64,000 nucleotides of DNA from Cloacibacillus porcorum (GTDB lineage: Bacteria > Synergistota > Synergistia > Synergistales > Synergistaceae). Below the pieces are notes generated by a model, which made no database searches, had not been told where the DNA came from, and saw nothing but the letters and a program-made list of their open reading frames with translations. The translations under genes and the position numbers were made by a program. The stretch is taken from contig NZ_CP016757.1 of NCBI RefSeq assembly GCF_001701045.1, positions 2,568,219-2,632,218 on the forward strand. Direction: 5' to 3'. Below, one piece after another: positions 1 to 64,000 of this stretch (position 1 is the first letter of the stretch; every line of letters starts with the position of its first letter).

Positions 1-470
1 TTTGCGGACGCTACCAGCTCCGGCAGGTCATCGCGCAAAGTCGGTTCTCCCCCGCTCAGTTGGACCAGCGTCCGTCCCGGTACGACAAAACCGGCCATCT
101 CCCGGCGAAGTTCTTCAAATAGAGTATCGGGACCGCCTTTTTTATCGGCAAAGCAGTAGCGGCAGTGCAGGGTACAACGCTCCGTCACCTCAAGAACGAC
201 GCAGCAGGTGCCGTTTTTATGTTCAGAACAGAGCCCGCTTTCGGCGCACACCGCAGGACAATCGAAAGAACCGCCACCTTCCATCGGCGCAGTATCTCCA
301 TACCAGGAAAGTATGCTTTTTTTATTTTTCCAGATAAGCACAGAGAAATCTCCATGCTCCGGACAGCTCTTATCCAGATAGGTGGCGCCATTTCTCACGG
401 CTATTTCCGCCCGCAGCCTCCGTCCGCAGATAGGACATATGCTGCCCGTCTCCCTAATCATTTTTTCCAT
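1..470 (-). CDS. trsS: Radical SAM protein, TrsS-like (3' end outside window)
   Basis: Partial gene of 156 visible codons running off the left edge. An N-terminal zinc-ribbon-like CPIC (residues 12-15) and KSCPEHGDF precede further cysteines, then the radical SAM cluster motif C99-x3-C103-x2-C106 (ERCTLHCRYCF) and the SAM-binding LSGGEP at 139-143. This layout, with paired N-terminal cysteines and a CPEHG block, matches as far as I recall the RefSeq family called radical SAM (seleno)protein TrsS. No in-frame TGA suggesting selenocysteine is seen in the visible part. The ATG at 470 lies eight bases after the stop of the small redox gene, so the two are probably co-transcribed. It should cleave SAM to a 5'-deoxyadenosyl radical; the substrate is unknown. 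The context suggests a role in maturation or redox supply for the upstream molybdenum hydroxylase, which is inference. Confidence 0.8.
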   Translation of the reverse strand, partial: MEKMIRETGSICPICGRRLRAEIAVRNGATYLDKSCPEHGDFSVLIWKNKKSILSWYGDTAPMEGGGSFDCPAVCAESGLCSEHKNGTCCVVLEVTERCTLHCRYCFADKKGGPDTLFEELRREMAGFVVPGRTLVQLSGGEPTLRDDLPELVASA

Positions 471-477
471 TTGCGCC

Positions 478-672
478 TCATTTATCTTCTATCGAGACTT
501 CAACCTGCGCCATCTTTCCTTTGGCAAGGCTCTCGGGAATGAATACCTGCCCGCAGGAGGGACAGCGCATGACCTCGGTGTTGAAGGAATGGTCCAGGTA
601 GCTGAAGTAGGCCTTGTGCATCTCCAGCGCCACGTTGCATCTGCTACAGATCAAGTTTTTGTTTTCTTCCAT
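478..672 (-). CDS. Small double-CxxC redox/zinc protein, DVU_1557-like
   Basis: 64 residues with CSRC at 9-12 and CPSCG at 37-41, joined by an aromatic YFSYLDHSF segment, and ending in an acidic VEVSIEDK tail. The paired CxxC spacing predicts a rubredoxin-like metal site or zinc ribbon; the metal cannot be told from sequence. I recall small proteins of this shape as the DVU_1557 family redox proteins that accompany TrsS. Its ATG lies inside the last codons of the dicluster protein gene (29-base overlap) and its stop is just before the radical SAM start, so the three appear translationally coupled. Function unknown; an electron carrier for the neighbouring Fe-S proteins is a reasonable guess. 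Confidence 0.75.
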   Translation of the reverse strand: MEENKNLICSRCNVALEMHKAYFSYLDHSFNTEVMRCPSCGQVFIPESLAKGKMAQVEVSIEDK

Positions 673-3064
673 GCCACACCTCTTCCAGTTCTATCTTCAT
701 CCTGTGCGAGTAAGCGTTATATACACGATAGCCATCGCCCTCGGGATGATATTCAACCCAACAGGTCATGTGGCCGATCTCGTGATAGCCCGTAAAATGC
801 CCGTTCTTCGGATTGGACAGCTTCCTTCCCGTTTGTTCGCAGAAACTTATGACGGCGGCAAGGTCGTCTTCAAGGATCTTTTCCCTATGCAGCTTCGCTT
901 CCAACTCTTGAGAGATCAGCAAAGTGATGTCCTTCTCCGGCGGCATTTCTTCGTTAAGCAGCTCTTTCATGAGACTCTCCTTTACCAGCTCCCGATTGCG
1001 CCGCCTTTTACTATAGGTCGGCGGCCTCTTATCCCAGCCTCCGAGGCCTAGGATCAGATCAAGGATATGCAGCACCGGCTTCCCCGCTTCGGCGAATATA
1101 TCGCGGCAGTTAGTACAGTATACTACATAGGGTACTGGCTTTTCCGATATCCTCTTATCAATGAGCCATCTCGCATAAGGGGGATTGGCGATCGATATCT
1201 GCCCTCCCCAGGAACAGCATTTAGCCCTCTCTCCTTCGTATTCCAGCGGTTTTAGCAGATACCCTGCCTCCGTCAGCATCATCCTTACCCTTTGCCGTGT
1301 TTCGGGATAATTTCGCGCGGAGCAAGGATCAAAGAGAGAAATTTCACCGCCACCGGCAGCGGTCTTCACGCCCAGTTCATAAAGGACATCGCTCACCATC
1401 GTTCCCTTAATCTGTGGCAGCGCCTCCCGTATCATTTCGCGGCAGGTCGGACAGCCAAAGATGATATCCGGCATTCCCAGCTGCCGCCATTTTTCCTCTA
1501 TCTCACGACAAATGCCGTCGTATATATTATCGTCGCCCGACCATAGAGCCGGAGCGCCGCAACAGGTGACAAAGATTGCCGTATCGGGCAGATGTTTCCT
1601 TAAAAGCCGGTATGTCTCCGTCACATACCGCGGGTCTGAGGCTCCCATCTGGCAACCGGGGAAGAAAAGATAGCGGCAAACGCATCCGTCGGTTTGCCCC
1701 CTATGGAAATCTTTAATGTCCGCTGACGCGGACGGGGGGCGGCTCTCGCGGCAAACGCATCCGTCGGTTTGCCCCCTATAGAAATCTTTAATGTCCGCTG
1801 ACGCGGACGGGGGGCGGTTCTCGCGGCTGGATTCTTCTCCAGATGGAACATAGAAAAAGGAGGCTCTTTCAGATCGGGAAAATGCCATGTCGTTGAGCCA
1901 GAACTCATGAAAGGCCCACGGCATCGCGTTTTTTTCACGCATTGCGCGGTGGCTCTCTCGCATAAACTTTCCAACGTCAATCTGTTCCGGGCAGACTTTG
2001 CCGCAGAGACCGCATTGATTACAGGTGGAAATCAGTCTCGTCGCCACTGTGCCGTTGCCATCCAGCGTGCCGGGATTGACTGTGATATGCACCTCTTCTT
2101 CAATGAGCTTGGGGAATTTCTGGAAATAGGCCATCATATCACAGCTGCGGACACAAACATCGCAGCGGCATTTGAGACAGCGGGCCGCCTCCCTCCGCGC
2201 CTCGTCTTCCGTATAGCTGCCGTCAACAGAGGGAGACACGGGAACAACCACAGTGACATCTTTCAGCTCCAGCTTGATCTTGGTCGGTATGCGCGGCTCC
2301 GGCCCTTTCATGTTCCCCGTCTTGATATAGCCTTCGATCAACGACGCGGCCCGCAGGCCATGCGCGATGGCCTCCGCCGAAGAGACGCCCAAGATAGATC
2401 CACCGACGAACAGGCCCTCCGCTGCTGCCATCACGTCACCGGCCGCCGCTTCCTCCGACAGGTCAAACGATCCGCCGCCCTTACCGGTCGCCACATAGAC
2501 AGCGTCGTATTTTTTTCTTATATTTTCAAGGTCTCTTACCTCCGTGTTGAGGATAAGACTGTATTTTTCTTTAGAAAACTGTTCTTCTATATCTTTTAAA
2601 AAAATCTCCGGCGGCATTATATCCCATAAATGTCCTCCAATACGGCCTCCTTTTTCAAACACCGTGACCGCGTATTTCCTGTTCGAGAGCCGCAGTGCGC
2701 AGGCCAGGGCGCTGATACCGCCGCCCACTATGGCGATATTTCTATCTTTAGCGGGCATGTTATAACTATTGGGCTCCCTACGAACCATCCCGGCAACGAC
2801 AGCCCGCTCGATAAGTTTCAGATTGACAGCTCCATCTATGCCGCTTCGCGGGCAGTCCAGACGACATCTCTCGTCACAGATCTCCGCGACGATGCGCGGA
2901 AAGGCGACCGCATTGGCATAGAGCCGGTATGCCAGGTTAAAGGCCCCCCGCTCCACACGTGGAACAAACTCCCGTATATCGAGGCTAAAGGGACAGGCGG
3001 ATATACATGGAGCGGCCTCCTTTTCGAGACAGCAGTTCCTGATCCTGCTTTTCATTTCATCCAT
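644..3064 (-). CDS. Pyridine-nucleotide oxidoreductase / dicluster Fe-S protein with CCG domain
   Basis: About 806 residues. Order: N-terminal Cys-rich glutamate-synthase-small-subunit-like region (NCCLEKEAAPCISACP, CDERCRLDCP); FAD/NAD-binding fold starting IAIVGGGISALACALRL; two ferredoxin-type cluster motifs (CLKCRCDVCVRSC, CNQCGLCGKVCP); and a heterodisulfide-reductase-like cysteine-rich region (FFPGCQMG, CCGAPALW, GCPTC, CCSWGG, YCTNC). The tail holds a short extra domain. This suggests electron transfer between NAD(P)H or ferredoxin and a disulfide or Mo-enzyme partner; it matches proteins I recall as pyridine nucleotide-disulfide oxidoreductase/dicluster-binding. I chose the ATG at 3064 because GGAG sits seven bases upstream, overlapping the preceding gene's stop; an in-frame ATG at 3094 is possible. 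Odd: a 25-residue segment (RPPSASADIKDF..RGQTDGCVC) is duplicated in tandem between the ferredoxin and CCG parts. Confidence 0.85.
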   Translation of the reverse strand: MDEMKSRIRNCCLEKEAAPCISACPFSLDIREFVPRVERGAFNLAYRLYANAVAFPRIVAEICDERCRLDCPRSGIDGAVNLKLIERAVVAGMVRREPNSYNMPAKDRNIAIVGGGISALACALRLSNRKYAVTVFEKGGRIGGHLWDIMPPEIFLKDIEEQFSKEKYSLILNTEVRDLENIRKKYDAVYVATGKGGGSFDLSEEAAAGDVMAAAEGLFVGGSILGVSSAEAIAHGLRAASLIEGYIKTGNMKGPEPRIPTKIKLELKDVTVVVPVSPSVDGSYTEDEARREAARCLKCRCDVCVRSCDMMAYFQKFPKLIEEEVHITVNPGTLDGNGTVATRLISTCNQCGLCGKVCPEQIDVGKFMRESHRAMREKNAMPWAFHEFWLNDMAFSRSERASFFYVPSGEESSRENRPPSASADIKDFYRGQTDGCVCRESRPPSASADIKDFHRGQTDGCVCRYLFFPGCQMGASDPRYVTETYRLLRKHLPDTAIFVTCCGAPALWSGDDNIYDGICREIEEKWRQLGMPDIIFGCPTCREMIREALPQIKGTMVSDVLYELGVKTAAGGGEISLFDPCSARNYPETRQRVRMMLTEAGYLLKPLEYEGERAKCCSWGGQISIANPPYARWLIDKRISEKPVPYVVYCTNCRDIFAEAGKPVLHILDLILGLGGWDKRPPTYSKRRRNRELVKESLMKELLNEEMPPEKDITLLISQELEAKLHREKILEDDLAAVISFCEQTGRKLSNPKNGHFTGYHEIGHMTCWVEYHPEGDGYRVYNAYSHRMKIELEEVWHGRKQKLDL
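1674..1823. repeat. In-frame 75-bp tandem duplication, palindromic, inside a coding gene
   Basis: Copies at 1674-1748 and 1749-1823 differ at only two positions that I can see. Each unit holds two inverted repeats: GCAAAC/GTTTGC with a 10-base loop, and GTCCGC/GCGGAC with loop TGAC, plus flanking runs of C and G that can pair around the second stem. Seventy-five bases equal 25 codons, so the host frame is kept. It sits in a linker between Fe-S domains. The structure resembles protein-coding palindromic elements such as the Rickettsia RPE; no relation is claimed. Confidence 0.85.
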
Positions 3065-3068
3065 CAAA

Positions 3069-3479
3069 TCACTCCATTGGTTCCAGATAACCAAACTCCG
3101 TGAGCATTTCTTTTGCGCGGATATAGGTGGCTCTCATAATTTCAGGACATTTAACCGCCTTCTCATATGGGTCACAGCGTGTGATATCTACACAGTTGGC
3201 TGAGCCGTACTTTTCACAAAGCTCATGCTGAAACCAGTCCACCATCTCCTTCGTCATCTCTGTGTTTCTCTCGTCAAAGAGGGCGAGCATGCAGACTGCG
3301 CCTGTGAGCGCACCACAGGCAAGGCCACTGTGCATCCCATTGCAGAGAGCACGCGCAGCCTTAACGAATTGTTCATTATTTTCACCGCGCAGTCTCAAAC
3401 CAAGCTCTATTATTATGCTGGAACAGCAGAGACCTTCCACCTTCAACTGGTACATCAGTTTCAGCTCGTCTTCCATCAT
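3069..3479 (-). CDS. C-GCAxxG-C-C family protein, DVU_1555-like
   Basis: About 136 residues with GLCCSS near the N terminus and HSGLACGALTGAVCML in the middle, i.e. the C_GCAxxG_C_C pattern of a helical family thought to bind metal or redox cofactors, plus later cysteines (ELCEKYGSANC, CP). I recall a DVU_1555 family C-GCAxxG-C-C protein beside TrsS-type genes, which fits the neighbours. GTG 3485 opens the frame, but GAGG lies five bases before ATG 3479, so 3479 is my start. Its stop overlaps the region of the next gene's start, so the two are probably coupled. The true function is unknown; the conserved cysteines suggest a cluster or a thiol relay. Confidence 0.75.
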   Translation of the reverse strand: MMEDELKLMYQLKVEGLCCSSIIIELGLRLRGENNEQFVKAARALCNGMHSGLACGALTGAVCMLALFDERNTEMTKEMVDWFQHELCEKYGSANCVDITRCDPYEKAVKCPEIMRATYIRAKEMLTEFGYLEPME

Positions 3480-3574
3480 TGACACCTCGCACGGGGAAAT
3501 TTAATTCTATAGCTATAGCGAAATTATAATCTAAACAACTGAATTTATACCTATGATTAGACCTGCTGCCGTAA

Positions 3575-3634
3575 AACGAATAGCCCCGGCGGGGACAGCG
3601 GCGTACATCAGCACGCCGGAGCCACAGCCGGGGC
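3575..3634 (-). terminator. Probable terminator or attenuator after the Mo hydroxylase
   Basis: GCCCCGGC (3583-3590) pairs with GCCGGGGC (3627-3634), and an inner GGCGT/ACGCC stem stacks inside. On the minus strand it follows the hydroxylase stop and is trailed by a short T-containing stretch (ATTCGTTTT). It would separate or attenuate transcription between the hydroxylase and the Fe-S genes. An AT-rich stretch with a TATAAT-like box (around 3523-3528) follows before the next gene. Confidence 0.5.
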
Positions 3635-3644
3635 CGTTTATGGC

Positions 3645-6569
3645 TTAGAAGAATTTTTCCGAGGTGCTGCCGCCCAGCGAACGGAAGAAATCCGGCTCAC
3701 CCTCGTACTTGACGGGGTTCGCCTTGATATCCTCAAGCTCTTCGTATAGATCTGAACCGAGGAAGTATTTTGCCGGAACTTCCGGCTTCCTGCCCGCTGC
3801 GATAGCATCAAGCCCGGCTTTCACCTTTGCCGGCGTCGCGGGAATCTCATGTATACGCACACCGCAGGCATTATAGATAGCGTTGAGAACCGCCACGTGA
3901 CCGGAGGACTGGAAAGCCTCCGAGGCTCCGGAGGAACCAAAGGGGCCGACTTCGTCCGGCCGCTCGTAATGGATCACGTTGATCACATCGGGGATATCCT
4001 TAATATAAGGAACGCCGCAGGAGGCAATATTCGTATGTCTCTTCACGTCCTCGTAAATTTCGCTCAGCGCGAAACCGATACTGTGTGAGATGCCACCGAA
4101 AGCCTGGCCGTTGACCGCCGCGAGGTTGCCGACTTTACCAACGTCGTCGACGCAGGTGAAGCGCACTACCGTAGTCTTGCCGGTAGCGGTATCGACCTCC
4201 ACCTCCGCGAGGTTTAGACAATAGGTGTAAGAGGGGCTCGGGTCGCCGATACCGGTGTTAGGATCGAGACGGCATAGCCCGTCGACGCTCGTGCATGACC
4301 AACTGCCGGTGTACTTCGTGGGAATTCCTTCAGATTTCATCTCATCGTAAGTACGATAGGTACCGTCCGGCTTTTTCATCGCGTTGATGAGCTGCTCCGC
4401 CGCCGCCATTGTAGCTTTGCCGCTCATGTAGTGCGTACGGCTCGCGCCAGACATGCCGCTGTCAGGGCAGAGCTTCGTATCGTTTTGCACAAGCTTTATC
4501 ATATCGGGTGTCACGCCTAGAGGTTTCAGCGCCTCAAGCGTGAGCATCAGCGAACCAATGTCTCCGCCCTGTCCCAACTCCTGATAGGTGTCGTATTTCG
4601 TGAATGTCTCGTCGGGATTGAGTTCAATAGCGGCGGAGGCCTTGTCCGTGCCGCCTTCGGTCACGTTAAATCCACCCCAGGCAAGGCCAACGCCGCGACG
4701 TTTTTCGGGAGTATCGTTGGCCTTCGCTTCAGCAACGGCCTTTTCATAGTAGGGCTTCATTATCTTCATCATCTCTTCCATCGGGTACTGGCGGAAGGGA
4801 TAGCTGTTGATGTTCGTATCGCCGGGACGTCCAATGTTGCGCCAGCGAAATTCAAATGGATCAATGCCGGCCCTTTCAGCTAGCATATCCATCAGGGCTT
4901 CGCTGAGTGTGTATGCCTGTGGTGAGCCGTAGCTGCGATAGGCGGTACCAAAGTTATGGTTGGTGTTCGCCACGCGGCAAAGACCAGCGACATTCGGTAT
5001 CGTATAAGGGAAGAAGGCAAAACGAGCCTGCTTTGTAAAGCAGTCGTCTCCGCCCCAAGAATAGGCTCCGTGATCAAGTCCGAAATCAAATTCGGCGGCG
5101 ATGATCTTGCCGTTATCGTCACAGGCCAGGCGTCCGTTCGAATGACAGGGGCAGCGCTTGCCTGAGAAGTGCTGATGTTCCTCGTAGCTCATCGAAAGGG
5201 CTATAGGGGCCTGCATTACGACGGCCGCTGCACCTGCAAGGCAAAGGTCGCCGGCGTTCGTTGACCAACCGAAGCTGGCTCCCGTTGGATTCATCATTAC
5301 GCGCAGTTTAGAGGTAGGCACGCCAAGGCAGTTTCCGATACGGCTGATGGATGAATATACTCCCTGCGATTTGCATTGGAAGGTCAGGTAGCCGTCTTCG
5401 TCAAAGTAAGCCTGTACAGAATCGCCCTCAATCGAAAGGTGAGGCTCACGTGACGAGTAGAAGCTGCCCTCTACACTGTAAGGAGCCTCTTCAATGACCT
5501 CCGCCACCTTTGAGGGTTCATCCAGTCCAACGCCCTTAAGAACGGGCTGTTTGCAGAAAATATTCGGGGTGTCCTCATGGATACGCATCGCGTCGGGCAT
5601 GGCGGCCTCCAGGAAGTTGAGATATTCGGGAAGTTTTTCAATCTCCACTTTAACCTTCGCCGCCGCCGCGCGCGCATGCTCCTTGGTGTCAGCCACCGCC
5701 AGAGCTACTACGTCGCCGTAACGGTATATCTTATCCTCAGCGAGGACCTTGCGGCTTGGAATTCTGACCGTGCTGCGCTCGTGGAAGTTGGCCTCGGCCA
5801 TTACATTGCTGCCGCCAGCGGCCTTGAGATCCGCGGCGGTGATTATCTTCGCGACGCCGGGCATCTTCTCCGCCTCTTCTTTATCTATCCTGAGTATCTT
5901 GGCATGGTGGGCTAGCCGCGGCTGCACCATCGCCACATGATACGTTTCACTCGGCATCTTGAGCTCCTGATCGTCACCATAATCCGCAAGACCGCAGACC
6001 TTCGCGAGCGATGTCGGACGCACTAAGGGCTTGCCGTAGTATTCCTTATCTTCTGGAAGCTTGACCTTTATATCTTCAATCGTTGCCTCGCCGCGAACGA
6101 CCTTCGCCGCATCCATCACCGCATCGACAATCTGTTTATACCCTGTACAGCGGCAGACATTTTTATGCTTCTGGAACCATTCGCGTACATCTTCTCGCGT
6201 CGGGTTGTTGTTTTTCAACAGCAACGCGTAGGTCGAGACTATGAAGCCCGGTGTGCAGAAGCCGCATTGTACCGCACCGTTGTTCATAAAAGCGACCTGC
6301 ACAGGATGCAGGTTGGTCGGGGTGCCGATACCCTCAACCGTCACAACTTCGCTGTATTCGTCAATGCGCGCCATCTTGCGCGCGCATGATCGCACAAGCT
6401 CTCCGTTCAGAAGTACCGTACACGAGCCACAGACGCCAATGCCACAACCAACCTTGACGCTTGTGAGCCCAAGACGCCTCAGTACATCGGCTAAAGAGTC
6501 CTTAACCGGATCGCAGGCAAACATACGGTTAGCTCCATTGATATTCAGCCACATCTTTTTAAATGCCAT
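3645..6569 (-). CDS. Molybdopterin-dependent aldehyde oxidoreductase / xanthine-oxidase-family hydroxylase
   Basis: 974 residues in one chain: a plant-type [2Fe-2S] domain (C42, C47, C50, C62), a second helical [2Fe-2S] domain (C102, C105, C139, C141; CGFCTPGF, CRCTGY), and then the large molybdenum-binding domains. There is no FAD domain, as in the Desulfovibrio Mop aldehyde oxidoreductase (about 900 residues). GASEAF near residue 890 probably carries the catalytic glutamate of this family. It should hydroxylate an aldehyde or N-heterocycle with water and pass electrons through the two clusters to an external acceptor. The substrate cannot be read from sequence. Start ATG 6569, with AGGTG a short way upstream. 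The gene follows a terminator and precedes the Fe-S/radical SAM set, so it is likely the operon's catalytic product. Confidence 0.9.
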   Translation of the reverse strand: MAFKKMWLNINGANRMFACDPVKDSLADVLRRLGLTSVKVGCGIGVCGSCTVLLNGELVRSCARKMARIDEYSEVVTVEGIGTPTNLHPVQVAFMNNGAVQCGFCTPGFIVSTYALLLKNNNPTREDVREWFQKHKNVCRCTGYKQIVDAVMDAAKVVRGEATIEDIKVKLPEDKEYYGKPLVRPTSLAKVCGLADYGDDQELKMPSETYHVAMVQPRLAHHAKILRIDKEEAEKMPGVAKIITAADLKAAGGSNVMAEANFHERSTVRIPSRKVLAEDKIYRYGDVVALAVADTKEHARAAAAKVKVEIEKLPEYLNFLEAAMPDAMRIHEDTPNIFCKQPVLKGVGLDEPSKVAEVIEEAPYSVEGSFYSSREPHLSIEGDSVQAYFDEDGYLTFQCKSQGVYSSISRIGNCLGVPTSKLRVMMNPTGASFGWSTNAGDLCLAGAAAVVMQAPIALSMSYEEHQHFSGKRCPCHSNGRLACDDNGKIIAAEFDFGLDHGAYSWGGDDCFTKQARFAFFPYTIPNVAGLCRVANTNHNFGTAYRSYGSPQAYTLSEALMDMLAERAGIDPFEFRWRNIGRPGDTNINSYPFRQYPMEEMMKIMKPYYEKAVAEAKANDTPEKRRGVGLAWGGFNVTEGGTDKASAAIELNPDETFTKYDTYQELGQGGDIGSLMLTLEALKPLGVTPDMIKLVQNDTKLCPDSGMSGASRTHYMSGKATMAAAEQLINAMKKPDGTYRTYDEMKSEGIPTKYTGSWSCTSVDGLCRLDPNTGIGDPSPSYTYCLNLAEVEVDTATGKTTVVRFTCVDDVGKVGNLAAVNGQAFGGISHSIGFALSEIYEDVKRHTNIASCGVPYIKDIPDVINVIHYERPDEVGPFGSSGASEAFQSSGHVAVLNAIYNACGVRIHEIPATPAKVKAGLDAIAAGRKPEVPAKYFLGSDLYEELEDIKANPVKYEGEPDFFRSLGGSTSEKFF

Positions 6570-6661
6570 TCAGATCGCACCTATCCTCTCTTCTCTCCTC
6601 AATAATGTCCAACTGAAACTAAAACATCCGCCATCGGCCATAATCTTCATTTTAAAGAGGG

Positions 6662-6699
6662 GCGCCCGCCCTCAAAAAGCTGAAAGAACGGGCGCCCTG
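6662..6699 (-). terminator. Terminator after the ornithine-cyclodeaminase-family gene
   Basis: A 9-bp inverted repeat GGGCGCCCG/CGGGCGCCC with a loop of about 20 bases lies just downstream of the cyclodeaminase stop, followed on the minus strand by CTCTTTAAAA. The T tract is weak. It separates that gene from the hydroxylase. Confidence 0.55.
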
Positions 6700-6731
6700 C
6701 ATGGCCGCTGTCTATATAAAACTTTAAAAAA

Positions 6732-7856
6732 CTATCTCCAGTACGCCTCATTAAAGAAGCAGAACTCCATGCCGAGCCCCTTCTCCACCGCGCGGTCGTA
6801 AAGCGTTTTACCCCATGCGATATCATGAAGCGGCATACCGCCCGTTACGAACATGATAATCTCATCATCGCTGGTACGCCCTTTGTCAAGACCGTTCACC
6901 ACATCGCCAAGGTTACGGATATTCTTCTGATCATATTTTCCAGCCTGAATGGCAAGAAGCAGATGGAACGAAGGCGCAACGACTGACACGGCTTCCAGAC
7001 CTTTGGGGTGCTCCGCGCCGTCGGCAAGGAAGGCCTGGTGCATCTTCCAGTTGTCCGCAAAAACGGTGTTCTCCGAATACGCCTCGGGATCAAAATCTGC
7101 GTCGCCGGTAAAGATGACCAACGTGCCCTTCTTAAGCCATTCCTTTTCGATACGCGGGAAGACGTTGCCACCCGTCGCAATCGAAACGATGTCAGCGGGG
7201 CGTACGGCTTCTTCGATCTTAGTCGTAACGCTTACCTTGATGCCGAGAGCTTTGCTCTCTTCCTCCGCCCATACCTTTCCCTTTTCGAGGTTGATGTCGT
7301 AAAGGATCGCCTCTTCAATCGTCGGAACCGCTGTCTTGATTGCAAGGAGCGCGCCCCTGTTGATGACGCCGCCGCCGATCACACCTACAATTTTTGCTCC
7401 TTTGCGGGCAAGGTGACGCGAGATGACACCTGGAACAGCGCCGGTACGCATCGCTGATATCTGGTTGCCGCTCATGATCGCGAAGGGAGCTCCTGTATCG
7501 GCGTCATTTAGAATCGTTGTCAGGATCGAGCGGGGATACCCGCGCGCGGGGTTTGCCGGGTTTGAGCCATACCATTTCTCGCCGCAGATCTTATACTTAC
7601 CGCCAAGATAACCAATCATCGACATGAAGCGGCGGTCCGGACCGGTCACCGGCATTCCTGGAAAACGTTCCTCATCGGGGAAATAAATCATCTGTCCGTG
7701 TTCATTCTGCAGAGGGCCTCCCATAAGATAGTCACCCTTGCCGATGAGGCTGAAAACTCCCTCGATTACGTCGATGCAGTCGGCCATATTGGTGACGCCG
7801 ACTTTAAGAAGATCGTCCTGCGAAAGAAGCAATGTCTTTACTGCCTGCCCTGCCAT
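6732..7856 (-). CDS. Ornithine cyclodeaminase / mu-crystallin family enzyme
   Basis: About 374 residues with a Rossmann dinucleotide motif (VGVIGGGVINRGALL) and the family's conserved SAMRTGAVPG. ATG 7856 is chosen because GGGAGG lies eight bases upstream; an in-frame upstream start at 7883 has no ribosome site. Members are NAD(P)-dependent cyclodeaminases, imine reductases or amino-acid dehydrogenases. I recall close relatives named tyramine oxidase subunit B, but that name says little. Next to a flavin/Fe-S amine dehydrogenase operon, it may reduce or hydrolyse the imine product, which is inference. It has its own promoter about 130 bases upstream and a terminator after it, so it is probably monocistronic. 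Confidence 0.8.
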   Translation of the reverse strand: MAGQAVKTLLLSQDDLLKVGVTNMADCIDVIEGVFSLIGKGDYLMGGPLQNEHGQMIYFPDEERFPGMPVTGPDRRFMSMIGYLGGKYKICGEKWYGSNPANPARGYPRSILTTILNDADTGAPFAIMSGNQISAMRTGAVPGVISRHLARKGAKIVGVIGGGVINRGALLAIKTAVPTIEEAILYDINLEKGKVWAEEESKALGIKVSVTTKIEEAVRPADIVSIATGGNVFPRIEKEWLKKGTLVIFTGDADFDPEAYSENTVFADNWKMHQAFLADGAEHPKGLEAVSVVAPSFHLLLAIQAGKYDQKNIRNLGDVVNGLDKGRTSDDEIIMFVTGGMPLHDIAWGKTLYDRAVEKGLGMEFCFFNEAYWR

Positions 7857-7991
7857 AATAATTACCTCCCGTTGTCTACACAAGTCTGCTTCGTCTTGTG
7901 TTTTCCAAGATATACAGCCACAAACATATGATATATTTCTTTTATTTATTTTTTAAAAGAAATAATTTCATCTATATGTGAATGTATGCTC

Positions 7992-8019
7992 ATTATAGGC
8001 ACATTATTTCATTTGTAAA
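7992..8019 (-). promoter_or_regulatory. Sigma-70-type promoter for the cyclodeaminase gene
   Basis: On the minus strand TTTACA (8014-8019) and TATAAT (7992-7997) are 16 bases apart, giving a leader of about 130 bases. The rest of the 312-base gap (7857-8168) is AT-rich, with no further gene visible. Confidence 0.6.
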
Positions 8020-8168
8020 ATAAATGCTTTTGATAATATAGATTATTTTTTTTAATCAATAGCTTTCCTCTTACAACGAAATAAATACGCCTCCCGCCTG
8101 GATAGTTTGTTGCTCTTTGTGCTTTGCTTTGTGTTCTTTTCTATTGGTATCTTTAAATAATGCTTTGT

Positions 8169-9335
8169 TTACGCGATTGCCGTATCAAGCAGATATTCGC
8201 CTCTTGCGTAACGGTTCCAATGGAACTTCTCAATCGGCAGCTCTGTCTTTCCAAAGAGGATCTGCTCGGCGACCATCTCACCTGCAACCGGACCGAACAT
8301 GAAACCGCGCGAACCGGAGACGTTCATCCAGAAGCCCTTCATTTCATCGGCTTCACCTATGACCGGCTGCATATCCGGCGTGATATCGTACATACCCGAC
8401 CACTGCCTTACGACCCTGATTCCCTTTGTGCGAGGAAGCACATGATTCATAATCCCCGTCATGTGCTCAAGAAAATCCCAGCTGTCACCCATTTCGTAGT
8501 CATTGAACGGTGCCGCCTCTTTACGGTAACGGTGTGGTCCGCAGCCGGCGATGATGGAGCCGTGCGGTCGCTGCTGCATGTAAAAATCTGGGTCGTAACT
8601 CATAAGGAACGTTGGGCAGACATTAAAATCTACCGGCTCGGTCGCAAAAATTTCGTGGCGTTCGCCGTGGACAGGGATACTGAGTCCAGCCATCGCCGCA
8701 ACCTTACCAGACCAGGCGCCGGCTGCATTGATCACAATATCCGTATCGATATAACCTTTATTCGTACAGACTCCCTTAACCGCACCGGCGGTCATTTTAA
8801 AACCCGTGACCTCGGTAAACTTTTCAATAACGACACCCTCACGCTTTGCAGCCTCCTGATGCGCGAAGTTAGTAAGCATCGGATCGGCGTGTCCATCGCG
8901 CTTATACCAGTAGAAGCCCTTTACATCTTCGACGTTGATACCTGGACAAAGCTCGCGTGCGTCGTCATGTGTGAGCATCCGAGAGGGAACACCGAGAGAA
9001 TTCTGAAGTGCGATACATTTTTTAAAGTTCTCAAGCTGCGCGTCGGAATAGGCCATAAAGAGATACCCGTTCTGGTAGAGACCGATATCCATACCCAGCT
9101 CTTCCTCCAGATGCTCATATTTATCAATACAGGCCTTGCCTAGTATTATGTTCAGCTCTCCGCCCCAGGTAGCCCTGAAAGCCGCCGCACATCTTCCGGT
9201 AGCGCCGGAGGCGACGGTATTCTTTTCCAACAGGACAACATCCTTCATTCCCAATTTTTTAAGGTAATAGGCGGTCGCCATTCCCATCATTCCACCACCG
9301 ATCACTACGGCATCGGCTGTTCTCTTCCAGGTCAT
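8169..9335 (-). CDS. FAD-dependent amine/amino-acid dehydrogenase (DadA / sarcosine-oxidase-beta-like)
   Basis: 388 residues beginning with a GxGxxG flavin motif (AVVIGGGMMGMATAYYL), then ATGRCAAAFRATWGG and a C-terminal GSRGFMFGPVAGEMVAE typical of the DAO fold. This would be the catalytic flavin subunit that oxidises an amine or amino acid to the imine. Its ATG overlaps the preceding stop as ATGA, and four redox-subunit genes lie directly upstream, as in the hetero-oligomeric D-hydroxyproline or proline dehydrogenases and HcnABC-type complexes. The substrate is not decidable from sequence; D-amino acids, N-methyl amino acids, opines or hydroxyproline epimers are possible. It is the last gene of the five-gene operon. 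Confidence 0.85.
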   Translation of the reverse strand: MTWKRTADAVVIGGGMMGMATAYYLKKLGMKDVVLLEKNTVASGATGRCAAAFRATWGGELNIILGKACIDKYEHLEEELGMDIGLYQNGYLFMAYSDAQLENFKKCIALQNSLGVPSRMLTHDDARELCPGINVEDVKGFYWYKRDGHADPMLTNFAHQEAAKREGVVIEKFTEVTGFKMTAGAVKGVCTNKGYIDTDIVINAAGAWSGKVAAMAGLSIPVHGERHEIFATEPVDFNVCPTFLMSYDPDFYMQQRPHGSIIAGCGPHRYRKEAAPFNDYEMGDSWDFLEHMTGIMNHVLPRTKGIRVVRQWSGMYDITPDMQPVIGEADEMKGFWMNVSGSRGFMFGPVAGEMVAEQILFGKTELPIEKFHWNRYARGEYLLDTAIA

Positions 9336-9661
9336 TCAAAGTCCCCTCCTTTAATCTGAGCGGTTAGAGAGCTTTTTATCGGTTTTACTGGGGGACGTAT
9401 CGTTCCTGCCGGAATATCAGAGACGGGGACCCCTGTCATCCTGGAAATCTCCCGCAGTATGATATCCCGGCATCCACGGCCCTGACACGGGCCCATTCCC
9501 ACGCGGAGAAGGCGCTTAAGCTCGTCAAATGTATCATAGCCGCGCGGTATCCATTCGCGTAGCTCTTTAAGGGTTATCTCCTCGCAGCGGCAAATTACGA
9601 TATCCTCCTCCATCTTTGCAAAATCAACCTTTGAGTGATCGTGACCACAGCAGCAAGACAT
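9332..9661 (-). CDS. BFD-like [2Fe-2S] protein, dehydrogenase subunit
   Basis: 109 residues with CRCEEIT in the middle and GMGPCQGRGCRD later: the CxC...CxxxxC pattern of bacterioferritin-associated-ferredoxin-like domains that often occur as a separate subunit or as the C terminus of HcnB/OoxA-type flavoproteins. A Cys/His-rich start (SCCCGHDHS) is unusual and may bind metal. The start follows the previous stop directly (TAG then ATG) and the stop overlaps the next ATG. It probably relays electrons between the two flavoproteins. Confidence 0.8.
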   Translation of the reverse strand: MSCCCGHDHSKVDFAKMEEDIVICRCEEITLKELREWIPRGYDTFDELKRLLRVGMGPCQGRGCRDIILREISRMTGVPVSDIPAGTIRPPVKPIKSSLTAQIKGGDFE

Positions 9662-10165
9662 CTACTTCACCACCCTGACCGCACGCACCTGATCGACATA
9701 CTTTTTATCGACCGAGACATGCAAAACTTTTGTTGAATCCTTTAATGGTTCCACTACGCTTTCGACAATTCCCTCGGCAACTATTTCACCGGTCCGGTTA
9801 AGACATGAGACTTTGTCACCCTTTTCAGGTACCGGCAGCATCTCGTGCGGCATCTTTATAAGAGCCTTTTCAGACGCAAAAGTAAGATCTATCACAAAAC
9901 AGGCCAGTCCAGGGCATTTCGCGACACACAGGCCACAGCCTGTACATTTGCTATAGTCTATATCCGGATTGTCATTAATATCGGCAAATGGCTTAACCGC
10001 CCCCGTGGGGCAGCTGGTGCCGCATGGATTACAAGGGATACGCTGAGGGCACTCTATAATGACCAGCCCGCCCTTTTTATTCTCCCATAATTCCTTCGGA
10101 GGAAGTACGGCCCCCTTGCACTCGCAGGTGAGGACACCGCTGTTAAAGAGTTTTTCATTCTCCAT
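9662..10165 (-). CDS. 4Fe-4S ferredoxin-type subunit
   Basis: 167 residues. PQRIPCNPCGTSCPTGAV and CTGCGLCVAKCPGLAC give an eight-cysteine two-cluster ferredoxin arrangement. A C-terminal beta-rich part (about residues 100-167) resembles no domain I can name. It is coupled to the upstream flavoprotein by a TAATG overlap. It likely carries electrons from the amine dehydrogenase towards ferredoxin, NAD or a membrane acceptor. Such a four-Fe subunit is less common in the aerobic versions of this complex, which fits a strict anaerobe. Confidence 0.8.
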   Translation of the reverse strand: MENEKLFNSGVLTCECKGAVLPPKELWENKKGGLVIIECPQRIPCNPCGTSCPTGAVKPFADINDNPDIDYSKCTGCGLCVAKCPGLACFVIDLTFASEKALIKMPHEMLPVPEKGDKVSCLNRTGEIVAEGIVESVVEPLKDSTKVLHVSVDKKYVDQVRAVRVVK

Positions 10166-11253
10166 TACTTATCACCCCAGTCTGCAACTTGAGCCAGCGC
10201 AAGGCCGCTGCGAATCTTCTCACCGGCTTCGCCTCTGCGCAAAGAATTGAGACGCTCCTGATACTCGCCAAACCGGTTCTGATCAACCTTAAAACCAAGG
10301 GCTTCCGCCGCCGCCAGTCCCGAAATACGTCCCTCGACCATTGCCGCGCTGGCCTCTTCAATACCCGCCGCGTCTCCCGCAATCCAAATGTCAGGGTGGC
10401 TGGTACGAAGTTTCGGGTCACGCAGGGGAACATGCCCGCATAGCTGGGGAATAAATCTCATCTCGCAGCCGGCCTGCCACAGCATTTCGTTCGTCGGCGT
10501 AAGCCCCACCGCGAGGCAGATCACGTCACATTCAACGTGCGAGAGTTCACCAGTGTCGATATCCTGTATCACAGCGCCATCAACTATCTCCGTACCAAGG
10601 GCCGCCTTGATCGTGTGCCGCAGAAGTATCGGAACCCCTAAGCGGCGGATCTTAGCCGCATGCACCCAATAACCGCCTATCTTCGGCATCGCCTCCAGCA
10701 CGGCGGCGATCTCAACCCCTGCCTGCATAAGCTGATAACTGACGATAAGACCGATATTGCCAGCGCCTATCATCAGGACGCGCCTGCCTGGAACGACGCC
10801 GTAAACGTTCATCAGCGTCTGCACCGCGCCCGCACCGTAAACGCCAGGGATATCGTTGTTCGGGAATGGTATGATGCGCTCCTGAGCTCCGGTCGCCATG
10901 ATCATCTTCTTCGGCTTGATTTTGAAGTATTCCTCTTCGCCCCTCATGACCGTTACGATGCCATCGTTTTTGTAATAACCTACTGCGGCGGTATTTGTGT
11001 ATGTTTCGACCTTGTCGCCGCACTCCTGTATCTCATTTAAAATAATGTCCGCTATCTTATAACCGCGTGTTCCCGCATGTTCGTCCTTGCTGCCGAAAAA
11101 CTTATGCGTCTGCTTAACAAGCTGTCCGCCAAGGTGAAGATCACTCTCCAGCACTGTGACCTTAGCTCCATAAGAGGCCGCCTCCGCCGCCGCGCTGAGC
11201 CCGGCGGCGCCGCCGCCCACAACAAGAAGATCCGTGGTTTTGATTTCAGCCAT
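10165..11253 (-). CDS. NAD(P)/FAD-dependent oxidoreductase subunit (HcnB/SoxA-like alpha)
   Basis: About 362 residues with an FAD motif LLVVGGGAAGLSAAAEAA and a second nucleotide motif VLMIGAGNIGLIVSYQL, plus IWIAGDAAG near the end. This is the two-dinucleotide-fold subunit of sarcosine-oxidase/D-hydroxyproline-dehydrogenase-type complexes. ATG 11253 is chosen: it lies two bases after the previous stop and follows GGAGGAGG. The longer frame to 11337 overlaps the upstream gene and has no ribosome site. It probably hands electrons from the catalytic subunit to NAD(P). Confidence 0.85.
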   Translation of the reverse strand: MAEIKTTDLLVVGGGAAGLSAAAEAASYGAKVTVLESDLHLGGQLVKQTHKFFGSKDEHAGTRGYKIADIILNEIQECGDKVETYTNTAAVGYYKNDGIVTVMRGEEEYFKIKPKKMIMATGAQERIIPFPNNDIPGVYGAGAVQTLMNVYGVVPGRRVLMIGAGNIGLIVSYQLMQAGVEIAAVLEAMPKIGGYWVHAAKIRRLGVPILLRHTIKAALGTEIVDGAVIQDIDTGELSHVECDVICLAVGLTPTNEMLWQAGCEMRFIPQLCGHVPLRDPKLRTSHPDIWIAGDAAGIEEASAAMVEGRISGLAAAEALGFKVDQNRFGEYQERLNSLRRGEAGEKIRSGLALAQVADWGDK

Positions 11254-11255
11254 CG

Positions 11256-11579
11256 CTAGGCCTCCTCCTTCATTGGGATCGCGCCCTTGCCCTTCTGGGT
11301 TTCGACCTTCATCCCCTCCCTGAGAGGAGTGACACATGTCCTGACATTAGGAACACCGTCAACTACCATAAAACAGGAGCTGCACTTACCGATCGCACAA
11401 AAGAAACCACGGGGCCTCTCCATCTCCGGCGTCACCCTGTAGATGTAGACCTCGTTCGCATGCAGGGCCATCGCAATCGGCTCACCATCAAATCCTTCCA
11501 ATTCTTTGCCGTCAAAGCTGAATTTGACTTTCTTCCCGTGTTGGTACGTCAATACGGGATGTTGGCTTATTAGCTGCAC
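11256..11579 (-). CDS. (2Fe-2S)-binding subunit
   Basis: 107 residues: VTFxxxG-type start (VKFSFDGKELEGFDGEP) and CAIGKCSSCFMVVDGVPNVRTC, a plant-type [2Fe-2S] pattern like the small HcnA/SoxD-type subunits. It is the first gene of the five-gene dehydrogenase operon, behind a good promoter about 107 bases upstream, and faces away from an RpiR regulator that may control it. Confidence 0.8.
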   Translation of the reverse strand: MQLISQHPVLTYQHGKKVKFSFDGKELEGFDGEPIAMALHANEVYIYRVTPEMERPRGFFCAIGKCSSCFMVVDGVPNVRTCVTPLREGMKVETQKGKGAIPMKEEA

Positions 11580-11692
11580 TTACCCTCACTCTCCTTGTTT
11601 TGGGGCTTGCGTTAAATAAAAATACATACAGCACAATTTCATAAAACTTATTACATATTCTTATTATTATTTTCTAAACTCGATAACAAAAG

Positions 11693-11719
11693 ATTATATG
11701 ATATATTGGAGAATGTCAA
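11693..11719 (-). promoter_or_regulatory. Promoter of the amine-dehydrogenase operon
   Basis: On the minus strand TTGACA (11714-11719) and TATAAT (11693-11698) are 15 bases apart, slightly short but with a perfect -35. It lies in the divergent gap shared with the RpiR gene. Confidence 0.6.
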
Positions 11720-11811
11720 CCGTCTATATTAAAAAAAGAAAAATATTCTCCAGTTAATATTGAATTTTTCAGTATATATCTGCATAGTTACACCTATTAA
11801 TTTTTATATAT

Positions 11812-11841
11812 TTGACATAATTGTGTTTTACTATTTAAATA
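11812..11841 (+). promoter_or_regulatory. Promoter of the first RpiR gene
   Basis: TTGACA (11812-11817) and TAAATA (11836-11841) are 18 bases apart. The gene's AAGGAGG ribosome site follows about 20 bases later. Confidence 0.5.
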
Positions 11842-11874
11842 TAAGTGCCCTTTGGTAAGGAGGTTTTCTCATAA

Positions 11875-12777
11875 ATGGCCAATAGAAAATCCGAAACACT
11901 GCTGCAGAGAATTGCGGATGTTAATGACCACTTATCTCCCAAGCAGTCAAAGATAGCGCAATATGTGGTTAAAAATTATCAAAAACTCGCCTACTGCACA
12001 TTGTCGGAATTAGCACAGGCCAGCAAAATAAGCGATACGACAATATTACGATTAGTATCAGCGCTGGGATATGGAGGTTTTCCAGATTTCATGTTCGCGC
12101 TCAGAAAGGAAATCGAAAAAAATACCGACACAAATCGCATCATGGGGAAATTCGAGCTAAAACAGGAAAAGTACAAATTTCCCGAAGATACATGCCAAGC
12201 TATATTCGACCTTGAAATGCAGGTACTAAAAGAAACCCTTGCCAAGGCAGACAAAGAAAAACATTCAACTGCCGTGGATCTGCTGCTGCAGGCTCCATCC
12301 GTGACAATAGTCGGTTTTGGGGCAAATACCTACTGCTCACAGGCTCTCGCATATGGACTTCAAGTTATGCGTCCAAATGTAAAAATCATCGAGCAAATAA
12401 GCGCGACAGAAGGAAATACCATACAAGATGTACCGGAAGCCTCCGCCTGCGTAGCATTCTCAACACCGCGCTATCCCAAAGACACGCAGTTTATCCTTGA
12501 AAAGATACGGCAGCAGCGACAGACAAAGATCATTGGGCTCTCCGATTCCATACTATCCCCTATAGCACCGCTCTGCGATATATTCTTTGAGATCCCCATA
12601 AAGTATGTGACCTTCAGCGATCCCAACGCCGCATTCATGGCAATGATACACTCTCTTTTATTTGGTCTATACTTGAGAGATCCCAAAAACATAAAAAAGA
12701 GAATTAAAGATTACGACAGTTACACAAAAGAGCGTGAGTATTATCTCAATGATTCACTAAACCTCGTAGAATTTTAA
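11875..12777 (+). CDS. MurR/RpiR family transcription regulator (paralogue 1)
   Basis: 300 residues: an N-terminal HTH_6 domain (LSPKQSKIAQYVVKNYQKLA, then ISDTTILRLVSALGYGGFPDF) and a C-terminal SIS domain (VTIVGFGANTYCSQALAYGL). RpiR proteins usually sense phosphosugars through SIS, but in this island all neighbours handle amino compounds, so the ligand may be different. It is divergent from the dehydrogenase operon and closely resembles the protein at 14645-15541 over its whole length. The pair brackets a sodium:solute symporter, which suggests that one or both control uptake and oxidation of the same substrate. Confidence 0.85.
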   Translation: MANRKSETLLQRIADVNDHLSPKQSKIAQYVVKNYQKLAYCTLSELAQASKISDTTILRLVSALGYGGFPDFMFALRKEIEKNTDTNRIMGKFELKQEKYKFPEDTCQAIFDLEMQVLKETLAKADKEKHSTAVDLLLQAPSVTIVGFGANTYCSQALAYGLQVMRPNVKIIEQISATEGNTIQDVPEASACVAFSTPRYPKDTQFILEKIRQQRQTKIIGLSDSILSPIAPLCDIFFEIPIKYVTFSDPNAAFMAMIHSLLFGLYLRDPKNIKKRIKDYDSYTKEREYYLNDSLNLVEF

Positions 12778-12779
12778 AA

Positions 12780-12841
12780 ATAGCTGTGCCGTACTCCATT
12801 AACAAGAACCGACACAGCTATCTCTCAGTAATATTTATCGA
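12780..12841. terminator. Bidirectional terminator between RpiR and symporter
   Basis: ATAGCTGTG (12780-12788) pairs with CACAGCTAT (12833-12841). The genes on both sides converge here. T tracts are short. Confidence 0.5.
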
Positions 12842-12843
12842 TA

Positions 12844-14352
12844 TCAATTCTCCCCGACAATATCCGTATCCCCTGAAACATCTTCCGTCACATTATCGCG
12901 GCCATACGTGAGCTTCGTAACAAAATATGCGGCAAACAACGCCGGAAAAACTCCCATAAGCCGCGCGTCAAGAATTGCGTTCATTGGCGATATCTGCCAC
13001 AACACAGTTCCAAAGAAACCGAAGACCATCGTCCAAAGGGCCGCAGTCCCCGTATATTTATCCCAAAGCAGCGTCATACAGGTAACCACCGCAAACGGGT
13101 TGCCCATACTTGCCCATGCAAAAGAAACGATCGAATATACCATGCTGTCCGGAAGCAAAAAGGCGAGAGCGAGAGCCGCCAGCCCAACAACAACGGTCAC
13201 GCAGCGGGAGATGAGCAGCTCTTTTTTTGCACCCAGTTTTTTATCTTTCATTATTATCGGTTTCAGTATATTCTCCGAGAATTCAGAAGAAGTAACTATG
13301 AGCATTGAATCTGCAGTCGAAAGCATCGCCGCGACGGCTCCGGTAACACAGATAGCCGCGAGTGCAGGGGGAAATATCTTTAAAACAACCAGTGGCATGA
13401 TCATTTCCGCATCTTTAATATTACTGGGTCCGAATATAGCTATTCCCACAAGCCCTATAAGGATCGCCCCGCTATAACCCAGCACAGTCCAGACACAGGC
13501 GATATTTCGCCCCATCCTCCACGCGGCGTCATCCTTCATCGCCATAAAACGAACCGTAAGGTGAGGACATCCTCCCAAATAGGCAATTATCCAGGCAAAA
13601 TTGCTCGCGATCATAAACCCCGCAAATATCCCCTTCGCACCGGCCGTCCAGTCCATAAACGTAGGACCTGCCAGCTTAAGAGCCTCTGTAATCGAAGTGG
13701 CGTACACACCCGGAGTCACCGATATATAGTAAAGCCCGTAAAGCGGCGCCACTATAAGCGTGAATATCATCAGCACACTCTGCACGCAGTCCGTATAGAC
13801 AACGCTTTGAAACCCGCCCCATACAGTGTAAGGTATAATTACCACCATCGTGAGAATTATGCCTATTGTGACCGGAAGGCCGAAGAGCGTATGGAGTGTT
13901 TTGCCTCCGCCGATGACCTGAGCCTCAACATAAAAGGCAAAAAGGAAGATGACAACAAAACTTCCAAACAGTCTGATCGCTGTAACCGCCTTACTTTTTG
14001 CATGACGTTTAACGATCCAGTCAACATACGTCTGAGCGTCATATTTTGCAGCCTCTTTCCTCATCCTGTTGGCGAGGGCCGTCCAGGCAAATATATTTCC
14101 CAGAGCTAAACCTATCGCCACCCATATCGAAACAAGGCCGCTGCCATAAGCAAATCCAGGAAAACCCACAAGACACCAAGCTGATTCCGCTGTGGCTCTC
14201 TCTGAAAGAGCACAGGCCCATCCCGGAACCGCCCGTCCGCCCATATTAAGGTCTGTAGTATTTTTCACCTTCATCCCCTGATACAGGCCAAACCCCATAA
14301 GTCCTCCCATGTAAACAAGAAGAATTACCAGATTCAACGTTGTATTTTCCAT
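12844..14352 (-). CDS. Sodium:solute symporter (SSS family)
   Basis: 502 residues with about 13 hydrophobic segments. TAESAWCLVGFPGFAYGSG and the later VGLAALALAF and TADSMLIVTSSEFSENI segments are typical of the PutP/PanF-like SSS family. It likely imports an amino acid or carboxylate with Na+. ATG 14352 is chosen because GGGGAG stands nine bases before it; the longer frame lacks a site. It is flanked by two RpiR paralogues and lies near the amine-dehydrogenase operon, so its substrate may be the compound that this complex oxidises (inference). It has its own strong promoter. Confidence 0.85.
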   Translation of the reverse strand: MENTTLNLVILLVYMGGLMGFGLYQGMKVKNTTDLNMGGRAVPGWACALSERATAESAWCLVGFPGFAYGSGLVSIWVAIGLALGNIFAWTALANRMRKEAAKYDAQTYVDWIVKRHAKSKAVTAIRLFGSFVVIFLFAFYVEAQVIGGGKTLHTLFGLPVTIGIILTMVVIIPYTVWGGFQSVVYTDCVQSVLMIFTLIVAPLYGLYYISVTPGVYATSITEALKLAGPTFMDWTAGAKGIFAGFMIASNFAWIIAYLGGCPHLTVRFMAMKDDAAWRMGRNIACVWTVLGYSGAILIGLVGIAIFGPSNIKDAEMIMPLVVLKIFPPALAAICVTGAVAAMLSTADSMLIVTSSEFSENILKPIIMKDKKLGAKKELLISRCVTVVVGLAALALAFLLPDSMVYSIVSFAWASMGNPFAVVTCMTLLWDKYTGTAALWTMVFGFFGTVLWQISPMNAILDARLMGVFPALFAAYFVTKLTYGRDNVTEDVSGDTDIVGEN

Positions 14353-14447
14353 AGCAAACTCTCCCCTACTTAATTTTTGTAATTTTATTGACAATAATTA
14401 AACTAAGGTCGTGTCCTATAGGAACATCTTAAACACCGGTTTATAGA

Positions 14448-14476
14448 ATAATAACTATAAAAAGAATTTTTGTCAA
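14448..14476 (-). promoter_or_regulatory. Symporter promoter with nearby palindrome
   Basis: On the minus strand TTGACA (14471-14476) and TATTAT (14448-14453) are 17 bases apart. A palindrome TCCTATAGGA (14414-14423) just downstream of the likely transcription start could be an RpiR operator. Confidence 0.6.
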
Positions 14477-14581
14477 TTATAAATAATAAAAAAAGAAAAT
14501 TATCCTTCTTAAAAATTTCCCGATTTTATGTATATATCCACAGAATAAAAGAAAAAATTACGCGTTAACACCAGTTTTTCC

Positions 14582-14609
14582 TTGACAAAGAACCCATAAA
14601 AGATATTAA
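14582..14609 (+). promoter_or_regulatory. Promoter of the second RpiR gene
   Basis: TTGACA (14582-14587) and TATTAA (14604-14609) are 16 bases apart; an AT-rich stretch with a further TATAAT follows. Confidence 0.5.
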
Positions 14610-14644
14610 ATTATAATATATGGGAAAATCGGAGAGATTTATAC

Positions 14645-15541
14645 ATGGCTAAAGAGACAAATACTTCTATGCTACAAAGAGTCGCGGCAAAAAGTGGAAA
14701 TCTATCGCCTAAGCAATTAAAACTGGCGCAATATATAGAAAAAAATTACATGTCATTGGCATATATAACGATGACAGAGCTTGCTTCTCTGGCCGATGTC
14801 AGCGAGACAACGGTTGTACGCTTTGTTTCCCAGCTCGGATATAACGGTTTTCCTCTATTCATGGCGGCGCTTAGAAAAGAGATCGACCAGGCGGCAAAGC
14901 CCAAAAGCATGGACAAGTTTGACCTTGAGCATAAAAAGTACGTCTTTCCAGACGATACCTGTCAGGCCATTTTTACTTTGGAAATGCAGGTCATGCGCGA
15001 TACTCTGGCTAAAATCGATACAAAGAAACATCAAAAGGCCGTGGATATGATATACGACGCCCCCGCCGTCATAATCCTGGGATGCGGCGCCAACAGGTGC
15101 TGCACGCAGGCACTTGGCTTCGCCCTGCAGGTCATACATCCCAGGGTCCAGCTGATAGAAAAATTAGGGCTTTCAGAGGCGGCAACGGTAAACAGTATGC
15201 CGGAGGGCACTGTATGTATTGTATTTACCACACCGCGTTATCCACGCGAAACACAGGAAATGGTCGATATTATAAAGAAAAAAGGCTTCAAAATAATCGG
15301 CATCTCAAACTCAATTCTGGCCCCAATAGTACCGGATTGCGATATTTTCTTTCAGATTCCGGTAAAATACGTTACGTTTATAGACACCAACGCAGCATTT
15401 ATGGCTCTGATCCACTCACTGACTTTTGGATTACATCTTAAAGACAAGAGAAAGATCAAACAGAGAATCGAGGATTATAATAAGTTCACGAGAGAATATA
15501 ATTATTACGTGGAAGATTCGTTGGAATTGGTAGATTTTTAA
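14645..15541 (+). CDS. MurR/RpiR family transcription regulator (paralogue 2)
   Basis: 298 residues, colinear with the protein at 11875-12777: the same HTH region (LSPKQLKLAQYIEKNY, VSETTVVRFVSQLGYNGFP), the same linker, and an SIS domain (VIILGCGANRCCTQALGFAL). The shared blocks QVMRDTLAK/QVLKETLAK and IPVKYVTFIDTNAAFM/IPIKYVTFSDPNAAFM show recent duplication. It is divergent from the symporter. A strong terminator follows. Confidence 0.85.
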   Translation: MAKETNTSMLQRVAAKSGNLSPKQLKLAQYIEKNYMSLAYITMTELASLADVSETTVVRFVSQLGYNGFPLFMAALRKEIDQAAKPKSMDKFDLEHKKYVFPDDTCQAIFTLEMQVMRDTLAKIDTKKHQKAVDMIYDAPAVIILGCGANRCCTQALGFALQVIHPRVQLIEKLGLSEAATVNSMPEGTVCIVFTTPRYPRETQEMVDIIKKKGFKIIGISNSILAPIVPDCDIFFQIPVKYVTFIDTNAAFMALIHSLTFGLHLKDKRKIKQRIEDYNKFTREYNYYVEDSLELVDF

Positions 15542-15566
15542 GCATAACGATAAGAATTTTAAAATC

Positions 15567-15606
15567 ATATGGGAACCCGTCACAATATTGAGGTGGGTTC
15601 CCATAT
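15567..15606 (+). terminator. Rho-independent terminator of RpiR paralogue 2
   Basis: A perfect 12-bp stem, ATATGGGAACCC/GGGTTCCCATAT, followed by TGTATTTATA. Confidence 0.75.
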
Positions 15607-15661
15607 TGTATTTATAGATGTTTATCTATACATGGAAGCTTTCAGTTTTCGAACTATTAGA

Positions 15662-16150
15662 TTACGTTTTCTTTTCTCCAGAGATAAGAGAAAGCACCTC
15701 TCTTTCTCTGACTGAAAGATCGTTGAGCTGCACGGAATCTGGAATCGGAACGTCAAGCTTTCGTATATAATCCTTGACAATCAAAGTACTGACCACCGGA
15801 CTCAGGTATATAAGATCCGAGAGGACCGTTCTGGCGGCGTCGATAACCCCTTGGGATTCAGAATCTTTTAAAATATATCCGTCTGCTTCGGCTTTAGAAG
15901 TCTCAATGATCAGGCGCCGGTGAAGATGCATCGTTAAAATAAGCACCTTAGTGTCTGCCAGCTCCTTTTTATGATCTTAGTCACTTCGATGCCATTCATA
16001 GATGACAAGATTTGCAGCATTCTGATAACATCCAGCGCACTCTCTGCATTATACGCGTGCTCTACTATCTCAAAATCTTCTACCAAAGTTAGAATGCCTC
16101 CATCCCCTCAAGAAAAAGCTTATGATCGTCAACTATAACTATCTTTTTTC
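15662..16150 (-). pseudogene. Degraded NarL/FixJ-type response regulator
   Basis: Read on the minus strand, KIVIVDDHKLFLEGMEA (acidic pocket of a receiver domain) is followed by a frameshift. A second frame then gives LTLVEDFEIVEHAYNAESAL, MNGIEVTKIIKKE, KVLILTMH and ADGYILKDS, ending in LSVREREVLSLISGEKKT and a stop. The strand that should hold the phosphoacceptor aspartate (between MLQ and SSMNG) is deleted, and the LuxR-type HTH stops after its first helix. No start codon is seen for the first frame (a TGA precedes it). Three independent lesions make it a dead gene. Confidence 0.8.
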
Positions 16151-16409
16151 AAAACGTATCACCCTTTTCAAACAGACAACATCGGTTTATATTTATTAAA
16201 ATATCTTACATGAAGTATAAAATAATTAAACTTGGCTAAAAATAAAGAAATATTTCCTTGTATTAACACAAAAAGGCGTCAAAGTATTTATCTCTGCCGC
16301 CTTTTTCATATATTTACAGATATTATTTATCATCTGCTTGCGCGGGATCGGCCCCTCACAAGCTCTCTTATCGCTCTTGCCCGTTATTATCTGCTTTATT
16401 CTTTTGTAA

Positions 16410-16589
16410 TTAGAATATCCTGCTGGGAACAAGCGGATTCGACACAATTTCCGCATTGCCCAACAGATATGCCAAAAGAACAAATGACAGAATAAATATC
16501 AGTGAGCCCAATACCAGTTTCTCACTAAATATGGTAGTCCTCTCCTTGCACACTATTTTTTTATTAATTATTGCCTCTTTTTCGCTCAC
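16410..16589 (-). CDS. Small single-span membrane protein, unknown
   Basis: 59 codons from GTG 16589 with a clear GGAGGTG ribosome site six bases upstream. The protein has a charged N terminus (SEKEAIINKK), one hydrophobic span (LVLGSLIFILSFVLLAYLLG, about residues 25-44), and a short tail. I do not recognise a family. It sits among decayed genes, a broken response regulator and a symporter fragment, so it may be a remnant or an accessory peptide of the lost transporter. The frame and ribosome site are intact. Confidence 0.45.
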   Translation of the reverse strand: MSEKEAIINKKIVCKERTTIFSEKLVLGSLIFILSFVLLAYLLGNAEIVSNPLVPSRIF

Positions 16590-16799
16590 GGCGAAACACC
16601 TCCAATATTGTTATTTTATACATGTGAATTTATGAACAAATTCACCATATACATAGTATAGCGCATTTTCAAAGCAGTGACCGTAGAAAAAATATTTTTA
16701 ACTATATATTAAAATAAATTATATTTTTCTAATATAATGTTCCATTAGCGACAAACCAAGTTCATTATCATGTATTTTACTTCGCACAACAGGGGGGGG

Positions 16800-17112
16800 G
16801 CAGACTACGTACTTAATATGGTAGCCAATGCGCCAGTAGGCACCGGTACAATCCCTGCTGCAGTAGTCATCGTCTTATTCTAGACCACAGGCAGACTGAC
16901 ATCCGTCACCTACACCGATGTAGTCAGTGCACTTTATCTCCACTCCATGTTGGTCGCCGTACCGTTTCTGTTGATGAAAAGCGTCGGCTTAGGAGAGCTG
17001 GTAAGCAACACTCACAAAGAACTGATGTCCTTCAGCGACGGGTCAAGTTCTATCGATGTCCTAGGCTACATGATAGCCATCCCAGGTGTAAATAAAAAGA
17101 TGGTTTATCGGA
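16800..17112 (+). pseudogene. Fragment of a sodium:solute symporter
   Basis: In one frame, NAPVGTGTIPAAVVIVLF, a stop (16881-16883), then TTGRLTSVTYTDVVSALYLH and MLVAVPFLLMKSVGLGELVS. The phrase VTYTDVV...VAVPFLL is the middle of SSS-family symporters. Both ends are missing, and a run of nine G at 16792-16800 marks the left edge. The frame stays open past 17112, but there it is antisense to the nucleoside hydrolase and has no similarity. Confidence 0.7.
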
Positions 17113-17156
17113 AACGTCAATATTATTTATATATTCTTACGCAAGAATTCTCATCG

Positions 17157-18263
17157 CTAGAGGGCGTTACAGCTATTAAATATCATCTTCCAAAGCTTAT
17201 CTTCATCAACGGAGAGCACGATGCGTGCAGACTGTGCCCCTCTGGGGGCGCCTCCTTTGAAGGCCAGCGTCTGTCCGTAAGAGAGAGAATAGTCATCGTT
17301 GACGTCGACCGGCAGGGTGATCTCCTCCGTAATTACCGTTGGGTCGATGATTATCGCGGAGACGATCGTGTCCCATATATAGGTGACATAATCCGGCTCT
17401 GTTTTGAATTTTTCATAGCGGAAATTACGGTGCACCATTTCAAGGAAGACGGGATTTTTTATATTCTCTTCCGTTTCGGCATATCTCTTGGCGGAAAGCT
17501 TCACCTTTTCGCAGACGTCGAGAGGCACGATTATCTGCTCTTTAAAAGGACTTCTGAGGGCGATCTTTGCCGCCTCCGGGTCGAACCAGCAGTTAAATTC
17601 CGCGGCAGGCGTCACATTGCCCTCCTGAAAGAAGGCGCCGCCCATATAGACGACACGTTTTACGAGAGGAACTATCTCCGGCGCTTTACGTACCGCCTCG
17701 GCGATGTTGCCGCAGGGACCGATCGCCGCTATTGTCACCCTGCCTGGATATTTCTTCACCTGCTCAATGATAAAATCTGCCGCGTGTTCTCCGAGCGGGG
17801 CGGACTGAGGTTCAAGCCTATAGGTATTCTTATAGACGGCACGCCATGATTCGGGCCTGGGATATCCTCCCGCTCCCTGCCAGTTGTCACGCCCGAAACC
17901 GAAGAGCTCGCGTTCCTCCTTCATATTGGCGAGACGGCCGCCGCGAAGCGGGTGATTAACTCCCATTGCTACCGGTATCGTCTCCGCCCTGCCTATTCCC
18001 TCCAGCTGGCGAAGAGCAAAGGCGGTCCCCTCCTCCACCCAGGTATTGCCCGCCACAACGCTGACGCCAAGCAGTTCTACTTTGGGCGACAGGGCCAACA
18101 TCGCCATCGCCATTCCGTCGTCATATATCTCCACCATGTCGGAGTCCAGGATAACCAGCTCTTTTTCCACACACGTAACGCCAGCTGCCGCCGTCTTTGT
18201 AAAAAAAGCAATGATAAATAGGATACATAAGAAATCTAAAATATGATTATTACCGTAAATCAT
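17157..18263 (-). CDS. Exported inosine/uridine-preferring nucleoside hydrolase family protein
   Basis: 368 residues. A hydrophobic N terminus (HILDFLCILFIIAFFTKTAAAG) looks like a signal peptide. The calcium/ribose-binding start is LVILDSDMVEIYDDGMAMAM, two residues longer than the classic DTDPGIDDA but keeping the aspartates. VTIAAIGPCGNIAEAV, MGGAF, EFNCWFDPEAA and the C-terminal IWDTIVSAIIIDP also fit the IunH fold. It would split nucleosides into base and ribose outside the cytoplasm. ATG 18263 has GGTGGAG upstream. There is no obvious partner; a purine permease lies 30 kb away. Confidence 0.8.
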   Translation of the reverse strand: MIYGNNHILDFLCILFIIAFFTKTAAAGVTCVEKELVILDSDMVEIYDDGMAMAMLALSPKVELLGVSVVAGNTWVEEGTAFALRQLEGIGRAETIPVAMGVNHPLRGGRLANMKEERELFGFGRDNWQGAGGYPRPESWRAVYKNTYRLEPQSAPLGEHAADFIIEQVKKYPGRVTIAAIGPCGNIAEAVRKAPEIVPLVKRVVYMGGAFFQEGNVTPAAEFNCWFDPEAAKIALRSPFKEQIIVPLDVCEKVKLSAKRYAETEENIKNPVFLEMVHRNFRYEKFKTEPDYVTYIWDTIVSAIIIDPTVITEEITLPVDVNDDYSLSYGQTLAFKGGAPRGAQSARIVLSVDEDKLWKMIFNSCNAL

Positions 18264-18375
18264 TAATCTCCACCCGCCTCATCTTTTTCCTACGATATTA
18301 TACACTCAGCAGATGGCCGTTTAACTTTTAATTATCCAGTAATAACCGGATCTGTGTATTTATTTAGCAAGATTT

Positions 18376-19158
18376 CTACAGGCTATAATGCCTGCCAATC
18401 TTTTCCAGTGAATCCCGCCACGGCAGATAGGCGGAGGTTGCTATCATCTCGTTCCACGCAAGTTCATTCATGCCGCCGGGCGTGGCGGCTGCCGACATAA
18501 ACGCCTCAATATCCTCGCTGCACTCCTGCCGCATCAGCATCGAAAGCGCTTCGTTCATATAGCAGGTATAGTCAATGGCGTTTTTGAAATCCAGCCCCTT
18601 TGTCATGCACCACCGGACAATCTCACCCACAAGTCCATAATATGGAACCATCACTCCCGTGACTGAGGCCAGCACCTCAAGATCCTTCTCCGTCCTCACC
18701 TTCACTACGGTCCCCAAAAGAGAGAGCAGCCTCTCGCATAGCGCATCGTCACCGAAGAAAACTACCGGGCCGGTACGCTTAGCAGCAAAGGGAAGCGGCA
18801 CCGCCCTAACCACGCTCTTTGCCGGAGAAAACCATGGTACGACCTTCAAGAGCTTGGTGCCCGCCGCGATATGAATTATGTGATTTTGCTCCCTGAAATT
18901 CAGCGATGGCGCAACCCGTTCAAGAACGTCAGGAAGAAGCGTGGGAAATACGACCTCCGCATTGTTGAGCAGCTCCTGGTTGGAGGCCGCGACGACGATC
19001 TTTGTGGGAAATTCCTCTTTCAGCGAGCGTGTTCTTTCCGCATCAATGTCAAAAACATGGACAACGCCCTGAAATTCCGGCGACGCACACAGTCCTCTGG
19101 CCAAAGCCGTGGCAATTCCTCCAGTTCCAATAAACCCAGCGTCAACATTTACCGACAT
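18376..19158 (-). CDS. Pyrroline-5-carboxylate-reductase-like NAD(P) enzyme
   Basis: About 260 residues with an N-terminal Rossmann motif GFIGTGGIATALARGL and an architecture like ProC, but the C-terminal dimer region is diverged: AAATPGGMNELAW replaces the usual SPGGTT-type block. ATG 19158 follows GGAGG; the frame to 19182 lacks a site. It may reduce an imino acid such as pyrroline-5-carboxylate. The nearby glycyl radical enzyme operon makes a hydroxyproline-like route thinkable, but the genes are not in one operon. Confidence 0.7.
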   Translation of the reverse strand: MSVNVDAGFIGTGGIATALARGLCASPEFQGVVHVFDIDAERTRSLKEEFPTKIVVAASNQELLNNAEVVFPTLLPDVLERVAPSLNFREQNHIIHIAAGTKLLKVVPWFSPAKSVVRAVPLPFAAKRTGPVVFFGDDALCERLLSLLGTVVKVRTEKDLEVLASVTGVMVPYYGLVGEIVRWCMTKGLDFKNAIDYTCYMNEALSMLMRQECSEDIEAFMSAAATPGGMNELAWNEMIATSAYLPWRDSLEKIGRHYSL

Positions 19159-19402
19159 AGTGATCCTCCCTCTCGTGACCATTTTCGCAGCTTTGCAAAA
19201 TGGTATTATCTTCTAGTAGATATATAGATTATATTTCTTTTTATTATATTTTCAAGAAATTTTTTCTTCTTTTTACATCAAAGCAATTATAAAAGATTCA
19301 CAACATGAATGATTTTAAATGTATATATTGATATCTTTAATCAATGGAGCTAGAATCTATTTATGTCAACATATTCCTTAACGAAGCGGGAGAAAAAGGC
19401 CG

Positions 19403-20293
19403 ATGGAGCTAAAAAATATCAACACCTTTCTTCGTGTGGCCGAACTCAACAGCTTTACGAAAGCAGCTAACGAGCTTGGCTATTCACAATCGACGGTCAC
19501 GATCCAGATAAAGCAGCTCGAGAGCGAGCTCGGCTTTATGCTTTTTGACCGTATAGGGCGAAGCGTCTCTCTGACTCCCAAAGGCGAGGAGTTCATCTGC
19601 TACGCCAACGAATTTCTACACCTGGAGGCCAGAACGATGTCTCTGCGAGACACCGCCGGCTCCGTCACCGGCACGTTGCGGCTTGGGGTGCTGGAATCTC
19701 TGTTTATCTGGAAGATAGCGGACCTGCTGCCGCAATATCACAGTATGTATCCGGAGGTAAAGATCGAGATAAAATCAGCGACCGGCGCGGCCCTCTATCG
19801 AATGCTGCGGCAGAACGAGCTGGACATCATCTATCTTTTGGACAGCGTCATCTATCATAAGGACTGCATACGTGCCTGTACATCGCCAGTAAGCATGAAC
19901 TTCGTGACAAGCCCCGCCAACCCGCTTTGCGCCGCAGGCAGCATTTCGCTGGCGGAGATCGCCCAAGAGCCGCTGATTCTCACGGAACGTGACGCGATAT
20001 ACCGGCAGGAGCTTGACCATGAGGCGGCCAAAAATGATATTGAGTTGGTTCCCATACTGGAGATCGATAACTTGGAGGTCGTGCTGCGCCTTTTGAAGAG
20101 GGGTATGGGAGTATCCTTCATTCCCGACTATGTCCTCCACGAAAGCATCGCCAGAGGAGAGCTCTCCGTGCTGAACGTAAGATACGACGCAATAAATCTG
20201 TGGAGCCAGCTAGTCTATCATAAAAATAAGTTCGTCACCCCGCAAATGCAGGCCTTCATCAGACTGATACAGGACTCATCCGCTCCCAAGTAA
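19403..20293 (+). CDS. LysR-family regulator
   Basis: 296 residues: N-terminal winged HTH (MELKNINTFLRVAELNSFTKAANELGYSQ) and a LysR substrate-binding domain. Divergent from the reductase-like gene, it could control that gene from the 220-base AT-rich gap (19183-19402). The effector is unknown. Confidence 0.9.
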   Translation: MELKNINTFLRVAELNSFTKAANELGYSQSTVTIQIKQLESELGFMLFDRIGRSVSLTPKGEEFICYANEFLHLEARTMSLRDTAGSVTGTLRLGVLESLFIWKIADLLPQYHSMYPEVKIEIKSATGAALYRMLRQNELDIIYLLDSVIYHKDCIRACTSPVSMNFVTSPANPLCAAGSISLAEIAQEPLILTERDAIYRQELDHEAAKNDIELVPILEIDNLEVVLRLLKRGMGVSFIPDYVLHESIARGELSVLNVRYDAINLWSQLVYHKNKFVTPQMQAFIRLIQDSSAPK

Positions 20294-20303
20294 GGAGCGG
20301 ATG
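20277..20303. terminator. Hairpin between convergent LysR and RpiR genes
   Basis: CATCCGCTCC/GGAGCGGATG with a 7-base loop spans the LysR stop codon. The T tract is poor on both sides, so efficiency is doubtful. Confidence 0.4.
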
Positions 20304-20309
20304 GCAATC

Positions 20310-21176
20310 TTACAGCCTTTTTACGAAGTTATAATCTTTGTAGACGAACATGTCGGCAGTAAGGACGTTCCGCTCGTATTCTTCCAGCATCCCCTTTATT
20401 TTGTCCGGATGCTTTCTGTACATAGCGACCATCAGCGCATGGATCATCGTCAGCGCCGAAGCGTTCGCGTCCGCGAGAATCACATACTTCTGCGGCGTTA
20501 TGAGGGTCAGCTGAGACAGCGGGACAATCGGCGATAGCTTGCTGTCGGTGACTCCTATTATTGGCACCCTCTTTTCGGCAAGTATCCCCGTTATCTTCTG
20601 CACTTCACTTGAATAACGTGGATAGCTGAAGACGAGCGCGGCTGACTTCGGGCCGGCGGCACCCAGCAATGAGATAAACGACATGTCCACCTGCCGCACT
20701 ATATGTACATTATCACGGAAAGCACACATGAAATTAAAGGCGTACAGTGTCAGAAAATAATGGATTGGCCCACCGACGAGAAGCAGATGGTCGCATTCGG
20801 AAAGCATGGTTACCGCTTTGTCAAAAGTATCTGGGTCGATATTGTTCAGCGTTTCCTTCATCAGTTCTATCTCCATATCGAAGATCCGGCGGTAGATCAG
20901 GCCATTGGCCTCGGAATAGGGCTCCTGTCGAAACTGGATTCCCTTGCCGGTTATCGTCTCCTTGCGCAGTTCCAGCAAAAATTCTGAAAAGCTGTTGAAA
21001 CCCAGCGTGTAGACAAAGCGAGTAAGCGTGGCTTCGCTGACGCCAGCCTCTCTGGCTATCTGTGGTGCGTTCATGAGAGCCACATCGGAGATGTTATCAA
21101 GAATGAATTTTCCCAATAGATTCTGCTTTTTGCTCAATGTGGCTGAGATAGATAAAATTTTTTCGCTGATACTCAT
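20310..21176 (-). CDS. MurR/RpiR family regulator (third, more distant)
   Basis: 288 residues with HTH_6 (LSKKQNLLGKFILDNISDVA, VSEATLTRFVYTLGFNSF) and an SIS domain (LLLVGGPIHYFLTLYAF). It shares the length and the IPVI-TDSKLSPI...TPQKYV blocks with the two RpiR proteins near 12-15 kb but is clearly more diverged. It lies downstream of, and on the same strand as, the glycyl radical enzyme operon, so it may regulate that operon. ATG 21176, AAGGGTG upstream. Confidence 0.85.
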   Translation of the reverse strand: MSISEKILSISATLSKKQNLLGKFILDNISDVALMNAPQIAREAGVSEATLTRFVYTLGFNSFSEFLLELRKETITGKGIQFRQEPYSEANGLIYRRIFDMEIELMKETLNNIDPDTFDKAVTMLSECDHLLLVGGPIHYFLTLYAFNFMCAFRDNVHIVRQVDMSFISLLGAAGPKSAALVFSYPRYSSEVQKITGILAEKRVPIIGVTDSKLSPIVPLSQLTLITPQKYVILADANASALTMIHALMVAMYRKHPDKIKGMLEEYERNVLTADMFVYKDYNFVKRL

Positions 21177-21265
21177 TTACAGTCATTCACCCTTAAATGT
21201 TATTAAAAATTCTGATAATCCATTACATATAAATGATACTGTGGCCCATCTTTGAAGTCAATAAG

Positions 21266-21312
21266 AAATGCCGCTTTCTTAAAATCAATGATGAAAGAAA
21301 ACGGCACTTTGT
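21266..21312 (-). terminator. Hairpin after the activase gene
   Basis: On the minus strand, GTGCCGTTTTCTTT pairs imperfectly with AAGAAAGCGGCAT just after the activase stop. Probably the end of the TRAP-glycyl radical operon. Confidence 0.45.
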
Positions 21313-21329
21313 TTTTTGATATGAATATC

Positions 21330-22241
21330 TTATCCGATGCGGACTACAGCGTTTTTCAGCCGCTTAAGCGGAACAATTTTATCTTCGATCTCCTCCCGCC
21401 GCGGCGGAAAAATCTCAGGAAACGGCACCGGCCTGCCTAAATTACGGTATGTCTCCAAGCCAAGCCGGTGGTACGGCAAAATTTCTATAGCCAGCAAATT
21501 CCTGAGCCCTGAGCAGAAATATGCCAGCATCTCAAAGTTTTCAACATCGTCGTTCACAGTCGGGATGAAGGGTACTCTGATGGTCAGCTTTGTTTTGCCC
21601 GAACTGTCGATCCGCACAATGTTGTCCAGGACCAGAGCATTGCCCGCGCCGGTGTAACTTTCGTGCTTCACCGGGTCCATTATCTTAACATCAATGAATA
21701 TGCTGGAAAGGTAATCCAACATTGGGGCGAGGACACCCCACTTAGCAAAAGCGCAGCTTTCCATGGCGGCATCTATTCCAAAACCGTGGCATCTCTTGAG
21801 GATATCCATGACAAAGTCCGGCTGCGACAGGACTTCACCACCGCTCAGAGTGACGCCTCCTCCGTGGTGAAAAAAGACGTCGTCTTTTACAATCTCCTCC
21901 ATAAGCTCATCCGAAGACATCTCCCTGCCGTATATCCGAACCGCGCTGCGGGTACAGGCGGTTTTACAGCGGCCACAGCCGGCGCATCCAAGTGGCTCCG
22001 CAGAGACGCCGTCCACAGCATCGAAATGGATCAACCCGTGCAGACAGGCCTTGGCGCACTCGCCACACTTTATGCAGAGGGAGCGTAAAAAACCTACCTC
22101 ATAAGACGCGCTCTGCGATTCCGGCGTTGAGCACCATTCACACCGGAGCGGACATCCTTTAAGGAATACCACCGTCCTCAGCCCCGCGCCGTCTTTATTT
22201 GAAGAACGCTCTATACGCAGGACCTTCCCCATAACAGTCAT
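21330..22241 (-). CDS. Glycyl-radical-enzyme activase (radical SAM)
   Basis: 303 residues. The radical SAM cluster CPLRCEWC sits at the N terminus, then an insert with two ferredoxin-like clusters (CIKCGECAKAC and CAGCGRCKTAC), then LSGGEVLSQ for SAM binding. This is the PflA-like activase layout with extra clusters, found with dehydratase- and decarboxylase-type glycyl radical enzymes. It abstracts hydrogen from the partner's glycine. It starts 20 bases after the stop of the partner enzyme gene, so the pair is co-transcribed. Confidence 0.9.
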   Translation of the reverse strand: MTVMGKVLRIERSSNKDGAGLRTVVFLKGCPLRCEWCSTPESQSASYEVGFLRSLCIKCGECAKACLHGLIHFDAVDGVSAEPLGCAGCGRCKTACTRSAVRIYGREMSSDELMEEIVKDDVFFHHGGGVTLSGGEVLSQPDFVMDILKRCHGFGIDAAMESCAFAKWGVLAPMLDYLSSIFIDVKIMDPVKHESYTGAGNALVLDNIVRIDSSGKTKLTIRVPFIPTVNDDVENFEMLAYFCSGLRNLLAIEILPYHRLGLETYRNLGRPVPFPEIFPPRREEIEDKIVPLKRLKNAVVRIG

Positions 22242-22261
22242 AGGAGCCTTTGTTCCGCCTT

Positions 22262-24637
22262 CTAAGCCACATTGGCAATGGTAGTTCTGGCAATGATATC
22301 GTCCTGAACGTTCTTATCAAGCTCCACAAAGAAGGCCGTATAACCGGCCACCCGCACAAGCAGCCCCTTATAATTTTCGGGATGCCTCTGGGCGTCAAGA
22401 AGTTTTTCCTGATCCACAACGTTGAACTGTACATGGAATACTCCCAGCGAGCAGAGCCCTTTCAGCAGGCTCATCATTGCGGCAACGCCATCCTCGCTGT
22501 CAAGGAAATCCGGCATAATCTTCATGTTCAGCAGGGTACCCTGCATAAAACGGTCATGAGGTATCTTTGATATTGACTTGAGTATCGCGGTAGGCCCCTC
22601 CATATCCGTGCCGCACATAGGACTCAGACCGTCGCTGAGCGGCTTCCAGGCGACGCGCCCCGAAGGCAGCGCGCCAACCTCAAGACCGAATGGAGTGTTG
22701 CCGGATACGGGCAGGATACCTGGACTCATCGTTCCCCTGTGGCTCTTATAACTTTCGATCTCGTCGGCGATATAGGTGAACAGCTCCGCACCCATCCTGT
22801 CAACCCAGCCGATATCGTTGCCATACTTCGGGGCGTCAAGGCAGAGCTTATGTATCTCCGGCTCATTCGCAAAGTTATCGGCCATGGCGCCAAGCAACCG
22901 GCGCATGGAAAGCTTCTTTTCATCAAAGACGAGAGTCTTTACCGCCGCGAGGCTGTTTATGAGGTCCGCGACACCGATCATGTCGATACCGTTCCCAACA
23001 TGATACTTGGCGCCGCCATCCGCATAGTCAACTGCGTTCTCCACACATTCGCGGTGCGTCAGCGAAAGGGTAGGTACAGGCCTTCTTTTACTGACATAGT
23101 CAACGATATGGCTTCCCTTAACAATACATCTGATACCATAATTTATCTGCTCTTTGACGGCAGCCTCGAATTCATCATAGGTCTCGAATTTCGTCGGGTC
23201 TCCAGTCTCCAACGAGACAAACCTACCATATTTCCTGGAGGATCCGTTAAGCAGAGCAAGCTCCACCATCGAACCAAGGTTGAGATCCGCAAAGGCGGTA
23301 AAGCCGCACATCTTACCCTCAAGATTCGTCTCCACACAGCCACAGGGATTCCAGTTATAGGCTTCACGCAGCGGCACCCCCTTGTTCATCATCATTGCCG
23401 TACCCACCTCATCGCAATGGAAGGCGGGGAAACCTGTGCCAAGCTTGATGAGCTCCACAACCTTCTTAAGAAAACTGTTGGGATTCTTAGCCATACTGTA
23501 GCGGACGGAGAGAGAGGGCTGATAGAGCTGCACATCCATCGTCGCCTGTAGCAGCATGTAAGAGAGGTCATTCACCGCGTCGCCGCCGGTATGATCGACA
23601 CCGCCCGCGCAGATATTCTGGAACATCGGGTAACCGGCGGAAAACTGAGCGGAGATACAGTCCTGAAATAGACAGGGCTCCGAGAGTTTGACCCACAGGC
23701 AATCCAGCAGCTCTTGCGCCTTTTCTTCGGTGATCCTGCCAGCCTCCAGATCCGCATTGTAGAAGGGGTAGAGATATTGGTCCATCCTGCCCATATTGTA
23801 ACTGGCTGCGTTCTGCTCCATCACGATCACAATGTGGTAGAGATAGGCAGACTGGACAGCCTCATAAAAGCTATCAGCCGGATATGCCGGTACCTTCGCA
23901 CATATCCGCGATATCTCCAGCAGTTCCGCCCTCCTCTCCGCGTCTTCCTCAGTCGCTGCGAGGCGCGCAGCCTCAGCGGAATAGCGTTCGGCAAGCGCGA
24001 TCACACCTTCAGCTGTGGCCAGAAGAGCTTTGTAGTAGATCTCTTTTTCATAATCACCTGGAATCGTGGTATCGAGAACCGCCATTTTCTCTTTTATGCG
24101 TCTGCAAATGGATAGTATTCCCTCGTTTATGACGTCGGTATAACCGGCGGTAACCTCTCCCCAGCCTCGGACAAACTTGCGGTCAATGAAGATCGCGCCG
24201 TTATCCTTAAGATTTCTTACATCCTCCGGTATCTGCGCGACCCACTCCTCAAAAATCGAGCGCCCCTCCCAGAATGGTTTTATCTCTCTGAGAAATATCT
24301 CCTTCTCCGCCTCTGAAATAAAGAAGGGATCGTAACTCCTTGTGCTTATCGTTTCAAGCTCCTGGTCAAGTACGGACCAGCAGCTGTCGGCGGAGACGAT
24401 GCCGCCGCGGATTTTGCTGCCGGAGCACCCCACGATCAGTTCCTTCGGCCATATCGTAACGCTTTTATTCTCACACTGATATTTGACGCCCTTCGCCTTA
24501 CGTAAAACCCAGGGCTGACCACCTGTACTTTTAAAACTCTTTGTCAGCAGTACCGCCGGCTCAAGGTCAACCTCGGGGCGGATTGCGATCACCCTGTTTT
24601 TAAGATATTCTATTCGTTTCATATATTCTTTCTCCAT
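22262..24637 (-). CDS. Glycyl radical enzyme, substrate unassigned
   Basis: 791 residues, the usual size for this family without a small subunit. The thiyl-radical loop reads NWNPCGCVETN, with the GCVE core of dehydratases, C-S/C-N lyases and decarboxylases rather than the Cys-Cys of pyruvate formate-lyase. The C-terminal glycyl loop is RVAGYTAFF. ATG 24637 follows AGGAGG. It lies in an operon with a TRAP transporter and its activase, so its substrate should be a small carboxylate imported by TRAP. trans-4-Hydroxyproline dehydratase is similar in size and has GCVETG, but residues after the active site differ strongly here, so I do not assign that function. Confidence 0.88.
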   Translation of the reverse strand: MEKEYMKRIEYLKNRVIAIRPEVDLEPAVLLTKSFKSTGGQPWVLRKAKGVKYQCENKSVTIWPKELIVGCSGSKIRGGIVSADSCWSVLDQELETISTRSYDPFFISEAEKEIFLREIKPFWEGRSIFEEWVAQIPEDVRNLKDNGAIFIDRKFVRGWGEVTAGYTDVINEGILSICRRIKEKMAVLDTTIPGDYEKEIYYKALLATAEGVIALAERYSAEAARLAATEEDAERRAELLEISRICAKVPAYPADSFYEAVQSAYLYHIVIVMEQNAASYNMGRMDQYLYPFYNADLEAGRITEEKAQELLDCLWVKLSEPCLFQDCISAQFSAGYPMFQNICAGGVDHTGGDAVNDLSYMLLQATMDVQLYQPSLSVRYSMAKNPNSFLKKVVELIKLGTGFPAFHCDEVGTAMMMNKGVPLREAYNWNPCGCVETNLEGKMCGFTAFADLNLGSMVELALLNGSSRKYGRFVSLETGDPTKFETYDEFEAAVKEQINYGIRCIVKGSHIVDYVSKRRPVPTLSLTHRECVENAVDYADGGAKYHVGNGIDMIGVADLINSLAAVKTLVFDEKKLSMRRLLGAMADNFANEPEIHKLCLDAPKYGNDIGWVDRMGAELFTYIADEIESYKSHRGTMSPGILPVSGNTPFGLEVGALPSGRVAWKPLSDGLSPMCGTDMEGPTAILKSISKIPHDRFMQGTLLNMKIMPDFLDSEDGVAAMMSLLKGLCSLGVFHVQFNVVDQEKLLDAQRHPENYKGLLVRVAGYTAFFVELDKNVQDDIIARTTIANVA

Positions 24638-24735
24638 TGCATATTCCTCCTGCTCATTTCTTGTTTAATTTCTTCATCAAAGACGTTGTTTTTTATCAAA
24701 ACCACCTTGTCTATATTGAAAACATTTTTTAACAT
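24619..24735 (-). CDS. Candidate 38-codon leader ORF overlapping the glycyl radical gene
   Basis: ATG 24735 follows AGGAG seven to eight bases upstream; the frame codes for MLKNVFNIDKVVLIKNN and more, ends at TGA 24619, and overlaps the enzyme's start in another frame. The position suggests translational coupling or a small accessory peptide. Composition is AT-rich and no family is recognised. Confidence 0.35.
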   Translation of the reverse strand: MLKNVFNIDKVVLIKNNVFDEEIKQEMSRRNMQWRKNI

Positions 24736-24835
24736 TAATGACACTCCTATGAGGCATTTACACACCTGTCACCTTTAAGAGAAGCCCATTTTCTTCACGC
24801 CGAATTTATAAAACAGCCCATATACCGGTATTGTC

Positions 24836-26131
24836 CTAGTTACCAAGTACTAGCCGCGGCAGCCATAGTGCCAGGTCTGGAAAATAGGTGACTGCTATTA
24901 GAGTAGGCAGCCAGCATGTAACTAATAAGATCATATTTGGCTTCAGCATCGCCGACAGCGGTGTTTTTGTAACCTGAATACCGAAATAGAGCGCTGGGGC
25001 GGTGGGGGGTGTCAGCAAGCCAATCGCCACATTTACGCCCATTATCGCAGCAAAATGTATCGGGTCTACGCCAAAACTCTGCACTACCGGCAGCAGGATC
25101 GGCGTTCCCAAAAGGAGGCAGCTTGTATCGTCCATTATCATACCCATAATAAGGATCACAATATTGACACCCAGCAGGATTATCGTCTTATCATCGGAAA
25201 AACTTCTCAGGAAATCTGAGATCATCCCCGGCATATCCTCCATTATGTATATACGGCTCAGCATCATGACACAGAATATCATTACCATGATCACACCTGT
25301 GGTCGAAGCCGTCTCCACAAATGTGTGATAAAGCTTCTTCATCGTTAATTGCTTATAGATGAAAAATCCAACCGGCACGGAATAAATTATCGCAATCGCG
25401 GCAGCCTCAGTAGGAGTAAACGTTCCGCTGTATATACCTCCGAGGACTATCACCGGCATCAGAAGCGCGGGTACAGCGGCAAAGGTATCGTCCTTTGCCA
25501 TTTTTATAAAGTTTCTCGCCGGCATCTTAGGACGTACCTTTATGTTGGGATCGTTCCTCATGATGATCAGACTGACTATGGAAAGCATGATGACCAGCAT
25601 TATTCCTGGCCCGACGGTGGCCAGGAAACAGGCGAGAAGCGGCTGCCGCCCGGCCCATGAATAAAGTATCATGTGGGCGCTTGGAGGTATGAGCAGCCCC
25701 AGAGGACAGGCGCTCGTAAGCAGCGTGGCAACGTAAGCCTTAGGGTATCCGGACTCTTCAAAACGCGGAAGCATGATGCTACTTATACACGAGAGAGTCG
25801 CAAGACTACTCCCAGCTATCGACCCAAAAGCCGCGCAGGCAACTACGGCGACAATCGCAAGGCCTCCCTTTATACGTCCGACAAAGATTCCAACAAAGTT
25901 AACGAGACATTTGCCAATACCTCTTCGCTCCATAACCAGACCAACCGCAATAAAGAGCGGCACGCAAAGCAGCACCAGCGAATTACAGACGCTGTATCCA
26001 TATTTCATGAGGAAGCTGTCCTCATAACCTATCGAATGTATCAGGAAAAGAGCCGCCAATACAAAGACATAGGGGAGATACATCCCTATAAGCAGGCCTA
26101 AGATTATCACCAATATCGCAAACGGAAGCAT
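24836..26131 (-). CDS. dctM: TRAP transporter large permease (DctM)
   Basis: 431 residues, about 12 hydrophobic spans, with family blocks AAFGSIAGSSLATLSCI and GLLIPPSAHMILYSW. It forms the channel subunit of a Na+-driven TRAP carboxylate/amino-acid importer. It starts two bases after the DctQ stop, with AAAGGAGAG upstream. It precedes the glycyl radical enzyme by about 200 bases, so it is likely the uptake route for that enzyme's substrate. Confidence 0.9.
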   Translation of the reverse strand: MLPFAILVIILGLLIGMYLPYVFVLAALFLIHSIGYEDSFLMKYGYSVCNSLVLLCVPLFIAVGLVMERRGIGKCLVNFVGIFVGRIKGGLAIVAVVACAAFGSIAGSSLATLSCISSIMLPRFEESGYPKAYVATLLTSACPLGLLIPPSAHMILYSWAGRQPLLACFLATVGPGIMLVIMLSIVSLIIMRNDPNIKVRPKMPARNFIKMAKDDTFAAVPALLMPVIVLGGIYSGTFTPTEAAAIAIIYSVPVGFFIYKQLTMKKLYHTFVETASTTGVIMVMIFCVMMLSRIYIMEDMPGMISDFLRSFSDDKTIILLGVNIVILIMGMIMDDTSCLLLGTPILLPVVQSFGVDPIHFAAIMGVNVAIGLLTPPTAPALYFGIQVTKTPLSAMLKPNMILLVTCWLPTLIAVTYFPDLALWLPRLVLGN

Positions 26132-26133
26132 AG

Positions 26134-26691
26134 CTACAACTCTCCTTTCGCAGGCGATGACTCGTTGACAGGCGTCGTTATCTCTTCAAGGAACTGTACT
26201 ATTACATAGAGCGCCATCAGTACAAAACCGGCAGTGACCGCACTCATCGACGTCATCAGAGGAAGTCCCCATGCAGACGTCGTCGGCCAAATTTTGAACC
26301 CGTTGATTACATAGGCAACAGAGAGGTGTACCGTCTCTATCGCGACAAGGGATTGCAGCAGATTTGCGAAGATGCGAAGGTACCTTTTCCCTCTCGGTGG
26401 AAGTAGTCTTTCCAGAATATCTGCCCTGACATGCTCGCGTTTTTCCATCGCGTATGAACTTCCAATGAAGTACATCCAAAATGCCGATATCATCACGATC
26501 TCGTCGTATCCAAAGAGATCCACTCTAAGCACATAGCGGCAGACGACGACCGCGCCAAGTATCCCTATCATCATACAGCTCGTGAGAAAAAGAATTATTT
26601 CCTGTACTTTTAAAAGCCCCCGCCAAAACAGTGAGGCTCTTAATTTATCCAAACAATGTCTTACTGTCCTCTGCATTGTGATTATCACCAT
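26134..26691 (-). CDS. dctQ: TRAP transporter small permease (DctQ)
   Basis: About 185 residues with four hydrophobic spans and the typical central W-x-x-x-x-G-S-x-x-A (FWMYFIGSSYAMEKREHVR). ATG 26691 is preferred (AGGA six bases upstream) to the in-frame ATG 26709. It lies between the binding protein and the large permease. Confidence 0.85.
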   Translation of the reverse strand: MVIITMQRTVRHCLDKLRASLFWRGLLKVQEIILFLTSCMMIGILGAVVVCRYVLRVDLFGYDEIVMISAFWMYFIGSSYAMEKREHVRADILERLLPPRGKRYLRIFANLLQSLVAIETVHLSVAYVINGFKIWPTTSAWGLPLMTSMSAVTAGFVLMALYVIVQFLEEITTPVNESSPAKGEL

Positions 26692-26764
26692 CCGTTTCCT
26701 GTCCGGCACCTGTTCGGCAAGAGACTGACTGAACAGATACCGGACATTTCTATAGTTTCTTCAG

Positions 26765-27811
26765 CTATTTGCCCGACAGTTTCTTCTGATTGCTGATCAC
26801 AGCTTCTTCAAGCATTTTAAGGGTGTCTTTACCGTAAACGTTGGCATACTTCGGCCATACTTTAGCCCTGACTTCCGCGCTGCGCTTTATACATTCTTCG
26901 GTGGAGTACTTAATGACCTTTACGCCATGTTCCTCAAGTTTCTTCTCGTATTTTTCCTCGATGGTTCTGGCTACTGGGACCCATTTTTTCAGCTGTACCG
27001 CTATGCATTCCTGGACGATTTTGCGGTTTTTCTCTCCAAAGGACTCCCATAGGTCCTTGTTGATAATCAGCCACCCCGGCGTCGATCCCATGTTATTGGC
27101 GTCAAAGCATTTGATCATGTCCCGAGCCTGCAGATAGGCGTCCTCCGCGGGAATATTTGACGCTCCGTCTATCTGTCCAGTTTGGATGGCACTGAAAACC
27201 TCGGCATAATCCATCGTTACGGTGTTATACCCCATCACGCCCGCCATATCTCTTACAGACGGCATCGCCGGTACCCTCAAGGAGATATTCTTTTTTTCAT
27301 TATTTTTGACATTTTGCGGGATTTTACTGAGAATAAATCCTATTCTGGGGTCAACCCAGCCACCGAGGCTCACAAAACCAGCCTCATTAGAGTATTGCTC
27401 AATGAGTTTGCAAAATGGAGAATTGGAATCAAGAAACATAAGCTCATATTCCGGGAATCCGTTGGTGCATAACCCGGGAAGGTTTCCTATATCGAGTTTC
27501 GGGTGATATCTTTTTGTCAGCCACGTAAAAGAAGCGTCGATAGTACCAGCTCTAACTTCTTCTATCGAATCTTCATACGTGCAGAGCTGTCCTGAAGGAA
27601 AAACTTTAAAATCTATCTCTCCGTCTGTCTTTTCTTTTATCATCTTTGTTAACTCTTCAAGCGCCTGGCTTGTATAACTGTCTGCCGGATATGGTGCGTA
27701 AAATTTTAAGCGTCTTTTTGCATAAGCAGCATCACAATTTATGGTTAATATTACAAAAGAGACAATAAACACACTGATAATTACTACGATATTTTTAGTA
27801 TTACACTTCAC
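26765..27811 (-). CDS. dctP: TRAP transporter substrate-binding protein (DctP)
   Basis: About 348 residues: signal peptide (VVIISVFIVSFVILTINCDAAYA), then a DctP fold with LEELTKMIKEKTDGEIDFKVFPSGQL, AIQTGQIDGASN and GWLIINKDLW. The usual ligand-anchoring arginine is probably in GWVDPRIGFILSK or SLRVPAMPSV. GTG 27811 is chosen because AGGAGG is eight bases upstream; the frame's first GTG (27820) overlaps that site. First gene of the dctPQM-glycyl radical operon. Confidence 0.87.
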   Translation of the reverse strand: MKCNTKNIVVIISVFIVSFVILTINCDAAYAKRRLKFYAPYPADSYTSQALEELTKMIKEKTDGEIDFKVFPSGQLCTYEDSIEEVRAGTIDASFTWLTKRYHPKLDIGNLPGLCTNGFPEYELMFLDSNSPFCKLIEQYSNEAGFVSLGGWVDPRIGFILSKIPQNVKNNEKKNISLRVPAMPSVRDMAGVMGYNTVTMDYAEVFSAIQTGQIDGASNIPAEDAYLQARDMIKCFDANNMGSTPGWLIINKDLWESFGEKNRKIVQECIAVQLKKWVPVARTIEEKYEKKLEEHGVKVIKYSTEECIKRSAEVRAKVWPKYANVYGKDTLKMLEEAVISNQKKLSGK

Positions 27812-27968
27812 AAAAAGCACCTCCTGTTTTTACTAACAAAACCTTCCTACTTCCAGACTCAGAGATAGCGCAACAACACGCACACGCTCAAAAACGCAAG
27901 TACGATAGAATCTTACCGGACACCCCCTTATGCAATTGTAAAAATTCATTGAACATTCGCTATTAATG

Positions 27969-27997
27969 ATACTATCACAACGAAATTATTTTTTCAA
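27969..27997 (-). promoter_or_regulatory. Possible promoter for the TRAP operon
   Basis: On the minus strand TTGAAA (27992-27997) and TAGTAT (27969-27974) are 17 bases apart. The gap 27812-28196 is very AT-rich, so a chance match is possible; no gene is seen in the gap. Confidence 0.35.
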
Positions 27998-28081
27998 TAT
28001 TTTTTTTATAAAATTATTTACTTATAATTTTGTATATACACTATATAATTGTCATTTACCATAAAAAATAGGCATAAAGAG

Positions 28082-28115
28082 AGATCCAGCCACGAAACTT
28101 ATCGTGGCTGGATCT
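28082..28115. terminator. Strong hairpin downstream of the flavoprotein gene
   Basis: A perfect 13-bp stem, AGATCCAGCCACG/CGTGGCTGGATCT, with an 8-base loop. On the minus strand CTCTTTATG follows. Confidence 0.6.
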
Positions 28116-28196
28116 GATTTACATTAAAAACAAAGAATATATCTATAAATTGACGCATAAATGGACAGCTAATATACAATACTTAGGAAAAAGCAA

Positions 28197-29666
28197 TCAA
28201 ACGATATAATGCGCCCCCACCGACTCTTTTCTTGCCAGCGCGGCCTTTGCCACCGCTTCGGCGCTTGCGGTGAGTCCGGGCATTTCCAGAGCCAGAAGGC
28301 GCTCCTGCGGGGTCTCCGCCTTTAGCTTCTCTTTTTTGATACTTTCTATATATAGAAGGAAATCCGATATTTCGTCCGCGCGGCGGATGGGGCCGATCGA
28401 CTGCCAGGCTTTTCTTTGCAGCTCTCTGCGGATTTCGGCGACGGGGCGGCCGTCCGCGGAAAGAAGCTCACCCGCCTCTCTTGCGGGAAATTCTTTCGGC
28501 ATCTCATGCGGATGTTTGGCCGCCGCGCGGCCCGCACGCAGTCCGAAGGTCACGATGTGCGCGAGCGCGTTTCCGCCCATACGGTTCGCGCCGTCGATGC
28601 CGCCGGTCACTTCGCCGCAGGCGTAAAGTCCCTCCACACCGGTCTCGCCGCTGGTTCCGATCTCGACGCCGCCGCAGAAATAGTGTTCCAGCGGCGCGAT
28701 GCGCAGCGGCTCTTTGCGTCCCATAAAAAATTCCCGCGGCAGCGTGAGTGCGTAGAGAAATCCGGGGTCGTCCCACAGCGCCGCAGGCGTCTCCTCAATG
28801 TGGGCGAAGACCCCGCCTTCGCGGTCTTTACGCGCGAGCAGCAGCGAGAGTTTGTCACGGGCAAAGTAGTTGCACTCTTTGCCGTCCTTCACGCCCCACT
28901 CGCGGTAGGCATCGGGAAGAAATTCCCTTCCCTCCGCGTCAGTGACGCGGATGAAATCTCCGAGAGTGGTGTCCGCCATCCACATGGGAAAGTTCTCCTG
29001 CGCCCAGCCGACAGGATAGAACTGAACGAATTCCATATCCCGCAGTTTAAGTCCCGCGGCAAGCGCGAGCGCGTAGCCGTCGCCGGTCATGCGTTCTGGG
29101 TTGTCGGTATGGCTGTAGATGCGTCCGGCTCCCCCGGTAGCGAGTACTACGGCGTCCGCCGGGAGCGCGAGGCTCCGTCTGCCGCGCCAGTTCGTTACGG
29201 AGACTCCGCGGGCACGTCCTCCGCAGGTAAATATCTCGCGTGCGACGGACCATTCAATAAACTTGACGCCACACTCTTTCGCGATCCGCACCAGCTGCTC
29301 CACGAGTCCGCTGCCGCCCATGAGCTCGTTCTTCGCGGTGGCGCGGGCGCTCGCGCGTCCTTTTTGAAATTCGAGCGTCACGCCCAAGGAGGCGATCTCT
29401 TCAAGCGCGGCGCAGCTCTCTTCGGTCAGCGTTTCAAGCAGGGCGCGGTCGTTGAGACGGTATCCCGTCTTTAAGAGTTTCTCGTACTGATCCCGAGGCG
29501 AAACGCCGCCGCAGGCCAGAGAAAAAAGTCCCGCGGAATAGGCCGTACAGGAGGCGACGGCCGCGGCCGTCTTGGATATGACCATAACGTCGGCTCCCGC
29601 GCGGCGCGCGGCGATCGCCGCGGTAAGACCTGCGCCGCCGCTGCCTATTATCACAACATTCGCCAT
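28197..29666 (-). CDS. FAD-dependent fumarate-reductase/aspartate-oxidase-like flavoprotein
   Basis: 489 residues. VVIIGSGGAGLTAAIAARRAG is the FAD motif; further blocks are SAGLFSLACGG, ATGGAGRIYSHTDNPERMTGDGYALALAAG, EFVQFYP and GLYACGEVTGGIDGANRMGGNALAHIVTFG. This is the SdhA/FrdA/NadB fold with a short C-terminal helical domain. ATG 29666 (GGGAGAG upstream) is chosen; the frame to 29780 overlaps the upstream gene's end. It is co-directional with the CobT-like gene, 26 bases after it. It could reduce an enoate, oxidise aspartate or serve cobalamin-linked redox; the sequence does not decide. Confidence 0.8.
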   Translation of the reverse strand: MANVVIIGSGGAGLTAAIAARRAGADVMVISKTAAAVASCTAYSAGLFSLACGGVSPRDQYEKLLKTGYRLNDRALLETLTEESCAALEEIASLGVTLEFQKGRASARATAKNELMGGSGLVEQLVRIAKECGVKFIEWSVAREIFTCGGRARGVSVTNWRGRRSLALPADAVVLATGGAGRIYSHTDNPERMTGDGYALALAAGLKLRDMEFVQFYPVGWAQENFPMWMADTTLGDFIRVTDAEGREFLPDAYREWGVKDGKECNYFARDKLSLLLARKDREGGVFAHIEETPAALWDDPGFLYALTLPREFFMGRKEPLRIAPLEHYFCGGVEIGTSGETGVEGLYACGEVTGGIDGANRMGGNALAHIVTFGLRAGRAAAKHPHEMPKEFPAREAGELLSADGRPVAEIRRELQRKAWQSIGPIRRADEISDFLLYIESIKKEKLKAETPQERLLALEMPGLTASAEAVAKAALARKESVGAHYIV

Positions 29667-29692
29667 CAGCCGTCTCTCCCTTCGTCCATTGT

Positions 29693-30685
29693 CTAGCCCT
29701 CGTCGAGCATCTTTTCGTAGAGCGCCTCGGTACGCGACTGTATTCTCTCCATCGAGACTCCCAGCTGCTGTGCATACCACACCGCGCCGCCGGCGCCAAC
29801 GCCCTCTTTGATGAAACCCTTTTCGTAATCGGCAAGCCCTGGGAAGCGTGACTTCGTGAAGTCGAGCGGCGCCGCGTACCAGCGCACGCCGATTTTTGCG
29901 GCATATTCTTCAAGGCAGCTGGTTGGATCGATGTGGACATATTTCGTCGTCGCCACCAGAATATCGCGCTCCACGCCCATGTCGCGCAGCAGCGCCGCCA
30001 CCGCCATCATCTGCGTGCCGCCGGCGAGCGTTACTTTTACCTCATCCGGCAGCGCGGCGGCATAGGCGGCCACCGCCACCTGCATGGGATCGCCCAGCTC
30101 TGCGGCGGCTTTGAGGCCCAAGCCTTTCATGCCGCCCTCTTTGATGCCGAGTCGCTTCGCCGTGTCACGCCATATCTGCTCTTTCAGCGACAGGGGGTTT
30201 TCCGGTCCCGCGGAGGATACGGTGCCGACATGTCCAAGGGCGCGCAGCACCAGCAGAGCCGTAGTTGTGCCGCCGGGAACCGACTCAGCGAGCACGACCT
30301 GTTTTATATTTTTATCAAGTCCCGCGGCCAGCTCCGCAGAGCGCCGCGCAATCTCTTCATAGCCGGGAACCGCCGCCTCGAAGCGCATATCGCGACCAAT
30401 ATCCTCGCTGATCGTCTCATGCGGAGAGGCGGGGGCTATCGAGGTACCGACTCTTACTGTGGCCGCGTCAAAGCCGGCCTCAAGCAGTGAGGCGCGGGTG
30501 ACCAGCGCAGGAGAGGGGTGACCGAATGGGTCGAACGGCAGTGATGGTGCGACCTTCGGACGATCATAGAAGAGCATGTCGGCATCCGCCGGCGCGGTGT
30601 AGGGCAGTGCGTCAAGATTTGCACCTGCGGCGGAGAGTCCAGGAATTTTGGCTAATGCCGTCTCGCTGATGAACAACAGAAACAT
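29693..30685 (-). CDS. CobT-like (TIGR00303-type) nicotinate-nucleotide phosphoribosyltransferase family protein
   Basis: 330 residues with ESVPGGTTTALLVLRALG and a GGTQMMAVAAL block, as in the archaeal/cyanobacterial-type CobT relatives. These activate a lower-ligand base for cobalamin or make a related nucleotide. No cobamide genes are adjacent, so the role is inferred from family only. ATG 30685 has GGGGG about 11 bases upstream. It faces the V-ATPase operon across a 194-base divergent gap. Confidence 0.75.
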   Translation of the reverse strand: MFLLFISETALAKIPGLSAAGANLDALPYTAPADADMLFYDRPKVAPSLPFDPFGHPSPALVTRASLLEAGFDAATVRVGTSIAPASPHETISEDIGRDMRFEAAVPGYEEIARRSAELAAGLDKNIKQVVLAESVPGGTTTALLVLRALGHVGTVSSAGPENPLSLKEQIWRDTAKRLGIKEGGMKGLGLKAAAELGDPMQVAVAAYAAALPDEVKVTLAGGTQMMAVAALLRDMGVERDILVATTKYVHIDPTSCLEEYAAKIGVRWYAAPLDFTKSRFPGLADYEKGFIKEGVGAGGAVWYAQQLGVSMERIQSRTEALYEKMLDEG

Positions 30686-30879
30686 TGCTTATTTTACCCC
30701 CTGTACGTAGATTCGTTTAAGCGTTAAAATGCACTATAGGCTGTCCCCACGGAATAGTGAGGGTTATCTTTTTGTGCGATGTTAATAGTTTATGGCCTTT
30801 ATAGCCATGATTCATAGATTATATAATAGATAGGGGATTTATGGTCCTACGGTATCTATTTTGAGGGGGGAAAAATTTC

Positions 30880-31497
30880 GTGGCTTCAAAACTTGCACCA
30901 ACACGAGGAAACCTTGTCAGGCTCACACGCGATATGGCGATGGCCCAGTCAGGTCACGACCTCCTCGACCAGAAGCGCCAAGTGCTGATGATGGAGCTGG
31001 TTCATTATATAGACTCGGCAAAAAAGCTTCAGGAGGATGTCTCCAAGGTGTTCAAAGATGCGTACGAGGCGCTCCAAAAGGCGAACATATCTCTCGGCAT
31101 CGACACTGTGGAGGATATCTCGGAGTCCGTTCCGATCACCTCTAATATCACAGTGCGCCTTCGCTCGGTGATGGGGGTGGAGATCCCCGACGTGGACCCT
31201 TTGAGCGCCGAGACTATCCCCAGCTATTCCTTCCACGGCTCTTCGGGAGCGATGGATGCGGCCTATGCGAAGTTTCGCCGCGTGATGGTACTGGTGGCGC
31301 AGCTCGCCGAGATCGAAACGAGCGTCTACCGTCTGGCGGTCCAGATACGAAAGACCCACAGGCGCGTCAACGCCCTTGAGAAGGTGGTCATCCCTCAGGA
31401 CAAGGCGGAGATAAACTTTATCAGCGACGTCCTGGAAGAGGGAGAGCGTGAGGACTTCACGCGAATGAAGCTCGCGCAGAAAAAGATAAAGGAATAG
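30880..31497 (+). CDS. atpD: V/A-type ATPase subunit D
   Basis: 205 residues, GTG start after GAGGGGGG. The N-terminal PTRGNLVRLTRDMAMAQSG and long coiled-coil helices are those of the central-stalk subunit D, which rotates inside the A3B3 ring. It is the first gene here, whereas in many operons D follows B. A TATAAT-like box at about 30826 lies upstream, without a clear -35. Confidence 0.92.
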   Translation: MASKLAPTRGNLVRLTRDMAMAQSGHDLLDQKRQVLMMELVHYIDSAKKLQEDVSKVFKDAYEALQKANISLGIDTVEDISESVPITSNITVRLRSVMGVEIPDVDPLSAETIPSYSFHGSSGAMDAAYAKFRRVMVLVAQLAEIETSVYRLAVQIRKTHRRVNALEKVVIPQDKAEINFISDVLEEGEREDFTRMKLAQKKIKE

Positions 31498-31549
31498 GGG
31501 ATTTCAACGGCTCCACTATGCTTTTATAAATTAGGGAGGGAATTTTGCA

Positions 31550-31891
31550 ATGAGTACTCTGCACGAAGTACTGGCAGTTTTGCTGGGGGCAGAATCAGAG
31601 GCCAAAAGAATAGTCGACGATTCAAAGAATGAATCGGAATCTCTGCTTCGCACCGCGCAGGAAAAGTTTGCCGCGGAGCGTGCAAACCAGATGGCTTCCG
31701 CCAGGGAGCAGGCAAAGGGCATAATGGAGACGGCGCTGAATTCCGCCAAGACCGAAGCCGCACAGATAGCTAGCCTCGGCAAAGAAGAGCGGGCGCGTAT
31801 GCAGAAACGTTTTGAAGAGAATGTGGACGCAGTAATCGACTCCATCGTCTCAGAGACCGCCGAGAGCTTCATTTCAAAGAAGAGAGGCTGA
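31550..31891 (+). CDS. V/A-type ATPase peripheral-stalk subunit (G/H)
   Basis: 113 residues, almost entirely predicted coiled coil rich in Ala, Glu, Lys and Arg (AKRIVDDSKNESESLLRTAQ). This composition and position identify the stator filament that pairs with subunit E. ATG after GGAGGG. Weak sequence specificity makes the letter (G or H) uncertain. Confidence 0.8.
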   Translation: MSTLHEVLAVLLGAESEAKRIVDDSKNESESLLRTAQEKFAAERANQMASAREQAKGIMETALNSAKTEAAQIASLGKEERARMQKRFEENVDAVIDSIVSETAESFISKKRG

Positions 31892-31896
31892 ATTTA

Positions 31897-32994
31897 GTGT
31901 CGTCTTCACACGGCTCCGCAACCGCACTTGGGGTAAAGGCGCACGTCCTCTACAGCCAGCTTTTGAAGGCTGACGAGTACTGGGCGCTGCTTGGCCTCAA
32001 CTCCACCGCGGAGATCGCCGCCTTTCTGAAACAGACGGCGGGCTATAAAGACCAGCTGGAGACGCTGCTGCCGGCGAAGGTACACCGCATCGACCTTGAG
32101 AATGCGGTCCGCTCCTCTGTGCTCGCGGAGGCGGATTCCTTTCTCTTCTATCTGCTCGGCGTATGGCGCAAATTCTTTATCGATTGGCTCAGCTGGTATG
32201 AGTCGGAACAGCTGAAGAGCATCTTTCGCTGGATACACTCAAAACGGCTGGACCGTGATATGATGCGCCAGCATCTCTTCCGCGTCCCAGGATCAAAGCT
32301 GCCCTACGAGGCGCTGCTGAACTGCCGGGATTACAAAGAGGTGCTCGACACGCTGCGCGATACTAAGTTTTATAAGGTGCTGCGGGAACCGGTGAGGCGT
32401 CTGATAAACGGCGAGAGTTCGCTCTTCTCTCTCGAGCTCGCCATCGACAATATGGTGGAGATGGATCTCTACAACGACATCAAAAAGCTCCCCGTGGACG
32501 AGCAGAAGGTGCTCGAACCGTTGTTCGGCTCGCGTATCGACCTCCTGAATCTCTACCACTTCCATCGGTGCATGTGGTATTACAATATGACCATAGAAGA
32601 GACGATCAGCCGCATGCTCCCGGTCAAGTATAAGGTAAAGGTGCATCATCTGCGCGAAATGGCGAAGGGCGCCAACTGGGAAGAGCGCATCGCGCTGATG
32701 GAGGAATACTTCCCCACATACGGCAAGATATTCCATGATGCGCTTGAGCAGGACGACAAGGAGCTCGCCCTTGAGATGTCCATCAAGAGGTACAATTACC
32801 TGAAGGCCCTGTCCATACTGAGAAACGGCGTGCCGGGCTTCCACACGGCAATCGCTTACTTTATATTAAAGGACCACGAGGTCACAGACATAATACGAAT
32901 GATAGAGGACGTGCGCTACGATTACGACCGCCGTTCCGCGGCCCAGTACCTTATCCGGCCGATAATCAATGGGGGTGAACCCGCATGGCAGTAA
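31897..32994 (+). CDS. atpC: V/A-type ATPase subunit C
   Basis: 365 residues, mostly helical, resembling the funnel-shaped subunit C/d that sits on the membrane ring and binds the central stalk (ALGVKAHVLYSQLLKADEYW). GTG start, AGAGG nine bases upstream. The gene begins five bases after the previous stop and overlaps subunit I by ten bases. Confidence 0.85.
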   Translation: MSSSHGSATALGVKAHVLYSQLLKADEYWALLGLNSTAEIAAFLKQTAGYKDQLETLLPAKVHRIDLENAVRSSVLAEADSFLFYLLGVWRKFFIDWLSWYESEQLKSIFRWIHSKRLDRDMMRQHLFRVPGSKLPYEALLNCRDYKEVLDTLRDTKFYKVLREPVRRLINGESSLFSLELAIDNMVEMDLYNDIKKLPVDEQKVLEPLFGSRIDLLNLYHFHRCMWYYNMTIEETISRMLPVKYKVKVHHLREMAKGANWEERIALMEEYFPTYGKIFHDALEQDDKELALEMSIKRYNYLKALSILRNGVPGFHTAIAYFILKDHEVTDIIRMIEDVRYDYDRRSAAQYLIRPIINGGEPAWQ

Positions 32995-34955
32995 TGAAAA
33001 TGGTCGCTCTGACCATGATCGGACCGCAGTCCGAGATGGAGCCGGTCGCCCGTCAGATGGTTCTGACTGGCGGCTTCCAGCCTCTGCCGCTTGATATACT
33101 CATCAACGACAGGTCGCTGCGCTCCAAACTTACGACCGAGACCGAAAATCCATACGACGAGCTGGTCTCAAAGATCTCGACGATATGGAAGGTCGCGGGA
33201 GAGGTCGTACCGGATCCGCAGCCGGTCACCATCACGAAAGATTTCACGCTGTCACACGCGCGCATGCTTGTGGAACAGACCTCCAGAAGACTTCAGGTCT
33301 GGGAGCAGCGCCGCCGTGTGCTGGTCGAGGAGGAGGAGCTGCTCCGCGCCACCAAGCTCTTCGTCGAGGCGCTCTCAGGGACGGAGTTTGGCCCGCGTGA
33401 GCTCGCCGAGGGCCGTTTCGCGAAGACCTTCTTCGGCTACCTCTCCAACGAAAACTTTCAGAGGCTGATGGAGAGCGGCGAAGAATCGCCGATCGCGATC
33501 AATGAGCTAACCGTATCAAACGGCAATACCTGGGCCCTGATCATAACCGTACCTGGATATGAGGAATCTACGAAAAAGCTGCTTGAGGCAGTATATTTCA
33601 AGGAATTCTCTCTTAAAGACATTGCCGGACAGCTCGACGGGGAGGACCCCCTTGCTTTGGTGGAAAAACGTATCGAAAACCACCAGCGGGCGATCCGCGG
33701 ACTTGCCAAGGCGGCCAAAGACATGCTTCGCGAGCACCGCGCCGACTACGAACTGCTCTTCTCGCAGCTCTACACGATGCAGAGGGTCTACGACGTATGC
33801 AAGGGACGCGGAGAGGTGAGCGGCATGTTCGTCCTCTCGGGATGGATACCGGCGGACACCTACGCAGAGATCAGCAAAACCATCGCGGAAGAGGCGCCGA
33901 TGACGACGCTGATGGTCGAGGAGACACAGGATATCTCCTACTCCGGCATCCGTATTCCGACAAAGCTCAAGAACAACGCGTTCTTCCGCTCCTTCCAGGA
34001 TATCGTCGCGATGTACAGCCTTCCCTCCTATGGAGAGATAGACCCGTCGCCGATCGTCGCCATTTCATTCATCCTCTTCTTCGGATTTATGTTTGGAGAC
34101 GTAGGCCACGGAATAATGATATTCCTCGGTTCGATGATGCTCGTAAAGCGCGGCATCATGCGACGTTCGCTCGGGCAGGTCATGAAGATGGCCTCCATCT
34201 CATCGATGTTCTTCGGGCTGATGTACGGAAGTATCTTCGGCATCGAGGGCGTCATCCCCGAGATTTGGCTCAACCCCATGCATGACGTCAACAAACTGCT
34301 TGCGGTATCGATCGGCCTCGGCGTATTCATGATAAGCCTCGGCCTGCTGCTGAACATGATAAAGCAATACCGGGCGAAGGACTTTGGACGCCTGCTCTTT
34401 GACGGGCAGGGGCTCGCGGGACTCGCGCTCTACTGGACGCTATGCGCCCTGGGCATGATCTACATCACCGGCTCGCCGATATCAGAATTCACGGCGGACC
34501 TGATGTGGGGCGCTATCGGGCTGCTCATCCTTGTGATGATCTTCCGTGACATCCTAGCGCGCTACATACTGCGGCAGAAGGGTGACGGAGAATCCCCCGT
34601 GCTCAACCTATTTGAGATCATGCACAACCTCATGTCCTTCGTCTCAAATACAGCGTCGTTCGTACGACTGGCGGCCTTTGCGCTTAACCACGTGGGACTT
34701 TCGCTTGCGGTAATAATGCTCTCCGAGATGGTTCGTTCGCTGCCCGGAGGCATCGTTATGAAAGGCATAATCCTGATCATCGGCAACTTGGTCATCGTAT
34801 GCCTCGAAGGACTGATAGTATTCATCCAGACGCTGCGTCTCGAATACTACGAATTCTTCGGGAAATTTTATAAGGGAGGAGGCAGCGCCTTCAAACCTGT
34901 TGGCTGGAAAAAAGAGGGAGGCAAATTCTCTCAGGCCAACGCGGAGGATCTGTAA
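32985..34955 (+). CDS. atpI: V/A-type ATPase subunit I
   Basis: 656 residues: a long cytoplasmic coiled-coil half, then about eight membrane spans from about residue 350 (IVAISFILFFGFMFGDVGHG). The essential arginine is probably in SNTASFVRLAAFALNHVGL. It makes the half-channels next to the K ring and anchors the stator. ATG after GGGGGTG. Confidence 0.92.
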   Translation: MAVMKMVALTMIGPQSEMEPVARQMVLTGGFQPLPLDILINDRSLRSKLTTETENPYDELVSKISTIWKVAGEVVPDPQPVTITKDFTLSHARMLVEQTSRRLQVWEQRRRVLVEEEELLRATKLFVEALSGTEFGPRELAEGRFAKTFFGYLSNENFQRLMESGEESPIAINELTVSNGNTWALIITVPGYEESTKKLLEAVYFKEFSLKDIAGQLDGEDPLALVEKRIENHQRAIRGLAKAAKDMLREHRADYELLFSQLYTMQRVYDVCKGRGEVSGMFVLSGWIPADTYAEISKTIAEEAPMTTLMVEETQDISYSGIRIPTKLKNNAFFRSFQDIVAMYSLPSYGEIDPSPIVAISFILFFGFMFGDVGHGIMIFLGSMMLVKRGIMRRSLGQVMKMASISSMFFGLMYGSIFGIEGVIPEIWLNPMHDVNKLLAVSIGLGVFMISLGLLLNMIKQYRAKDFGRLLFDGQGLAGLALYWTLCALGMIYITGSPISEFTADLMWGAIGLLILVMIFRDILARYILRQKGDGESPVLNLFEIMHNLMSFVSNTASFVRLAAFALNHVGLSLAVIMLSEMVRSLPGGIVMKGIILIIGNLVIVCLEGLIVFIQTLRLEYYEFFGKFYKGGGSAFKPVGWKKEGGKFSQANAEDL

Positions 34956-35046
34956 GTTTATAAAATATAGTTACGGGCAACATATATAAATTACGTAATT
35001 AAAGATTAAACAATTTTAAAGAGAATAAGAAAAGGAGAGATTTTTC

Positions 35047-35475
35047 ATGTTTGGATTGATGTTAAGCTGCGGTACTGTGGTAACTCTGATGATAGCCGGA
35101 TATATCCTCCAGCGTAGGGGCTTCCGCGGCGGCAGGAAAATTTACGCGACAGTGCTGGGACTTTCGACACTGCTTGTCTTTACGGGAGCGGTACTGGCCC
35201 TCTTCTCAGGTACGTCATTCGCCGCGGAGGGCGCGGCGGCGGTCGCGAAAGAGGTATCGGTCGGAGCCGGTCTCGGATTCATCGCGGCGGCGTGCGCCAC
35301 GGGAATCGCCTGCCTCGGAGCGGGACTTGCGGTCGCCAACGTCGGTGCGGCGGCTCTCGGCCTGGTCGGTGAAAAGCCCGAAATGCTCGGTACGACGCTC
35401 ATCTACCTCGGACTTGCCGAAGGTATCGCCATCTACGGCGTCATCATTTCACTGCTTATAATCCAGCGGCTGTAG
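35047..35475 (+). CDS. atpK: V/A-type ATPase membrane-ring subunit K
   Basis: 142 residues with four hydrophobic helices. Only the last hairpin carries an ion-binding carboxylate, Glu125 in LGLAEGIAIYG. The first hairpin (about 1-58) has none, and ends in TSFAAEG, so it looks like a degenerate copy or signal-like anchor. The third helix (GLGFIAAACATGIACLGAG) lacks the glutamine seen in known Na+-binding rings and no Ser/Thr follows Glu125; H+ coupling is a tentative reading. AAGGAG upstream. Confidence 0.88.
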   Translation: MFGLMLSCGTVVTLMIAGYILQRRGFRGGRKIYATVLGLSTLLVFTGAVLALFSGTSFAAEGAAAVAKEVSVGAGLGFIAAACATGIACLGAGLAVANVGAAALGLVGEKPEMLGTTLIYLGLAEGIAIYGVIISLLIIQRL

Positions 35476-35491
35476 GCGGGCATAAACGTCT

Positions 35492-35800
35492 ATGAAGGCC
35501 TACCTTGTGAGCGACAACCACGACTCCCTTGTAGGGATGCGTTTGGCCGGAATCGAGGGCACGCTCGTTCACACTCCCGATGAAACATATGCAGCGATAG
35601 GAAACGCTCTGAAGATGCGGAATCTCGCCATACTCGCCATCACGGAAAAGGCGGCGGCGATGGCCGAAGAGATAATCCAGCAGCTGCGCGAACGCGGAGA
35701 CCTGCCGCTCGTAGTCGAGATACCCGACAGATTCGGCACCAAAAGGGGACCTGATTTTCTGACCAGATATGTCCAGGAAGCTATCGGGGTAAAGATGTAG
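35492..35800 (+). CDS. atpF: V/A-type ATPase subunit F
   Basis: 102 residues with a small Rossmann-like fold (LVSDNHDSLVGMRLAGIEG; LAILAITEKAAAMAEEII; PLVVEIPDRFG), as in central-stalk subunit F. Follows K by 16 bases. Confidence 0.88.
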   Translation: MKAYLVSDNHDSLVGMRLAGIEGTLVHTPDETYAAIGNALKMRNLAILAITEKAAAMAEEIIQQLRERGDLPLVVEIPDRFGTKRGPDFLTRYVQEAIGVKM

Positions 35801-35902
35801 CGCGACTGGCGGACGGGAAGATCTCCCTCTGCCGGCTTTTAGCTCTGCATCGCAGCATACCGAAACTTCGAGCAGAACGAGGACTTAAATAAGAGGTGAA
35901 AC

Positions 35903-36520
35903 ATGATGAAGGAAGTATCAAACGAAAAGATAAGCAACCTTAGAGATATAATACTGGACCGCGCCGACAGCGAAAAAAAGATCAACATGGCGCAGGGCCG
36001 CCGCGAGGCGGACGATTGGCTCGCGCATGAGACGGAGAAACTCCAGCGAGAGACGAACCTCATCCTGCAGGATGCGCGCAAGCGCGCGGAAGATATCCGC
36101 CGCCGTCAGATACTCTCCGCGGAGCGTGAAAAATCGACGGAGACCCTGCGTCTGCAGAACAGGATACTTTCAGACTCTATGGGACGCCTTCAGGATAAGC
36201 TGGTGCACCTTAGAGACCGCGCAGACTATTCCGACATCCTGACCGGAATGTGCATTGACGCGGTAGAATCACTGGGGACGAAGACACCGCTTAAGCTGAG
36301 ACTCTCGGCGGTAGACCTTGCCCTTTCCGTGGAGGTCATCACGAAGACGCTCGCTCTCAACCATGAACTTGCCCTCACCTTTGACCCCGATCCGGCCCCG
36401 ATACTAGGCGGCTGCTGGGTAGCGACGGCTGACGGGCACAGGCAGGTCAATATGGATTGGCAGAGCATCACACAGGAGATGGCTGATTCTCTGGCTGAGC
36501 GCCTTCTGCCGCTGCTTTAA
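35903..36520 (+). CDS. atpE: V/A-type ATPase subunit E
   Basis: 205 residues: a long N-terminal charged coiled coil (to about residue 100), then a globular end, as in peripheral-stalk subunit E. ATG after AGAGGTG. A 136-base repeat-rich gap separates it from subunit A. Confidence 0.8.
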   Translation: MMKEVSNEKISNLRDIILDRADSEKKINMAQGRREADDWLAHETEKLQRETNLILQDARKRAEDIRRRQILSAEREKSTETLRLQNRILSDSMGRLQDKLVHLRDRADYSDILTGMCIDAVESLGTKTPLKLRLSAVDLALSVEVITKTLALNHELALTFDPDPAPILGGCWVATADGHRQVNMDWQSITQEMADSLAERLLPLL

Positions 36521-36650
36521 CCGCGGCGGACAGTCAGCGCGAAGCGCGAAATAAAAATTACCGCAGCCGCGGCGGACAGCAGCCGTAAAGCTGGGCATTA
36601 ATAATTACCGCAGGCCGCGAGGCTGCGGATGCGTTTACCGTAGGAGGGAA
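36521..36650. repeat. Degenerate 46-47-bp repeats between subunits E and A
   Basis: Two units start CCGCGGCGGACAG and end in ATTACCGCAG (36522-36567 and about 36568-36614); a third shorter one (GCCGCGAGGCTGCGG...TTACCG) follows. Inner arms such as CGCGAAGCGCG can fold. All lies in the untranslated gap and could be a processing or stability element. Confidence 0.55.
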
Positions 36651-36656
36651 TAGCCT

Positions 36657-38462
36657 TTGGAACTAAAAAATAACGCACAGAATTCCCATCTTGGGACCGT
36701 CGAATTCGTCAACGGCCCCGTCATAAAGGCAAACGGCATGCGCGACTTCGGAATGCGCGAAGTCGTGAAGGTCGGGCCCCATAAGCTGATGGGCGAAATA
36801 ATAAAGATGGATGGAGACAACGCCACCATCCAGGTCTACGAGGACACTGACGGACTGCGCATCTATGAGGATGTGACCGGCACAGGCGAACCCCTCTCCA
36901 TTGAGCTTGGACCTGGACTGATAGGCAGCTTCTTTGACGGAATCGGGCGTCCGCTGGACTCGCTGCTCGAAAAAGAGGGTATGTACATATCTCCGGGAAC
37001 CTCGGTAAACATGATCGACCGTGAACGCCTCTGGGACGTCACTCCCGTAGCCAAAGTCGGGGATCTCGTCTCCGGCGGCATGGTGCTTGCCACCATTCAG
37101 GAGACGCCGCTGCTCGTACATAAGGTGATGACGCCGCCGGACTTCGAGGGAGAGATCACTTGGATTATTCCCTCAGGAAAGCATCACGCCGGCAGCGATG
37201 TGGCAAAGGTAAAAGACGCCTTCGGACGTGAAGTGCCGATCCCGATGATTCAGCGCTGGCCTGTCCGTACGCCGCGCCCATACAGAGAGCGGCTTCTGCC
37301 CAACGAACCCTTCGTAACCGGACAGCGCGTCATAGACGGACTGTTTCCGCTCGCTAAGGGCGGCACCGCCTGTATTCCGGGAGGTTTTGGCACGGGAAAG
37401 ACCGTTACCCAGCACCAGCTCGCTAAATGGGGCGATGCGCAGGTCGTAATTTACATCGGCTGCGGAGAACGCGGCAACGAGATGACCGACGTTCTCGAAC
37501 AATTCCCGGTGCTTGAAGATCCGCGTTCCGGCCGTCCGCTGATGGAACGCACAATCCTGATCGCAAACACCTCGAACATGCCGGTTGCGGCGCGCGAGGC
37601 CTCCATATACACTGGCATAACGATCGCGGAATACTTCCGCGATATGGGCTACGACGTGGCGATCATGGCTGACTCGACCTCACGCTGGGCGGAGGCTCTG
37701 CGCGAGCTCTCCGGACGCCTTGAGGAAATCCCCGCGGAGGAGGGCTTCCCAGCCTACCTGCCAAGCCGCCTCGCCGAGTTCTATGAGCGCGCGGGACGTG
37801 TAGTCACGATTGGCGGAGAAAACGGCAGCGTCAGCGTCATCGGCGCAGTATCGCCTCCCGGCGGAGACTTCACGGAGCCGGTAACGCGCCATACAAAACG
37901 TTTCATCCGCTGCTTCTGGGGACTTGACAAAAACCTCGCGAACGCGCGCCACTACCCCGCCATTTCGTGGACGGACTCCTACAGCGAGTACGCCTCCGAG
38001 GTCGACGGCTGGTTCTGCACAAATGTGGACGCGCGCTGGGGCGAGCTCCGCGAAGAGGTACGCAACATCCTCGCGGAGGACAACAAGATACAGCAGGTCA
38101 TCAAGCTCGTCGGCGAGGACGTCCTCCCAGACGACCAGCGGCTCATCGCCTTCACGGCCTTCCTGATAAAGAACGGATATCTTCAGCAGAACTCCTTCGG
38201 TTCCGACTCGTACTCGCCGCCGATGAAGGGCTTTGAGATACTCTCCGTCATCCTTGAGTTCCACCACAAATCGATGGAGCTGGTCCGCAAAGACATCCCG
38301 ATCTCGCTGATAAAGGACGACGAGTCGGTCGACGCGATAACCCACCTCAGGGAACTCGCGGCCGAGGACAAAGAGGGCTTCGACCAGATTCGCAGACGTA
38401 TCGACGCGCACCTTGAGCGCGTCGCCGCGGAACGCACAAGAAAACTAAGGGGTGGTGAATAA
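36657..38462 (+). CDS. atpA: V/A-type ATPase catalytic subunit A
   Basis: 601 residues from TTG 36657 with GGAGGG upstream. Walker A GGFGTGKTVTQHQLAKW, then YIGCGERGNEM, Walker B-type VAIMADSTSRWAEALRE, and the non-homologous insert of A/V subunits near residues 120-200. Hydrolyses or makes ATP with subunit B. The stop overlaps the B ribosome site region. Confidence 0.95.
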   Translation: MELKNNAQNSHLGTVEFVNGPVIKANGMRDFGMREVVKVGPHKLMGEIIKMDGDNATIQVYEDTDGLRIYEDVTGTGEPLSIELGPGLIGSFFDGIGRPLDSLLEKEGMYISPGTSVNMIDRERLWDVTPVAKVGDLVSGGMVLATIQETPLLVHKVMTPPDFEGEITWIIPSGKHHAGSDVAKVKDAFGREVPIPMIQRWPVRTPRPYRERLLPNEPFVTGQRVIDGLFPLAKGGTACIPGGFGTGKTVTQHQLAKWGDAQVVIYIGCGERGNEMTDVLEQFPVLEDPRSGRPLMERTILIANTSNMPVAAREASIYTGITIAEYFRDMGYDVAIMADSTSRWAEALRELSGRLEEIPAEEGFPAYLPSRLAEFYERAGRVVTIGGENGSVSVIGAVSPPGGDFTEPVTRHTKRFIRCFWGLDKNLANARHYPAISWTDSYSEYASEVDGWFCTNVDARWGELREEVRNILAEDNKIQQVIKLVGEDVLPDDQRLIAFTAFLIKNGYLQQNSFGSDSYSPPMKGFEILSVILEFHHKSMELVRKDIPISLIKDDESVDAITHLRELAAEDKEGFDQIRRRIDAHLERVAAERTRKLRGGE

Positions 38463-38463
38463 A

Positions 38464-39843
38464 ATGGCGCAGCCCGAATACATAGGCGTAAAAGACATAG
38501 AGGGTCCCTTTATCCTCGTAGAAAATGTAAGCGGCGTCGGTTACGGCGAGCTTGTTGACATCCGCGACAGCAGGGGTGTGCGCCGCCACGGACAGGTAAA
38601 GTCGCTGAGTGAAAAGGCGACGCTCGTACAGGTCTTCACAGGGACGGAAGAGCTCGTACCGAACACGACAAAGGTTCGTTTCCTCGGCAAACCGCTTGAG
38701 GTCCACCTGTCAAAATACATGCTCGGACGCACCTTCAACGGTCTCGGCGAGCCGCGCGACGGCTGCGGCGAGATATATGGAGGCAGGCGCGTAAACATCA
38801 ACGGTCTGCCGCTGAACCCCATGGCGCGCCAGTACCCGCGCGACTTCATCCACACCGGTATCTCGGCGATCGACACGCTGACGACGCTGATTCGCGGACA
38901 GAAGCTGCCGATATTCTCCGGCAACGGTCTGCCGCACAACCAGCTCGCCGTACAGATAGCGACGCAGGCAAAAGTCGTGGGATCCGAAGAGTTCGCCGTC
39001 GTCTTCGCCGGAATCGGCGTCAAGCACGACGACGCGGCATACTTCATGCAGGAGCTGTCGACACGCGGCCACTCCAACAACATCGTCACCTTCCTGAACC
39101 TCGCCGACGACCCCGTAATCGAACGAATCGCTACGCCGCGCATGGCGCTTTCAACGGCGGAATACCTCGCCTACGAACTTGGAATGCACGTCCTCGTCAT
39201 CATGACTGACATGACAAGCTACTGCGAAGCGCTGCGCGAACTCGGCGTTGCCGCGGGAGAGGTACCGAGCCGCAAGGGATATCCTGCCTATCTATACAGC
39301 GACCTCGCCTCGCTCTACGAGCGCGCGGGAGTCGTCCGCGGACGTGAGGGAAGCGTCACACAGATACCGATCCTTACGATGCCCAACGACGACATCACGC
39401 ACCCGATTCCAGACCTTACGGGCTTCATCACCGAGGGACAGATAGTTCTTTCGCGTGAACTCGACGCAAAGAACATCTACCCGCCGATAGACATCCTCAC
39501 CAGCCTCTCGCGTCTGATGAAGGACGGCATCGGCAAAGGCTACACGCGCGAGGATCATCCGAGCGTCGCCAGCCAGCTCTTTGCCTCCTACAGCAGAGTG
39601 CAGGAGGTCCGCTCGCTCGCGGGAGTCGTCGGTGAAGACGAACTCTCAAAGACCGACAAATCATTCCTCGCCTTTGGCCGTATCTTTGAGGACCGCTTCC
39701 TCAAGCAGGGCAAAGAGGAGGACCGTGAGATCGGCTACTCGCTCGATATGGCCTGGGATATACTCGGAGAGCTGCCTACCGGAGAGCTGACGCGCGTCAG
39801 CCTCGCGGATATCAAAGAGCATATAAAGAAAAAAGAGCAGTAA
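38464..39843 (+). CDS. atpB: V/A-type ATPase subunit B
   Basis: 459 residues, the non-catalytic nucleotide-binding partner. SGNGLPHNQLAVQIATQA takes the place of Walker A, as is normal for B, with later DMTSYCEALRELG and GYPAYLYSDLASLYERAG. ATG 38464 with AGGGGTGG upstream is preferred to GTG codons at 38452/38455. Last gene of the operon. Confidence 0.95.
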   Translation: MAQPEYIGVKDIEGPFILVENVSGVGYGELVDIRDSRGVRRHGQVKSLSEKATLVQVFTGTEELVPNTTKVRFLGKPLEVHLSKYMLGRTFNGLGEPRDGCGEIYGGRRVNINGLPLNPMARQYPRDFIHTGISAIDTLTTLIRGQKLPIFSGNGLPHNQLAVQIATQAKVVGSEEFAVVFAGIGVKHDDAAYFMQELSTRGHSNNIVTFLNLADDPVIERIATPRMALSTAEYLAYELGMHVLVIMTDMTSYCEALRELGVAAGEVPSRKGYPAYLYSDLASLYERAGVVRGREGSVTQIPILTMPNDDITHPIPDLTGFITEGQIVLSRELDAKNIYPPIDILTSLSRLMKDGIGKGYTREDHPSVASQLFASYSRVQEVRSLAGVVGEDELSKTDKSFLAFGRIFEDRFLKQGKEEDREIGYSLDMAWDILGELPTGELTRVSLADIKEHIKKKEQ

Positions 39844-39868
39844 CGGCTTTGGCCTGCAGGAACATACC

Positions 39869-39898
39869 GCCCGCTGCGACAGACAGCGGGCATTTTTA
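39869..39898 (+). terminator. Terminator of the V-ATPase operon
   Basis: GCCCGCTG/CAGCGGGC with a 7-base loop followed by ATTTTTAT. Confidence 0.85.
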
Positions 39899-40001
39899 TA
39901 TGCCGGTTTATGTCAGCTTTTTATGATTTTATGTTGAGAGCGTTCGTTTTGTGATATAATCCTGAAATTATATTCATAATTCAGATTATGGAGGGACTGT
40001 A

Positions 40002-41018
40002 ATGATAAATAACATCGCACTGGCCGGCTGCGGCAACGTCGGAACCGCGCTCCTTGAGATACTGCATGAGAAAAAAAACGAACTTAAAGAAAAATACGGC
40101 TTTGAATATAAGGTCGTTCTCATCAGCGACCTCATGAAAGGCATCGTCATGGACCCGGAGGGGCTGGACCTAGAGAAGATCCTTAACGAACTCCACAGCA
40201 GGCACAGCTTCGGGGCGCTCGCGCAGGCGGCGGGCCATTTCGACGAACTGCTGGACCAGTCCGGCGCGACGGTGCTCGCAGAATGTACCCCTACCAACCT
40301 CAAGACGGGGGAGCCCGGCCTCTCCCATCTCAGAGCGGCGCTCTCGCGCGGCATCAGCGTCACCACGACGAACAAAGGGCCGATCGCGGTGGCCTTTGAC
40401 GAACTGTGCCAGCTTGCCGAGGAGTGCGGCGCAAAGCTCAGCTATGAGGGCGTGGTCATGAGCGGAACGCCGCTCATCGACATGATGAAAAACGGCATCG
40501 CGGGCTGCAGCGTGCTGGGCCTTGAGGGAATCCTCAACGGCACAACCAACTTCATCCTCACAAAGATGGGCGAAGGCGCCACCTACGCCGACGCGCTCGC
40601 CGAGGCGACGGCGCTCGGTTATGCGGAGGCCGACCCCTCAGGCGACGTCGAGGGCTGGGACGCGGCGGTAAAGGTCGTAATCCTCGCAAAGATCCTCTTT
40701 GGCAAGGAGATCGACGTGAAAGATGTCACCCGCATTGGGATCACGCAGGTGACGCCGCAGCAGATCGCAGAGGCGCGGCGCGGCGGCTTCACAATAAAGC
40801 TCGTAGCCGGCATCAGGTTTGACAGCTTTGGCATGCACCCCTACGTGATGCCGAAGGAGATCGCCGCGACCCATCCGCTGGCGGCGATAAACGGCGCGAC
40901 AAACGCCATCACGGTAAACACCGACAACCTCGGAGAGATCACACTGGTAGGCCCCGGCGCCGGACGCCGCGAAACCGGACAGGCGCTCCTCTCCGACATG
41001 ATAAGGATGAGCAGATAA
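40002..41018 (+). CDS. hom: Homoserine dehydrogenase
   Basis: 338 residues: NAD-binding start IALAGCGNVGTALLEIL, then TTNKGPIAVAFDEL, GILNGTTNFILTKM, and ADPSGDVEGWDAA with the catalytic Lys/Asp neighbourhood. It reduces aspartate semialdehyde to homoserine for Met/Thr synthesis. It is a short form without a C-terminal ACT domain, so feedback control by threonine via ACT is not expected. GGAGGG precedes the ATG; a TATAAT at about 39953 with TTGAGA 15 bases upstream is a likely promoter. Monocistronic with its own terminator. Confidence 0.93.
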   Translation: MINNIALAGCGNVGTALLEILHEKKNELKEKYGFEYKVVLISDLMKGIVMDPEGLDLEKILNELHSRHSFGALAQAAGHFDELLDQSGATVLAECTPTNLKTGEPGLSHLRAALSRGISVTTTNKGPIAVAFDELCQLAEECGAKLSYEGVVMSGTPLIDMMKNGIAGCSVLGLEGILNGTTNFILTKMGEGATYADALAEATALGYAEADPSGDVEGWDAAVKVVILAKILFGKEIDVKDVTRIGITQVTPQQIAEARRGGFTIKLVAGIRFDSFGMHPYVMPKEIAATHPLAAINGATNAITVNTDNLGEITLVGPGAGRRETGQALLSDMIRMSR

Positions 41019-41032
41019 CAGGCAAGGTGAAG

Positions 41033-41056
41033 GCGGGCCTCACGGCCCGCTTTTTT
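41033..41056 (+). terminator. Terminator of hom
   Basis: GCGGGCC/GGCCCGC with a 4-base loop and TTTTTT. Confidence 0.9.
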
Positions 41057-41170
41057 GTAAAGGCACCGCGAAACAGTCCGGACAGACCGGCCTTTTTACG
41101 CTCAAACAGAACCGCTATCTTGGCTGCTTCACTGCCCCCCTAACTCCTGCTTTTAAGACGTTAAAACTAT

Positions 41171-43054
41171 TTAATCTTCTTTTCTAGCACTATAGAGATA
41201 AACAGCCAGCGGCAGCGTGATAAGGCTGAGGACGGCCCAGCCGCCGACGTCGCATCCGGAAGAGGAAGAGCCTGATGGCGTTTCCTGTCCGCTGGGCGGA
41301 ACGGGAGAGATATCCGGGGAGACCAGCGGAGGGATATCGGGCCATAGCGGGGGAACATCAGGAGCGGCGCTCGCCTCCTTCACCACCGCCAGCGCCGAGA
41401 TCAGCGCTTTTTTCGCGCTGTTCCTGTCGACACCGCCCGAGAGGGCGCTGCGGTAACAGACCGTTTGAGCCGCCAGCAGCGAAGCTCCATTATCCACTCC
41501 GCTGACGGTGACAACGCCGCCGTCGGCGGTTACGGAGACAAAATCCGCCGGCTCCGCGCCAAGAGAAACGATGGAATAGAAGGCACTCTTGTCAACAGGA
41601 GTTCCGGGAAAGGTCTGCAGCTCCACAGATAAAGTCTTGCTCTCGCCCTTAGTTAGAGTAACGGACGAGGGCGAGAGCGATGGCGCCACCGTTACCACGA
41701 ACCCGGCCAACTGCTCCATAGAGAGTGCGGAACAGTCTCTCGCCGAAAGCGTGCCGTAAGCGACCGCGTCGTAACCGCTGGGATAGACCGAGTCATAAAT
41801 ATCAGCGTTAGAGAACTTATTGCCGACAAGACCGCCCGCAAAGGCCTTTCCCGTGTTGACGGAACCGCTGTTTGCCGAATCCGCCAGCTGGCTCTTTCCC
41901 ATCTCGCCGACGAGGCCGCCGACACGCGTCGCTGTAACCCCCTCACCGGAGATTACGCCGCTGTTGGAACAATTATAAAAGATGTTCTCCACCGAATTCG
42001 GCCCGGCGCTGCTCCATCCGGCGAGGCCGCCAGCATAGGAATAATTCGGCGTTCCCGTACCGCCGACGGCTCCCATGTTTGCGCAGTTTACCGCGGAGGC
42101 TCCGTTATAGGCCTTGCCGACTATGCCGCCCGAGATTATCAGACCGCCGCTCTGTCCCGTACCGCCGACCTTCCCTGAATTAATAGCGTTCTGCAGTGAT
42201 GTACCGTAGGCAAAGCCGATAATGCCGCCGCCGACGTTTGAAGAATATATACCGCCTTCGTTTTTCACGTCAAAGAGTACGCCGCCCTCGCCTGCTCCCG
42301 CGACACCGCCCGCGATATTTTGAAAGAGGCCGATATCGGCAACAGAGACCGCCCCCACGTTGCGCGACGATAGTATATAGCCCTTCACCCGCCCAGCAAG
42401 TCCGGCGGCAATGCTGTAGGCGGAGGTGCTGGAACTCTTCACCTCGCCATAATTGACACAGTTCACAATATAGCCCTCAAGGTGGGCCGCCACACCACCT
42501 GCGATCGAGTAATCCTCATCGCCGAAGAATCCGTTGCCGCCCTTGCCCGCGACGGAGACTGCGGCATAATTTTTACAGTTGAAAAGCACCGTATCAGGTC
42601 CCGCATAGGCGACGATGCCGCCGGATAGGAGGTTGCTCCTCTGCCGTCTGTTCTCCACCGTACCCTCTACGGTAAGATTTGCTATCTGCGCGTGCTTGCC
42701 GGAGAGAATCAGAAAGAGCGCCGTGCCGGAATACTCCGCCGTCCCTACCGGTACTGCGGCCGACTGCGCGCCTGTTACCTTCAGCCCGCTGATCTTATGT
42801 CCGGCGCCGTTGAATTTTCCGCGGAAGGGGGCGGAGGCGGTCCCGATAGGGAGCCATTCAGCGTTTTGCAGATCGATATCGGCGGTGAGCCTAACGTTAA
42901 GACCATCGTAATCGTCACCGGCGTTCACGCTGTCGCGGAAGGCCGCCAGCTGTTCCGCGCTGCCAATCTCCGTTATAACGGCGCTCTCGGCGGCGGGACA
43001 AAAGACCGTCAGGAGCAGGAGAGCGATAATATATAGTTTGAAATATCTTTTCAT
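41171..43054 (-). CDS. Surface protein with GLUG-type repeats and Synergist-CTERM sorting signal
   Basis: About 627 residues: signal peptide (LYIIALLLLTVFCPAAESA), a long beta-helix-like region of Gly-rich GLUG-type repeats (GGIVGKAYNGASAVNCANMG, YAGGLAGW, GGLVGEMG), a Pro-rich linker, then SSSSGCDVGGWAVLSLI, a hydrophobic span and a basic RKED end. The C-terminal Gly-Cys plus span matches the Synergist-CTERM signal (TIGR04564-type), where a cysteine is probably processed for lipid or wall anchoring. ATG 43054 has GAGGTG close upstream; ATG 43069 is possible. Likely adhesin or surface layer; ligand unknown. Confidence 0.8.
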   Translation of the reverse strand: MKRYFKLYIIALLLLTVFCPAAESAVITEIGSAEQLAAFRDSVNAGDDYDGLNVRLTADIDLQNAEWLPIGTASAPFRGKFNGAGHKISGLKVTGAQSAAVPVGTAEYSGTALFLILSGKHAQIANLTVEGTVENRRQRSNLLSGGIVAYAGPDTVLFNCKNYAAVSVAGKGGNGFFGDEDYSIAGGVAAHLEGYIVNCVNYGEVKSSSTSAYSIAAGLAGRVKGYILSSRNVGAVSVADIGLFQNIAGGVAGAGEGGVLFDVKNEGGIYSSNVGGGIIGFAYGTSLQNAINSGKVGGTGQSGGLIISGGIVGKAYNGASAVNCANMGAVGGTGTPNYSYAGGLAGWSSAGPNSVENIFYNCSNSGVISGEGVTATRVGGLVGEMGKSQLADSANSGSVNTGKAFAGGLVGNKFSNADIYDSVYPSGYDAVAYGTLSARDCSALSMEQLAGFVVTVAPSLSPSSVTLTKGESKTLSVELQTFPGTPVDKSAFYSIVSLGAEPADFVSVTADGGVVTVSGVDNGASLLAAQTVCYRSALSGGVDRNSAKKALISALAVVKEASAAPDVPPLWPDIPPLVSPDISPVPPSGQETPSGSSSSGCDVGGWAVLSLITLPLAVYLYSARKED

Positions 43055-43166
43055 AACGCACCTCTTCATTGAATAATTATCATAAAGAGGATAGTTCATA
43101 TACGCAGACGGGGGCAGCGAAAAAACAGCCACCCGCCTCTGCGCATAACAGCCTAAAAAATCCTGC

Positions 43167-44642
43167 CTAAAGCGCCACGGTCTTTGTTGCGATATTGGCG
43201 CAGAAGGCGGCGTCATGTTCCACGAAGAGCAGTGTCGGCGCGCAATCTTTCAACAGCGCCTCGATCTGCATCCGTGAGACGACGTCGATATAATTGAGCG
43301 GTTCGTCCCATAGGTAGAGATGCGCCTGTTCGCTGAGGCTGCCGGCGATCGCCGTCTTCTTCCTCTGTCCAGCGCTGAAGGTGCTGATATCCCTCTCAAA
43401 AAGTTCTCTCGGAAGCTCCAGCTTGCGGAGATTAGCCTTAAAAATACTCTCGTCAACGCCTAGCCGCGCGGCATACTCTCGGAGACTGCCGTGTAAAGCT
43501 GACAGATCCTGATGTACGGACGATATCTTCAGCGAAGCTCCAACCTTGAGACACCCCCGATACGATAGCTTTTCGCCGCGAAGCAGACGGATAATGCTCG
43601 TCTTTCCCGATCCGTTTCCGCCGCGCAGCGCCACCCTGTCGCCACTCATGATAGTAAAGCAAACTCCCTCGCAGACGGTATTCCCTCCGTAAGAGATGCT
43701 TAACTCCACCGCCTCCGCCAATAACTCGGAGTGATAACGCAGCGGCAGCATCTTAAGCGGCTCCTCCCGTTCGATATCACGCAGCAGCTTCGACTTTTCC
43801 TCGATCGCCGCCCTCTGCCTGCCCTCCAGATTCTTTGAGCGCTTCATCATCTTGGCCGCCTTATGGCCGATATACCCCTTGTCGGCCTTGACGCCGGAAA
43901 TTTTCGCGCCCCGTTTGCTCTTCTCCACCCGTTCAGACCATTCTGAGGTACGCCGCGAGGCCGACTCAAGACGCGCCATCTCCCTTTTCAGCCGTTCATT
44001 CTCCGTCAGCTCGCAGCGCTCCCGCAGCGCAGCCGCCCGCTGCCACGAGGAAAAGTTCCCCTGCACCACCTCGATGGAGCTCCTGTTGATGGAAAGAATA
44101 TGGTCCACGCAGCCGTCAAGCAGGGCGCGGTCGTGAGAGACCAGGATGAAGCCGCTCTTTTTATTGAGATATTCACCCACAAGCGCCCTGCCCTCGGCGT
44201 CAAGATGATTCGTCGGTTCATCTATCAGCAGAAAGCTGTTTTCCCGCAGGAAGAGCGCCGCGAGTAAAATCTTCGTCCGTTCGCCGTTTGAGAGACTCCG
44301 GAAAGAGCGCCCCAGGAGGGCGGCGGGCAGGCCGAGAATATTCATCTCTTTCGCTATCCGCCACTCCGGACAGCTTCCGGCGGCGGACCGCAGCACCGCG
44401 GCGGCATCCGCGTCTTCTTTTGCGATGTCATATGGGAAATACTCAAAGGCGACATTCGCGGCGATCGTTCCGCCGTAATCATAACAGCCGAGCAGCAGCT
44501 TCAGAAAGGTCGTCTTGCCGCGCCCGTTCCTCCCGGTGAGCCCCAATTTCCAGTTCGTATCAATATTGAAGCTGGCATTCTCAAAGATATTCGCCGCGCC
44601 CGCATAGCCAAATGTAAGATCAGTTACTTTAATTAAAGACAT
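43167..44642 (-). CDS. ABC-F ATPase, Lsa-type ribosomal protection protein
   Basis: 491 residues with two ABC domains: Walker A GRNGRGKT (37-44), signature LSNGERTK, Walker B FLLIDEPTNHLD; then GGNGSGKT, FSAGQRKK, LYLWDEPLNYID. DTNWKLGLTGRNGRGKTT near the N terminus is a hallmark of the Lsa group, which dislodges lincosamides, streptogramin A and pleuromutilins from ribosomes. There are no membrane spans. The linker between the ABC domains (about residues 220-300) is long and basic, as needed for antibiotic-site access. ATG 44642 after GGGAGG. A terminator hairpin lies in the leader, so expression is probably induced by ribosome stalling. Confidence 0.85.
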   Translation of the reverse strand: MSLIKVTDLTFGYAGAANIFENASFNIDTNWKLGLTGRNGRGKTTFLKLLLGCYDYGGTIAANVAFEYFPYDIAKEDADAAAVLRSAAGSCPEWRIAKEMNILGLPAALLGRSFRSLSNGERTKILLAALFLRENSFLLIDEPTNHLDAEGRALVGEYLNKKSGFILVSHDRALLDGCVDHILSINRSSIEVVQGNFSSWQRAAALRERCELTENERLKREMARLESASRRTSEWSERVEKSKRGAKISGVKADKGYIGHKAAKMMKRSKNLEGRQRAAIEEKSKLLRDIEREEPLKMLPLRYHSELLAEAVELSISYGGNTVCEGVCFTIMSGDRVALRGGNGSGKTSIIRLLRGEKLSYRGCLKVGASLKISSVHQDLSALHGSLREYAARLGVDESIFKANLRKLELPRELFERDISTFSAGQRKKTAIAGSLSEQAHLYLWDEPLNYIDVVSRMQIEALLKDCAPTLLFVEHDAAFCANIATKTVAL

Positions 44643-44660
44643 ACAGATATCCTCCCTGTA

Positions 44661-44700
44661 AAAAATCATGAGCCGCGGGAAAGTCGATTCCCGCGGCTCA
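44661..44700 (-). promoter_or_regulatory. Transcription attenuator before the ABC-F gene
   Basis: A perfect 12-bp stem TGAGCCGCGGGA/TCCCGCGGCTCA with an 8-base loop is followed on the minus strand by TGATTTTTT, and only then by the GGGAGG ribosome site. It would stop transcription unless an alternative fold forms. TCCCGC at the leader peptide's end could pair with GCGGGA of the 5' arm. Confidence 0.75.
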
Positions 44701-44851
44701 TAACTGCAGAGAGAGGCCATCCGCGAATGCGGACGGCGGACCTGTGCCGTTATTATATGAGTTCAAGATATCGCAGCTTCCCCGCGCGGCATACGAAAAC
44801 AAAAGGCGCTTGCACCACGCCTCGGTCTGTCCCCTTATGCCCCGTCAACAA

Positions 44852-44872
44852 CTAGCGGGAGAAATTGCGCAT
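44852..44872 (-). CDS. Six-codon leader peptide (MRNFSR)
   Basis: ATG 44872, stop TAG 44852, with GGAG eight bases upstream, located between promoter and attenuator. Its size and place fit an antibiotic-sensing stall peptide. A second short frame (GTG 44818 to 44753, 21 residues, VVQAPFVFVCRAG...) has a poorer site and may be an alternative. Confidence 0.45.
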   Translation of the reverse strand: MRNFSR

Positions 44873-44942
44873 CTTCCCAACTCCAATCTTCCAGTAACGT
44901 TATCCGCCGGTTTTTTGCGGCGGAATCGCTGTCGCTGTCACC

Positions 44943-44972
44943 AGTATAGCATCAGCGCGCTGTCGGCGTAAA
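44943..44972 (-). promoter_or_regulatory. Promoter of the ABC-F leader
   Basis: On the minus strand TTTACG (44967-44972) and TATACT (44943-44948) are 18 bases apart, giving a leader of roughly 290 bases. A small CCGCCG/CGGCGG hairpin comes early in the leader. This leader explains the gap 44643-45030. Confidence 0.5.
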
Positions 44973-44983
44973 GCAGCGGACAC

Positions 44984-45010
44984 AAAAAAGCGCCGCCCTA
45001 GGGGCGGCGC
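44984..45010 (-). terminator. Terminator of the AGCS symporter gene
   Basis: A GC-rich stem GCGCCGCCC/GGGCGGCGC with a short loop, then TTTTTTG on the minus strand. Confidence 0.85.
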
Positions 45011-45030
45011 TTCAAGCAAACCACAAATGG

Positions 45031-46398
45031 TTATTTTGCGTTGGGCTTAAGGCGTCCCTGTTCGTCGAAATGGTTGAGCGCCTCGCTCACGACCTTGCTG
45101 AGGCCGATGAGGGCGATAAGGTTCGGGAAGACCATTATGCCGTTGAAGAAGTCGGCAAGCTCCCAGACCAGATCAAGTTTGAGCGTGGAGCCGAGGATGA
45201 CGAAGGCCATGACCGCGATACGGTAGGGCGTAAGCGCCTTATTGCCAAAGAGGAACTTCACGTTCTGCTCGCCGAAGAAGTACCAGCCGATGATCGTCGA
45301 GAAGGCGAAGAAGAGCATACAAATCGCGACGAAGGGCAGACCGAAGGAGCCAAGTCCCATTGAGAAGGCGTTCTGCGTAAGCGCAATGCCGCTCGTTTTG
45401 CCGTCGATGGCGCCGGTCACGAAGATTACGAAGGCCGTCATGTTGAGGACGAGGAAGGTGTCTACAAATACGCCCATGATGGCGACGAAGCCCTGCTCGG
45501 CAGGCTCCTTGACCTTAGCAACTGCGTGCGCGTGCGGCGTGGAGCCCATACCGGCTTCGTTGGAGAAGAGTCCGCGGGCGACGCCGTAACGGATGGCTTC
45601 TTTCATCGTAGCGCCGATGAGACCGCCGGTGGCCGCCGCGGGATTGAAGGCGCCCTCAAATACCATACCGAAGGCCGGGAGGATATGTGAGGCGTGGGTA
45701 ACGAGGATATAAAGGCCGCCGAGGAGATAACCGGCCGCCATGACCGGGACTATCTTTTCCGTAATAGCGGCGATACGGCCCATGCCGCCGAAGAATACGA
45801 AACCGCCGGCCGCCGCAACAATGACGCCGATGAGAAGGCGGTTCACGCCAAAGGCGTTGTTAAAGGCGTCGGCGATGGAGTTCGACTGCACCATGTTGCC
45901 GATGAAGCCGAGGGCCATGATGATCGCCACTGAGAAGAATACCGCAAGCCCCTTGCTCTTAAGGCCGCGCGAAATGTAATAGGCCGGACCGCCGACGACG
46001 CTGCCGTCAGGCATCTTTTCCTTATAGACCTGCGCGAGCACCGCCTCCGCGAAGATCGTCGCCATTCCGAAGAAGGCCGCGATCCACATCCAGAAGATTG
46101 CTCCCGGGCCGCCTACGGCGATCGCCGTCGCCGCTCCGGCGAGGTTTCCCGTACCGACCTGCGCGGCGATCGCCGTCGCAAGGGCCTGGAAAGAGCTCAT
46201 ACCGTCCTTGTCGGCGCGCTTACCGAAAAGGGTCAGCTGCCCAAAGGTATACTTGAACGCCATGGCAAATTTGCGTATCTGGACAAAATTCAGCCTCAGC
46301 GTAAAGTAAAGCCCCGTGCCGCAGAGAAGCGGAATAAGACAATAAAGGCCCCAAATAAAACTATTGGCCTTCGACACCAGTACCGTTAACTGATCCAT
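45031..46398 (-). CDS. Sodium:alanine/glycine symporter (AGCS family)
   Basis: 455 residues, about 11 spans. GTGNLAGAATAIAVGGPGAIFWMW and GLFSNEAGMGSTPHAHA are AGCS signatures. Imports (or exports) alanine or glycine with Na+. ATG 46398 after AGGAGAGG. Its own promoter and terminator make it monocistronic. Confidence 0.92.
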   Translation of the reverse strand: MDQLTVLVSKANSFIWGLYCLIPLLCGTGLYFTLRLNFVQIRKFAMAFKYTFGQLTLFGKRADKDGMSSFQALATAIAAQVGTGNLAGAATAIAVGGPGAIFWMWIAAFFGMATIFAEAVLAQVYKEKMPDGSVVGGPAYYISRGLKSKGLAVFFSVAIIMALGFIGNMVQSNSIADAFNNAFGVNRLLIGVIVAAAGGFVFFGGMGRIAAITEKIVPVMAAGYLLGGLYILVTHASHILPAFGMVFEGAFNPAAATGGLIGATMKEAIRYGVARGLFSNEAGMGSTPHAHAVAKVKEPAEQGFVAIMGVFVDTFLVLNMTAFVIFVTGAIDGKTSGIALTQNAFSMGLGSFGLPFVAICMLFFAFSTIIGWYFFGEQNVKFLFGNKALTPYRIAVMAFVILGSTLKLDLVWELADFFNGIMVFPNLIALIGLSKVVSEALNHFDEQGRLKPNAK

Positions 46399-46515
46399 AA
46401 TGAATCCTCTCCTGTTCTTCAGATAATTAAGACAAACTATACAGTTGCTTAAACATTATGAGCGCTTCGGACGATAGACAGGCATATATTAAATCATCAA
46501 CCGCCCGATATTTGG

Positions 46516-46544
46516 ATTATAGTATCGAAACGGAGAATTGTAAA
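46516..46544 (-). promoter_or_regulatory. Promoter of the AGCS symporter
   Basis: On the minus strand TTTACA (46539-46544) and TATAAT (46516-46521) are 17 bases apart; leader about 110 bases. No known riboswitch shape is seen in it. Confidence 0.65.
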
Positions 46545-46652
46545 TTATTATCTGTATTTAAAATACATTTTGCTGTTTTCTTGTGATATTACACAAATAT
46601 TTAGCCATTGCACGCAGCTCGATATCGCTAATTTGTCTATATGTACAAAAAA

Positions 46653-46683
46653 GCGTCCGGGAACTCAAAGGCCTCCCGGACGC
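46653..46683 (-). terminator. Terminator after the glyoxalase-family gene
   Basis: GCGTCCGGGA/TCCCGGACGC, 10 bp, then TTTTTTGT on the minus strand. Confidence 0.85.
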
Positions 46684-46703
46684 CGAGATACAAAAAGGGG
46701 AGC

Positions 46704-47069
46704 TTATCTTCTCTCCGGCACTATTTCAATCCAATATCCGTCAGGATCTTCGATAAAATAGATCCCCATATCGTTGTTCTCATAACAGATGCAGCCCATC
46801 TCTTCGTGAAGTTTATGCGCCGCCTCGAAGTCTTTCACCTGCATCGCGAGGTGAAATTCCACTTCGCCGAGGTCATAGGGCTCTTTGCGGTCAAAGAGGC
46901 AGGTGAGCTCCAGCTCAAAGGAGGTAACGCCGTCGGTAAGATAGACGAGCGTAAAATTCTCGCTCTCCTTACGGTGCGCCTCCTTAAGCCCCAGCGCCTT
47001 TTCGTAGAAGGCGAGGCTCCGTCCAAGGTCTAATACATTGAAGTTAAAATGATTAAATGTGAATTTCAT
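46704..47069 (-). CDS. Lactoylglutathione lyase / VOC-family protein
   Basis: 121 residues with paired beta-alpha-beta-beta-beta modules. The metal ligands are probably His in FTFNHFNFNVLD, Glu in SFELELT, His in EFHLAMQV and Glu in YWIEIVP, as in GloA. Would isomerise hemithioacetal of methylglyoxal. ATG 47069 with AAAGGA is preferred to ATG 47078. The gene begins 15 bases after the purine permease stop, so it may be co-transcribed with it. Confidence 0.8.
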   Translation of the reverse strand: MKFTFNHFNFNVLDLGRSLAFYEKALGLKEAHRKESENFTLVYLTDGVTSFELELTCLFDRKEPYDLGEVEFHLAMQVKDFEAAHKLHEEMGCICYENNDMGIYFIEDPDGYWIEIVPERR

Positions 47070-47083
47070 ACCGGGCATCCTTT

Positions 47084-48388
47084 CTACAGCAGCGCCCTGT
47101 TAAGTATGAAGAGCACCGCCAGCACATACAGCATCCAGTTGACCTCTTTGCCGCGCCCCATGAGCAGCTTCAGTGCGACATAAGAGACGATGCCGAACTC
47201 GATGCCCGCCGCGATGCTATAGGCGAAGGGCATCATGAAAAAGGCGATGATCGCGGGGAAGAACTCCGTCCAGTCGCTGAAATCCATATCCTTGAATCCC
47301 ATCATCATGTAGCCGCCGACCATTATCAGCGCCGGTGCGGTGGCACAGGCGGGGACTACCGCGATCAGCGGGCTGAAGAGGGTAGCAAGGAGAAAGAGCA
47401 CGGCTACGGTAAGCGCCGTCAGCCCCGTGCGGCCGCCCTGTTCCACGCCGCTGGCGCTTTCAACGAAGGTCGTTACCGTTGAGGTGCCGAGCACCGCGCC
47501 AGCAGTCGTACCGACGGCGTCGGCCATCAAAGCCTGGCTTGCCTTCGGCAGGCGTCCGTTCTCATCTAGCATACCTGCACGGTTGGAGACTCCGACGAGC
47601 GTGCCCACCGTATCAAAGAAGTCCACAAAGAAGAAGGTGAATACGACCACCCAGAAGGAGGGGCTGGCGATCATCGAGAAATCCATCTTCATGAAGATCG
47701 GCGACAGCGACGGCGGCATTGAAACGATCCCTTCCGGCATCTTAGTGATGCCTAGAGGAATGCCGGCAATCGTAACGGCGATGATGCCTAGAAGAATCCC
47801 GCCAGTGACCTTGCGTGTCTCAAGCGTAACCATCAGCAGCAGCCCCGCGAGGGCCAGAAGCCCGCCGACATTCCCGCGCAGCGGTGAGAGCCCGACAAGG
47901 ACCGCCTGATTGGCGACTATCAGTCCAGCGCTCTGGAGCCCGATGAAGGTGATGAAAATGCCGATACCGGCGGAGACGCCGATCTTAAGCGTCTTCGGAA
48001 TCGAATTTACCACCTCTTCGCGCACCTTGGTGCATGTGAGCAGGATAAAGATGATACCCTCGATGAATATTGCCGCGAGCGCCACCTGCCAGGGGATCTT
48101 CATCCCCAGCACGACGGTGAAGGCGAAGAAGGCGTTGAGCCCCATGCCGGGAGCCAGCGCGAAGGGGTAGTTGGCAAGGAAAGCCATCAGAAAGGTGGCA
48201 AGCGACGCCCCAAGGCAGGTAGCGACGAGAAGCGCTCCAAAGGGCATGCCGGTCGCAGAGAGGATCCCGGGGTTTACAAAAATGATATAAGCCATCGTCA
48301 TAAATGTCGTGATACCCGCAAGAATCTCGGTGCGTACGTTGGTGCCGTGCTCGGAGAGCTTAAACTGTTTCTCAAACCAAGCGTTCAT
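47084..48388 (-). CDS. NCS2-family purine permease (AzgA/PbuG-like)
   Basis: 434 residues, about 13 spans. ILAGITTFMTMAYIIFVNPGIL and FALAPGMGLNAFFAFTVV, plus ESASGVEQGGRTGLTAL, are marks of the adenine/guanine/hypoxanthine permeases. ATG after GGAGGAAACTTT. No purine riboswitch is recognisable in the 240 bases upstream. Confidence 0.9.
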   Translation of the reverse strand: MNAWFEKQFKLSEHGTNVRTEILAGITTFMTMAYIIFVNPGILSATGMPFGALLVATCLGASLATFLMAFLANYPFALAPGMGLNAFFAFTVVLGMKIPWQVALAAIFIEGIIFILLTCTKVREEVVNSIPKTLKIGVSAGIGIFITFIGLQSAGLIVANQAVLVGLSPLRGNVGGLLALAGLLLMVTLETRKVTGGILLGIIAVTIAGIPLGITKMPEGIVSMPPSLSPIFMKMDFSMIASPSFWVVVFTFFFVDFFDTVGTLVGVSNRAGMLDENGRLPKASQALMADAVGTTAGAVLGTSTVTTFVESASGVEQGGRTGLTALTVAVLFLLATLFSPLIAVVPACATAPALIMVGGYMMMGFKDMDFSDWTEFFPAIIAFFMMPFAYSIAAGIEFGIVSYVALKLLMGRGKEVNWMLYVLAVLFILNRALL

Positions 48389-48468
48389 AAAGTTTCCTCC
48401 TCAATAAGGTTATATTGATTATATTAAAAGGAAAGAGGGAATGCCGCGCTCCCCGCTCCCCCAATAAC

Positions 48469-48582
48469 CTAATAGCCGGTGAAAGACCAGACGGCGCATA
48501 TGGCGGCAAAAATTACCGCCACCGCGATACATACCGTCTTAAAGATATTCCTCTCCGCGCGTTCCTCTTTTTTCTTGTCCAC
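48469..48582 (-). CDS. Small single-span membrane protein, unknown
   Basis: 37 residues from GTG 48582, with GAGGTG upstream. A charged start (DKKKEERAERNIFK) leads into one hydrophobic span (TVCIAVAVIFAAICAVWSF). It sits between MarR and the purine permease on the same strand, 80 bases before the permease. No family is recognised. Confidence 0.5.
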   Translation of the reverse strand: MDKKKEERAERNIFKTVCIAVAVIFAAICAVWSFTGY

Positions 48583-48627
48583 ACTAAACACCTCTCTAGG
48601 ATATTATTATAAAACATTTTCTATATT

Positions 48628-49104
48628 TTAAATGCACGGAGAACGCTTTTCTTCCGTATTACTGCTAACCGCCGACTCCAGCCGCGTGCAGAAATCCCTC
48701 ACCTCGGAGAGCGTCCGCTCCAGCTCGCGCGGCTCTACCGGCGCAAGCGCCGCCATCATCCAGCTGTGAAGTTCGTTTATCAGCAGATCGGCGATCTCCC
48801 GCCCGGCATCGGTAAACCTTATCACCTTGCGGCGGCGGTCTGTCGAGTGCGCCCGACGCTCTATTATGCCCCGTCTTTCGAGGCTGTCAAGCGTCGAGGT
48901 CATCGTCTGACGCGGCACGCCCAGATAGTCGGCGATCACCGCCGGCTCCATACCCTCTGGGCGTATGTGAAGCTCCTCCATCAGCGACATCGCGTTGGTG
49001 GAAAAGCCGCGGCTTTCGGCCCAGCGGGAATAGACCTGATCGTAACGCCGCATCAGGTCGGAAACTTCCAATATCGTCTTGAGATTTTTTTCTTCCATGA
49101 CCAT
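48628..49104 (-). CDS. MarR-family regulator
   Basis: 158 residues with a winged HTH: PAVIADYLGVPRQTMTSTLDSLERRGIIERR, then HSTDRRRKVIRFTDAGRE. Likely represses its operon with the upstream MATE pump. A cysteine occurs near the C terminus only (DFCTRLE), so thiol sensing is not obvious. ATG 49104 or 49098 both have a G-rich site upstream. Nine bases after the MATE stop. Confidence 0.9.
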   Translation of the reverse strand: MVMEEKNLKTILEVSDLMRRYDQVYSRWAESRGFSTNAMSLMEELHIRPEGMEPAVIADYLGVPRQTMTSTLDSLERRGIIERRAHSTDRRRKVIRFTDAGREIADLLINELHSWMMAALAPVEPRELERTLSEVRDFCTRLESAVSSNTEEKRSPCI

Positions 49105-49113
49105 ACCCCGCCT

Positions 49114-50475
49114 CTACAAAATATCCATAAGACCGCCGCCGGTCAGCGGCATCCGCCGGCTGCCGCTTCCCCGCCGCCACATTATAACGAAAATCGCCGC
49201 AAGGGTCATATTCGTAAAAAACATCGCGAGCCATACGCCGTCAAGCGCAAGGAACAGCGGCAGCGTCCAGAGAAAGAGCGGCTGCAGGATAAACGGGTCG
49301 CCGTAAGTCAGCACCGAAGCCATGTCGCTGCGTCCGACCGCCTGATAATAGGAGGCCCCGACCTTCGCAAGACCGAGAAAGGGAAAGACGGGAACGGAGA
49401 GGAATAGACCGCGCGCCGCCACCGAGGCGGCCTCTCCGTGCATAGAGAAAAAGGCCGGTACAATTCTGTCGCTGGCAAAAAGCAGCAGCGAACAGACAAG
49501 CCCCACCAGAACCGCCGCGGTAAAACCAAGCCGTGCCGTGAGCCGGCGGCGGGCGCGGAGATTAGCGCCGTGGTAATAGCTGATCAGCGGCTGGATGCCC
49601 TCGGCTACCCCCTCCTCAAGCATCACGCCGACTGGTACGATATAGCCGACCACCGCGTAGGCGGCTACGCCGATATCCCCGCCGTAGGCGAGAGCCTGCC
49701 AGTTATAGAGAATCATCGTCACCGCCGTCGCGATCTGCACGCCGAAGGGGGAGACACCCATGACGGCGATACGGCGGGCCAGCGGCCGCCAGAGGCGTAT
49801 AAAGCGCGGGCGCAGCCGGACCTTCGACATCCCCAGCAGGAAATGCGCGGAGAGCAGGAGGGCGGAGACCGCCTGCGAAGCCACCGTAGCCCAAGCCGCG
49901 CCCGCGATGCCGAAGGGGAAGACGATCACCCACAGCCAGTCGAGCACGATATTCGTGCCAAAAGCCGCGATCATAATCGCCATCGCCTTGCGCGGAAAGC
50001 CGTCGTTGCGCACCGCGCCGAGCATCGCCATCGTTACGACCTGCGCGGGGGAGGATATGATCAATATCCACGCGTAATAGCGCGCCATCTCCGCGATATC
50101 GGGAGAGACCTTATAGAAGGTAAGCAGATACTCCGCCAGCGGCGTGAGCAGTAAACTGGAAACGGCGGAGGCGGCGATCATCAAAAACACCATCGCGCCG
50201 AGGATACGCTGCGCGAGCGCCTCCCTGCCGCGCCCCATGCTGATGGCGATGAGGGCGCCGCCGCCGACGCCGATGCCTGCGCCGATCGCCGTCACGATCA
50301 CGGAAAAGGGAAAAGAGAGGCCGATCGCCGCGAGGCCGCCCTGACCTATCCCCCAGCCGACAAAATAGCCGTCAACGATCGTGTAGATACCGCTCAAAAG
50401 CTGCGAGCTGACCGCCGGTATCACAAACATAAAAAAGAGCCGGTTAAGCTCCCGGTAATTTTTTGTATGGAACAT
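49114..50475 (-). CDS. MATE-family efflux transporter 1
   Basis: 453 residues with 12 spans in two halves (LFFMFVIPAVSSQLLSGIYT; IVDGYFVGWGIGQGGLAAIG). First gene of a MATE-MarR operon. ATG 50475 (GGAGG nine bases upstream) replaces the longer frame to 50565, which overlaps the promoter gap. Expected to export drugs or metabolites by H+ or Na+ antiport. Confidence 0.88.
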   Translation of the reverse strand: MFHTKNYRELNRLFFMFVIPAVSSQLLSGIYTIVDGYFVGWGIGQGGLAAIGLSFPFSVIVTAIGAGIGVGGGALIAISMGRGREALAQRILGAMVFLMIAASAVSSLLLTPLAEYLLTFYKVSPDIAEMARYYAWILIISSPAQVVTMAMLGAVRNDGFPRKAMAIMIAAFGTNIVLDWLWVIVFPFGIAGAAWATVASQAVSALLLSAHFLLGMSKVRLRPRFIRLWRPLARRIAVMGVSPFGVQIATAVTMILYNWQALAYGGDIGVAAYAVVGYIVPVGVMLEEGVAEGIQPLISYYHGANLRARRRLTARLGFTAAVLVGLVCSLLLFASDRIVPAFFSMHGEAASVAARGLFLSVPVFPFLGLAKVGASYYQAVGRSDMASVLTYGDPFILQPLFLWTLPLFLALDGVWLAMFFTNMTLAAIFVIMWRRGSGSRRMPLTGGGLMDIL

Positions 50476-50588
50476 CTCCGACAACCTCCAAAATTCACCT
50501 TTTCCGGCGCGGGGCTGCGAAAAATTCCCGCGCCGTGACGCGCGCATACCAGCCCTATCCAGCAAACGGTAAAATAATCCGTACTAAT

Positions 50589-50635
50589 TATAATCCGAAT
50601 ACGGATTATATTAACACGGATTTTATTTTAGTCAA
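50589..50635 (-). promoter_or_regulatory. MarR-type operator overlapping the MATE-MarR promoter
   Basis: A 22-bp palindrome TATAATCCG-AATA-CGGATTATA (50589-50610) covers the -10 zone; TTGACT at 50630-50635 is a good -35. Placement predicts repression by steric block. The remaining gap 50636-51005 holds a perfect hairpin TTTCCGCAG/CTGCGGAAA (50745-50765 region) and a CCGGCCC/GGGCCGG hairpin (about 50957-50983) just before the next gene; nothing coding is seen. Confidence 0.7.
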
Positions 50636-51005
50636 GAGCCCTCCGCGGCGGGGCAAACACACAAGCCTGCCGGCGCAAATATTAAGCGCCCTGCGGTGTC
50701 TGGAGGCGGTATTTTTCCTAATATATACATAAGACAATTTTCCGCAGACGCTGCGGAAACAATAAAAATAGCGCTGTCATACGACACGGACACCGGCGGC
50801 CAACTCTCGTTTTTTTAGACTTCATATCATAAGCATATTTACAAAAATGCCAACTTATATGGCACATTTGCCGCGGCTCATCCGCTGTCGGATGTTGTGA
50901 AAATAAATAAATGGTGGTATTTTGTACTTGGACGATATATTTTTATAAAACTTACACCGGCCCCCGAGCTCCAGGCGGGCCGGTTGTGGAATGGGGGAGA
51001 TATAT

Positions 51006-52391
51006 ATGAAGCTGTTCGTCGCGCCAAGCAAGAACTCGGCGGAACACCACTCACGCATGACGGAGGCTCCAGTCGGGCCTCTCATTATTTCGCTTGCCAT
51101 TCCTACGATAATAAGCATGCTTGTCACAACGCTCTACAACACGGCCGACACCTACTTCGTCTCCCAGCTCGGGACCAGCGCGAGCGGCGCCGTGGGCGTC
51201 GTCTTCTCTTTAATGGCGATATTCCAGGCGATTGGCTTCACCCTCGGCATGGGTTCGGGAAGCATGATCGCGCGCGTGCTCGGCGCGGGAGAGAGCGGCA
51301 CGGCGAGCGTCTACGGCTCGACCTCCTTTTTCAGCGCGATAACCATGGGCATCATCCTCTGTATGGGAGGGCTGCTATTCCTCGACCAGCTGATGACGCT
51401 GCTCGGATCGACGCCGACGATACTGCCCTACGCGCGCAGTTACGCAAGCTGGATACTGCTCGGCGCGCCGATAATGTGCGCCTCCTTCGTCATGAACAAC
51501 ATCCTGCGCTCCGAGGGACACGCCGCCTTCGCGATGTGCGGGCTTGTGACCGGCGGTCTGCTGAACATCGCGCTCGACCCGATCTTTATCTTCACCCTCG
51601 GCCTCGGCATCTCCGGCGCGGCGCTCGCGACGCTGCTCAGCCAGTGCATCAGCTTCTCGATTATGATATCCTTCTTCCTGCGCGGAAAGAGCCTCGTGAA
51701 ACTCCACCTGAAAAACCTCTCGCACAAGCCGCGTACCTACTTTGACATCGTCCGCCTCGGCTGTCCCTCGCTCTCGAGGCAGGGGCTGGCCAGCATCTCC
51801 ACCGCCGCGCTGAACGTGAACGCCGCCGCCTACGGAGACCCTGCCGTCGCCGCGATGTCCATCGTCGGCAGGATATTCCTCTTCATCCTCTCCGTGATGA
51901 TCGGACTCGGACAGGGATTTTCCCCCGTCGTCGGCTACAACTACGGCTCGCGCCGCTACAGAAGGGTACGCGAGGCCTTCTGGTTCACCGTCAAGACCGG
52001 CATGGTGCTCATGGCCTTCATGACGCTCGCGGGCTGGATATTCGCCCCCGAGATAATCGCCCTTTTCCGTAAAGAGGACGCCGTCGTCATCGCTATCGGT
52101 ACGCGCGCGATGCGCTTCCAGTGCTCCGTGCTGCTGCTTCAGCCGCTCTTCGTGACGACGAACATGATGCTCCAGGCCGCAGGCTTCGCCTGGCGCGCGA
52201 CCTTCCTCGCCTGCACGAGACAGGGCATATACTTTATACCGCTCATCGCGCTGCTGCCCGGGCTCTTCGGCCTCACGGGCGTTGAGATGACGCAGACAGT
52301 ATCCGATATCTTCAGCTTCACGACGAGCCTGCCCTTCCTCTACTATTTCATTATGATGTTAAAAGAAAAAGAAAGGTTCCAGCAGCGGTAA
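51006..52391 (+). CDS. MATE-family efflux transporter 2
   Basis: 461 residues, 12 spans (IISLAIPTIISMLVTTLYNT, LGTSASGAVGVVFSLMAI). ATG 51006 with GGGGGAG upstream is preferred to 50991. It is divergent from MATE 1 and followed after five bases by another MATE gene. A GC-rich hairpin lies in its leader. Confidence 0.9.
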   Translation: MKLFVAPSKNSAEHHSRMTEAPVGPLIISLAIPTIISMLVTTLYNTADTYFVSQLGTSASGAVGVVFSLMAIFQAIGFTLGMGSGSMIARVLGAGESGTASVYGSTSFFSAITMGIILCMGGLLFLDQLMTLLGSTPTILPYARSYASWILLGAPIMCASFVMNNILRSEGHAAFAMCGLVTGGLLNIALDPIFIFTLGLGISGAALATLLSQCISFSIMISFFLRGKSLVKLHLKNLSHKPRTYFDIVRLGCPSLSRQGLASISTAALNVNAAAYGDPAVAAMSIVGRIFLFILSVMIGLGQGFSPVVGYNYGSRRYRRVREAFWFTVKTGMVLMAFMTLAGWIFAPEIIALFRKEDAVVIAIGTRAMRFQCSVLLLQPLFVTTNMMLQAAGFAWRATFLACTRQGIYFIPLIALLPGLFGLTGVEMTQTVSDIFSFTTSLPFLYYFIMMLKEKERFQQR

Positions 52392-52396
52392 TAAAA

Positions 52397-53770
52397 ATGA
52401 ACTTAAAAAAACTATTTTCCGGCATATTCACCTCCGGCGCGCAGTCGCTCACCGAGGGCAGCATCCCCCTCCTGCTGACGCGCTTCGCGATCCCCTACAT
52501 GGTGGCGAACCTCCTGCAGGCGCTCTACGGCGCGGCAGACATGATAATCGTCGGCCAGTTCACAGACGCCGCCGGCCTCTCGGCCGTCTCGATCGGCAGC
52601 CAGTTCATCTTCATGATAAACAGCATCGTCATCGGCCTCTCCATGGGCGGCACCATCATGATCGGGCGCTTCTTCGGCGCGGGCGAGGAACACGAGATAG
52701 AGGACACCATCGGCACCATGCTCTCCCTCTTCGTCATCCTCAGCGTCGTCATCACGGCGCTGCTGCTCGTGATGATCGACCCGATCGTCGACCTGCTCGG
52801 GACCCCCGCGGATGCCTTTGAACAGACCAGGGGATACATCTTCATCAACGCCGCCGGAATCGCGACCATGTTCGCCTACAACGCGCTGGCGGCCATCTTC
52901 CGCGGCTTCGGCGATTCCACCTCGCCGCTCATCTTCGTCGCCGTCGCCTGCATCGCGAACGTCGTCGGCGACCTCGTGCTCGTCGGGCCTTTAGGCTGGG
53001 GCGCTCCGGGGGCCGCCCTAGCCACCGTCTGCGCCCAGGGGCTCTCCGCCGTCCTCGCCGTAATATACGCGCGCCGCGCCGACTATCGCTTCGACTTCCG
53101 CCTCAAAAGCCTCAGAATAAAAAAGCAAAAGCTCATCAACCTGCTGCGCATCGGCCTTCCGATGGCCGTCCAGTTCTCCCTGACCGGCATCTCCTTCATC
53201 TTCATCATGGCGACGGTCAGCAAAATGGGAGGCGTCGCCGCCTCCGCGGCGATCGGCATCACCAGCAAACTCAACGGCTTCACGATGCTGCCGCCGATGT
53301 CCTTCTCCGCTGCGATCGCCGCGATGGTCGCGCAGAACATGGGGGCGGGGAAGCCAAAACGCGCGCGCTCCACAATGTATTCGGGACTCTCGATTTCGTT
53401 ATGCTTCGGAGTATTCACCTTCATCGGGCTATTCTTCTTCCCGCATAGCGTCATCAGGATATTCACCCCCGATCCGGCGCTAATCGCCGCGACGGCGCTC
53501 TACCTCAAATCATTCAGCTCTGACTGCATCCTCGTCTGCTTCGTCTTCTGCCTCAACGGCTTCTTTAACGGCTGCGGCAAGACGGCCTTCACCATGGCAA
53601 ACAACATCTTCTCCGCCTTCGCCGTGCGCGTCCCCGCGACCTGGATACTGAGCGGCATCGAGGGCGCGAGCCTCTTCTCCGTCGGCTTCGCCGCGCCGCT
53701 CGCCTCGCTCCAGACGATCGCCTTCAGCCTCTGGTACCTGCGCAGCGGAAGATGGAAAAAGGGCAGATAA
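52397..53770 (+). CDS. MATE-family efflux transporter 3
   Basis: 457 residues, 12 spans (PLLLTRFAIPYMVANLLQAL, GQFTDAAGLSAVSIGSQFIF). Tightly coupled to MATE 2, with only a weak site of its own, so translation is probably linked. The two proteins are of similar length but not close copies. They may work separately or as a pair. Confidence 0.9.
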   Translation: MNLKKLFSGIFTSGAQSLTEGSIPLLLTRFAIPYMVANLLQALYGAADMIIVGQFTDAAGLSAVSIGSQFIFMINSIVIGLSMGGTIMIGRFFGAGEEHEIEDTIGTMLSLFVILSVVITALLLVMIDPIVDLLGTPADAFEQTRGYIFINAAGIATMFAYNALAAIFRGFGDSTSPLIFVAVACIANVVGDLVLVGPLGWGAPGAALATVCAQGLSAVLAVIYARRADYRFDFRLKSLRIKKQKLINLLRIGLPMAVQFSLTGISFIFIMATVSKMGGVAASAAIGITSKLNGFTMLPPMSFSAAIAAMVAQNMGAGKPKRARSTMYSGLSISLCFGVFTFIGLFFFPHSVIRIFTPDPALIAATALYLKSFSSDCILVCFVFCLNGFFNGCGKTAFTMANNIFSAFAVRVPATWILSGIEGASLFSVGFAAPLASLQTIAFSLWYLRSGRWKKGR

Positions 53771-53826
53771 AGGCTAGAAAAAACGCGCCCAAACGCGTAT
53801 CGTTAAAATATTTACCATACAAAAAC

Positions 53827-53859
53827 GGCGTACGGATAACTAAGAGCTCTCCGTACGCC
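53827..53859. terminator. Bidirectional terminator
   Basis: GGCGTACGGA/TCCGTACGCC, 10 bp. On the minus strand GTTTTTG follows; on the plus strand ATTTAAC. It serves the convergent MATE 3 and PTS-IIC-like genes. Confidence 0.8.
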
Positions 53860-53893
53860 ATTTAACATTTATATCAGCACCGATAATATTATC

Positions 53894-54922
53894 TTACAGC
53901 TCGAGCCTCATGTCTCCCTCTTTTATCAGCCCCGTCCGCCGCATCACCTCGGCGATTATCAGCGTCGTTACGGCGGGAAGTATGAAATGCATCAGGGCTA
54001 TCTGCATCAGCACCGCGGACGAGCTTCCCATAGCGTCGATCGCGCCGAACTGCCCCACCAGGCCGCTCGTGCCCATACCGGCGCCGGATGGTACGTTAGT
54101 CATCTTAAAGAGAAGCGTCGAGAGCGGGCCAAGGATGAAACTCGCGAGCGTCGGCGGCACCCAGATCATCGGATGGCGCACGATATTGGGCATCTGCAGC
54201 ATCGAAGTACCGAGCCCCTGTGAGAGAAGACCGGATACGCCGTTCTCGCGGAAAGACATCACCGCGAAGCCGATCATCTGCGTCGAACAGCCCACCGCCG
54301 CCGCGCCCGCGGCCAGCCCCGAGAGATTCAGAGCGACGGCGATCGCCGCGCTGGAAATCGGCAGTGTCAGTATCATGCCCATGATCGTGGAGACCACCGC
54401 CCCCATCGGTCCCGGCTGCAGCTCCGTCGCGCGCATTATCAGCAGGCCGAGCGCCGTCATCATCGCGCTGACGGGAGGGCCGATAAGCTTTGCCGCCGCC
54501 ATGCCGGTGATGATCGTCACCGCGGGGGTGGCGATAATGTCGATCACCGTCTCCTTTGAGACCATCTTGCCGCACTCCGTACCGATTATCGCCGCGACAA
54601 AGGCGCCCACGGGGCCGCCCCAGGTGTTCCCCGCGAAGCCGACGGCGGCGCAGGAAAAGACCACCATCTGCGGCGCCTTAAGCGCCTGGGCGATAGCTAC
54701 CGCAATCGCCGGCCCCACCATCTGTCCGGCCAGAGTGCCGAATTCCACCAATATCGGAATACCGCATTTCGAGCCGACGGTCTTTAATATGAGACCGGTG
54801 ATAAGGGAGGCGAAGAGGCCGATGCCCATAGCGCCGAGCGCCTCGACAAAATAACGTGAGAAGGAAAATTTTACATCTTTGCGTTCAAGAAATGCCGCGA
54901 AAGAACCTTTTTCTGATGACAA
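53894..54922 (-). CDS. PTS transporter subunit IIC-like membrane protein
   Basis: About 342 residues, around ten spans with many Gly/Ala (GGPVGAFVAAIIGTECGKM, SGLAAGAAAVGCSTQMIGFA, GMGTSGLVGQFGAIDAMG), matching the PTS_EIIC_2 type of stand-alone IIC proteins. I choose TTG 54922, because GAGG lies eight bases upstream and family members start at SSEKG-like sequence; ATG 54994 has no site. No EI, HPr, IIA or IIB is nearby, so phosphotransfer is doubtful and the substrate is unknown. Confidence 0.75.
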   Translation of the reverse strand: MSSEKGSFAAFLERKDVKFSFSRYFVEALGAMGIGLFASLITGLILKTVGSKCGIPILVEFGTLAGQMVGPAIAVAIAQALKAPQMVVFSCAAVGFAGNTWGGPVGAFVAAIIGTECGKMVSKETVIDIIATPAVTIITGMAAAKLIGPPVSAMMTALGLLIMRATELQPGPMGAVVSTIMGMILTLPISSAAIAVALNLSGLAAGAAAVGCSTQMIGFAVMSFRENGVSGLLSQGLGTSMLQMPNIVRHPMIWVPPTLASFILGPLSTLLFKMTNVPSGAGMGTSGLVGQFGAIDAMGSSSAVLMQIALMHFILPAVTTLIIAEVMRRTGLIKEGDMRLEL

Positions 54923-55179
54923 TGTAAACGCCTCATTTATATGAAAAATATTTTGCGTGATATTGTAGATTGTTAACATAAAACTGTCAAACATGAGAAA
55001 AATATATCAAACTCCGAATATTTATCCAAAAATACTTTAAAAAATTAACAATTAAGGCGCTAAATAACCACACTTTTTTTATCTCACGTAAATGTTTCCG
55101 CTCTAAACACGGCATGATAAGAAAGATATAAACCGTTGTTTATCATTTCACCTATTGAAGGTAAGTAGCGGTTTATCAA

Positions 55180-55395
55180 AGATTTTTGGCGCCCTCTCCG
55201 AGGGAGCTGGCTCGGCGGTGTTTTTCCGCCGAGACTGAGGGAGAGTTGACCTTAGGTTCTTCCACGGCTTTCGCCGCGGGCTTTGTTTGGCGCGGAAACC
55301 GCGCCAAACAGAACAACACTCCTTCCGTCAGCCGCCAAAAACAGGCGGCCGCCACCTCCCTCAGAGAGGGAGGCTACAAGGGCAAAGTCAAAAGC
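55180..55395. repeat. Palindromic intergenic repeat element (about 200 bp)
   Basis: Starts GGCGCCCTCTCCGAGGGAGC and ends near CCTCCCTCAGAGAGGGAGG. Inside are CTCGGCGG/CCGCCGAG around a T-rich loop, TTTGGCGCGG/CCGCGCCAAA, and GCCGCC/GGCGGC arms. The multi-arm fold, lack of an ORF and terminal repeats fit a MITE- or REP-like dispersed element; it is seen once here. Confidence 0.55.
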
Positions 55396-55459
55396 TAAAA
55401 CGTAATTTATTGCCCCGGCCTCTCCTGGCGCGGTTGCCCCTGACGCTGTTTATCTGCGG

Positions 55460-55487
55460 TTGACTTTTCTGAACTATCGCCTATAAT
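55460..55487 (+). promoter_or_regulatory. Promoter of the DEAD-box helicase gene
   Basis: TTGACT (55460-55465) and TATAAT (55482-55487), 16 bases apart. Confidence 0.75.
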
Positions 55488-55493
55488 ATGTAG

Positions 55494-55804
55494 GTTGCGC
55501 GGCATGAGGCCGCGTAACGGCATGAATTCTTTACACCGCGTACGATGTAACTTGGGAGTATTTCTTCTTACCGCCTGGCCGGATTGCGCGTCACAAGAAT
55601 TTTGTGCATTGATGCAACGGGGCAGATACCGATATTGATTCGGTCTATTGTTTAAACTGCGTAAAGATATTTACCTGACAGACGTATGCCTTTTGGATTA
55701 ACCGACTGTATCATCTATACAGCCGAGCGTTTTTCTGATGGCGGACGCCGATATAGCTGAACGCGATTTTCAACGCCCCCAATATATTTAGGAGGTAGTC
55801 TATA
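55494..55804 (+). promoter_or_regulatory. Long 5' leader of the DEAD-box helicase mRNA
   Basis: About 310 untranslated bases between the promoter and ATG 55805, with GCGCGGCATGAGGCCGCG near the start and several weaker stems, no credible ORF. Helicase and cold-shock mRNAs often have long regulatory leaders; autoregulation or cold response is inference. Confidence 0.45.
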
Positions 55805-57592
55805 ATGACACAGGAAATTCAGAAAAGATTTTCAGATTTTAATTTAAACCCCGCATTGCTCAAAGCGATAGAGCGTAAGGGTTTTGAACATCCAATGCCC
55901 GTCCAGACGGCGGTGCTTGAGGATGAAAGCGTAATGGACAATGACGTCATCGTCCAGGCAAAGACCGGTTCGGGCAAAACACTCGCCTTTGCGCTGCCGC
56001 TTCTGAACCAGATTGACGCGAGAGAGAAGATGCCGCAGATAATCGTCCTCTCGCCGACGCGCGAGCTGGCCCAGCAGACGGCCCGCGAATTCGCCTGGCT
56101 CGGAGCCGACCTTGGCGTGCGCGTGGCGACGCTCGTCGGCGGCCTGGACATGGAGCGCCAGATACGCGCGCTGCGCGACGGCGCCTCCGTGGTCGTGGGC
56201 ACGCCGGGACGTATCCTCGACCATCTGCGCCGCGGCACCCTCAAGACCGCGGACATCAAGAGCGTCGTCCTCGACGAGGGCGACCACATGCTTGACATGG
56301 GCTTCCACGACGAGATGGAGGCCATTCTTGAGGCAATGGTCCATGTGGAGCGCACCTGGCTCTTCTCCGCCACGATGCCGCCCGAGGTGCTCTCGCTCAC
56401 AAAGCAGTACCTCAACGCGCCGAAGAAGATCTCGCTCGTCTCCGACATCACCTCGCACAGCGAGATCACGCAGAAGGCCTATATAATCCCCTCGCGCAGA
56501 CGCTTTGAGGGACTCACGAACGTGCTTATCTGGGAGAACCCCAGCAAGTCGCTGATCTTCTGCGGCACCCGCGCGGAGACGCAGGACATCGCGGACAAGC
56601 TCTGCGACATCGGCTTCCGCGCCACCGCGATACACGGCGACATGAGCCAGCGCGAGCGCAACAACGCCCTTTCGGCGCTGCGCGGCGGACGCGTGTCGAT
56701 ACTCGTCGCGACCGACGTCGCGGCGCGCGGTCTCGATATCGACGCGGTCAGCCATGTTCTCCAGTACGGACTGCCGCAGAACCTCGAGGCTTTCGTACAC
56801 CGCAGCGGCCGTACCGGACGCGCGGGGCACGAGGGCAGCAACCTCATCCTCCTCACGGCGCGCGAGGCGCGTCAGTTCAAGGGGATGATAATGCACTCTG
56901 GATCGAAGCTCAAACTTGAATGGATTCCCGCTCCCGACGCCTCGGAGATCGAGGGGCAGGCGCGTATCCGCTTTGAGAACAATATTCTTGAGCACGCCCT
57001 CGAATCGAACGAATTCGAGTCATGGGCGATGGAGCTGCTGAAACGCGAAGAGGCCCCCACGCTCGTCTCGGGACTACTCGCGAAGGCCTACGGCGACCAG
57101 CCCTCGGGCTATTCGATACGCGACGACGTCCAGTTTGAGATGGACCGCGAGAAGGGCCGCCGTGACTCCGGCGCGCCGCGCGGCGACAAGGCTCCCGGAC
57201 GCAAGGAACGTTTCCAGCGCCCGGATATGACGGGCGGCGTCGCCGTGCAGTTCGCCCAGGGACGCGACGACGGCTGGGAGGTCGGACCGCTCCTCGGCGC
57301 GCTCTGCCGCAACATCGGCATCGGCCGCGAGGACGTGGGAAATATCAAGCTTCGCGATACAAGCGCGACGGTAGAGCTGTCGCCGCGCGGCGCGGCGCTG
57401 CTTGACGCGCGCAAAGAACGCCTTGAAAGGGACGGGCTGACTGTCAGCTCCGTAAAGCCCTCGACCGGCGGAGAGCGCCGCGGCTCCTACCGCTCCGACT
57501 CCAAGCCGCCCCGCCGCGACGGCGGTTTCCGCAGAGACCGCGACAGGGAGAGGGACGGCGACCGCGCCGGAAGAAGACGCTTCTCCAAATAG
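55805..57592 (+). CDS. deaD: DEAD-box RNA helicase with DbpA-type RNA-binding domain
   Basis: 595 residues. Motif Q region (LKAIERKGFEHPMPVQTAVL), I AKTGSGKT, Ia PTRELAQQ, TPGR, III SAT, V ATDVAARGLDID, VI HRSGRTGRAG. Motif II reads DEGD instead of DEAD, with the flanking VVLDEGDHMLDMGF otherwise normal. A DbpA-like fold follows near residues 480-555 (AVQFAQGRDDGWEVGPLLGA), then an Arg/Gly/Ser-rich basic tail (GERRGSYRSDS; RRDRDRERDGDRAGRRR). It should unwind structured RNA in ribosome assembly or decay. GGAGG before ATG. Confidence 0.93.
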   Translation: MTQEIQKRFSDFNLNPALLKAIERKGFEHPMPVQTAVLEDESVMDNDVIVQAKTGSGKTLAFALPLLNQIDAREKMPQIIVLSPTRELAQQTAREFAWLGADLGVRVATLVGGLDMERQIRALRDGASVVVGTPGRILDHLRRGTLKTADIKSVVLDEGDHMLDMGFHDEMEAILEAMVHVERTWLFSATMPPEVLSLTKQYLNAPKKISLVSDITSHSEITQKAYIIPSRRRFEGLTNVLIWENPSKSLIFCGTRAETQDIADKLCDIGFRATAIHGDMSQRERNNALSALRGGRVSILVATDVAARGLDIDAVSHVLQYGLPQNLEAFVHRSGRTGRAGHEGSNLILLTAREARQFKGMIMHSGSKLKLEWIPAPDASEIEGQARIRFENNILEHALESNEFESWAMELLKREEAPTLVSGLLAKAYGDQPSGYSIRDDVQFEMDREKGRRDSGAPRGDKAPGRKERFQRPDMTGGVAVQFAQGRDDGWEVGPLLGALCRNIGIGREDVGNIKLRDTSATVELSPRGAALLDARKERLERDGLTVSSVKPSTGGERRGSYRSDSKPPRRDGGFRRDRDRERDGDRAGRRRFSK

Positions 57593-57632
57593 AGCCGGCG
57601 GCACAGCAGCCAGCCGTACTTCAAGATACTTT

Positions 57633-57660
57633 GAACGCCCCGCCTTTTGGCGGGGTGTTC
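57633..57660. terminator. Bidirectional terminator after deaD
   Basis: A near-perfect 12-bp stem GAACGCCCCGCC/GGCGGGGTGTTC with a TTTT loop and T-rich flank; it ends both deaD and the convergent HxlR gene. Confidence 0.85.
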
Positions 57661-57666
57661 TTTGTC

Positions 57667-58047
57667 TTACGCCTTTCTGAGCTCGTCAAGCCTCATCTGC
57701 TCCTCGCCCCACCGGTATAGCTCTTTAAGCGTGGGAAACAGCGAACGCCCGCGCGGCGTCAGCGAATATTCCACCCGCGGCGGCACCGTCTCGTACTGCC
57801 GCCGTTCGACGAGGCCGTGCTCTTCAAGCTCGTGCAGCGACTTCGTCAGCATCATATTCGTAATTCCGCGCACGCTCCGCTTAAGCTCGTTATAGCGCGT
57901 CGCCTCGCGCGGGAAGAGATGCCAGAGAATCGGCAGCTTCCACTTCTGCCCGATTATCCCCAGCGCGTATGTTACGGGACAAGTCGAGACATACACGCCG
58001 TCGTCCGGCTGCTCCGAACGGCGGCAAAAAAATTCTTTTTCATCCAT
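57667..58047 (-). CDS. HxlR-family regulator
   Basis: 126 residues with CPVTYALGIIGQKWKLPILW and a winged HTH (RYNELKRSVRGITNMMLTKSL; EHGLVERRQYETVPPRVEYSLT). The family's Cys before the first helix (TCPV) is present and may sense quinones, aldehydes or oxidants. It is divergent from a nitroreductase-flavodoxin pair, which it probably controls from the 122-base gap. Confidence 0.9.
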   Translation of the reverse strand: MDEKEFFCRRSEQPDDGVYVSTCPVTYALGIIGQKWKLPILWHLFPREATRYNELKRSVRGITNMMLTKSLHELEEHGLVERRQYETVPPRVEYSLTPRGRSLFPTLKELYRWGEEQMRLDELRKA

Positions 58048-58169
58048 TGCCAGCGCCCCATTTCAATAGTATCTAATTTATACTCACACAGAAAAAACTG
58101 CATACTTGAAGATTTCTTCCCAACTGTTATCATCATACTACAAAATCTGAACTATGAGGTGATGCGAAA

Positions 58170-58730
58170 ATGGATTTCATAAAGCTGGCAAAAGAGCGTT
58201 ATTCCGTGAGGAAATTCGCCGCGAAAAAGGTCGAAGAGGAAAAGGTCGCGCAGATACTGGAGGCGGGCCGCTGCGCCCCCACGGCGGTAAATTACCAGCC
58301 CCAGAGGATACTGGTCATCGAGAGCGGCGACAGCCTCGCCAAACTGAGGGAGTGCACCCCCTATCATTTCAACGCGCCTCTTGCGCTGCTCGTCTGCTAT
58401 GACAGGACGGCGAGCTGGAAACGCTCCTACGACGGCTGCGACATGGGCGTGGTCGACGCCTCGATAGTCGCCGCGCAGATGATGCTGGAGGCGGCGTCGC
58501 TCGGCCTCGGCACAACCTGGGTCGGACATTTCGACCCCGCCGCGGTGAGAACGGCCTTTGAACTGCCTGAATATATCGAGCCGGTGGCGCTCCTGCCGAC
58601 CGGCTATCCGCATGATAGCGCGAAGCCGAGCCATCTGCACGAAGACCGCCTCCGCCTTGACGATACGGTCTTTTACAACAGCTTCGATGGTATCGCCCCC
58701 GGCGCGAAGGGCGCGGGCGCTCACGATTAG
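58170..58730 (+). CDS. Nitroreductase-family FMN protein
   Basis: 186 residues starting MDFIKLAKERYSVRKF, with the FMN-binding RYSVRKF and the family's AQMMLEAASLGLGTTWVG. Reduces quinones, nitro compounds or flavins with NAD(P)H. ATG after GAGGTGATGCG. It is 20 bases before the flavodoxin-type gene, and a fragment of a second copy lies at 60.4 kb. Confidence 0.9.
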   Translation: MDFIKLAKERYSVRKFAAKKVEEEKVAQILEAGRCAPTAVNYQPQRILVIESGDSLAKLRECTPYHFNAPLALLVCYDRTASWKRSYDGCDMGVVDASIVAAQMMLEAASLGLGTTWVGHFDPAAVRTAFELPEYIEPVALLPTGYPHDSAKPSHLHEDRLRLDDTVFYNSFDGIAPGAKGAGAHD

Positions 58731-58750
58731 CGCGTGAGAGGCGGGATGAT

Positions 58751-59419
58751 ATGAAGATATATATTCTGGACGGCGGGCCGCGTAAAGACGGCAACACCGC
58801 CGCGATGTGCGAAAGCTTCGCCAGGGGGGCGGCCGAGGCGGGAGCGGAGAGCGAGAGAGTCCGCCTCTTCGATTACAGTTACACCGGCTGCCGCAGCTGC
58901 TTCGCCTGCAAGGCGAGGGGCGGCCCCTCCTACGGGCGCTGCGGCTGGCGCGACGGGATTTATGAACTGCTTGACTCCGTGGCGCACGCCGACGGGGTGG
59001 TATTCGCCTCGCCCGTCTACTTCGGCACGATAACGCCGCAGCTGCACGCCTTCATCGAGAGGCTGTTTTTCCCCTTCGTCGTCTACGACAAAAAATACAG
59101 CGTCATCGCGCCCAAGAGGCCGGAGACCGCCGTCATCTACACGATGAACGTCAAAGAGCCGGTGCTGACCAAGGACTATATCGGAGAGGCGAATAGCGGG
59201 CCGCTGGGATTTTTTGAACGATATGTGACAAGGGTCTATAAGAGGCCGGAACGCATCTGCGCCTTCAACACCTACCAGTTCAGCGACTACGGCAAGTTTG
59301 TCGCGGACGGCTGGGACGAACGCGAGAAGGCGGAGTGGCGGGAGCGCGAGCTGCCGCGCGAGCTGCGGGAGGCCTTCGAGGCGGGCAAACGCATGGCGGA
59401 AAAGATAAAAAAGGGATAA
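58751..59419 (+). CDS. Flavodoxin-like / NADPH-dependent FMN reductase family protein
   Basis: 222 residues. GGPRKDGNTAAMCESFARGA binds the FMN phosphate; a cysteine motif (YTGCRSCFACKARGG, then GRCGW) resembles the iron-sulfur flavoproteins, and ASPVYFGTITPQLHAFIER is a typical FMN-site block. Probably an Fe-S flavoprotein used in oxidant or quinone defence with the nitroreductase. Confidence 0.85.
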   Translation: MKIYILDGGPRKDGNTAAMCESFARGAAEAGAESERVRLFDYSYTGCRSCFACKARGGPSYGRCGWRDGIYELLDSVAHADGVVFASPVYFGTITPQLHAFIERLFFPFVVYDKKYSVIAPKRPETAVIYTMNVKEPVLTKDYIGEANSGPLGFFERYVTRVYKRPERICAFNTYQFSDYGKFVADGWDEREKAEWRERELPRELREAFEAGKRMAEKIKKG

Positions 59420-59428
59420 CGGACAAAG

Positions 59429-59450
59429 CCGCCGGCTTTCGCCGGCGGCC
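59429..59450. terminator. Hairpin after the flavodoxin-type gene
   Basis: GCCGCCGGC/GCCGGCGGC with a 4-base loop; the T tract is weak. Confidence 0.6.
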
Positions 59451-59471
59451 TGCTGCCGTCAATTATCTTAT

Positions 59472-59933
59472 CTATCCCTCAATGGCGATGAGGTTGTTTT
59501 TAGCGGGAAGTTTGTTTTGTTCTTCCTTCGGAAACGTGACGGTCAGGATACCGTCGGCGAATTTCGCCCTGATATCCTCCTGCTTCACCTCTTCGCCGAC
59601 GAAAAACGTCCGCGAGCAGCTGCCGGAGAAACGTTCCCTTCTGATGAACTTGCCGTCCTCGGGTTTTTCTTCCCTCTCATAGCTGCGGTCGGCGCTGATC
59701 GTCAGATAGCCGTCGTTAAGCTCGGCCTTGATATCTTCCTTCCTGAACCCCGGCAGATCGATATCGAGGATATAGCTGCCGTCCTTCTCTTTCACGTCGG
59801 TCTTCATGAGGTTTTTCTCACGCCTGCCGTATATTCCGCCGCCCAGGGCCGGCATCTGCATCCTGCCCACGAAGGGGAAGTCGTCCATCAGCTCGTCAAA
59901 TAGATTTTCTCCGAAAAGTTTTGGCATCATCAT
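59472..59933 (-). CDS. Hsp20/alpha-crystallin small heat-shock protein
   Basis: 153 residues: N-terminal MMMPKLFGENLFDELMDDFPF, alpha-crystallin domain (KEKDGSYILDIDLPGFRKEDI ... ADGILTVTFPK), and a short C-terminal tail. Holds unfolding proteins. ATG 59933 follows AGGAGG by eight bases. A CIRCE-like operator overlaps its promoter, so HrcA control is predicted. Confidence 0.93.
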   Translation of the reverse strand: MMMPKLFGENLFDELMDDFPFVGRMQMPALGGGIYGRREKNLMKTDVKEKDGSYILDIDLPGFRKEDIKAELNDGYLTISADRSYEREEKPEDGKFIRRERFSGSCSRTFFVGEEVKQEDIRAKFADGILTVTFPKEEQNKLPAKNNLIAIEG

Positions 59934-60026
59934 TGTGCATTCCTCCTTAAATTATTACTTAATGCGATACCCCGGCGGAGATTCCGCCGCTTCGAAGAGC
60001 ATCCGCTGTTCTTCTTTTCAAAAAGA

Positions 60027-60068
60027 ATTATAACACCTTTGTTAGCAGAGTCAATAGGTGAGTGCTAA
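60027..60068 (-). promoter_or_regulatory. Promoter with CIRCE-like HrcA operator
   Basis: Plus strand TTAGCAGAG (60042-60050), nine bases, GAGTGCTAA (60060-60068): the 9-9-9 geometry of CIRCE, with one arm off consensus in its last three bases. On the minus strand TTGACT (60049-60054) and TATAAT (60027-60032) are 16 bases apart; the non-consensus arm bases form part of this -35. Confidence 0.75.
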
Positions 60069-60337
60069 TTTTTGACTAAATTTGATATTAATTATTATCA
60101 GCGATAATATTTCAAAATAATAAGATTCGCCTGTCTCTAACAATACTATCATATAGAAGATATTTTACTATATTATATACTATTTATATATTATTATTTT
60201 ATCCCTCTCAATATCAGGCAGGCTGTGATTTTTTATTTTTGAAAGCATCTATTTTTCAGCAAAACGCACAAAAAAAACGACGTCTCTATTTTCAAAAGAC
60301 ATCGGCGGCGCGCCCGCAGAAATATATAATTAACTGA

Positions 60338-60502
60338 ATGCCCGACATTCCGCACGTCTGTTATGACAAGAGGGCTGGCTGGAAACGGTCCAGGGGCGGC
60401 TTCGATATGAGCGTGACAGAGACCGCGGTCTGTGGCATAAGAGATAGAGGGACAACAAACAGGCCGGATATCATGTCAGCCGCCGGCATTGCCGGTGGCT
60501 GA
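60338..60502 (+). pseudogene. Nitroreductase gene fragment
   Basis: A 54-codon frame contains HVCYDKRAGWKRSRGGFDMSV, closely like LVCYDRTASWKRSYDGCDMGV of the intact nitroreductase at 58.2-58.7 kb. The rest is unrelated and no ribosome site is seen. The frame's end overlaps a hairpin (about 60475-60502). The rest of the gap 60069-60543 is AT-rich with nothing recognised. Confidence 0.65.
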
Positions 60503-60543
60503 CATTTTGAGTATCTTAAATTAAACTGCAGGCTTCGCCTATC

Positions 60544-62688
60544 TTACCTCTTTTTCCGATAGACGAGCGGCAGCATCGCGGCGCCCAGGAGCAGAAGCGC
60601 GCCAAATCCGCCGTTGCATCCGCTGCTCGAACCGCCAGAGGCCTTCTTCTCCGTCTGGACGACTGCCGGCGGGTCGGCCACAAATGCGTCAGCCTTGTCA
60701 AGGTCAAAGCGTCCGCCGTCTTTAATGAACAGCACAAGGTCATACTCCGTATCGGCGGCTATGCTATCCGCTATGGTACTTGTACCCTGCAGCATGACTG
60801 TGTAGCTCTCATCGGCAAAGTCTGCCGCCGCGGCGGCGTAGACAAAACGTGCGGCTTCGCCGCTGCCGAGGTATTTGATCACATTAATCTTCGAGGGATC
60901 GGTGGCGTAGAGGTCTTTGCCCTTTATCTTGTAGGCTACCGCCGCCGTCTGCGCCTTTGCCACTTCCGCGCTGAACACGGGAAGAGGTCCGACTTTGGTT
61001 ATCGTTTCGTTGTATGCCACGAGAGAGGATGCCGCGTTACGCACCGTCTCCGCCTTCACGGTGATGGCTCCGCTGGCGTCCACAACGAGGTCTCCTGAGC
61101 TGATACCCTCCAGCTTCTCCGACGTATCGCGGATCACATTATTCTTTTCAGCGGGCGTGGCATCCGGCGCCACAGCATAGATCTTAGCCTCTACGGGTTT
61201 CACTTCGGCGGGGGTATCTTTCGGAAGCTGCGGTTTGACAGGTTCCGCCACACCGGAATCTCTGCCCATGACCATAAGGCTTCCGTTGTCCCATTTATAC
61301 TCCTTCCAATTGTCGGCTGCGATGATAACATCTACCTTCGCTGCTATCGCGGCATTCTTGATGGTCAAGATATTGGTGGCGGGCATCTTGTTGAAATCGC
61401 CGGTAACCTTTATTGTTTTCGCGCCGCCGAGGTCATTTATCGTCACTTTGCTCCCACTGTCCACGACAAGGATATCCATGGAGGAGATCGTAAGAGCCGA
61501 GAGGTCGGCCTTTACTCTTGTAAACTTGAGGGTCGTGCCCTTCTCTGTTCCGGAGCCGTCGATCGTCACTCCCGCCATCACCGGCGTCTTCGGGATGTCG
61601 TACAGCTCTATTGTGGCTGAGCCTACGGGTGTAGCCTCTCCCGTTGCCGCCTCGCCGCCGGCCTTGACGTCTGAGACGGCTTTGAGACCTTCTTCTCCGA
61701 TCAGCCTTATCTCCGCGACATCTACGCTGCTGACGGAGGCCGCTGTCTCAATACGGCCGCCGCCGCGCACATGGGCTACCGTTCCGCCCTTTATCTCGAT
61801 GATAGCATTCTTAACATGGCTGATACCGCCCTCAGCGTTTCCGCCGCCGTAGACATAGCCCTTTTCCGTCAGCTTGTCGTCTTCTCCGTTACCTTTTATT
61901 GAATAGGTTCCCGGTATCGAGGCGCCTTTGTTCACGATAATGTGCGACTGCCCTACGGTGGAAATTGTGTCCGCCTTCCTCGACTCGCCGCCGCCATAGA
62001 CGGAACGCACGACCTTCGCGCCGCTGTTTATATTCACCAGCGTCTTGTCTACGCTGACGCCGGTAGTGCCAGTGAGGATCACTGAGCCGCCGTATACGCT
62101 GTGGCCTACGATGGAGTCCTCAACGGCGACTGTCGCCGACGACAGATCTACTGCGGTGGTATTCCATACCAATACGCCGCCCACTATTTTAAACTGTTTG
62201 TCTCTCCAGTCTTTTCCTGTGGGATCATCCATTTTAACATTCTTTACGGTGAGGTCTGTGGAGGCACTCGCAACAGCCTCTTTTTTGGCGCCGATCGCCC
62301 ACAGATAAGTAGGATCGGCTATCTTAAAGTTCTCAATAAGTTTGGCACCATAAATCTTAGCATTCGCCTTGTCACCTATATTAGCGTCGCCGCTCGTGCT
62401 GGTTACCGTGACGCCATCTCCACTTATCACTTCAGAACCAGAACCGAAAGTAAGCTTATATCCCTTAAGGTCTATCTTCACAGGCGATTTTGCCGCGTCA
62501 CTTGTATCCCACGTATGATCGCCGGAAAGCACCGCCTCTGTGCCATTATCATTCCATACGATGCTCTCGTTTACTACTGTCCCCGTAGTGGCAAACGCCG
62601 TGCCTGCCAACGCGCATAAAGCAAAAAACAGCGCAAATATTCCATATTTCCCTGAGAATTTCAAACTTCTCACGCACCCTTTCTTCAA
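60544..62688 (-). CDS. Surface protein with Synergist-CTERM sorting signal
   Basis: About 714 residues: signal peptide (GIFALFFALCALAGTAFA), a long repetitive beta-rich region of Val/Thr/Gly-rich units (VYGGSVILTGTTGVSV, YGGGNAEGGISHV, VRGGGRIETAASV) suggesting a beta-helix, then a charged region and a C-terminal SSSGCNGGFGALLLLGAAML with RKKR. The last part is the Synergist-CTERM signal. The apparent start is TTG 62688 with a distant GGGG; a later start (GTG near codon 6 or TTG near 9) is possible. Likely cell-surface adhesin. Confidence 0.8.
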   Translation of the reverse strand: MKKGCVRSLKFSGKYGIFALFFALCALAGTAFATTGTVVNESIVWNDNGTEAVLSGDHTWDTSDAAKSPVKIDLKGYKLTFGSGSEVISGDGVTVTSTSGDANIGDKANAKIYGAKLIENFKIADPTYLWAIGAKKEAVASASTDLTVKNVKMDDPTGKDWRDKQFKIVGGVLVWNTTAVDLSSATVAVEDSIVGHSVYGGSVILTGTTGVSVDKTLVNINSGAKVVRSVYGGGESRKADTISTVGQSHIIVNKGASIPGTYSIKGNGEDDKLTEKGYVYGGGNAEGGISHVKNAIIEIKGGTVAHVRGGGRIETAASVSSVDVAEIRLIGEEGLKAVSDVKAGGEAATGEATPVGSATIELYDIPKTPVMAGVTIDGSGTEKGTTLKFTRVKADLSALTISSMDILVVDSGSKVTINDLGGAKTIKVTGDFNKMPATNILTIKNAAIAAKVDVIIAADNWKEYKWDNGSLMVMGRDSGVAEPVKPQLPKDTPAEVKPVEAKIYAVAPDATPAEKNNVIRDTSEKLEGISSGDLVVDASGAITVKAETVRNAASSLVAYNETITKVGPLPVFSAEVAKAQTAAVAYKIKGKDLYATDPSKINVIKYLGSGEAARFVYAAAAADFADESYTVMLQGTSTIADSIAADTEYDLVLFIKDGGRFDLDKADAFVADPPAVVQTEKKASGGSSSGCNGGFGALLLLGAAMLPLVYRKKR

Positions 62689-63347
62689 ACACGATTACAC
62701 CCCTGCCGTAATAACGGCCTTGACAACGACACATTTCACAAGCACCAGTGATATTTTTTTATCAACTCACCTCCACCGTGAACATAATCTTTCTCTAAAA
62801 TAAAACCGATAAGACGAAAAGTCATATCAGCTCTATCTCCGCGGCAACAGACGGCGGCGCGGAGCACCAGCCGCTGGCAAAGCGTTATTTAATTCGATCC
62901 GACCCGCAAATATTGATTTCCTCCTGCGCCGGAGTGGAAACCATAAACCGCACGATATAGGTGTTTTCCTCTGTTCAGGCTATTCAGCACCCTTTTAAAC
63001 GATAACGGTGCGGCTTTATTTGCTAAAAAATAACATTTAATCCGAACCTAGTATATATTATCACCCCCCCGTCAACATTAGTTAATTTTTTCTTTTTTAA
63101 AACAATTATTCTGACGTTAAAAATAATTTAGAGAAAATAATCATTAACTAAAGAAAAAAGTGGCCGCAGGATATCTCTCAGCCCAGGACAAACGCGTGAG
63201 AGCTAACCGCCAATACCGCCGTCCGGCAGCGCGGGGCGCTCTATGTTTCTGTTAACAGGCTTGATGCGTTAGCCCTGTATCTCCGCCCTTTTCAGAGGAC
63301 AGCGGACCGCGCGAAATGTATAATTAAGCGGAAGGTAAGAAGGAGAG
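62689..63347. other. Long non-coding gap upstream of the surface protein
   Basis: About 660 bases with no credible ORF. The part nearest the surface-protein gene (to about 63050) could be a long leader; small stems occur, but I could not match any riboswitch. A run of seven C at 63064-63070 is present. Confidence 0.4.
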
Positions 63348-63653
63348 ATGTTTTTGGATTCTTTTTTTGACCGGGTCTATAGGCTGGTAAAAAAGATACC
63401 CCGCGGCAAGGTCGCCTCTTACGGGCAGATCGCCTGGATGCTCGACAGCCCGCGCGCCGCGCGGCAGGTCGGCTGGGCGATGCGCCGCTCTCCGAAGGGG
63501 CTGCCGTGGCAGCGCGTAGTCAGGGCGGACGGTTCCATCGCCGTCGGTGTGGACGGCGGCGTCTGCCGTGCGCTGCTTGAGGCGGAGGGCGTCTTGTTCC
63601 TGCCCGACGGGCGCGTCGATATGCGCGCCTGCCGCTGGAACGGCAAAGGCTGA
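63348..63653 (+). CDS. Alkyltransferase-like (ATL) DNA-binding protein
   Basis: 101 residues, the MGMT C-terminal domain: IPRGKVASYGQIAWML, the Arg finger region ARQVGWAMRRS, and PWQRVV (52-57), where the methyl-accepting Cys of PCHRV is Trp54. This is the hallmark of ATL proteins, which bind O6-alkylguanine without repair and pass it to nucleotide excision. ATG 63348 is very near GGAG; TTG 63354 is eight bases from it and may be the real start. Confidence 0.88.
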   Translation: MFLDSFFDRVYRLVKKIPRGKVASYGQIAWMLDSPRAARQVGWAMRRSPKGLPWQRVVRADGSIAVGVDGGVCRALLEAEGVLFLPDGRVDMRACRWNGKG

Positions 63654-63886
63654 CTCACGGACGCCGCGCAGGCCCCGCACCACCGCCGCGCCGCGTCATG
63701 TTGAATACATCCGCCTATTTATCTATAATCAACAGAGGAGATTCCGACCGCGCGGAGGCTGTTTTCGCGCGGCAGATGGCGGACCGCTGAGGGACAGGAG
63801 AGTCTCACCACCTTCGCCTGAAATTATTTATAAGAGATCTGCGGAAAGGAATAGTGCGCTGCCGGAGTCAGCGCCGCGAAACGACA

Positions 63887-64000
63887 ATGAAAAGACATGA
63901 GAGGGTCTGCGCGTCCATCGATCTGGACGCCATTATGGAGAACCTTAACAGTATCGGCGGCAATCTCACGGAGGGCGTAAAGATTATCGCCATCGTGAAG
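63887..64000 (+). CDS. alr: Alanine racemase, N-terminal part
   Basis: 38 visible codons: ASIDLDAIMENLNSI and VKIIAIVK, whose Lys38 would hold PLP, fit the start of alanine racemase (or a close PLP amino-acid racemase). The gene runs off the right edge. The ribosome site is weak before ATG 63887; GTG 63854 in frame, near AAAGGA, is an alternative. The 233 bases before it hold no gene. Confidence 0.8.
   Translation, partial: MKRHERVCASIDLDAIMENLNSIGGNLTEGVKIIAIVK

Follow-up and report, generated by a model that had tools for sequence, protein, structure and literature searches.

A probable mobile palindromic element, duplicated in frame in an Fe-S protein gene and dispersed within one family of Synergistota

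Introduction

Rickettsia is the best-known source of selfish palindromes lying in frame, which are often attributed there to genome reduction and weak selection.

According to accounts of the Rickettsia palindromic elements (RPEs; RPE-1 to RPE-10; Ogata et al. 2000, 2002; PMC10969869, PMC3767692, PMC2229807), these palindromes reside in frame in many unrelated genes at exposed or linker positions, occur between genes as well, comprise several subfamilies, and encode no enzyme. Wolbachia and Methanocaldococcus jannaschii harbour protein-coding palindromic repeats, cited in PMC2229807 as repetitive and potentially coding. PARCELs (DUF285 palindromic amphipathic repeat coding elements) are tandem units of 25 residues encoded by palindromic DNA (PMC2996958). 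REPs are short structured repeats found in many phyla, some of them intragenic, inside palindromes or in clusters, and Synergistota is absent from the phyla reported for REPs and RAYTs (PMC3733652).

Here we describe an element found in a 64-kb stretch of the genome of Cloacibacillus porcorum (the window). It resembles RPEs as a dispersed palindromic repeat lying in frame in unrelated genes, a likeness of behaviour and description. On the other hand, the unit of 75-84 bp is smaller than RPEs (about 100-150 bp), probably differs from them in sequence, and was found in one family of another phylum, Synergistota; its host is not a genome-reduced intracellular bacterium. Tandem in-frame amplification, covarying helices and a fixed site in a MITE further separate the element from RPEs. 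The repeats of Wolbachia and M. jannaschii are alike as palindromes with coding potential, by description only. Tandem 25-residue units encoded by palindromic DNA are shared with PARCELs, but the latter use one frame, encode a defined protein motif and occur in ORFs of unknown function, whereas the Synergistota element occurs in housekeeping genes in three frames. Neither DUF285 nor the amphipathic 25-residue motif matched the host proteins.

The first-pass annotation of this DNA knew of no such element in Synergistota, and our search of the open-access literature likewise found no description for Synergistota or Cloacibacillus. Its analogy to Rickettsia is good at the level of behaviour. By analogy, the element appears to work like an RPE or an intragenic REP. 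The same behaviour in Synergistota with 3.5-Mb genomes suggests that this may be a more general way of adding short linkers to proteins. The family is spread between and inside genes of gut Synergistota, and what appear as 'domain repeats' of 25 or 26 residues in this group may be inserted DNA.

Two copies of the unit in an Fe-S protein gene

A palindromic unit duplicated in frame had been annotated at positions 1674-1823. The duplicated unit is real, whereas the coordinates were one base off, the actual span being 1673-1822 (Table 1). The two copies lie head to tail, differ at 2 positions and, as had been claimed, keep the reading frame. Each copy encodes 25 residues, so that the Fe-S protein gains 50 residues from both, in the linker between the Fer4_17 domain (4Fe-4S; residues 305-373) and the CCG cysteine-rich domain (residues 475-556). 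The 'extra CVC cysteines' highlighted previously are indeed encoded (as GCVCR) but carry no special meaning, being the conserved loop of the element in one particular frame. AlphaFold2 modelled the host protein, from an alignment of 3 sequences only, with a pLDDT of 31, a model uninformative as to the insert.

Table 1. Features of the element and its host gene in the window.
Feature	Coordinates	Strand	Remarks
Host gene, 816-aa Fe-S/flavin oxidoreductase ORF	644..3094	(-)	Fer4_20, NAD-binding, Fer4_17 and CCG domains
Element copy 1 (gene order)	1748..1822	(-)	75 bp; structural match reaches 1828; R3 83.9 bits
Copy 1, P2 outer stem	1815-1810/1776-1771	(-)	
Copy 1, P3 inner hairpin	1808-1803/1798-1793	(-)	
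Copy 1, linker	1792-1777	(-)	
Copy 1, P4 hairpin	1764-1761/1751-1748	(-)	Loop ATGCGTTTG at 1760-1752; A.C mismatch at the outermost pair of P4
Element copy 2, tandem duplicate	1673..1747	(-)	75 bp; 97% identical; R3 75.9 bits
Family member, intergenic	36559..36641	(+)	57.9 bits; E = 1.3e-10

In each copy, the inner hairpin GTCCGC-GTCA-GCGGAC is nested in the outer GCCCCC/GGGGGC stem and accompanied by a 3' hairpin. The fold energy of a single copy against shuffles was weak and not significant (z = -1.2). We regard the stem-loops, already noticed in the first-pass annotation, as proven by covariation across 31 family members (see below).

Three Fe-S orthologues were found to lack the insert. 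In two of them, which belong to two other genera of the same family (L115 and L117; 68-75% identity), the alignment runs uninterrupted through the insertion point, and a public Synergistaceae record (L146) is also empty and reads as L115 there. No full orthologue of the Fe-S gene was found in the congener (G001), and the insertion can thus be dated only as after the split from the genera of L115 and L117. Tandem units are 97-100% identical inside one locus (the Fe-S, NudC and patatin genes) as opposed to approximately 77% between loci, implying that the second copy in the window arose in place, after insertion. Judged from these identities, the two-copy state is a later local tandem duplication, through slippage or unequal exchange; the slippage product offered earlier as an alternative to a mobile element thus holds for this second stage. 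Local tandem duplications recur in the NudC, LivG, MurJ and patatin genes.

A family of structured repeats

Searching the whole genome and related genomes for the unit, as had been proposed, recovered further copies both in genes and between them. BLASTN detected a second copy in the window's genome (78%), in frame in a nitrogenase-like (NifE-type) gene in another reading frame, as well as copies in the congener. A covariance model built from 8 copies was then used to search the genomes and retrieved approximately 20 to 33 copies per genome in the window's genome and the congener, its own members included; weak matches among them may be chance. The congener is the genome richest in copies. The carriers amount to about 9-10 genomes, all of one Synergistota family (121 and 188 genomes searched; 9 of 188 across the phylum). 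A search of 84,980 species genomes, which may not include those of the carriers themselves and their near relatives, gave no exact match to a 22-base pattern from the 3' box. No match was obtained for a 24-base pattern in viral contigs or, by BLASTN, for an element array in phages or plasmids.

The unit is 75-84 nt long, has no ORF of its own, and comprises a nested stem (P2), an inner hairpin (P3), an A/T-rich linker and a 3' hairpin (P4) with the constant loop ATGCGTYTR. Its ends are fixed, with about GCGCGCC or ATTGCAA at the 5' side and CCGC closing a hairpin at the 3' side. In the alignment of approximately 31 copies from the window's genome and one congener, the pairing of P2 and P3 is kept at 95.8%, and both sides have changed in 11 of the 12 P2/P3 pairs (53 double-change cells). 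The observed covariation values of P2/P3 were reached in none of 500 shuffles and collapsed when the pairing was slid by 1-3 columns. P4 covaries too. No clear support emerged for a further helix, P1, outside P2.

The intergenic copy in the window (Table 1) lies between an ORF (35903-36520), putatively V-ATPase E-like by position, and the gene of V-type ATPase subunit A (36657-38462). The congener also possesses an intergenic copy before the subunit A gene (L062), suggesting that this insertion is older than that in the Fe-S gene. Separately, an intergenic array beside a response-regulator gene is common to G001 and G020 (L061:1239-1473 and L112:2712-2859), in which the canonical unit adjoins a variant whose 3' hairpin is different (GGCGGCTAGTGCCGA).

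In-frame copies in unrelated genes

Copies lie in frame in approximately 14 unrelated genes, such as those of a NifE-like protein, MurG, Fe-only hydrogenase, NudC, a chloride channel and MurJ, each copy adding approximately 25 amino acids with the reading frame intact. Sister genomes provided empty orthologues for 8 genes (the Fe-S, NifE-like, NudC, Fe-only hydrogenase, MurG, ClC, NusG-domain-II and oligopeptidase F [PepF] genes). A patatin lipoprotein carries 3 units directly after the signal peptide and LivG 2 units at the C-terminus, and the relatives of both have none or a degenerate remnant. The N-terminal extension of MurJ is an element array, of which the unit number varies between genera (L058, L113, L114, L148 and L152): approximately 3.5 in G001, 4 in G009, 1 plus a partial unit in G043, a remnant in G000 (the window's genome), and none in G020. 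Similar-looking copies were seen in a small ORF (L067) as well as at the termini of ThrB and MraZ.

The in-gene copies occur in both orientations and use 3 of the 6 frames. Eleven of the 14 loci are antisense in one frame (AADASAGLPPEE...), two are sense in a second, and one is sense in a third, a bias with P from about 2e-4 (four frames usable) to 4e-6. The favoured antisense frame is rich in Ala, Ser, Gly, Pro and Glu, and the peptides predicted from the DNA include DIKDFYRGQTDGCVCR and AADASAGLPPEEVLTVR. That the element might be constructed to keep every frame open was rejected, as the in-gene copies have 3.9 open frames against 3.8 in dinucleotide shuffles. Since the element is not unusually stop-free, the bias fits a filter for harmless peptides, and selection is its probable cause. 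The periods of the coding arrays (75, 78 and 81) are divisible by 3, unlike the periods of 76 and 55 in the two intergenic arrays for which a clear period was obtained. The gene insertion sites display no clear consensus. The host proteins are predicted to contain the translated units.

Insertions in MITEs and the exact ends of the element

A 14-base terminal inverted repeat (TIR), TAAATCGGCGTTTA, matched exactly 55 times in the window's genome and 92 times in the congener (0 matches for the reversed control), and is often paired, bounding a palindromic MITE of 128/129 bp. This MITE family is abundant genome-wide in both genomes (e.g., L158-L177), with several subtypes and covarying arms; no member lies within the window itself. 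'Long' MITE copies contain the structured element. Where a filled and an empty MITE match at 128 of 129 or 127 of 128 other positions, the difference is a clean insert of 84 or 83 bp, and four more pairs gave inserts of 81-83 bp. The insert position is constant, at the base of an internal hairpin, and the junction ambiguity is at most 1 nt, indicating insertion without target duplication. No consistent target-site duplication was seen at the gene junctions. As the filled/empty pairs fix the element ends to the base, mobilisation is directly testable.

The MITE insert begins immediately ahead of P2 and ends with the final base of P4, and the clean insertions in the ClC and NifE genes have the same limits. 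At the Hyd, NusG-II and NudC junctions, an additional 9-21 nt of the unit is found on one side, suggesting that secondary duplication or homology-assisted insertion also occurs. The constant position in the MITE could stem from a single old insertion with subsequent precise loss or exchange between MITEs. The element is similar to MITEs in being small, non-autonomous, dispersed, and both intergenic and intragenic. Nevertheless, we do not count it among them: the ends of the insert are not inverted repeats of each other, no target-site duplication was found, and the element is itself inserted in a true MITE.

Nature and mobility of the element

We take the 75-bp unit to be a copy of a mobile element that is structured and non-autonomous and occurs in one Synergistota family, with a probability of roughly 0.88. 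Its sites occur both occupied and empty with precise ends, which is the pattern of a non-autonomous mobile element, and the empty orthologues and the copies in other genes and frames bear out the earlier suggestion of a mobile palindrome that tolerates coding sequence. From presence and absence at these sites, active transposition is probable.

The best of the alternatives, albeit an improbable one, is that GC-rich hairpins undergo local slippage or recombination with no dedicated mobility, dispersal being achieved through gene conversion or template switching between repeats. Such a process would explain the tandem arrays with partial extra units and the gene targets that already resemble the first bases of the unit (e.g., NusG-II), but not the same-ended 81-84-bp inserts in MITEs, nor the single clean inserts in the ClC, NifE and MurG genes, of which the empty sites have no similar sequence.

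It is somewhat less probable that the element is of the REP type and mobilised by a RAYT (IS200/IS605-like Y1 transposase). REPs are also short structured repeats that occur in palindromes and genes without target duplication (PMC3733652), and the window's genome has one Y1 transposase (RAYT-type, PF01797), not seen beside element copies. However, most copies are in the congener, where no Y1 transposase was found. The MITE-defined ends start with ATTGC or ACCGC and finish with CCGC; no GTAG or CGTC tag is present at the ends, and CGTC appears only within the P4 loop. Three covarying helices make an architecture larger than a REP hairpin of 20-40 bp, and the copies are arranged head to tail, unlike the head-head pairs of REPs. 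In both the tag and the RAYT, the element departs from the REPs (GTAG/CGTC).

A structured regulatory or non-coding RNA element, with the in-gene copies as by-products, is unlikely. The strongly covarying structure would suit an RNA, and G.T pairs exceed A.C pairs on the element strand (20 vs 6), an excess that the search model favours. On the other hand, neither orientation relative to the host gene is exclusive (11 antisense vs 3 sense), the sites mostly differ between species, and no Rfam family scored above the gathering score. An ordinary domain repeat, that is, duplication of a functional 25-residue segment ancestral in the Fe-S protein, would agree with tandem, in-frame copies in a linker, but we regard it as refuted by the orthologues at 68-75% identity entirely lacking the segment, the reading of the same DNA in different frames or from the opposite strand by unrelated genes, and the copies between genes and in MITEs. 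The pattern named beforehand as the mark of such a repeat, a segment present in all orthologues and without other genomic copies, was not observed.

Returning to the mobile element, we propose that it would insert without target-site duplication between genes, into genes, and at one position in the 128-bp MITE palindrome. Insertions in genes would survive only if the length is a multiple of 3, the frame harmless, and the position a linker or terminus. A unit in a gene can then duplicate in tandem by slippage or unequal exchange, as happened in the Fe-S gene. Mobilisation would probably be in trans, through a single-stranded or structure-recognising step. More tentatively, and with considerable doubt, the element might represent a new class of protein-compatible mobile elements, which would move as folded ssDNA or RNA/cDNA, rely on an enzyme that is no relative of the RAYTs to make blunt insertions into genes and the bases of hairpins with no duplication of the target, and repeatedly lengthen protein linkers by in-frame tandem amplification. 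Both genomes, G000 and G001, have reverse transcriptases, which are not tied to the element, and an RNA route may be considered.

Two minor observations concern genes near the MITEs. In G001, an ORF of 597 aa for a DDE transposase (PF01609), which we take to be IS1634-like, is flanked by two 100%-identical 189-bp stretches of filled MITE (L101:1407-3942; G001:C1 about 37906-40441), as if its insertion had generated an unusually long target duplication. Several reverse transcriptase genes lie within approximately 1-2 kb of MITE TIRs (G001:C1:1289589-1293471, 1662474-1664008, 2347904-2350427 and 451523-453032), a proximity that would fit targeting of the MITE palindromes by group II introns.

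Follow-up and report, generated by a model that had tools for sequence, protein, structure and literature searches.

The closest described counterparts of the locus reported here are the leaders of vmlR in Bacillus subtilis, cplR in Clostridioides difficile and lsa(A) in Enterococcus faecalis. The passages of PMC9226507 on the vmlR leader describe an upstream ORF (uORF) bearing a Shine-Dalgarno (SD) sequence inside an anti-antiterminator, followed by an antiterminator and an intrinsic terminator, an arrangement like that of our locus. The controlled gene likewise belongs to ABC-F and concerns the same classes of drug, and the 30S toeprint position relevant to our switch, +16, is that of vmlR; the vmlR uORF is MIN, the leader sequence is different, and a NusG pause hairpin and a further hairpin that blocks the SD are extras of the vmlR leader (PMC9226507, same passages). 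The cplR leader, as presented in the sections of PMC10201436 devoted to it, also has a short uORF (MR[I/M]) in a 5' hairpin and a terminator before the gene, and is induced by retapamulin and lincomycin; unlike in our locus, the cplR terminator hides the SD of the gene, and both the ABC-F group and the leader are different. The vmlR and cplR leaders alike combine an anti-antiterminator, an antiterminator and a terminator with stalling at the uORF start codon. lsa(A) shares with our locus the Lsa protein family and a predicted uORF, but the uORF consensus given for it in those sections of PMC10201436 is MAGN. Plasmid-borne lsa(E) carries the same RNA element as our locus, although its protein is only 54.9% identical.

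Here we analyse a 64,000-nucleotide stretch of the Cloacibacillus porcorum chromosome (NZ_CP016757.1, positions 2,568,219 to 2,632,218; hereafter the window), in which an ABC-F gene of the antibiotic-resistance type is very probably governed by a ribosome-controlled transcription attenuator. This attenuator most likely works like those of vmlR and cplR, but, from the comparisons above, appears to be a distinct RNA element for which we found no earlier report; no description of this leader family, including the lsa(E) switch, was recognised in the open literature. Assignment to a known Rfam class was rejected for want of a match at the gathering score: with E 1 as the limit, window positions 44500-45200 gave four matches, each implausible and short of that score, and a search of 20 loci returned one T-box, one TPP and one tRNA, none of them on the attenuator.

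An Lsa-like gene and the predicted parts of its 5' region

The protein encoded by the window gene matches the NCBIfam Lsa family (NF000167) over its full length (residues 1-491; 668.9 bits, E 5e-201), in support of the Lsa-type ABC-F gene proposed in the preliminary description. Since this score lies under the curated cut-off of 750 bits, we call the protein Lsa-like; it passes NF000355 (ribosomal protection-like ABC-F) with 428.7 bits against a cut-off of 380. The closest relatives found are at most about 60% identical, and the top match among solved structures is Lsa(A) (7nhk, 411.7 bits). In the alignment to 7nhk, Lys244 of LsaA corresponds to Lys and Phe257 to Ala; the mutational data excerpted from PMC8196190 indicate that loss of Lys244 nearly abolishes LsaA resistance and that loss of Phe257 changes nothing. 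The Lsa-like protein is presumed to protect the ribosome.

Every part named in the preliminary description is present on the minus strand, from 44972 down to the lsa ATG at 44642 (Table 1). One promoter-like site was found compared with 0.6 expected by shuffling, which alone is weak evidence; transcription from it would start near 44936. The GGAG of the leader ORF sits 8 bases upstream of its start codon. The 301-base leader folds at -135.4 kcal/mol compared with -99.9 (sd 5.2) for shuffled sequences (z -6.8; none of 100 shuffles was as good). The terminator, earlier described as a perfect 12-bp hairpin, is indeed located at 44700-44669 but is longer, having 13 perfect pairs, or 14 with 44701/44668. 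It was picked up by two further scripts and was not among the calls of a simple terminator scan, which were the agcS terminator and one other. A strong small hairpin (CCGCCGC..CCGGCGG; 44924-44903, minus strand) precedes the uORF, close to where the leader RNA begins. In addition, a short inverted repeat, ACAG/CTGT, surrounds the lsa ribosome site (44659-44643, minus strand) and is possibly a minor second lock on lsa; no such repeat was seen by eye at the lsa ribosome site of relatives.

Table 1. Features of the lsa-like locus and its leader, in window coordinates.
Feature	Position	Strand	Basis or remark
Sigma-70-like promoter, TTTACG-18-TATACT, TG before -10	44943..44972	minus	9/12 matches
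Shine-Dalgarno GGAG of leader ORF, within conserved GATTGGAG	44881..44884	minus	kept in alignments A1 and A4
Leader uORF MRNFSR-stop, ATG-CGC-AAT-TTC-TCC-CGC-TAG	44852..44872	minus	sequence
Segment 1, TTTCTCCCGC, inside leader uORF	44864-44855	minus	sequence
Segment 2, anti-leader, GCCGCGCGGGGAAGCTGCGATAT	44768..44790	minus	partners: segment 1, or segment 4 and loop
Region matched by covariance model R1, with SD, uORF, inner helix and segment 2	44765..44892	minus	57.2 bits
Segment 3, terminator 5' arm, TGAGCCGCGGGAA	44688..44700	minus	sequence, scripts, covariation
Terminator loop, TCGACT	44687-44682	minus	sequence, scripts, covariation
Segment 4, terminator 3' arm, TTCCCGCGGCTCA	44681-44669	minus	sequence, scripts, covariation
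T run of intrinsic terminator, six T	44660..44665	minus	sequence
lsa ribosome-binding site, GGGAGG	44651..44656	minus	sequence
lsa-like ABC-F gene	43167..44642	minus	491 aa; ATG at 44642
Stretch without counterpart in same-genus genome G001	43155..45028		blastn vs L125

The leader is conserved in relatives and accompanies lsa genes

Short ORFs ending in FSC, LSC or similar were found upstream of lsa in Synergistota and Clostridia. Three chance or odd rows (L032, L080, L062) were dropped before a list of 71 sequences was made, and a covariance model, R1, was built from an alignment of 34 relatives (A1) that excluded the window. The leader and inner helices are paired in 83.1% of the cells of A1 compared with 44-54% when slid by 1-3 columns, and their covariation is 0.285 compared with 0.096-0.157 in the slid controls. 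In the window, R1 finds the element at E 5e-11, the only other match having E 6; because the model was built without the window, this match upholds the earlier description of an attenuator with a leader of six codons and shows that relatives share it, and the lack of leader conservation that would have spoken against it was not what we found. On the lsa strand, an R1 match at E ≤ 0.001 is present in 73 of 100 sources (the window and 99 loci, of which 34 are R1's own rows); the counts omit L171, L172 and L195, where the match is an antisense echo of palindromic hairpins. A terminator-like hairpin accompanies 122 of the 124 elements compared below, as called by a script and with a few doubtful in register.

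Among 185 Synergistota genomes, R1 matches 14 at E ≤ 0.05, seven strongly and seven weakly. The strong matches (E 2.2e-8 or better; G000, G008, G029, G055, G105, G116 and G119) all stand before lsa (for G029, a fragment of lsa where the contig ends) and bear out the earlier suggestion of a Synergistota example of such a switch; L005, L009, L111, L114 and the near-copy L112 among these elements are R1's own rows or nearly so, and the window is not. The weak matches (E 0.0015-0.048; G023, G058, G043, G103, G083, G102 and G025) have no lsa behind them, are about the number expected by chance for 185 genomes, and were rejected. A strong Lsa protein match occurs in 14 Synergistota genomes, six with the switch and eight without an R1 match, indicating that the gene can exist without the switch. 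Upstream of lsa in two Synergistota loci (L002 and L113), the leader half is absent and an apparent terminator 3' end is kept; expression of these genes may be constitutive.

Outside Synergistota, R1 matched at E 1e-4 in 24 of 398 genomes sampled from the phylum to which a Desulfosporosinus genome belongs and in 32 of 391 sampled from the class that includes an uncultured Dorea genome. R1 alone led to 49 new Bacillota loci, not counting the matches in G955 and G883, which lack a locus. A Lsa homologue follows on the same strand in 47 of the 49; in the other two (L177 and L181), what comes directly behind the terminator is the opening codons of a broken lsa gene (MSLINVANLTFAYDG; MSQIKVTNLTFAYDGSYDNLFE). 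At these two sites (L177 1747-1790; L181 1735-1800), lsa is lost and the attenuator retained. The plasmid lsa(E) locus (L128, pD12-2) has the leader MYNFSC, segments 1-4 and an R1 score of 98.9 bits, L128 being one of R1's rows. A search of the lsa(B) locus found no R1 element, and R1 likewise failed to match at an LsaA-like gene from E. raffinosus (L132).

A second leader-like element was observed just upstream of lsa in L041, L046, L035, L063, L082, L106, L129 (lsa(B)) and L206. It consists of a small ORF (..THD.L.I..) over CTCCRTATA...TATAYGGAG, with the extra complements GGCGAC/GTCGCC and CCGGA/TTCCGACTT, is pseudoknot-like, and lies downstream of the attenuator in Clostridium-type loci and alone in lsa(B).

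Three mutually exclusive pairings covary

Pairing between segments was assessed in an alignment of 60 full-length sequences including the window (A4), aligned by sequence and chosen from 94; L190, L219, L102, L062, L009, near-copies, and L099 and L107 (terminator uncalled) had been left out before the 94. In A4, the terminator (segments 3 and 4, or 3:4) is paired in 97.2% of cells compared with 43-55% when slid, with double changes in 11 of 12 pairs; the anti-antiterminator (1:2) in 88.2% compared with 38-54%, with double changes in 8 of 13 pairs; and the antiterminator (2:4) in 89.9% compared with 43-58%, with double changes in 7 of 12 pairs. Pairs made only in the antiterminator, between segment 2 and the terminator loop, are formed in 75.2% of cells compared with 32-52%. 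This covariation, together with the folding series below, points to anti-antiterminator, antiterminator and terminator as mutually exclusive structures. An earlier covariation test on self-picked segments is biased, each row's segments having been chosen for pairing, with rows in the wrong register (L094, L212, L044, L062, L084 and others), and is not relied on; a first automatic segment search yielded many false segments and was discarded.

Segments 1, 2, 3 and 4 are TCTCCCGC, GCGGGGAA, GCGGGAA and TTTCCCGC in the window, and TTTCTTGC, GCAAGAAA, GCAAGAA and TTTCTTGC in the family consensus. Despite this four-way change, 7 of 8 pairs are kept in 1:2 and all 8 in 2:4. The TCCCGC/GCGGGA match offered earlier as a possible anti-terminator is real as complementarity but unlikely to have that role; the covarying set consists of 1:2, 2:4 and 3:4.

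Folding order and a proposed mechanism

Predicted energies in the window are -31.5 kcal/mol for the terminator, -23.0 for the antiterminator duplex, -20.7 for 1:2 and -12.6 for 1:3. Because the terminator beats the antiterminator at equilibrium, the switch must act by timing rather than by final stability. We folded the window RNA at growing lengths, either free or with the AUG masked by an assumed ribosome covering 15 bases ahead of it and 17 from it onward. In the unmasked RNA, 1:2 holds throughout, with 16 uORF bases paired, and 3:4 forms on emergence. When the AUG is masked, segment 2 is the first partner of segment 4, with 9 bases and later 12 paired over lengths 260-264, and 3:4 does not prevail until length 268. 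If polymerase hides about 10 bases of RNA, the length free to fold when it has reached the T run would be near 264.

We propose that, without drug, ribosomes would quit the six-codon uORF fast, leaving segment 1 to pair with segment 2, and the 3:4 hairpin would stop transcription ahead of lsa. A lincosamide, pleuromutilin or streptogramin A would arrest a ribosome at the uORF start codon or immediately beyond it, where the ribosome would cover segment 1, whose last base is at +18, and free segment 2. As segment 4 would leave the polymerase loop side first, the freed segment 2 could pair with the terminator loop and 3' arm, and this 2:4 pairing would block the terminator and let transcription continue into lsa. 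On this model, the uORF is predicted to be translated, its ribosomes to be stalled by these drugs, and read-through to rise.

The gene is patchy and absent from a same-genus genome

The neighbours of the lsa-like gene are a gene of unknown function and agcS, which ends at 45031 and has its own terminator at 45013-44987. Genome G001, of the same genus, has matches to both flanking genes about 0.1 kb apart, a clean site without gene or switch, which indicates that the two were acquired or lost together. For the same reason, the intrinsic tolerance hinted at in the preliminary description is doubtful. GC content (56.4%) and GC3 (0.69) are slightly under those of the neighbours. In a quick-method protein tree, the window protein groups at a support of 89 with L005, L111-L114, L002 and a single Clostridiales MAG; its branch is long (0.98) and weakly supported in its placement.

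One Synergistota assembly (G008) carries on a 9.3-kb contig (contig 25; L007/L126) a Lsa protein identical to plasmid Lsa(E), possibly a recent transfer or contamination. Codon 2 of its leader is changed from TAT to the stop TAA.

A probable role of ribosome position rather than leader peptide

Comparison of 124 elements (73 and 51), with uORF starts picked by a script and L062, L078, L086 and L131 also offering a start-stop reading, showed that the uORF has six codons in 69 and is a bare start-stop in 34; lengths of 2, 3, 4, 5, 7 and 35 codons occur in 9, 3, 1, 3, 3 and 2. A role for the nascent peptide MRNFSR (family consensus MxxFSC) as the stalling signal needed for sensing would fit the predominance of six-codon leaders and their use of TCT at codon 5 (62 of 69), and a section of PMC10201436 calls the vmlR uORF sequence crucial. 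We consider it unlikely all the same. The start-stop and two-codon leaders have no such peptide, yet the RNA segment is kept in nearly all; codon 6 of the six-codon leaders is TGC in 67, CGC in two (the window and L009) and never TGT; leader codons 2-3 covary with segment 2; and variant vmlR uORFs still induce, according to the induction data seen in PMC9226507.

What is shared is a distance. CTTGC is found no more than 24 bases from the start in 112 of 124 elements (62 of 69 six-codon and 33 of 34 start-stop leaders) compared with a background of 2.1% of all ATGs in the loci, a contrast to be read with the fact that R1 favours such rows. The motif was found in 113 leaders, and in 95 of these its last C falls at +16 to +18, counted from the start codon (+18 in 69, +16 in 24). 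PMC9226507 places the 30S toeprint at the vmlR uORF start at +16, and PMC12421871 reports that lincosamides, tiamulin and pristinamycin IIA stall ribosomes at uORF start codons. A ribosome held at the start codon would already lie over the switching segment, which ends at +16 to +18, and this would allow the uORF to be reduced to AUG-stop; the peptide F-S-R probably arises as a side effect of RNA pairing. Thus, MRNFSR is probably not itself the sensor, given that its letters follow the RNA pairing and that many relatives carry a bare start-stop. We lean, with some reserve, towards a single RNA family in Synergistota and Bacillota that moves with lsa, including plasmid lsa(E), and that senses peptidyl-transferase drugs by the place of the ribosome and not by the peptide.

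Two further explanations are both very improbable. A general sensor of slow translation or of a shortage of Arg, Ser or Cys, as opposed to an antibiotic sensor, would draw on the fact that any leader stall would cover segment 1; start-stop leaders, however, read only Met, and all 49 loci found blindly have lsa or an lsa remnant behind the element. That the gene and switch are a non-functional relic, or that lsa is otherwise driven, would agree with the patchiness of the gene, absent from G001, and with the lost leaders of L002 and L113, but the ORF is intact, K244 is kept, and all four RNA segments have changed together. Least probable of all, by a little, is segment 1 itself as the antiterminator, pairing with the terminator 5' arm: the 1:3 complementarity is real (95.2% of cells in the 60 sequences) and its duplex is predicted to be stable to the extent given above, but it shows double changes in no more than 2 of its 7 pairs, a level that 222 of 500 shuffles also reach, is weaker than 1:2 and 2:4, would have the drug-stalled ribosome cover segment 1 and turn the gene off, and follows by necessity because segments 1 and 4 both match segment 2, so we rejected it as a shadow of 1:2, 2:4 and 3:4.

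Discussion

Start-stop sites are known in E. coli and Campylobacter (in the material drawn from PMC11955535), and start-stop uORFs in eukaryotes (likewise from part of PMC5972666); a bacterial start-stop leader that senses an antibiotic was not recognised in the open literature. According to PMC10219788, the uORF4u search tool by default skips leaders of less than three codons, so such switches may be widely missed. Leaders of start-stop, 2, 3, 6 and 7 codons on one RNA frame form a natural series in which the contribution of the peptide can be set against that of ribosome place. If the sensing of ribosome position by a shared RNA element is correct, it would suggest how plasmid lsa(E) may stay silent until drug is present, which could give a mismatch between genotype and phenotype, and the C. 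porcorum locus would be the first example in Synergistota of drug-sensed control of an ABC-F gene.
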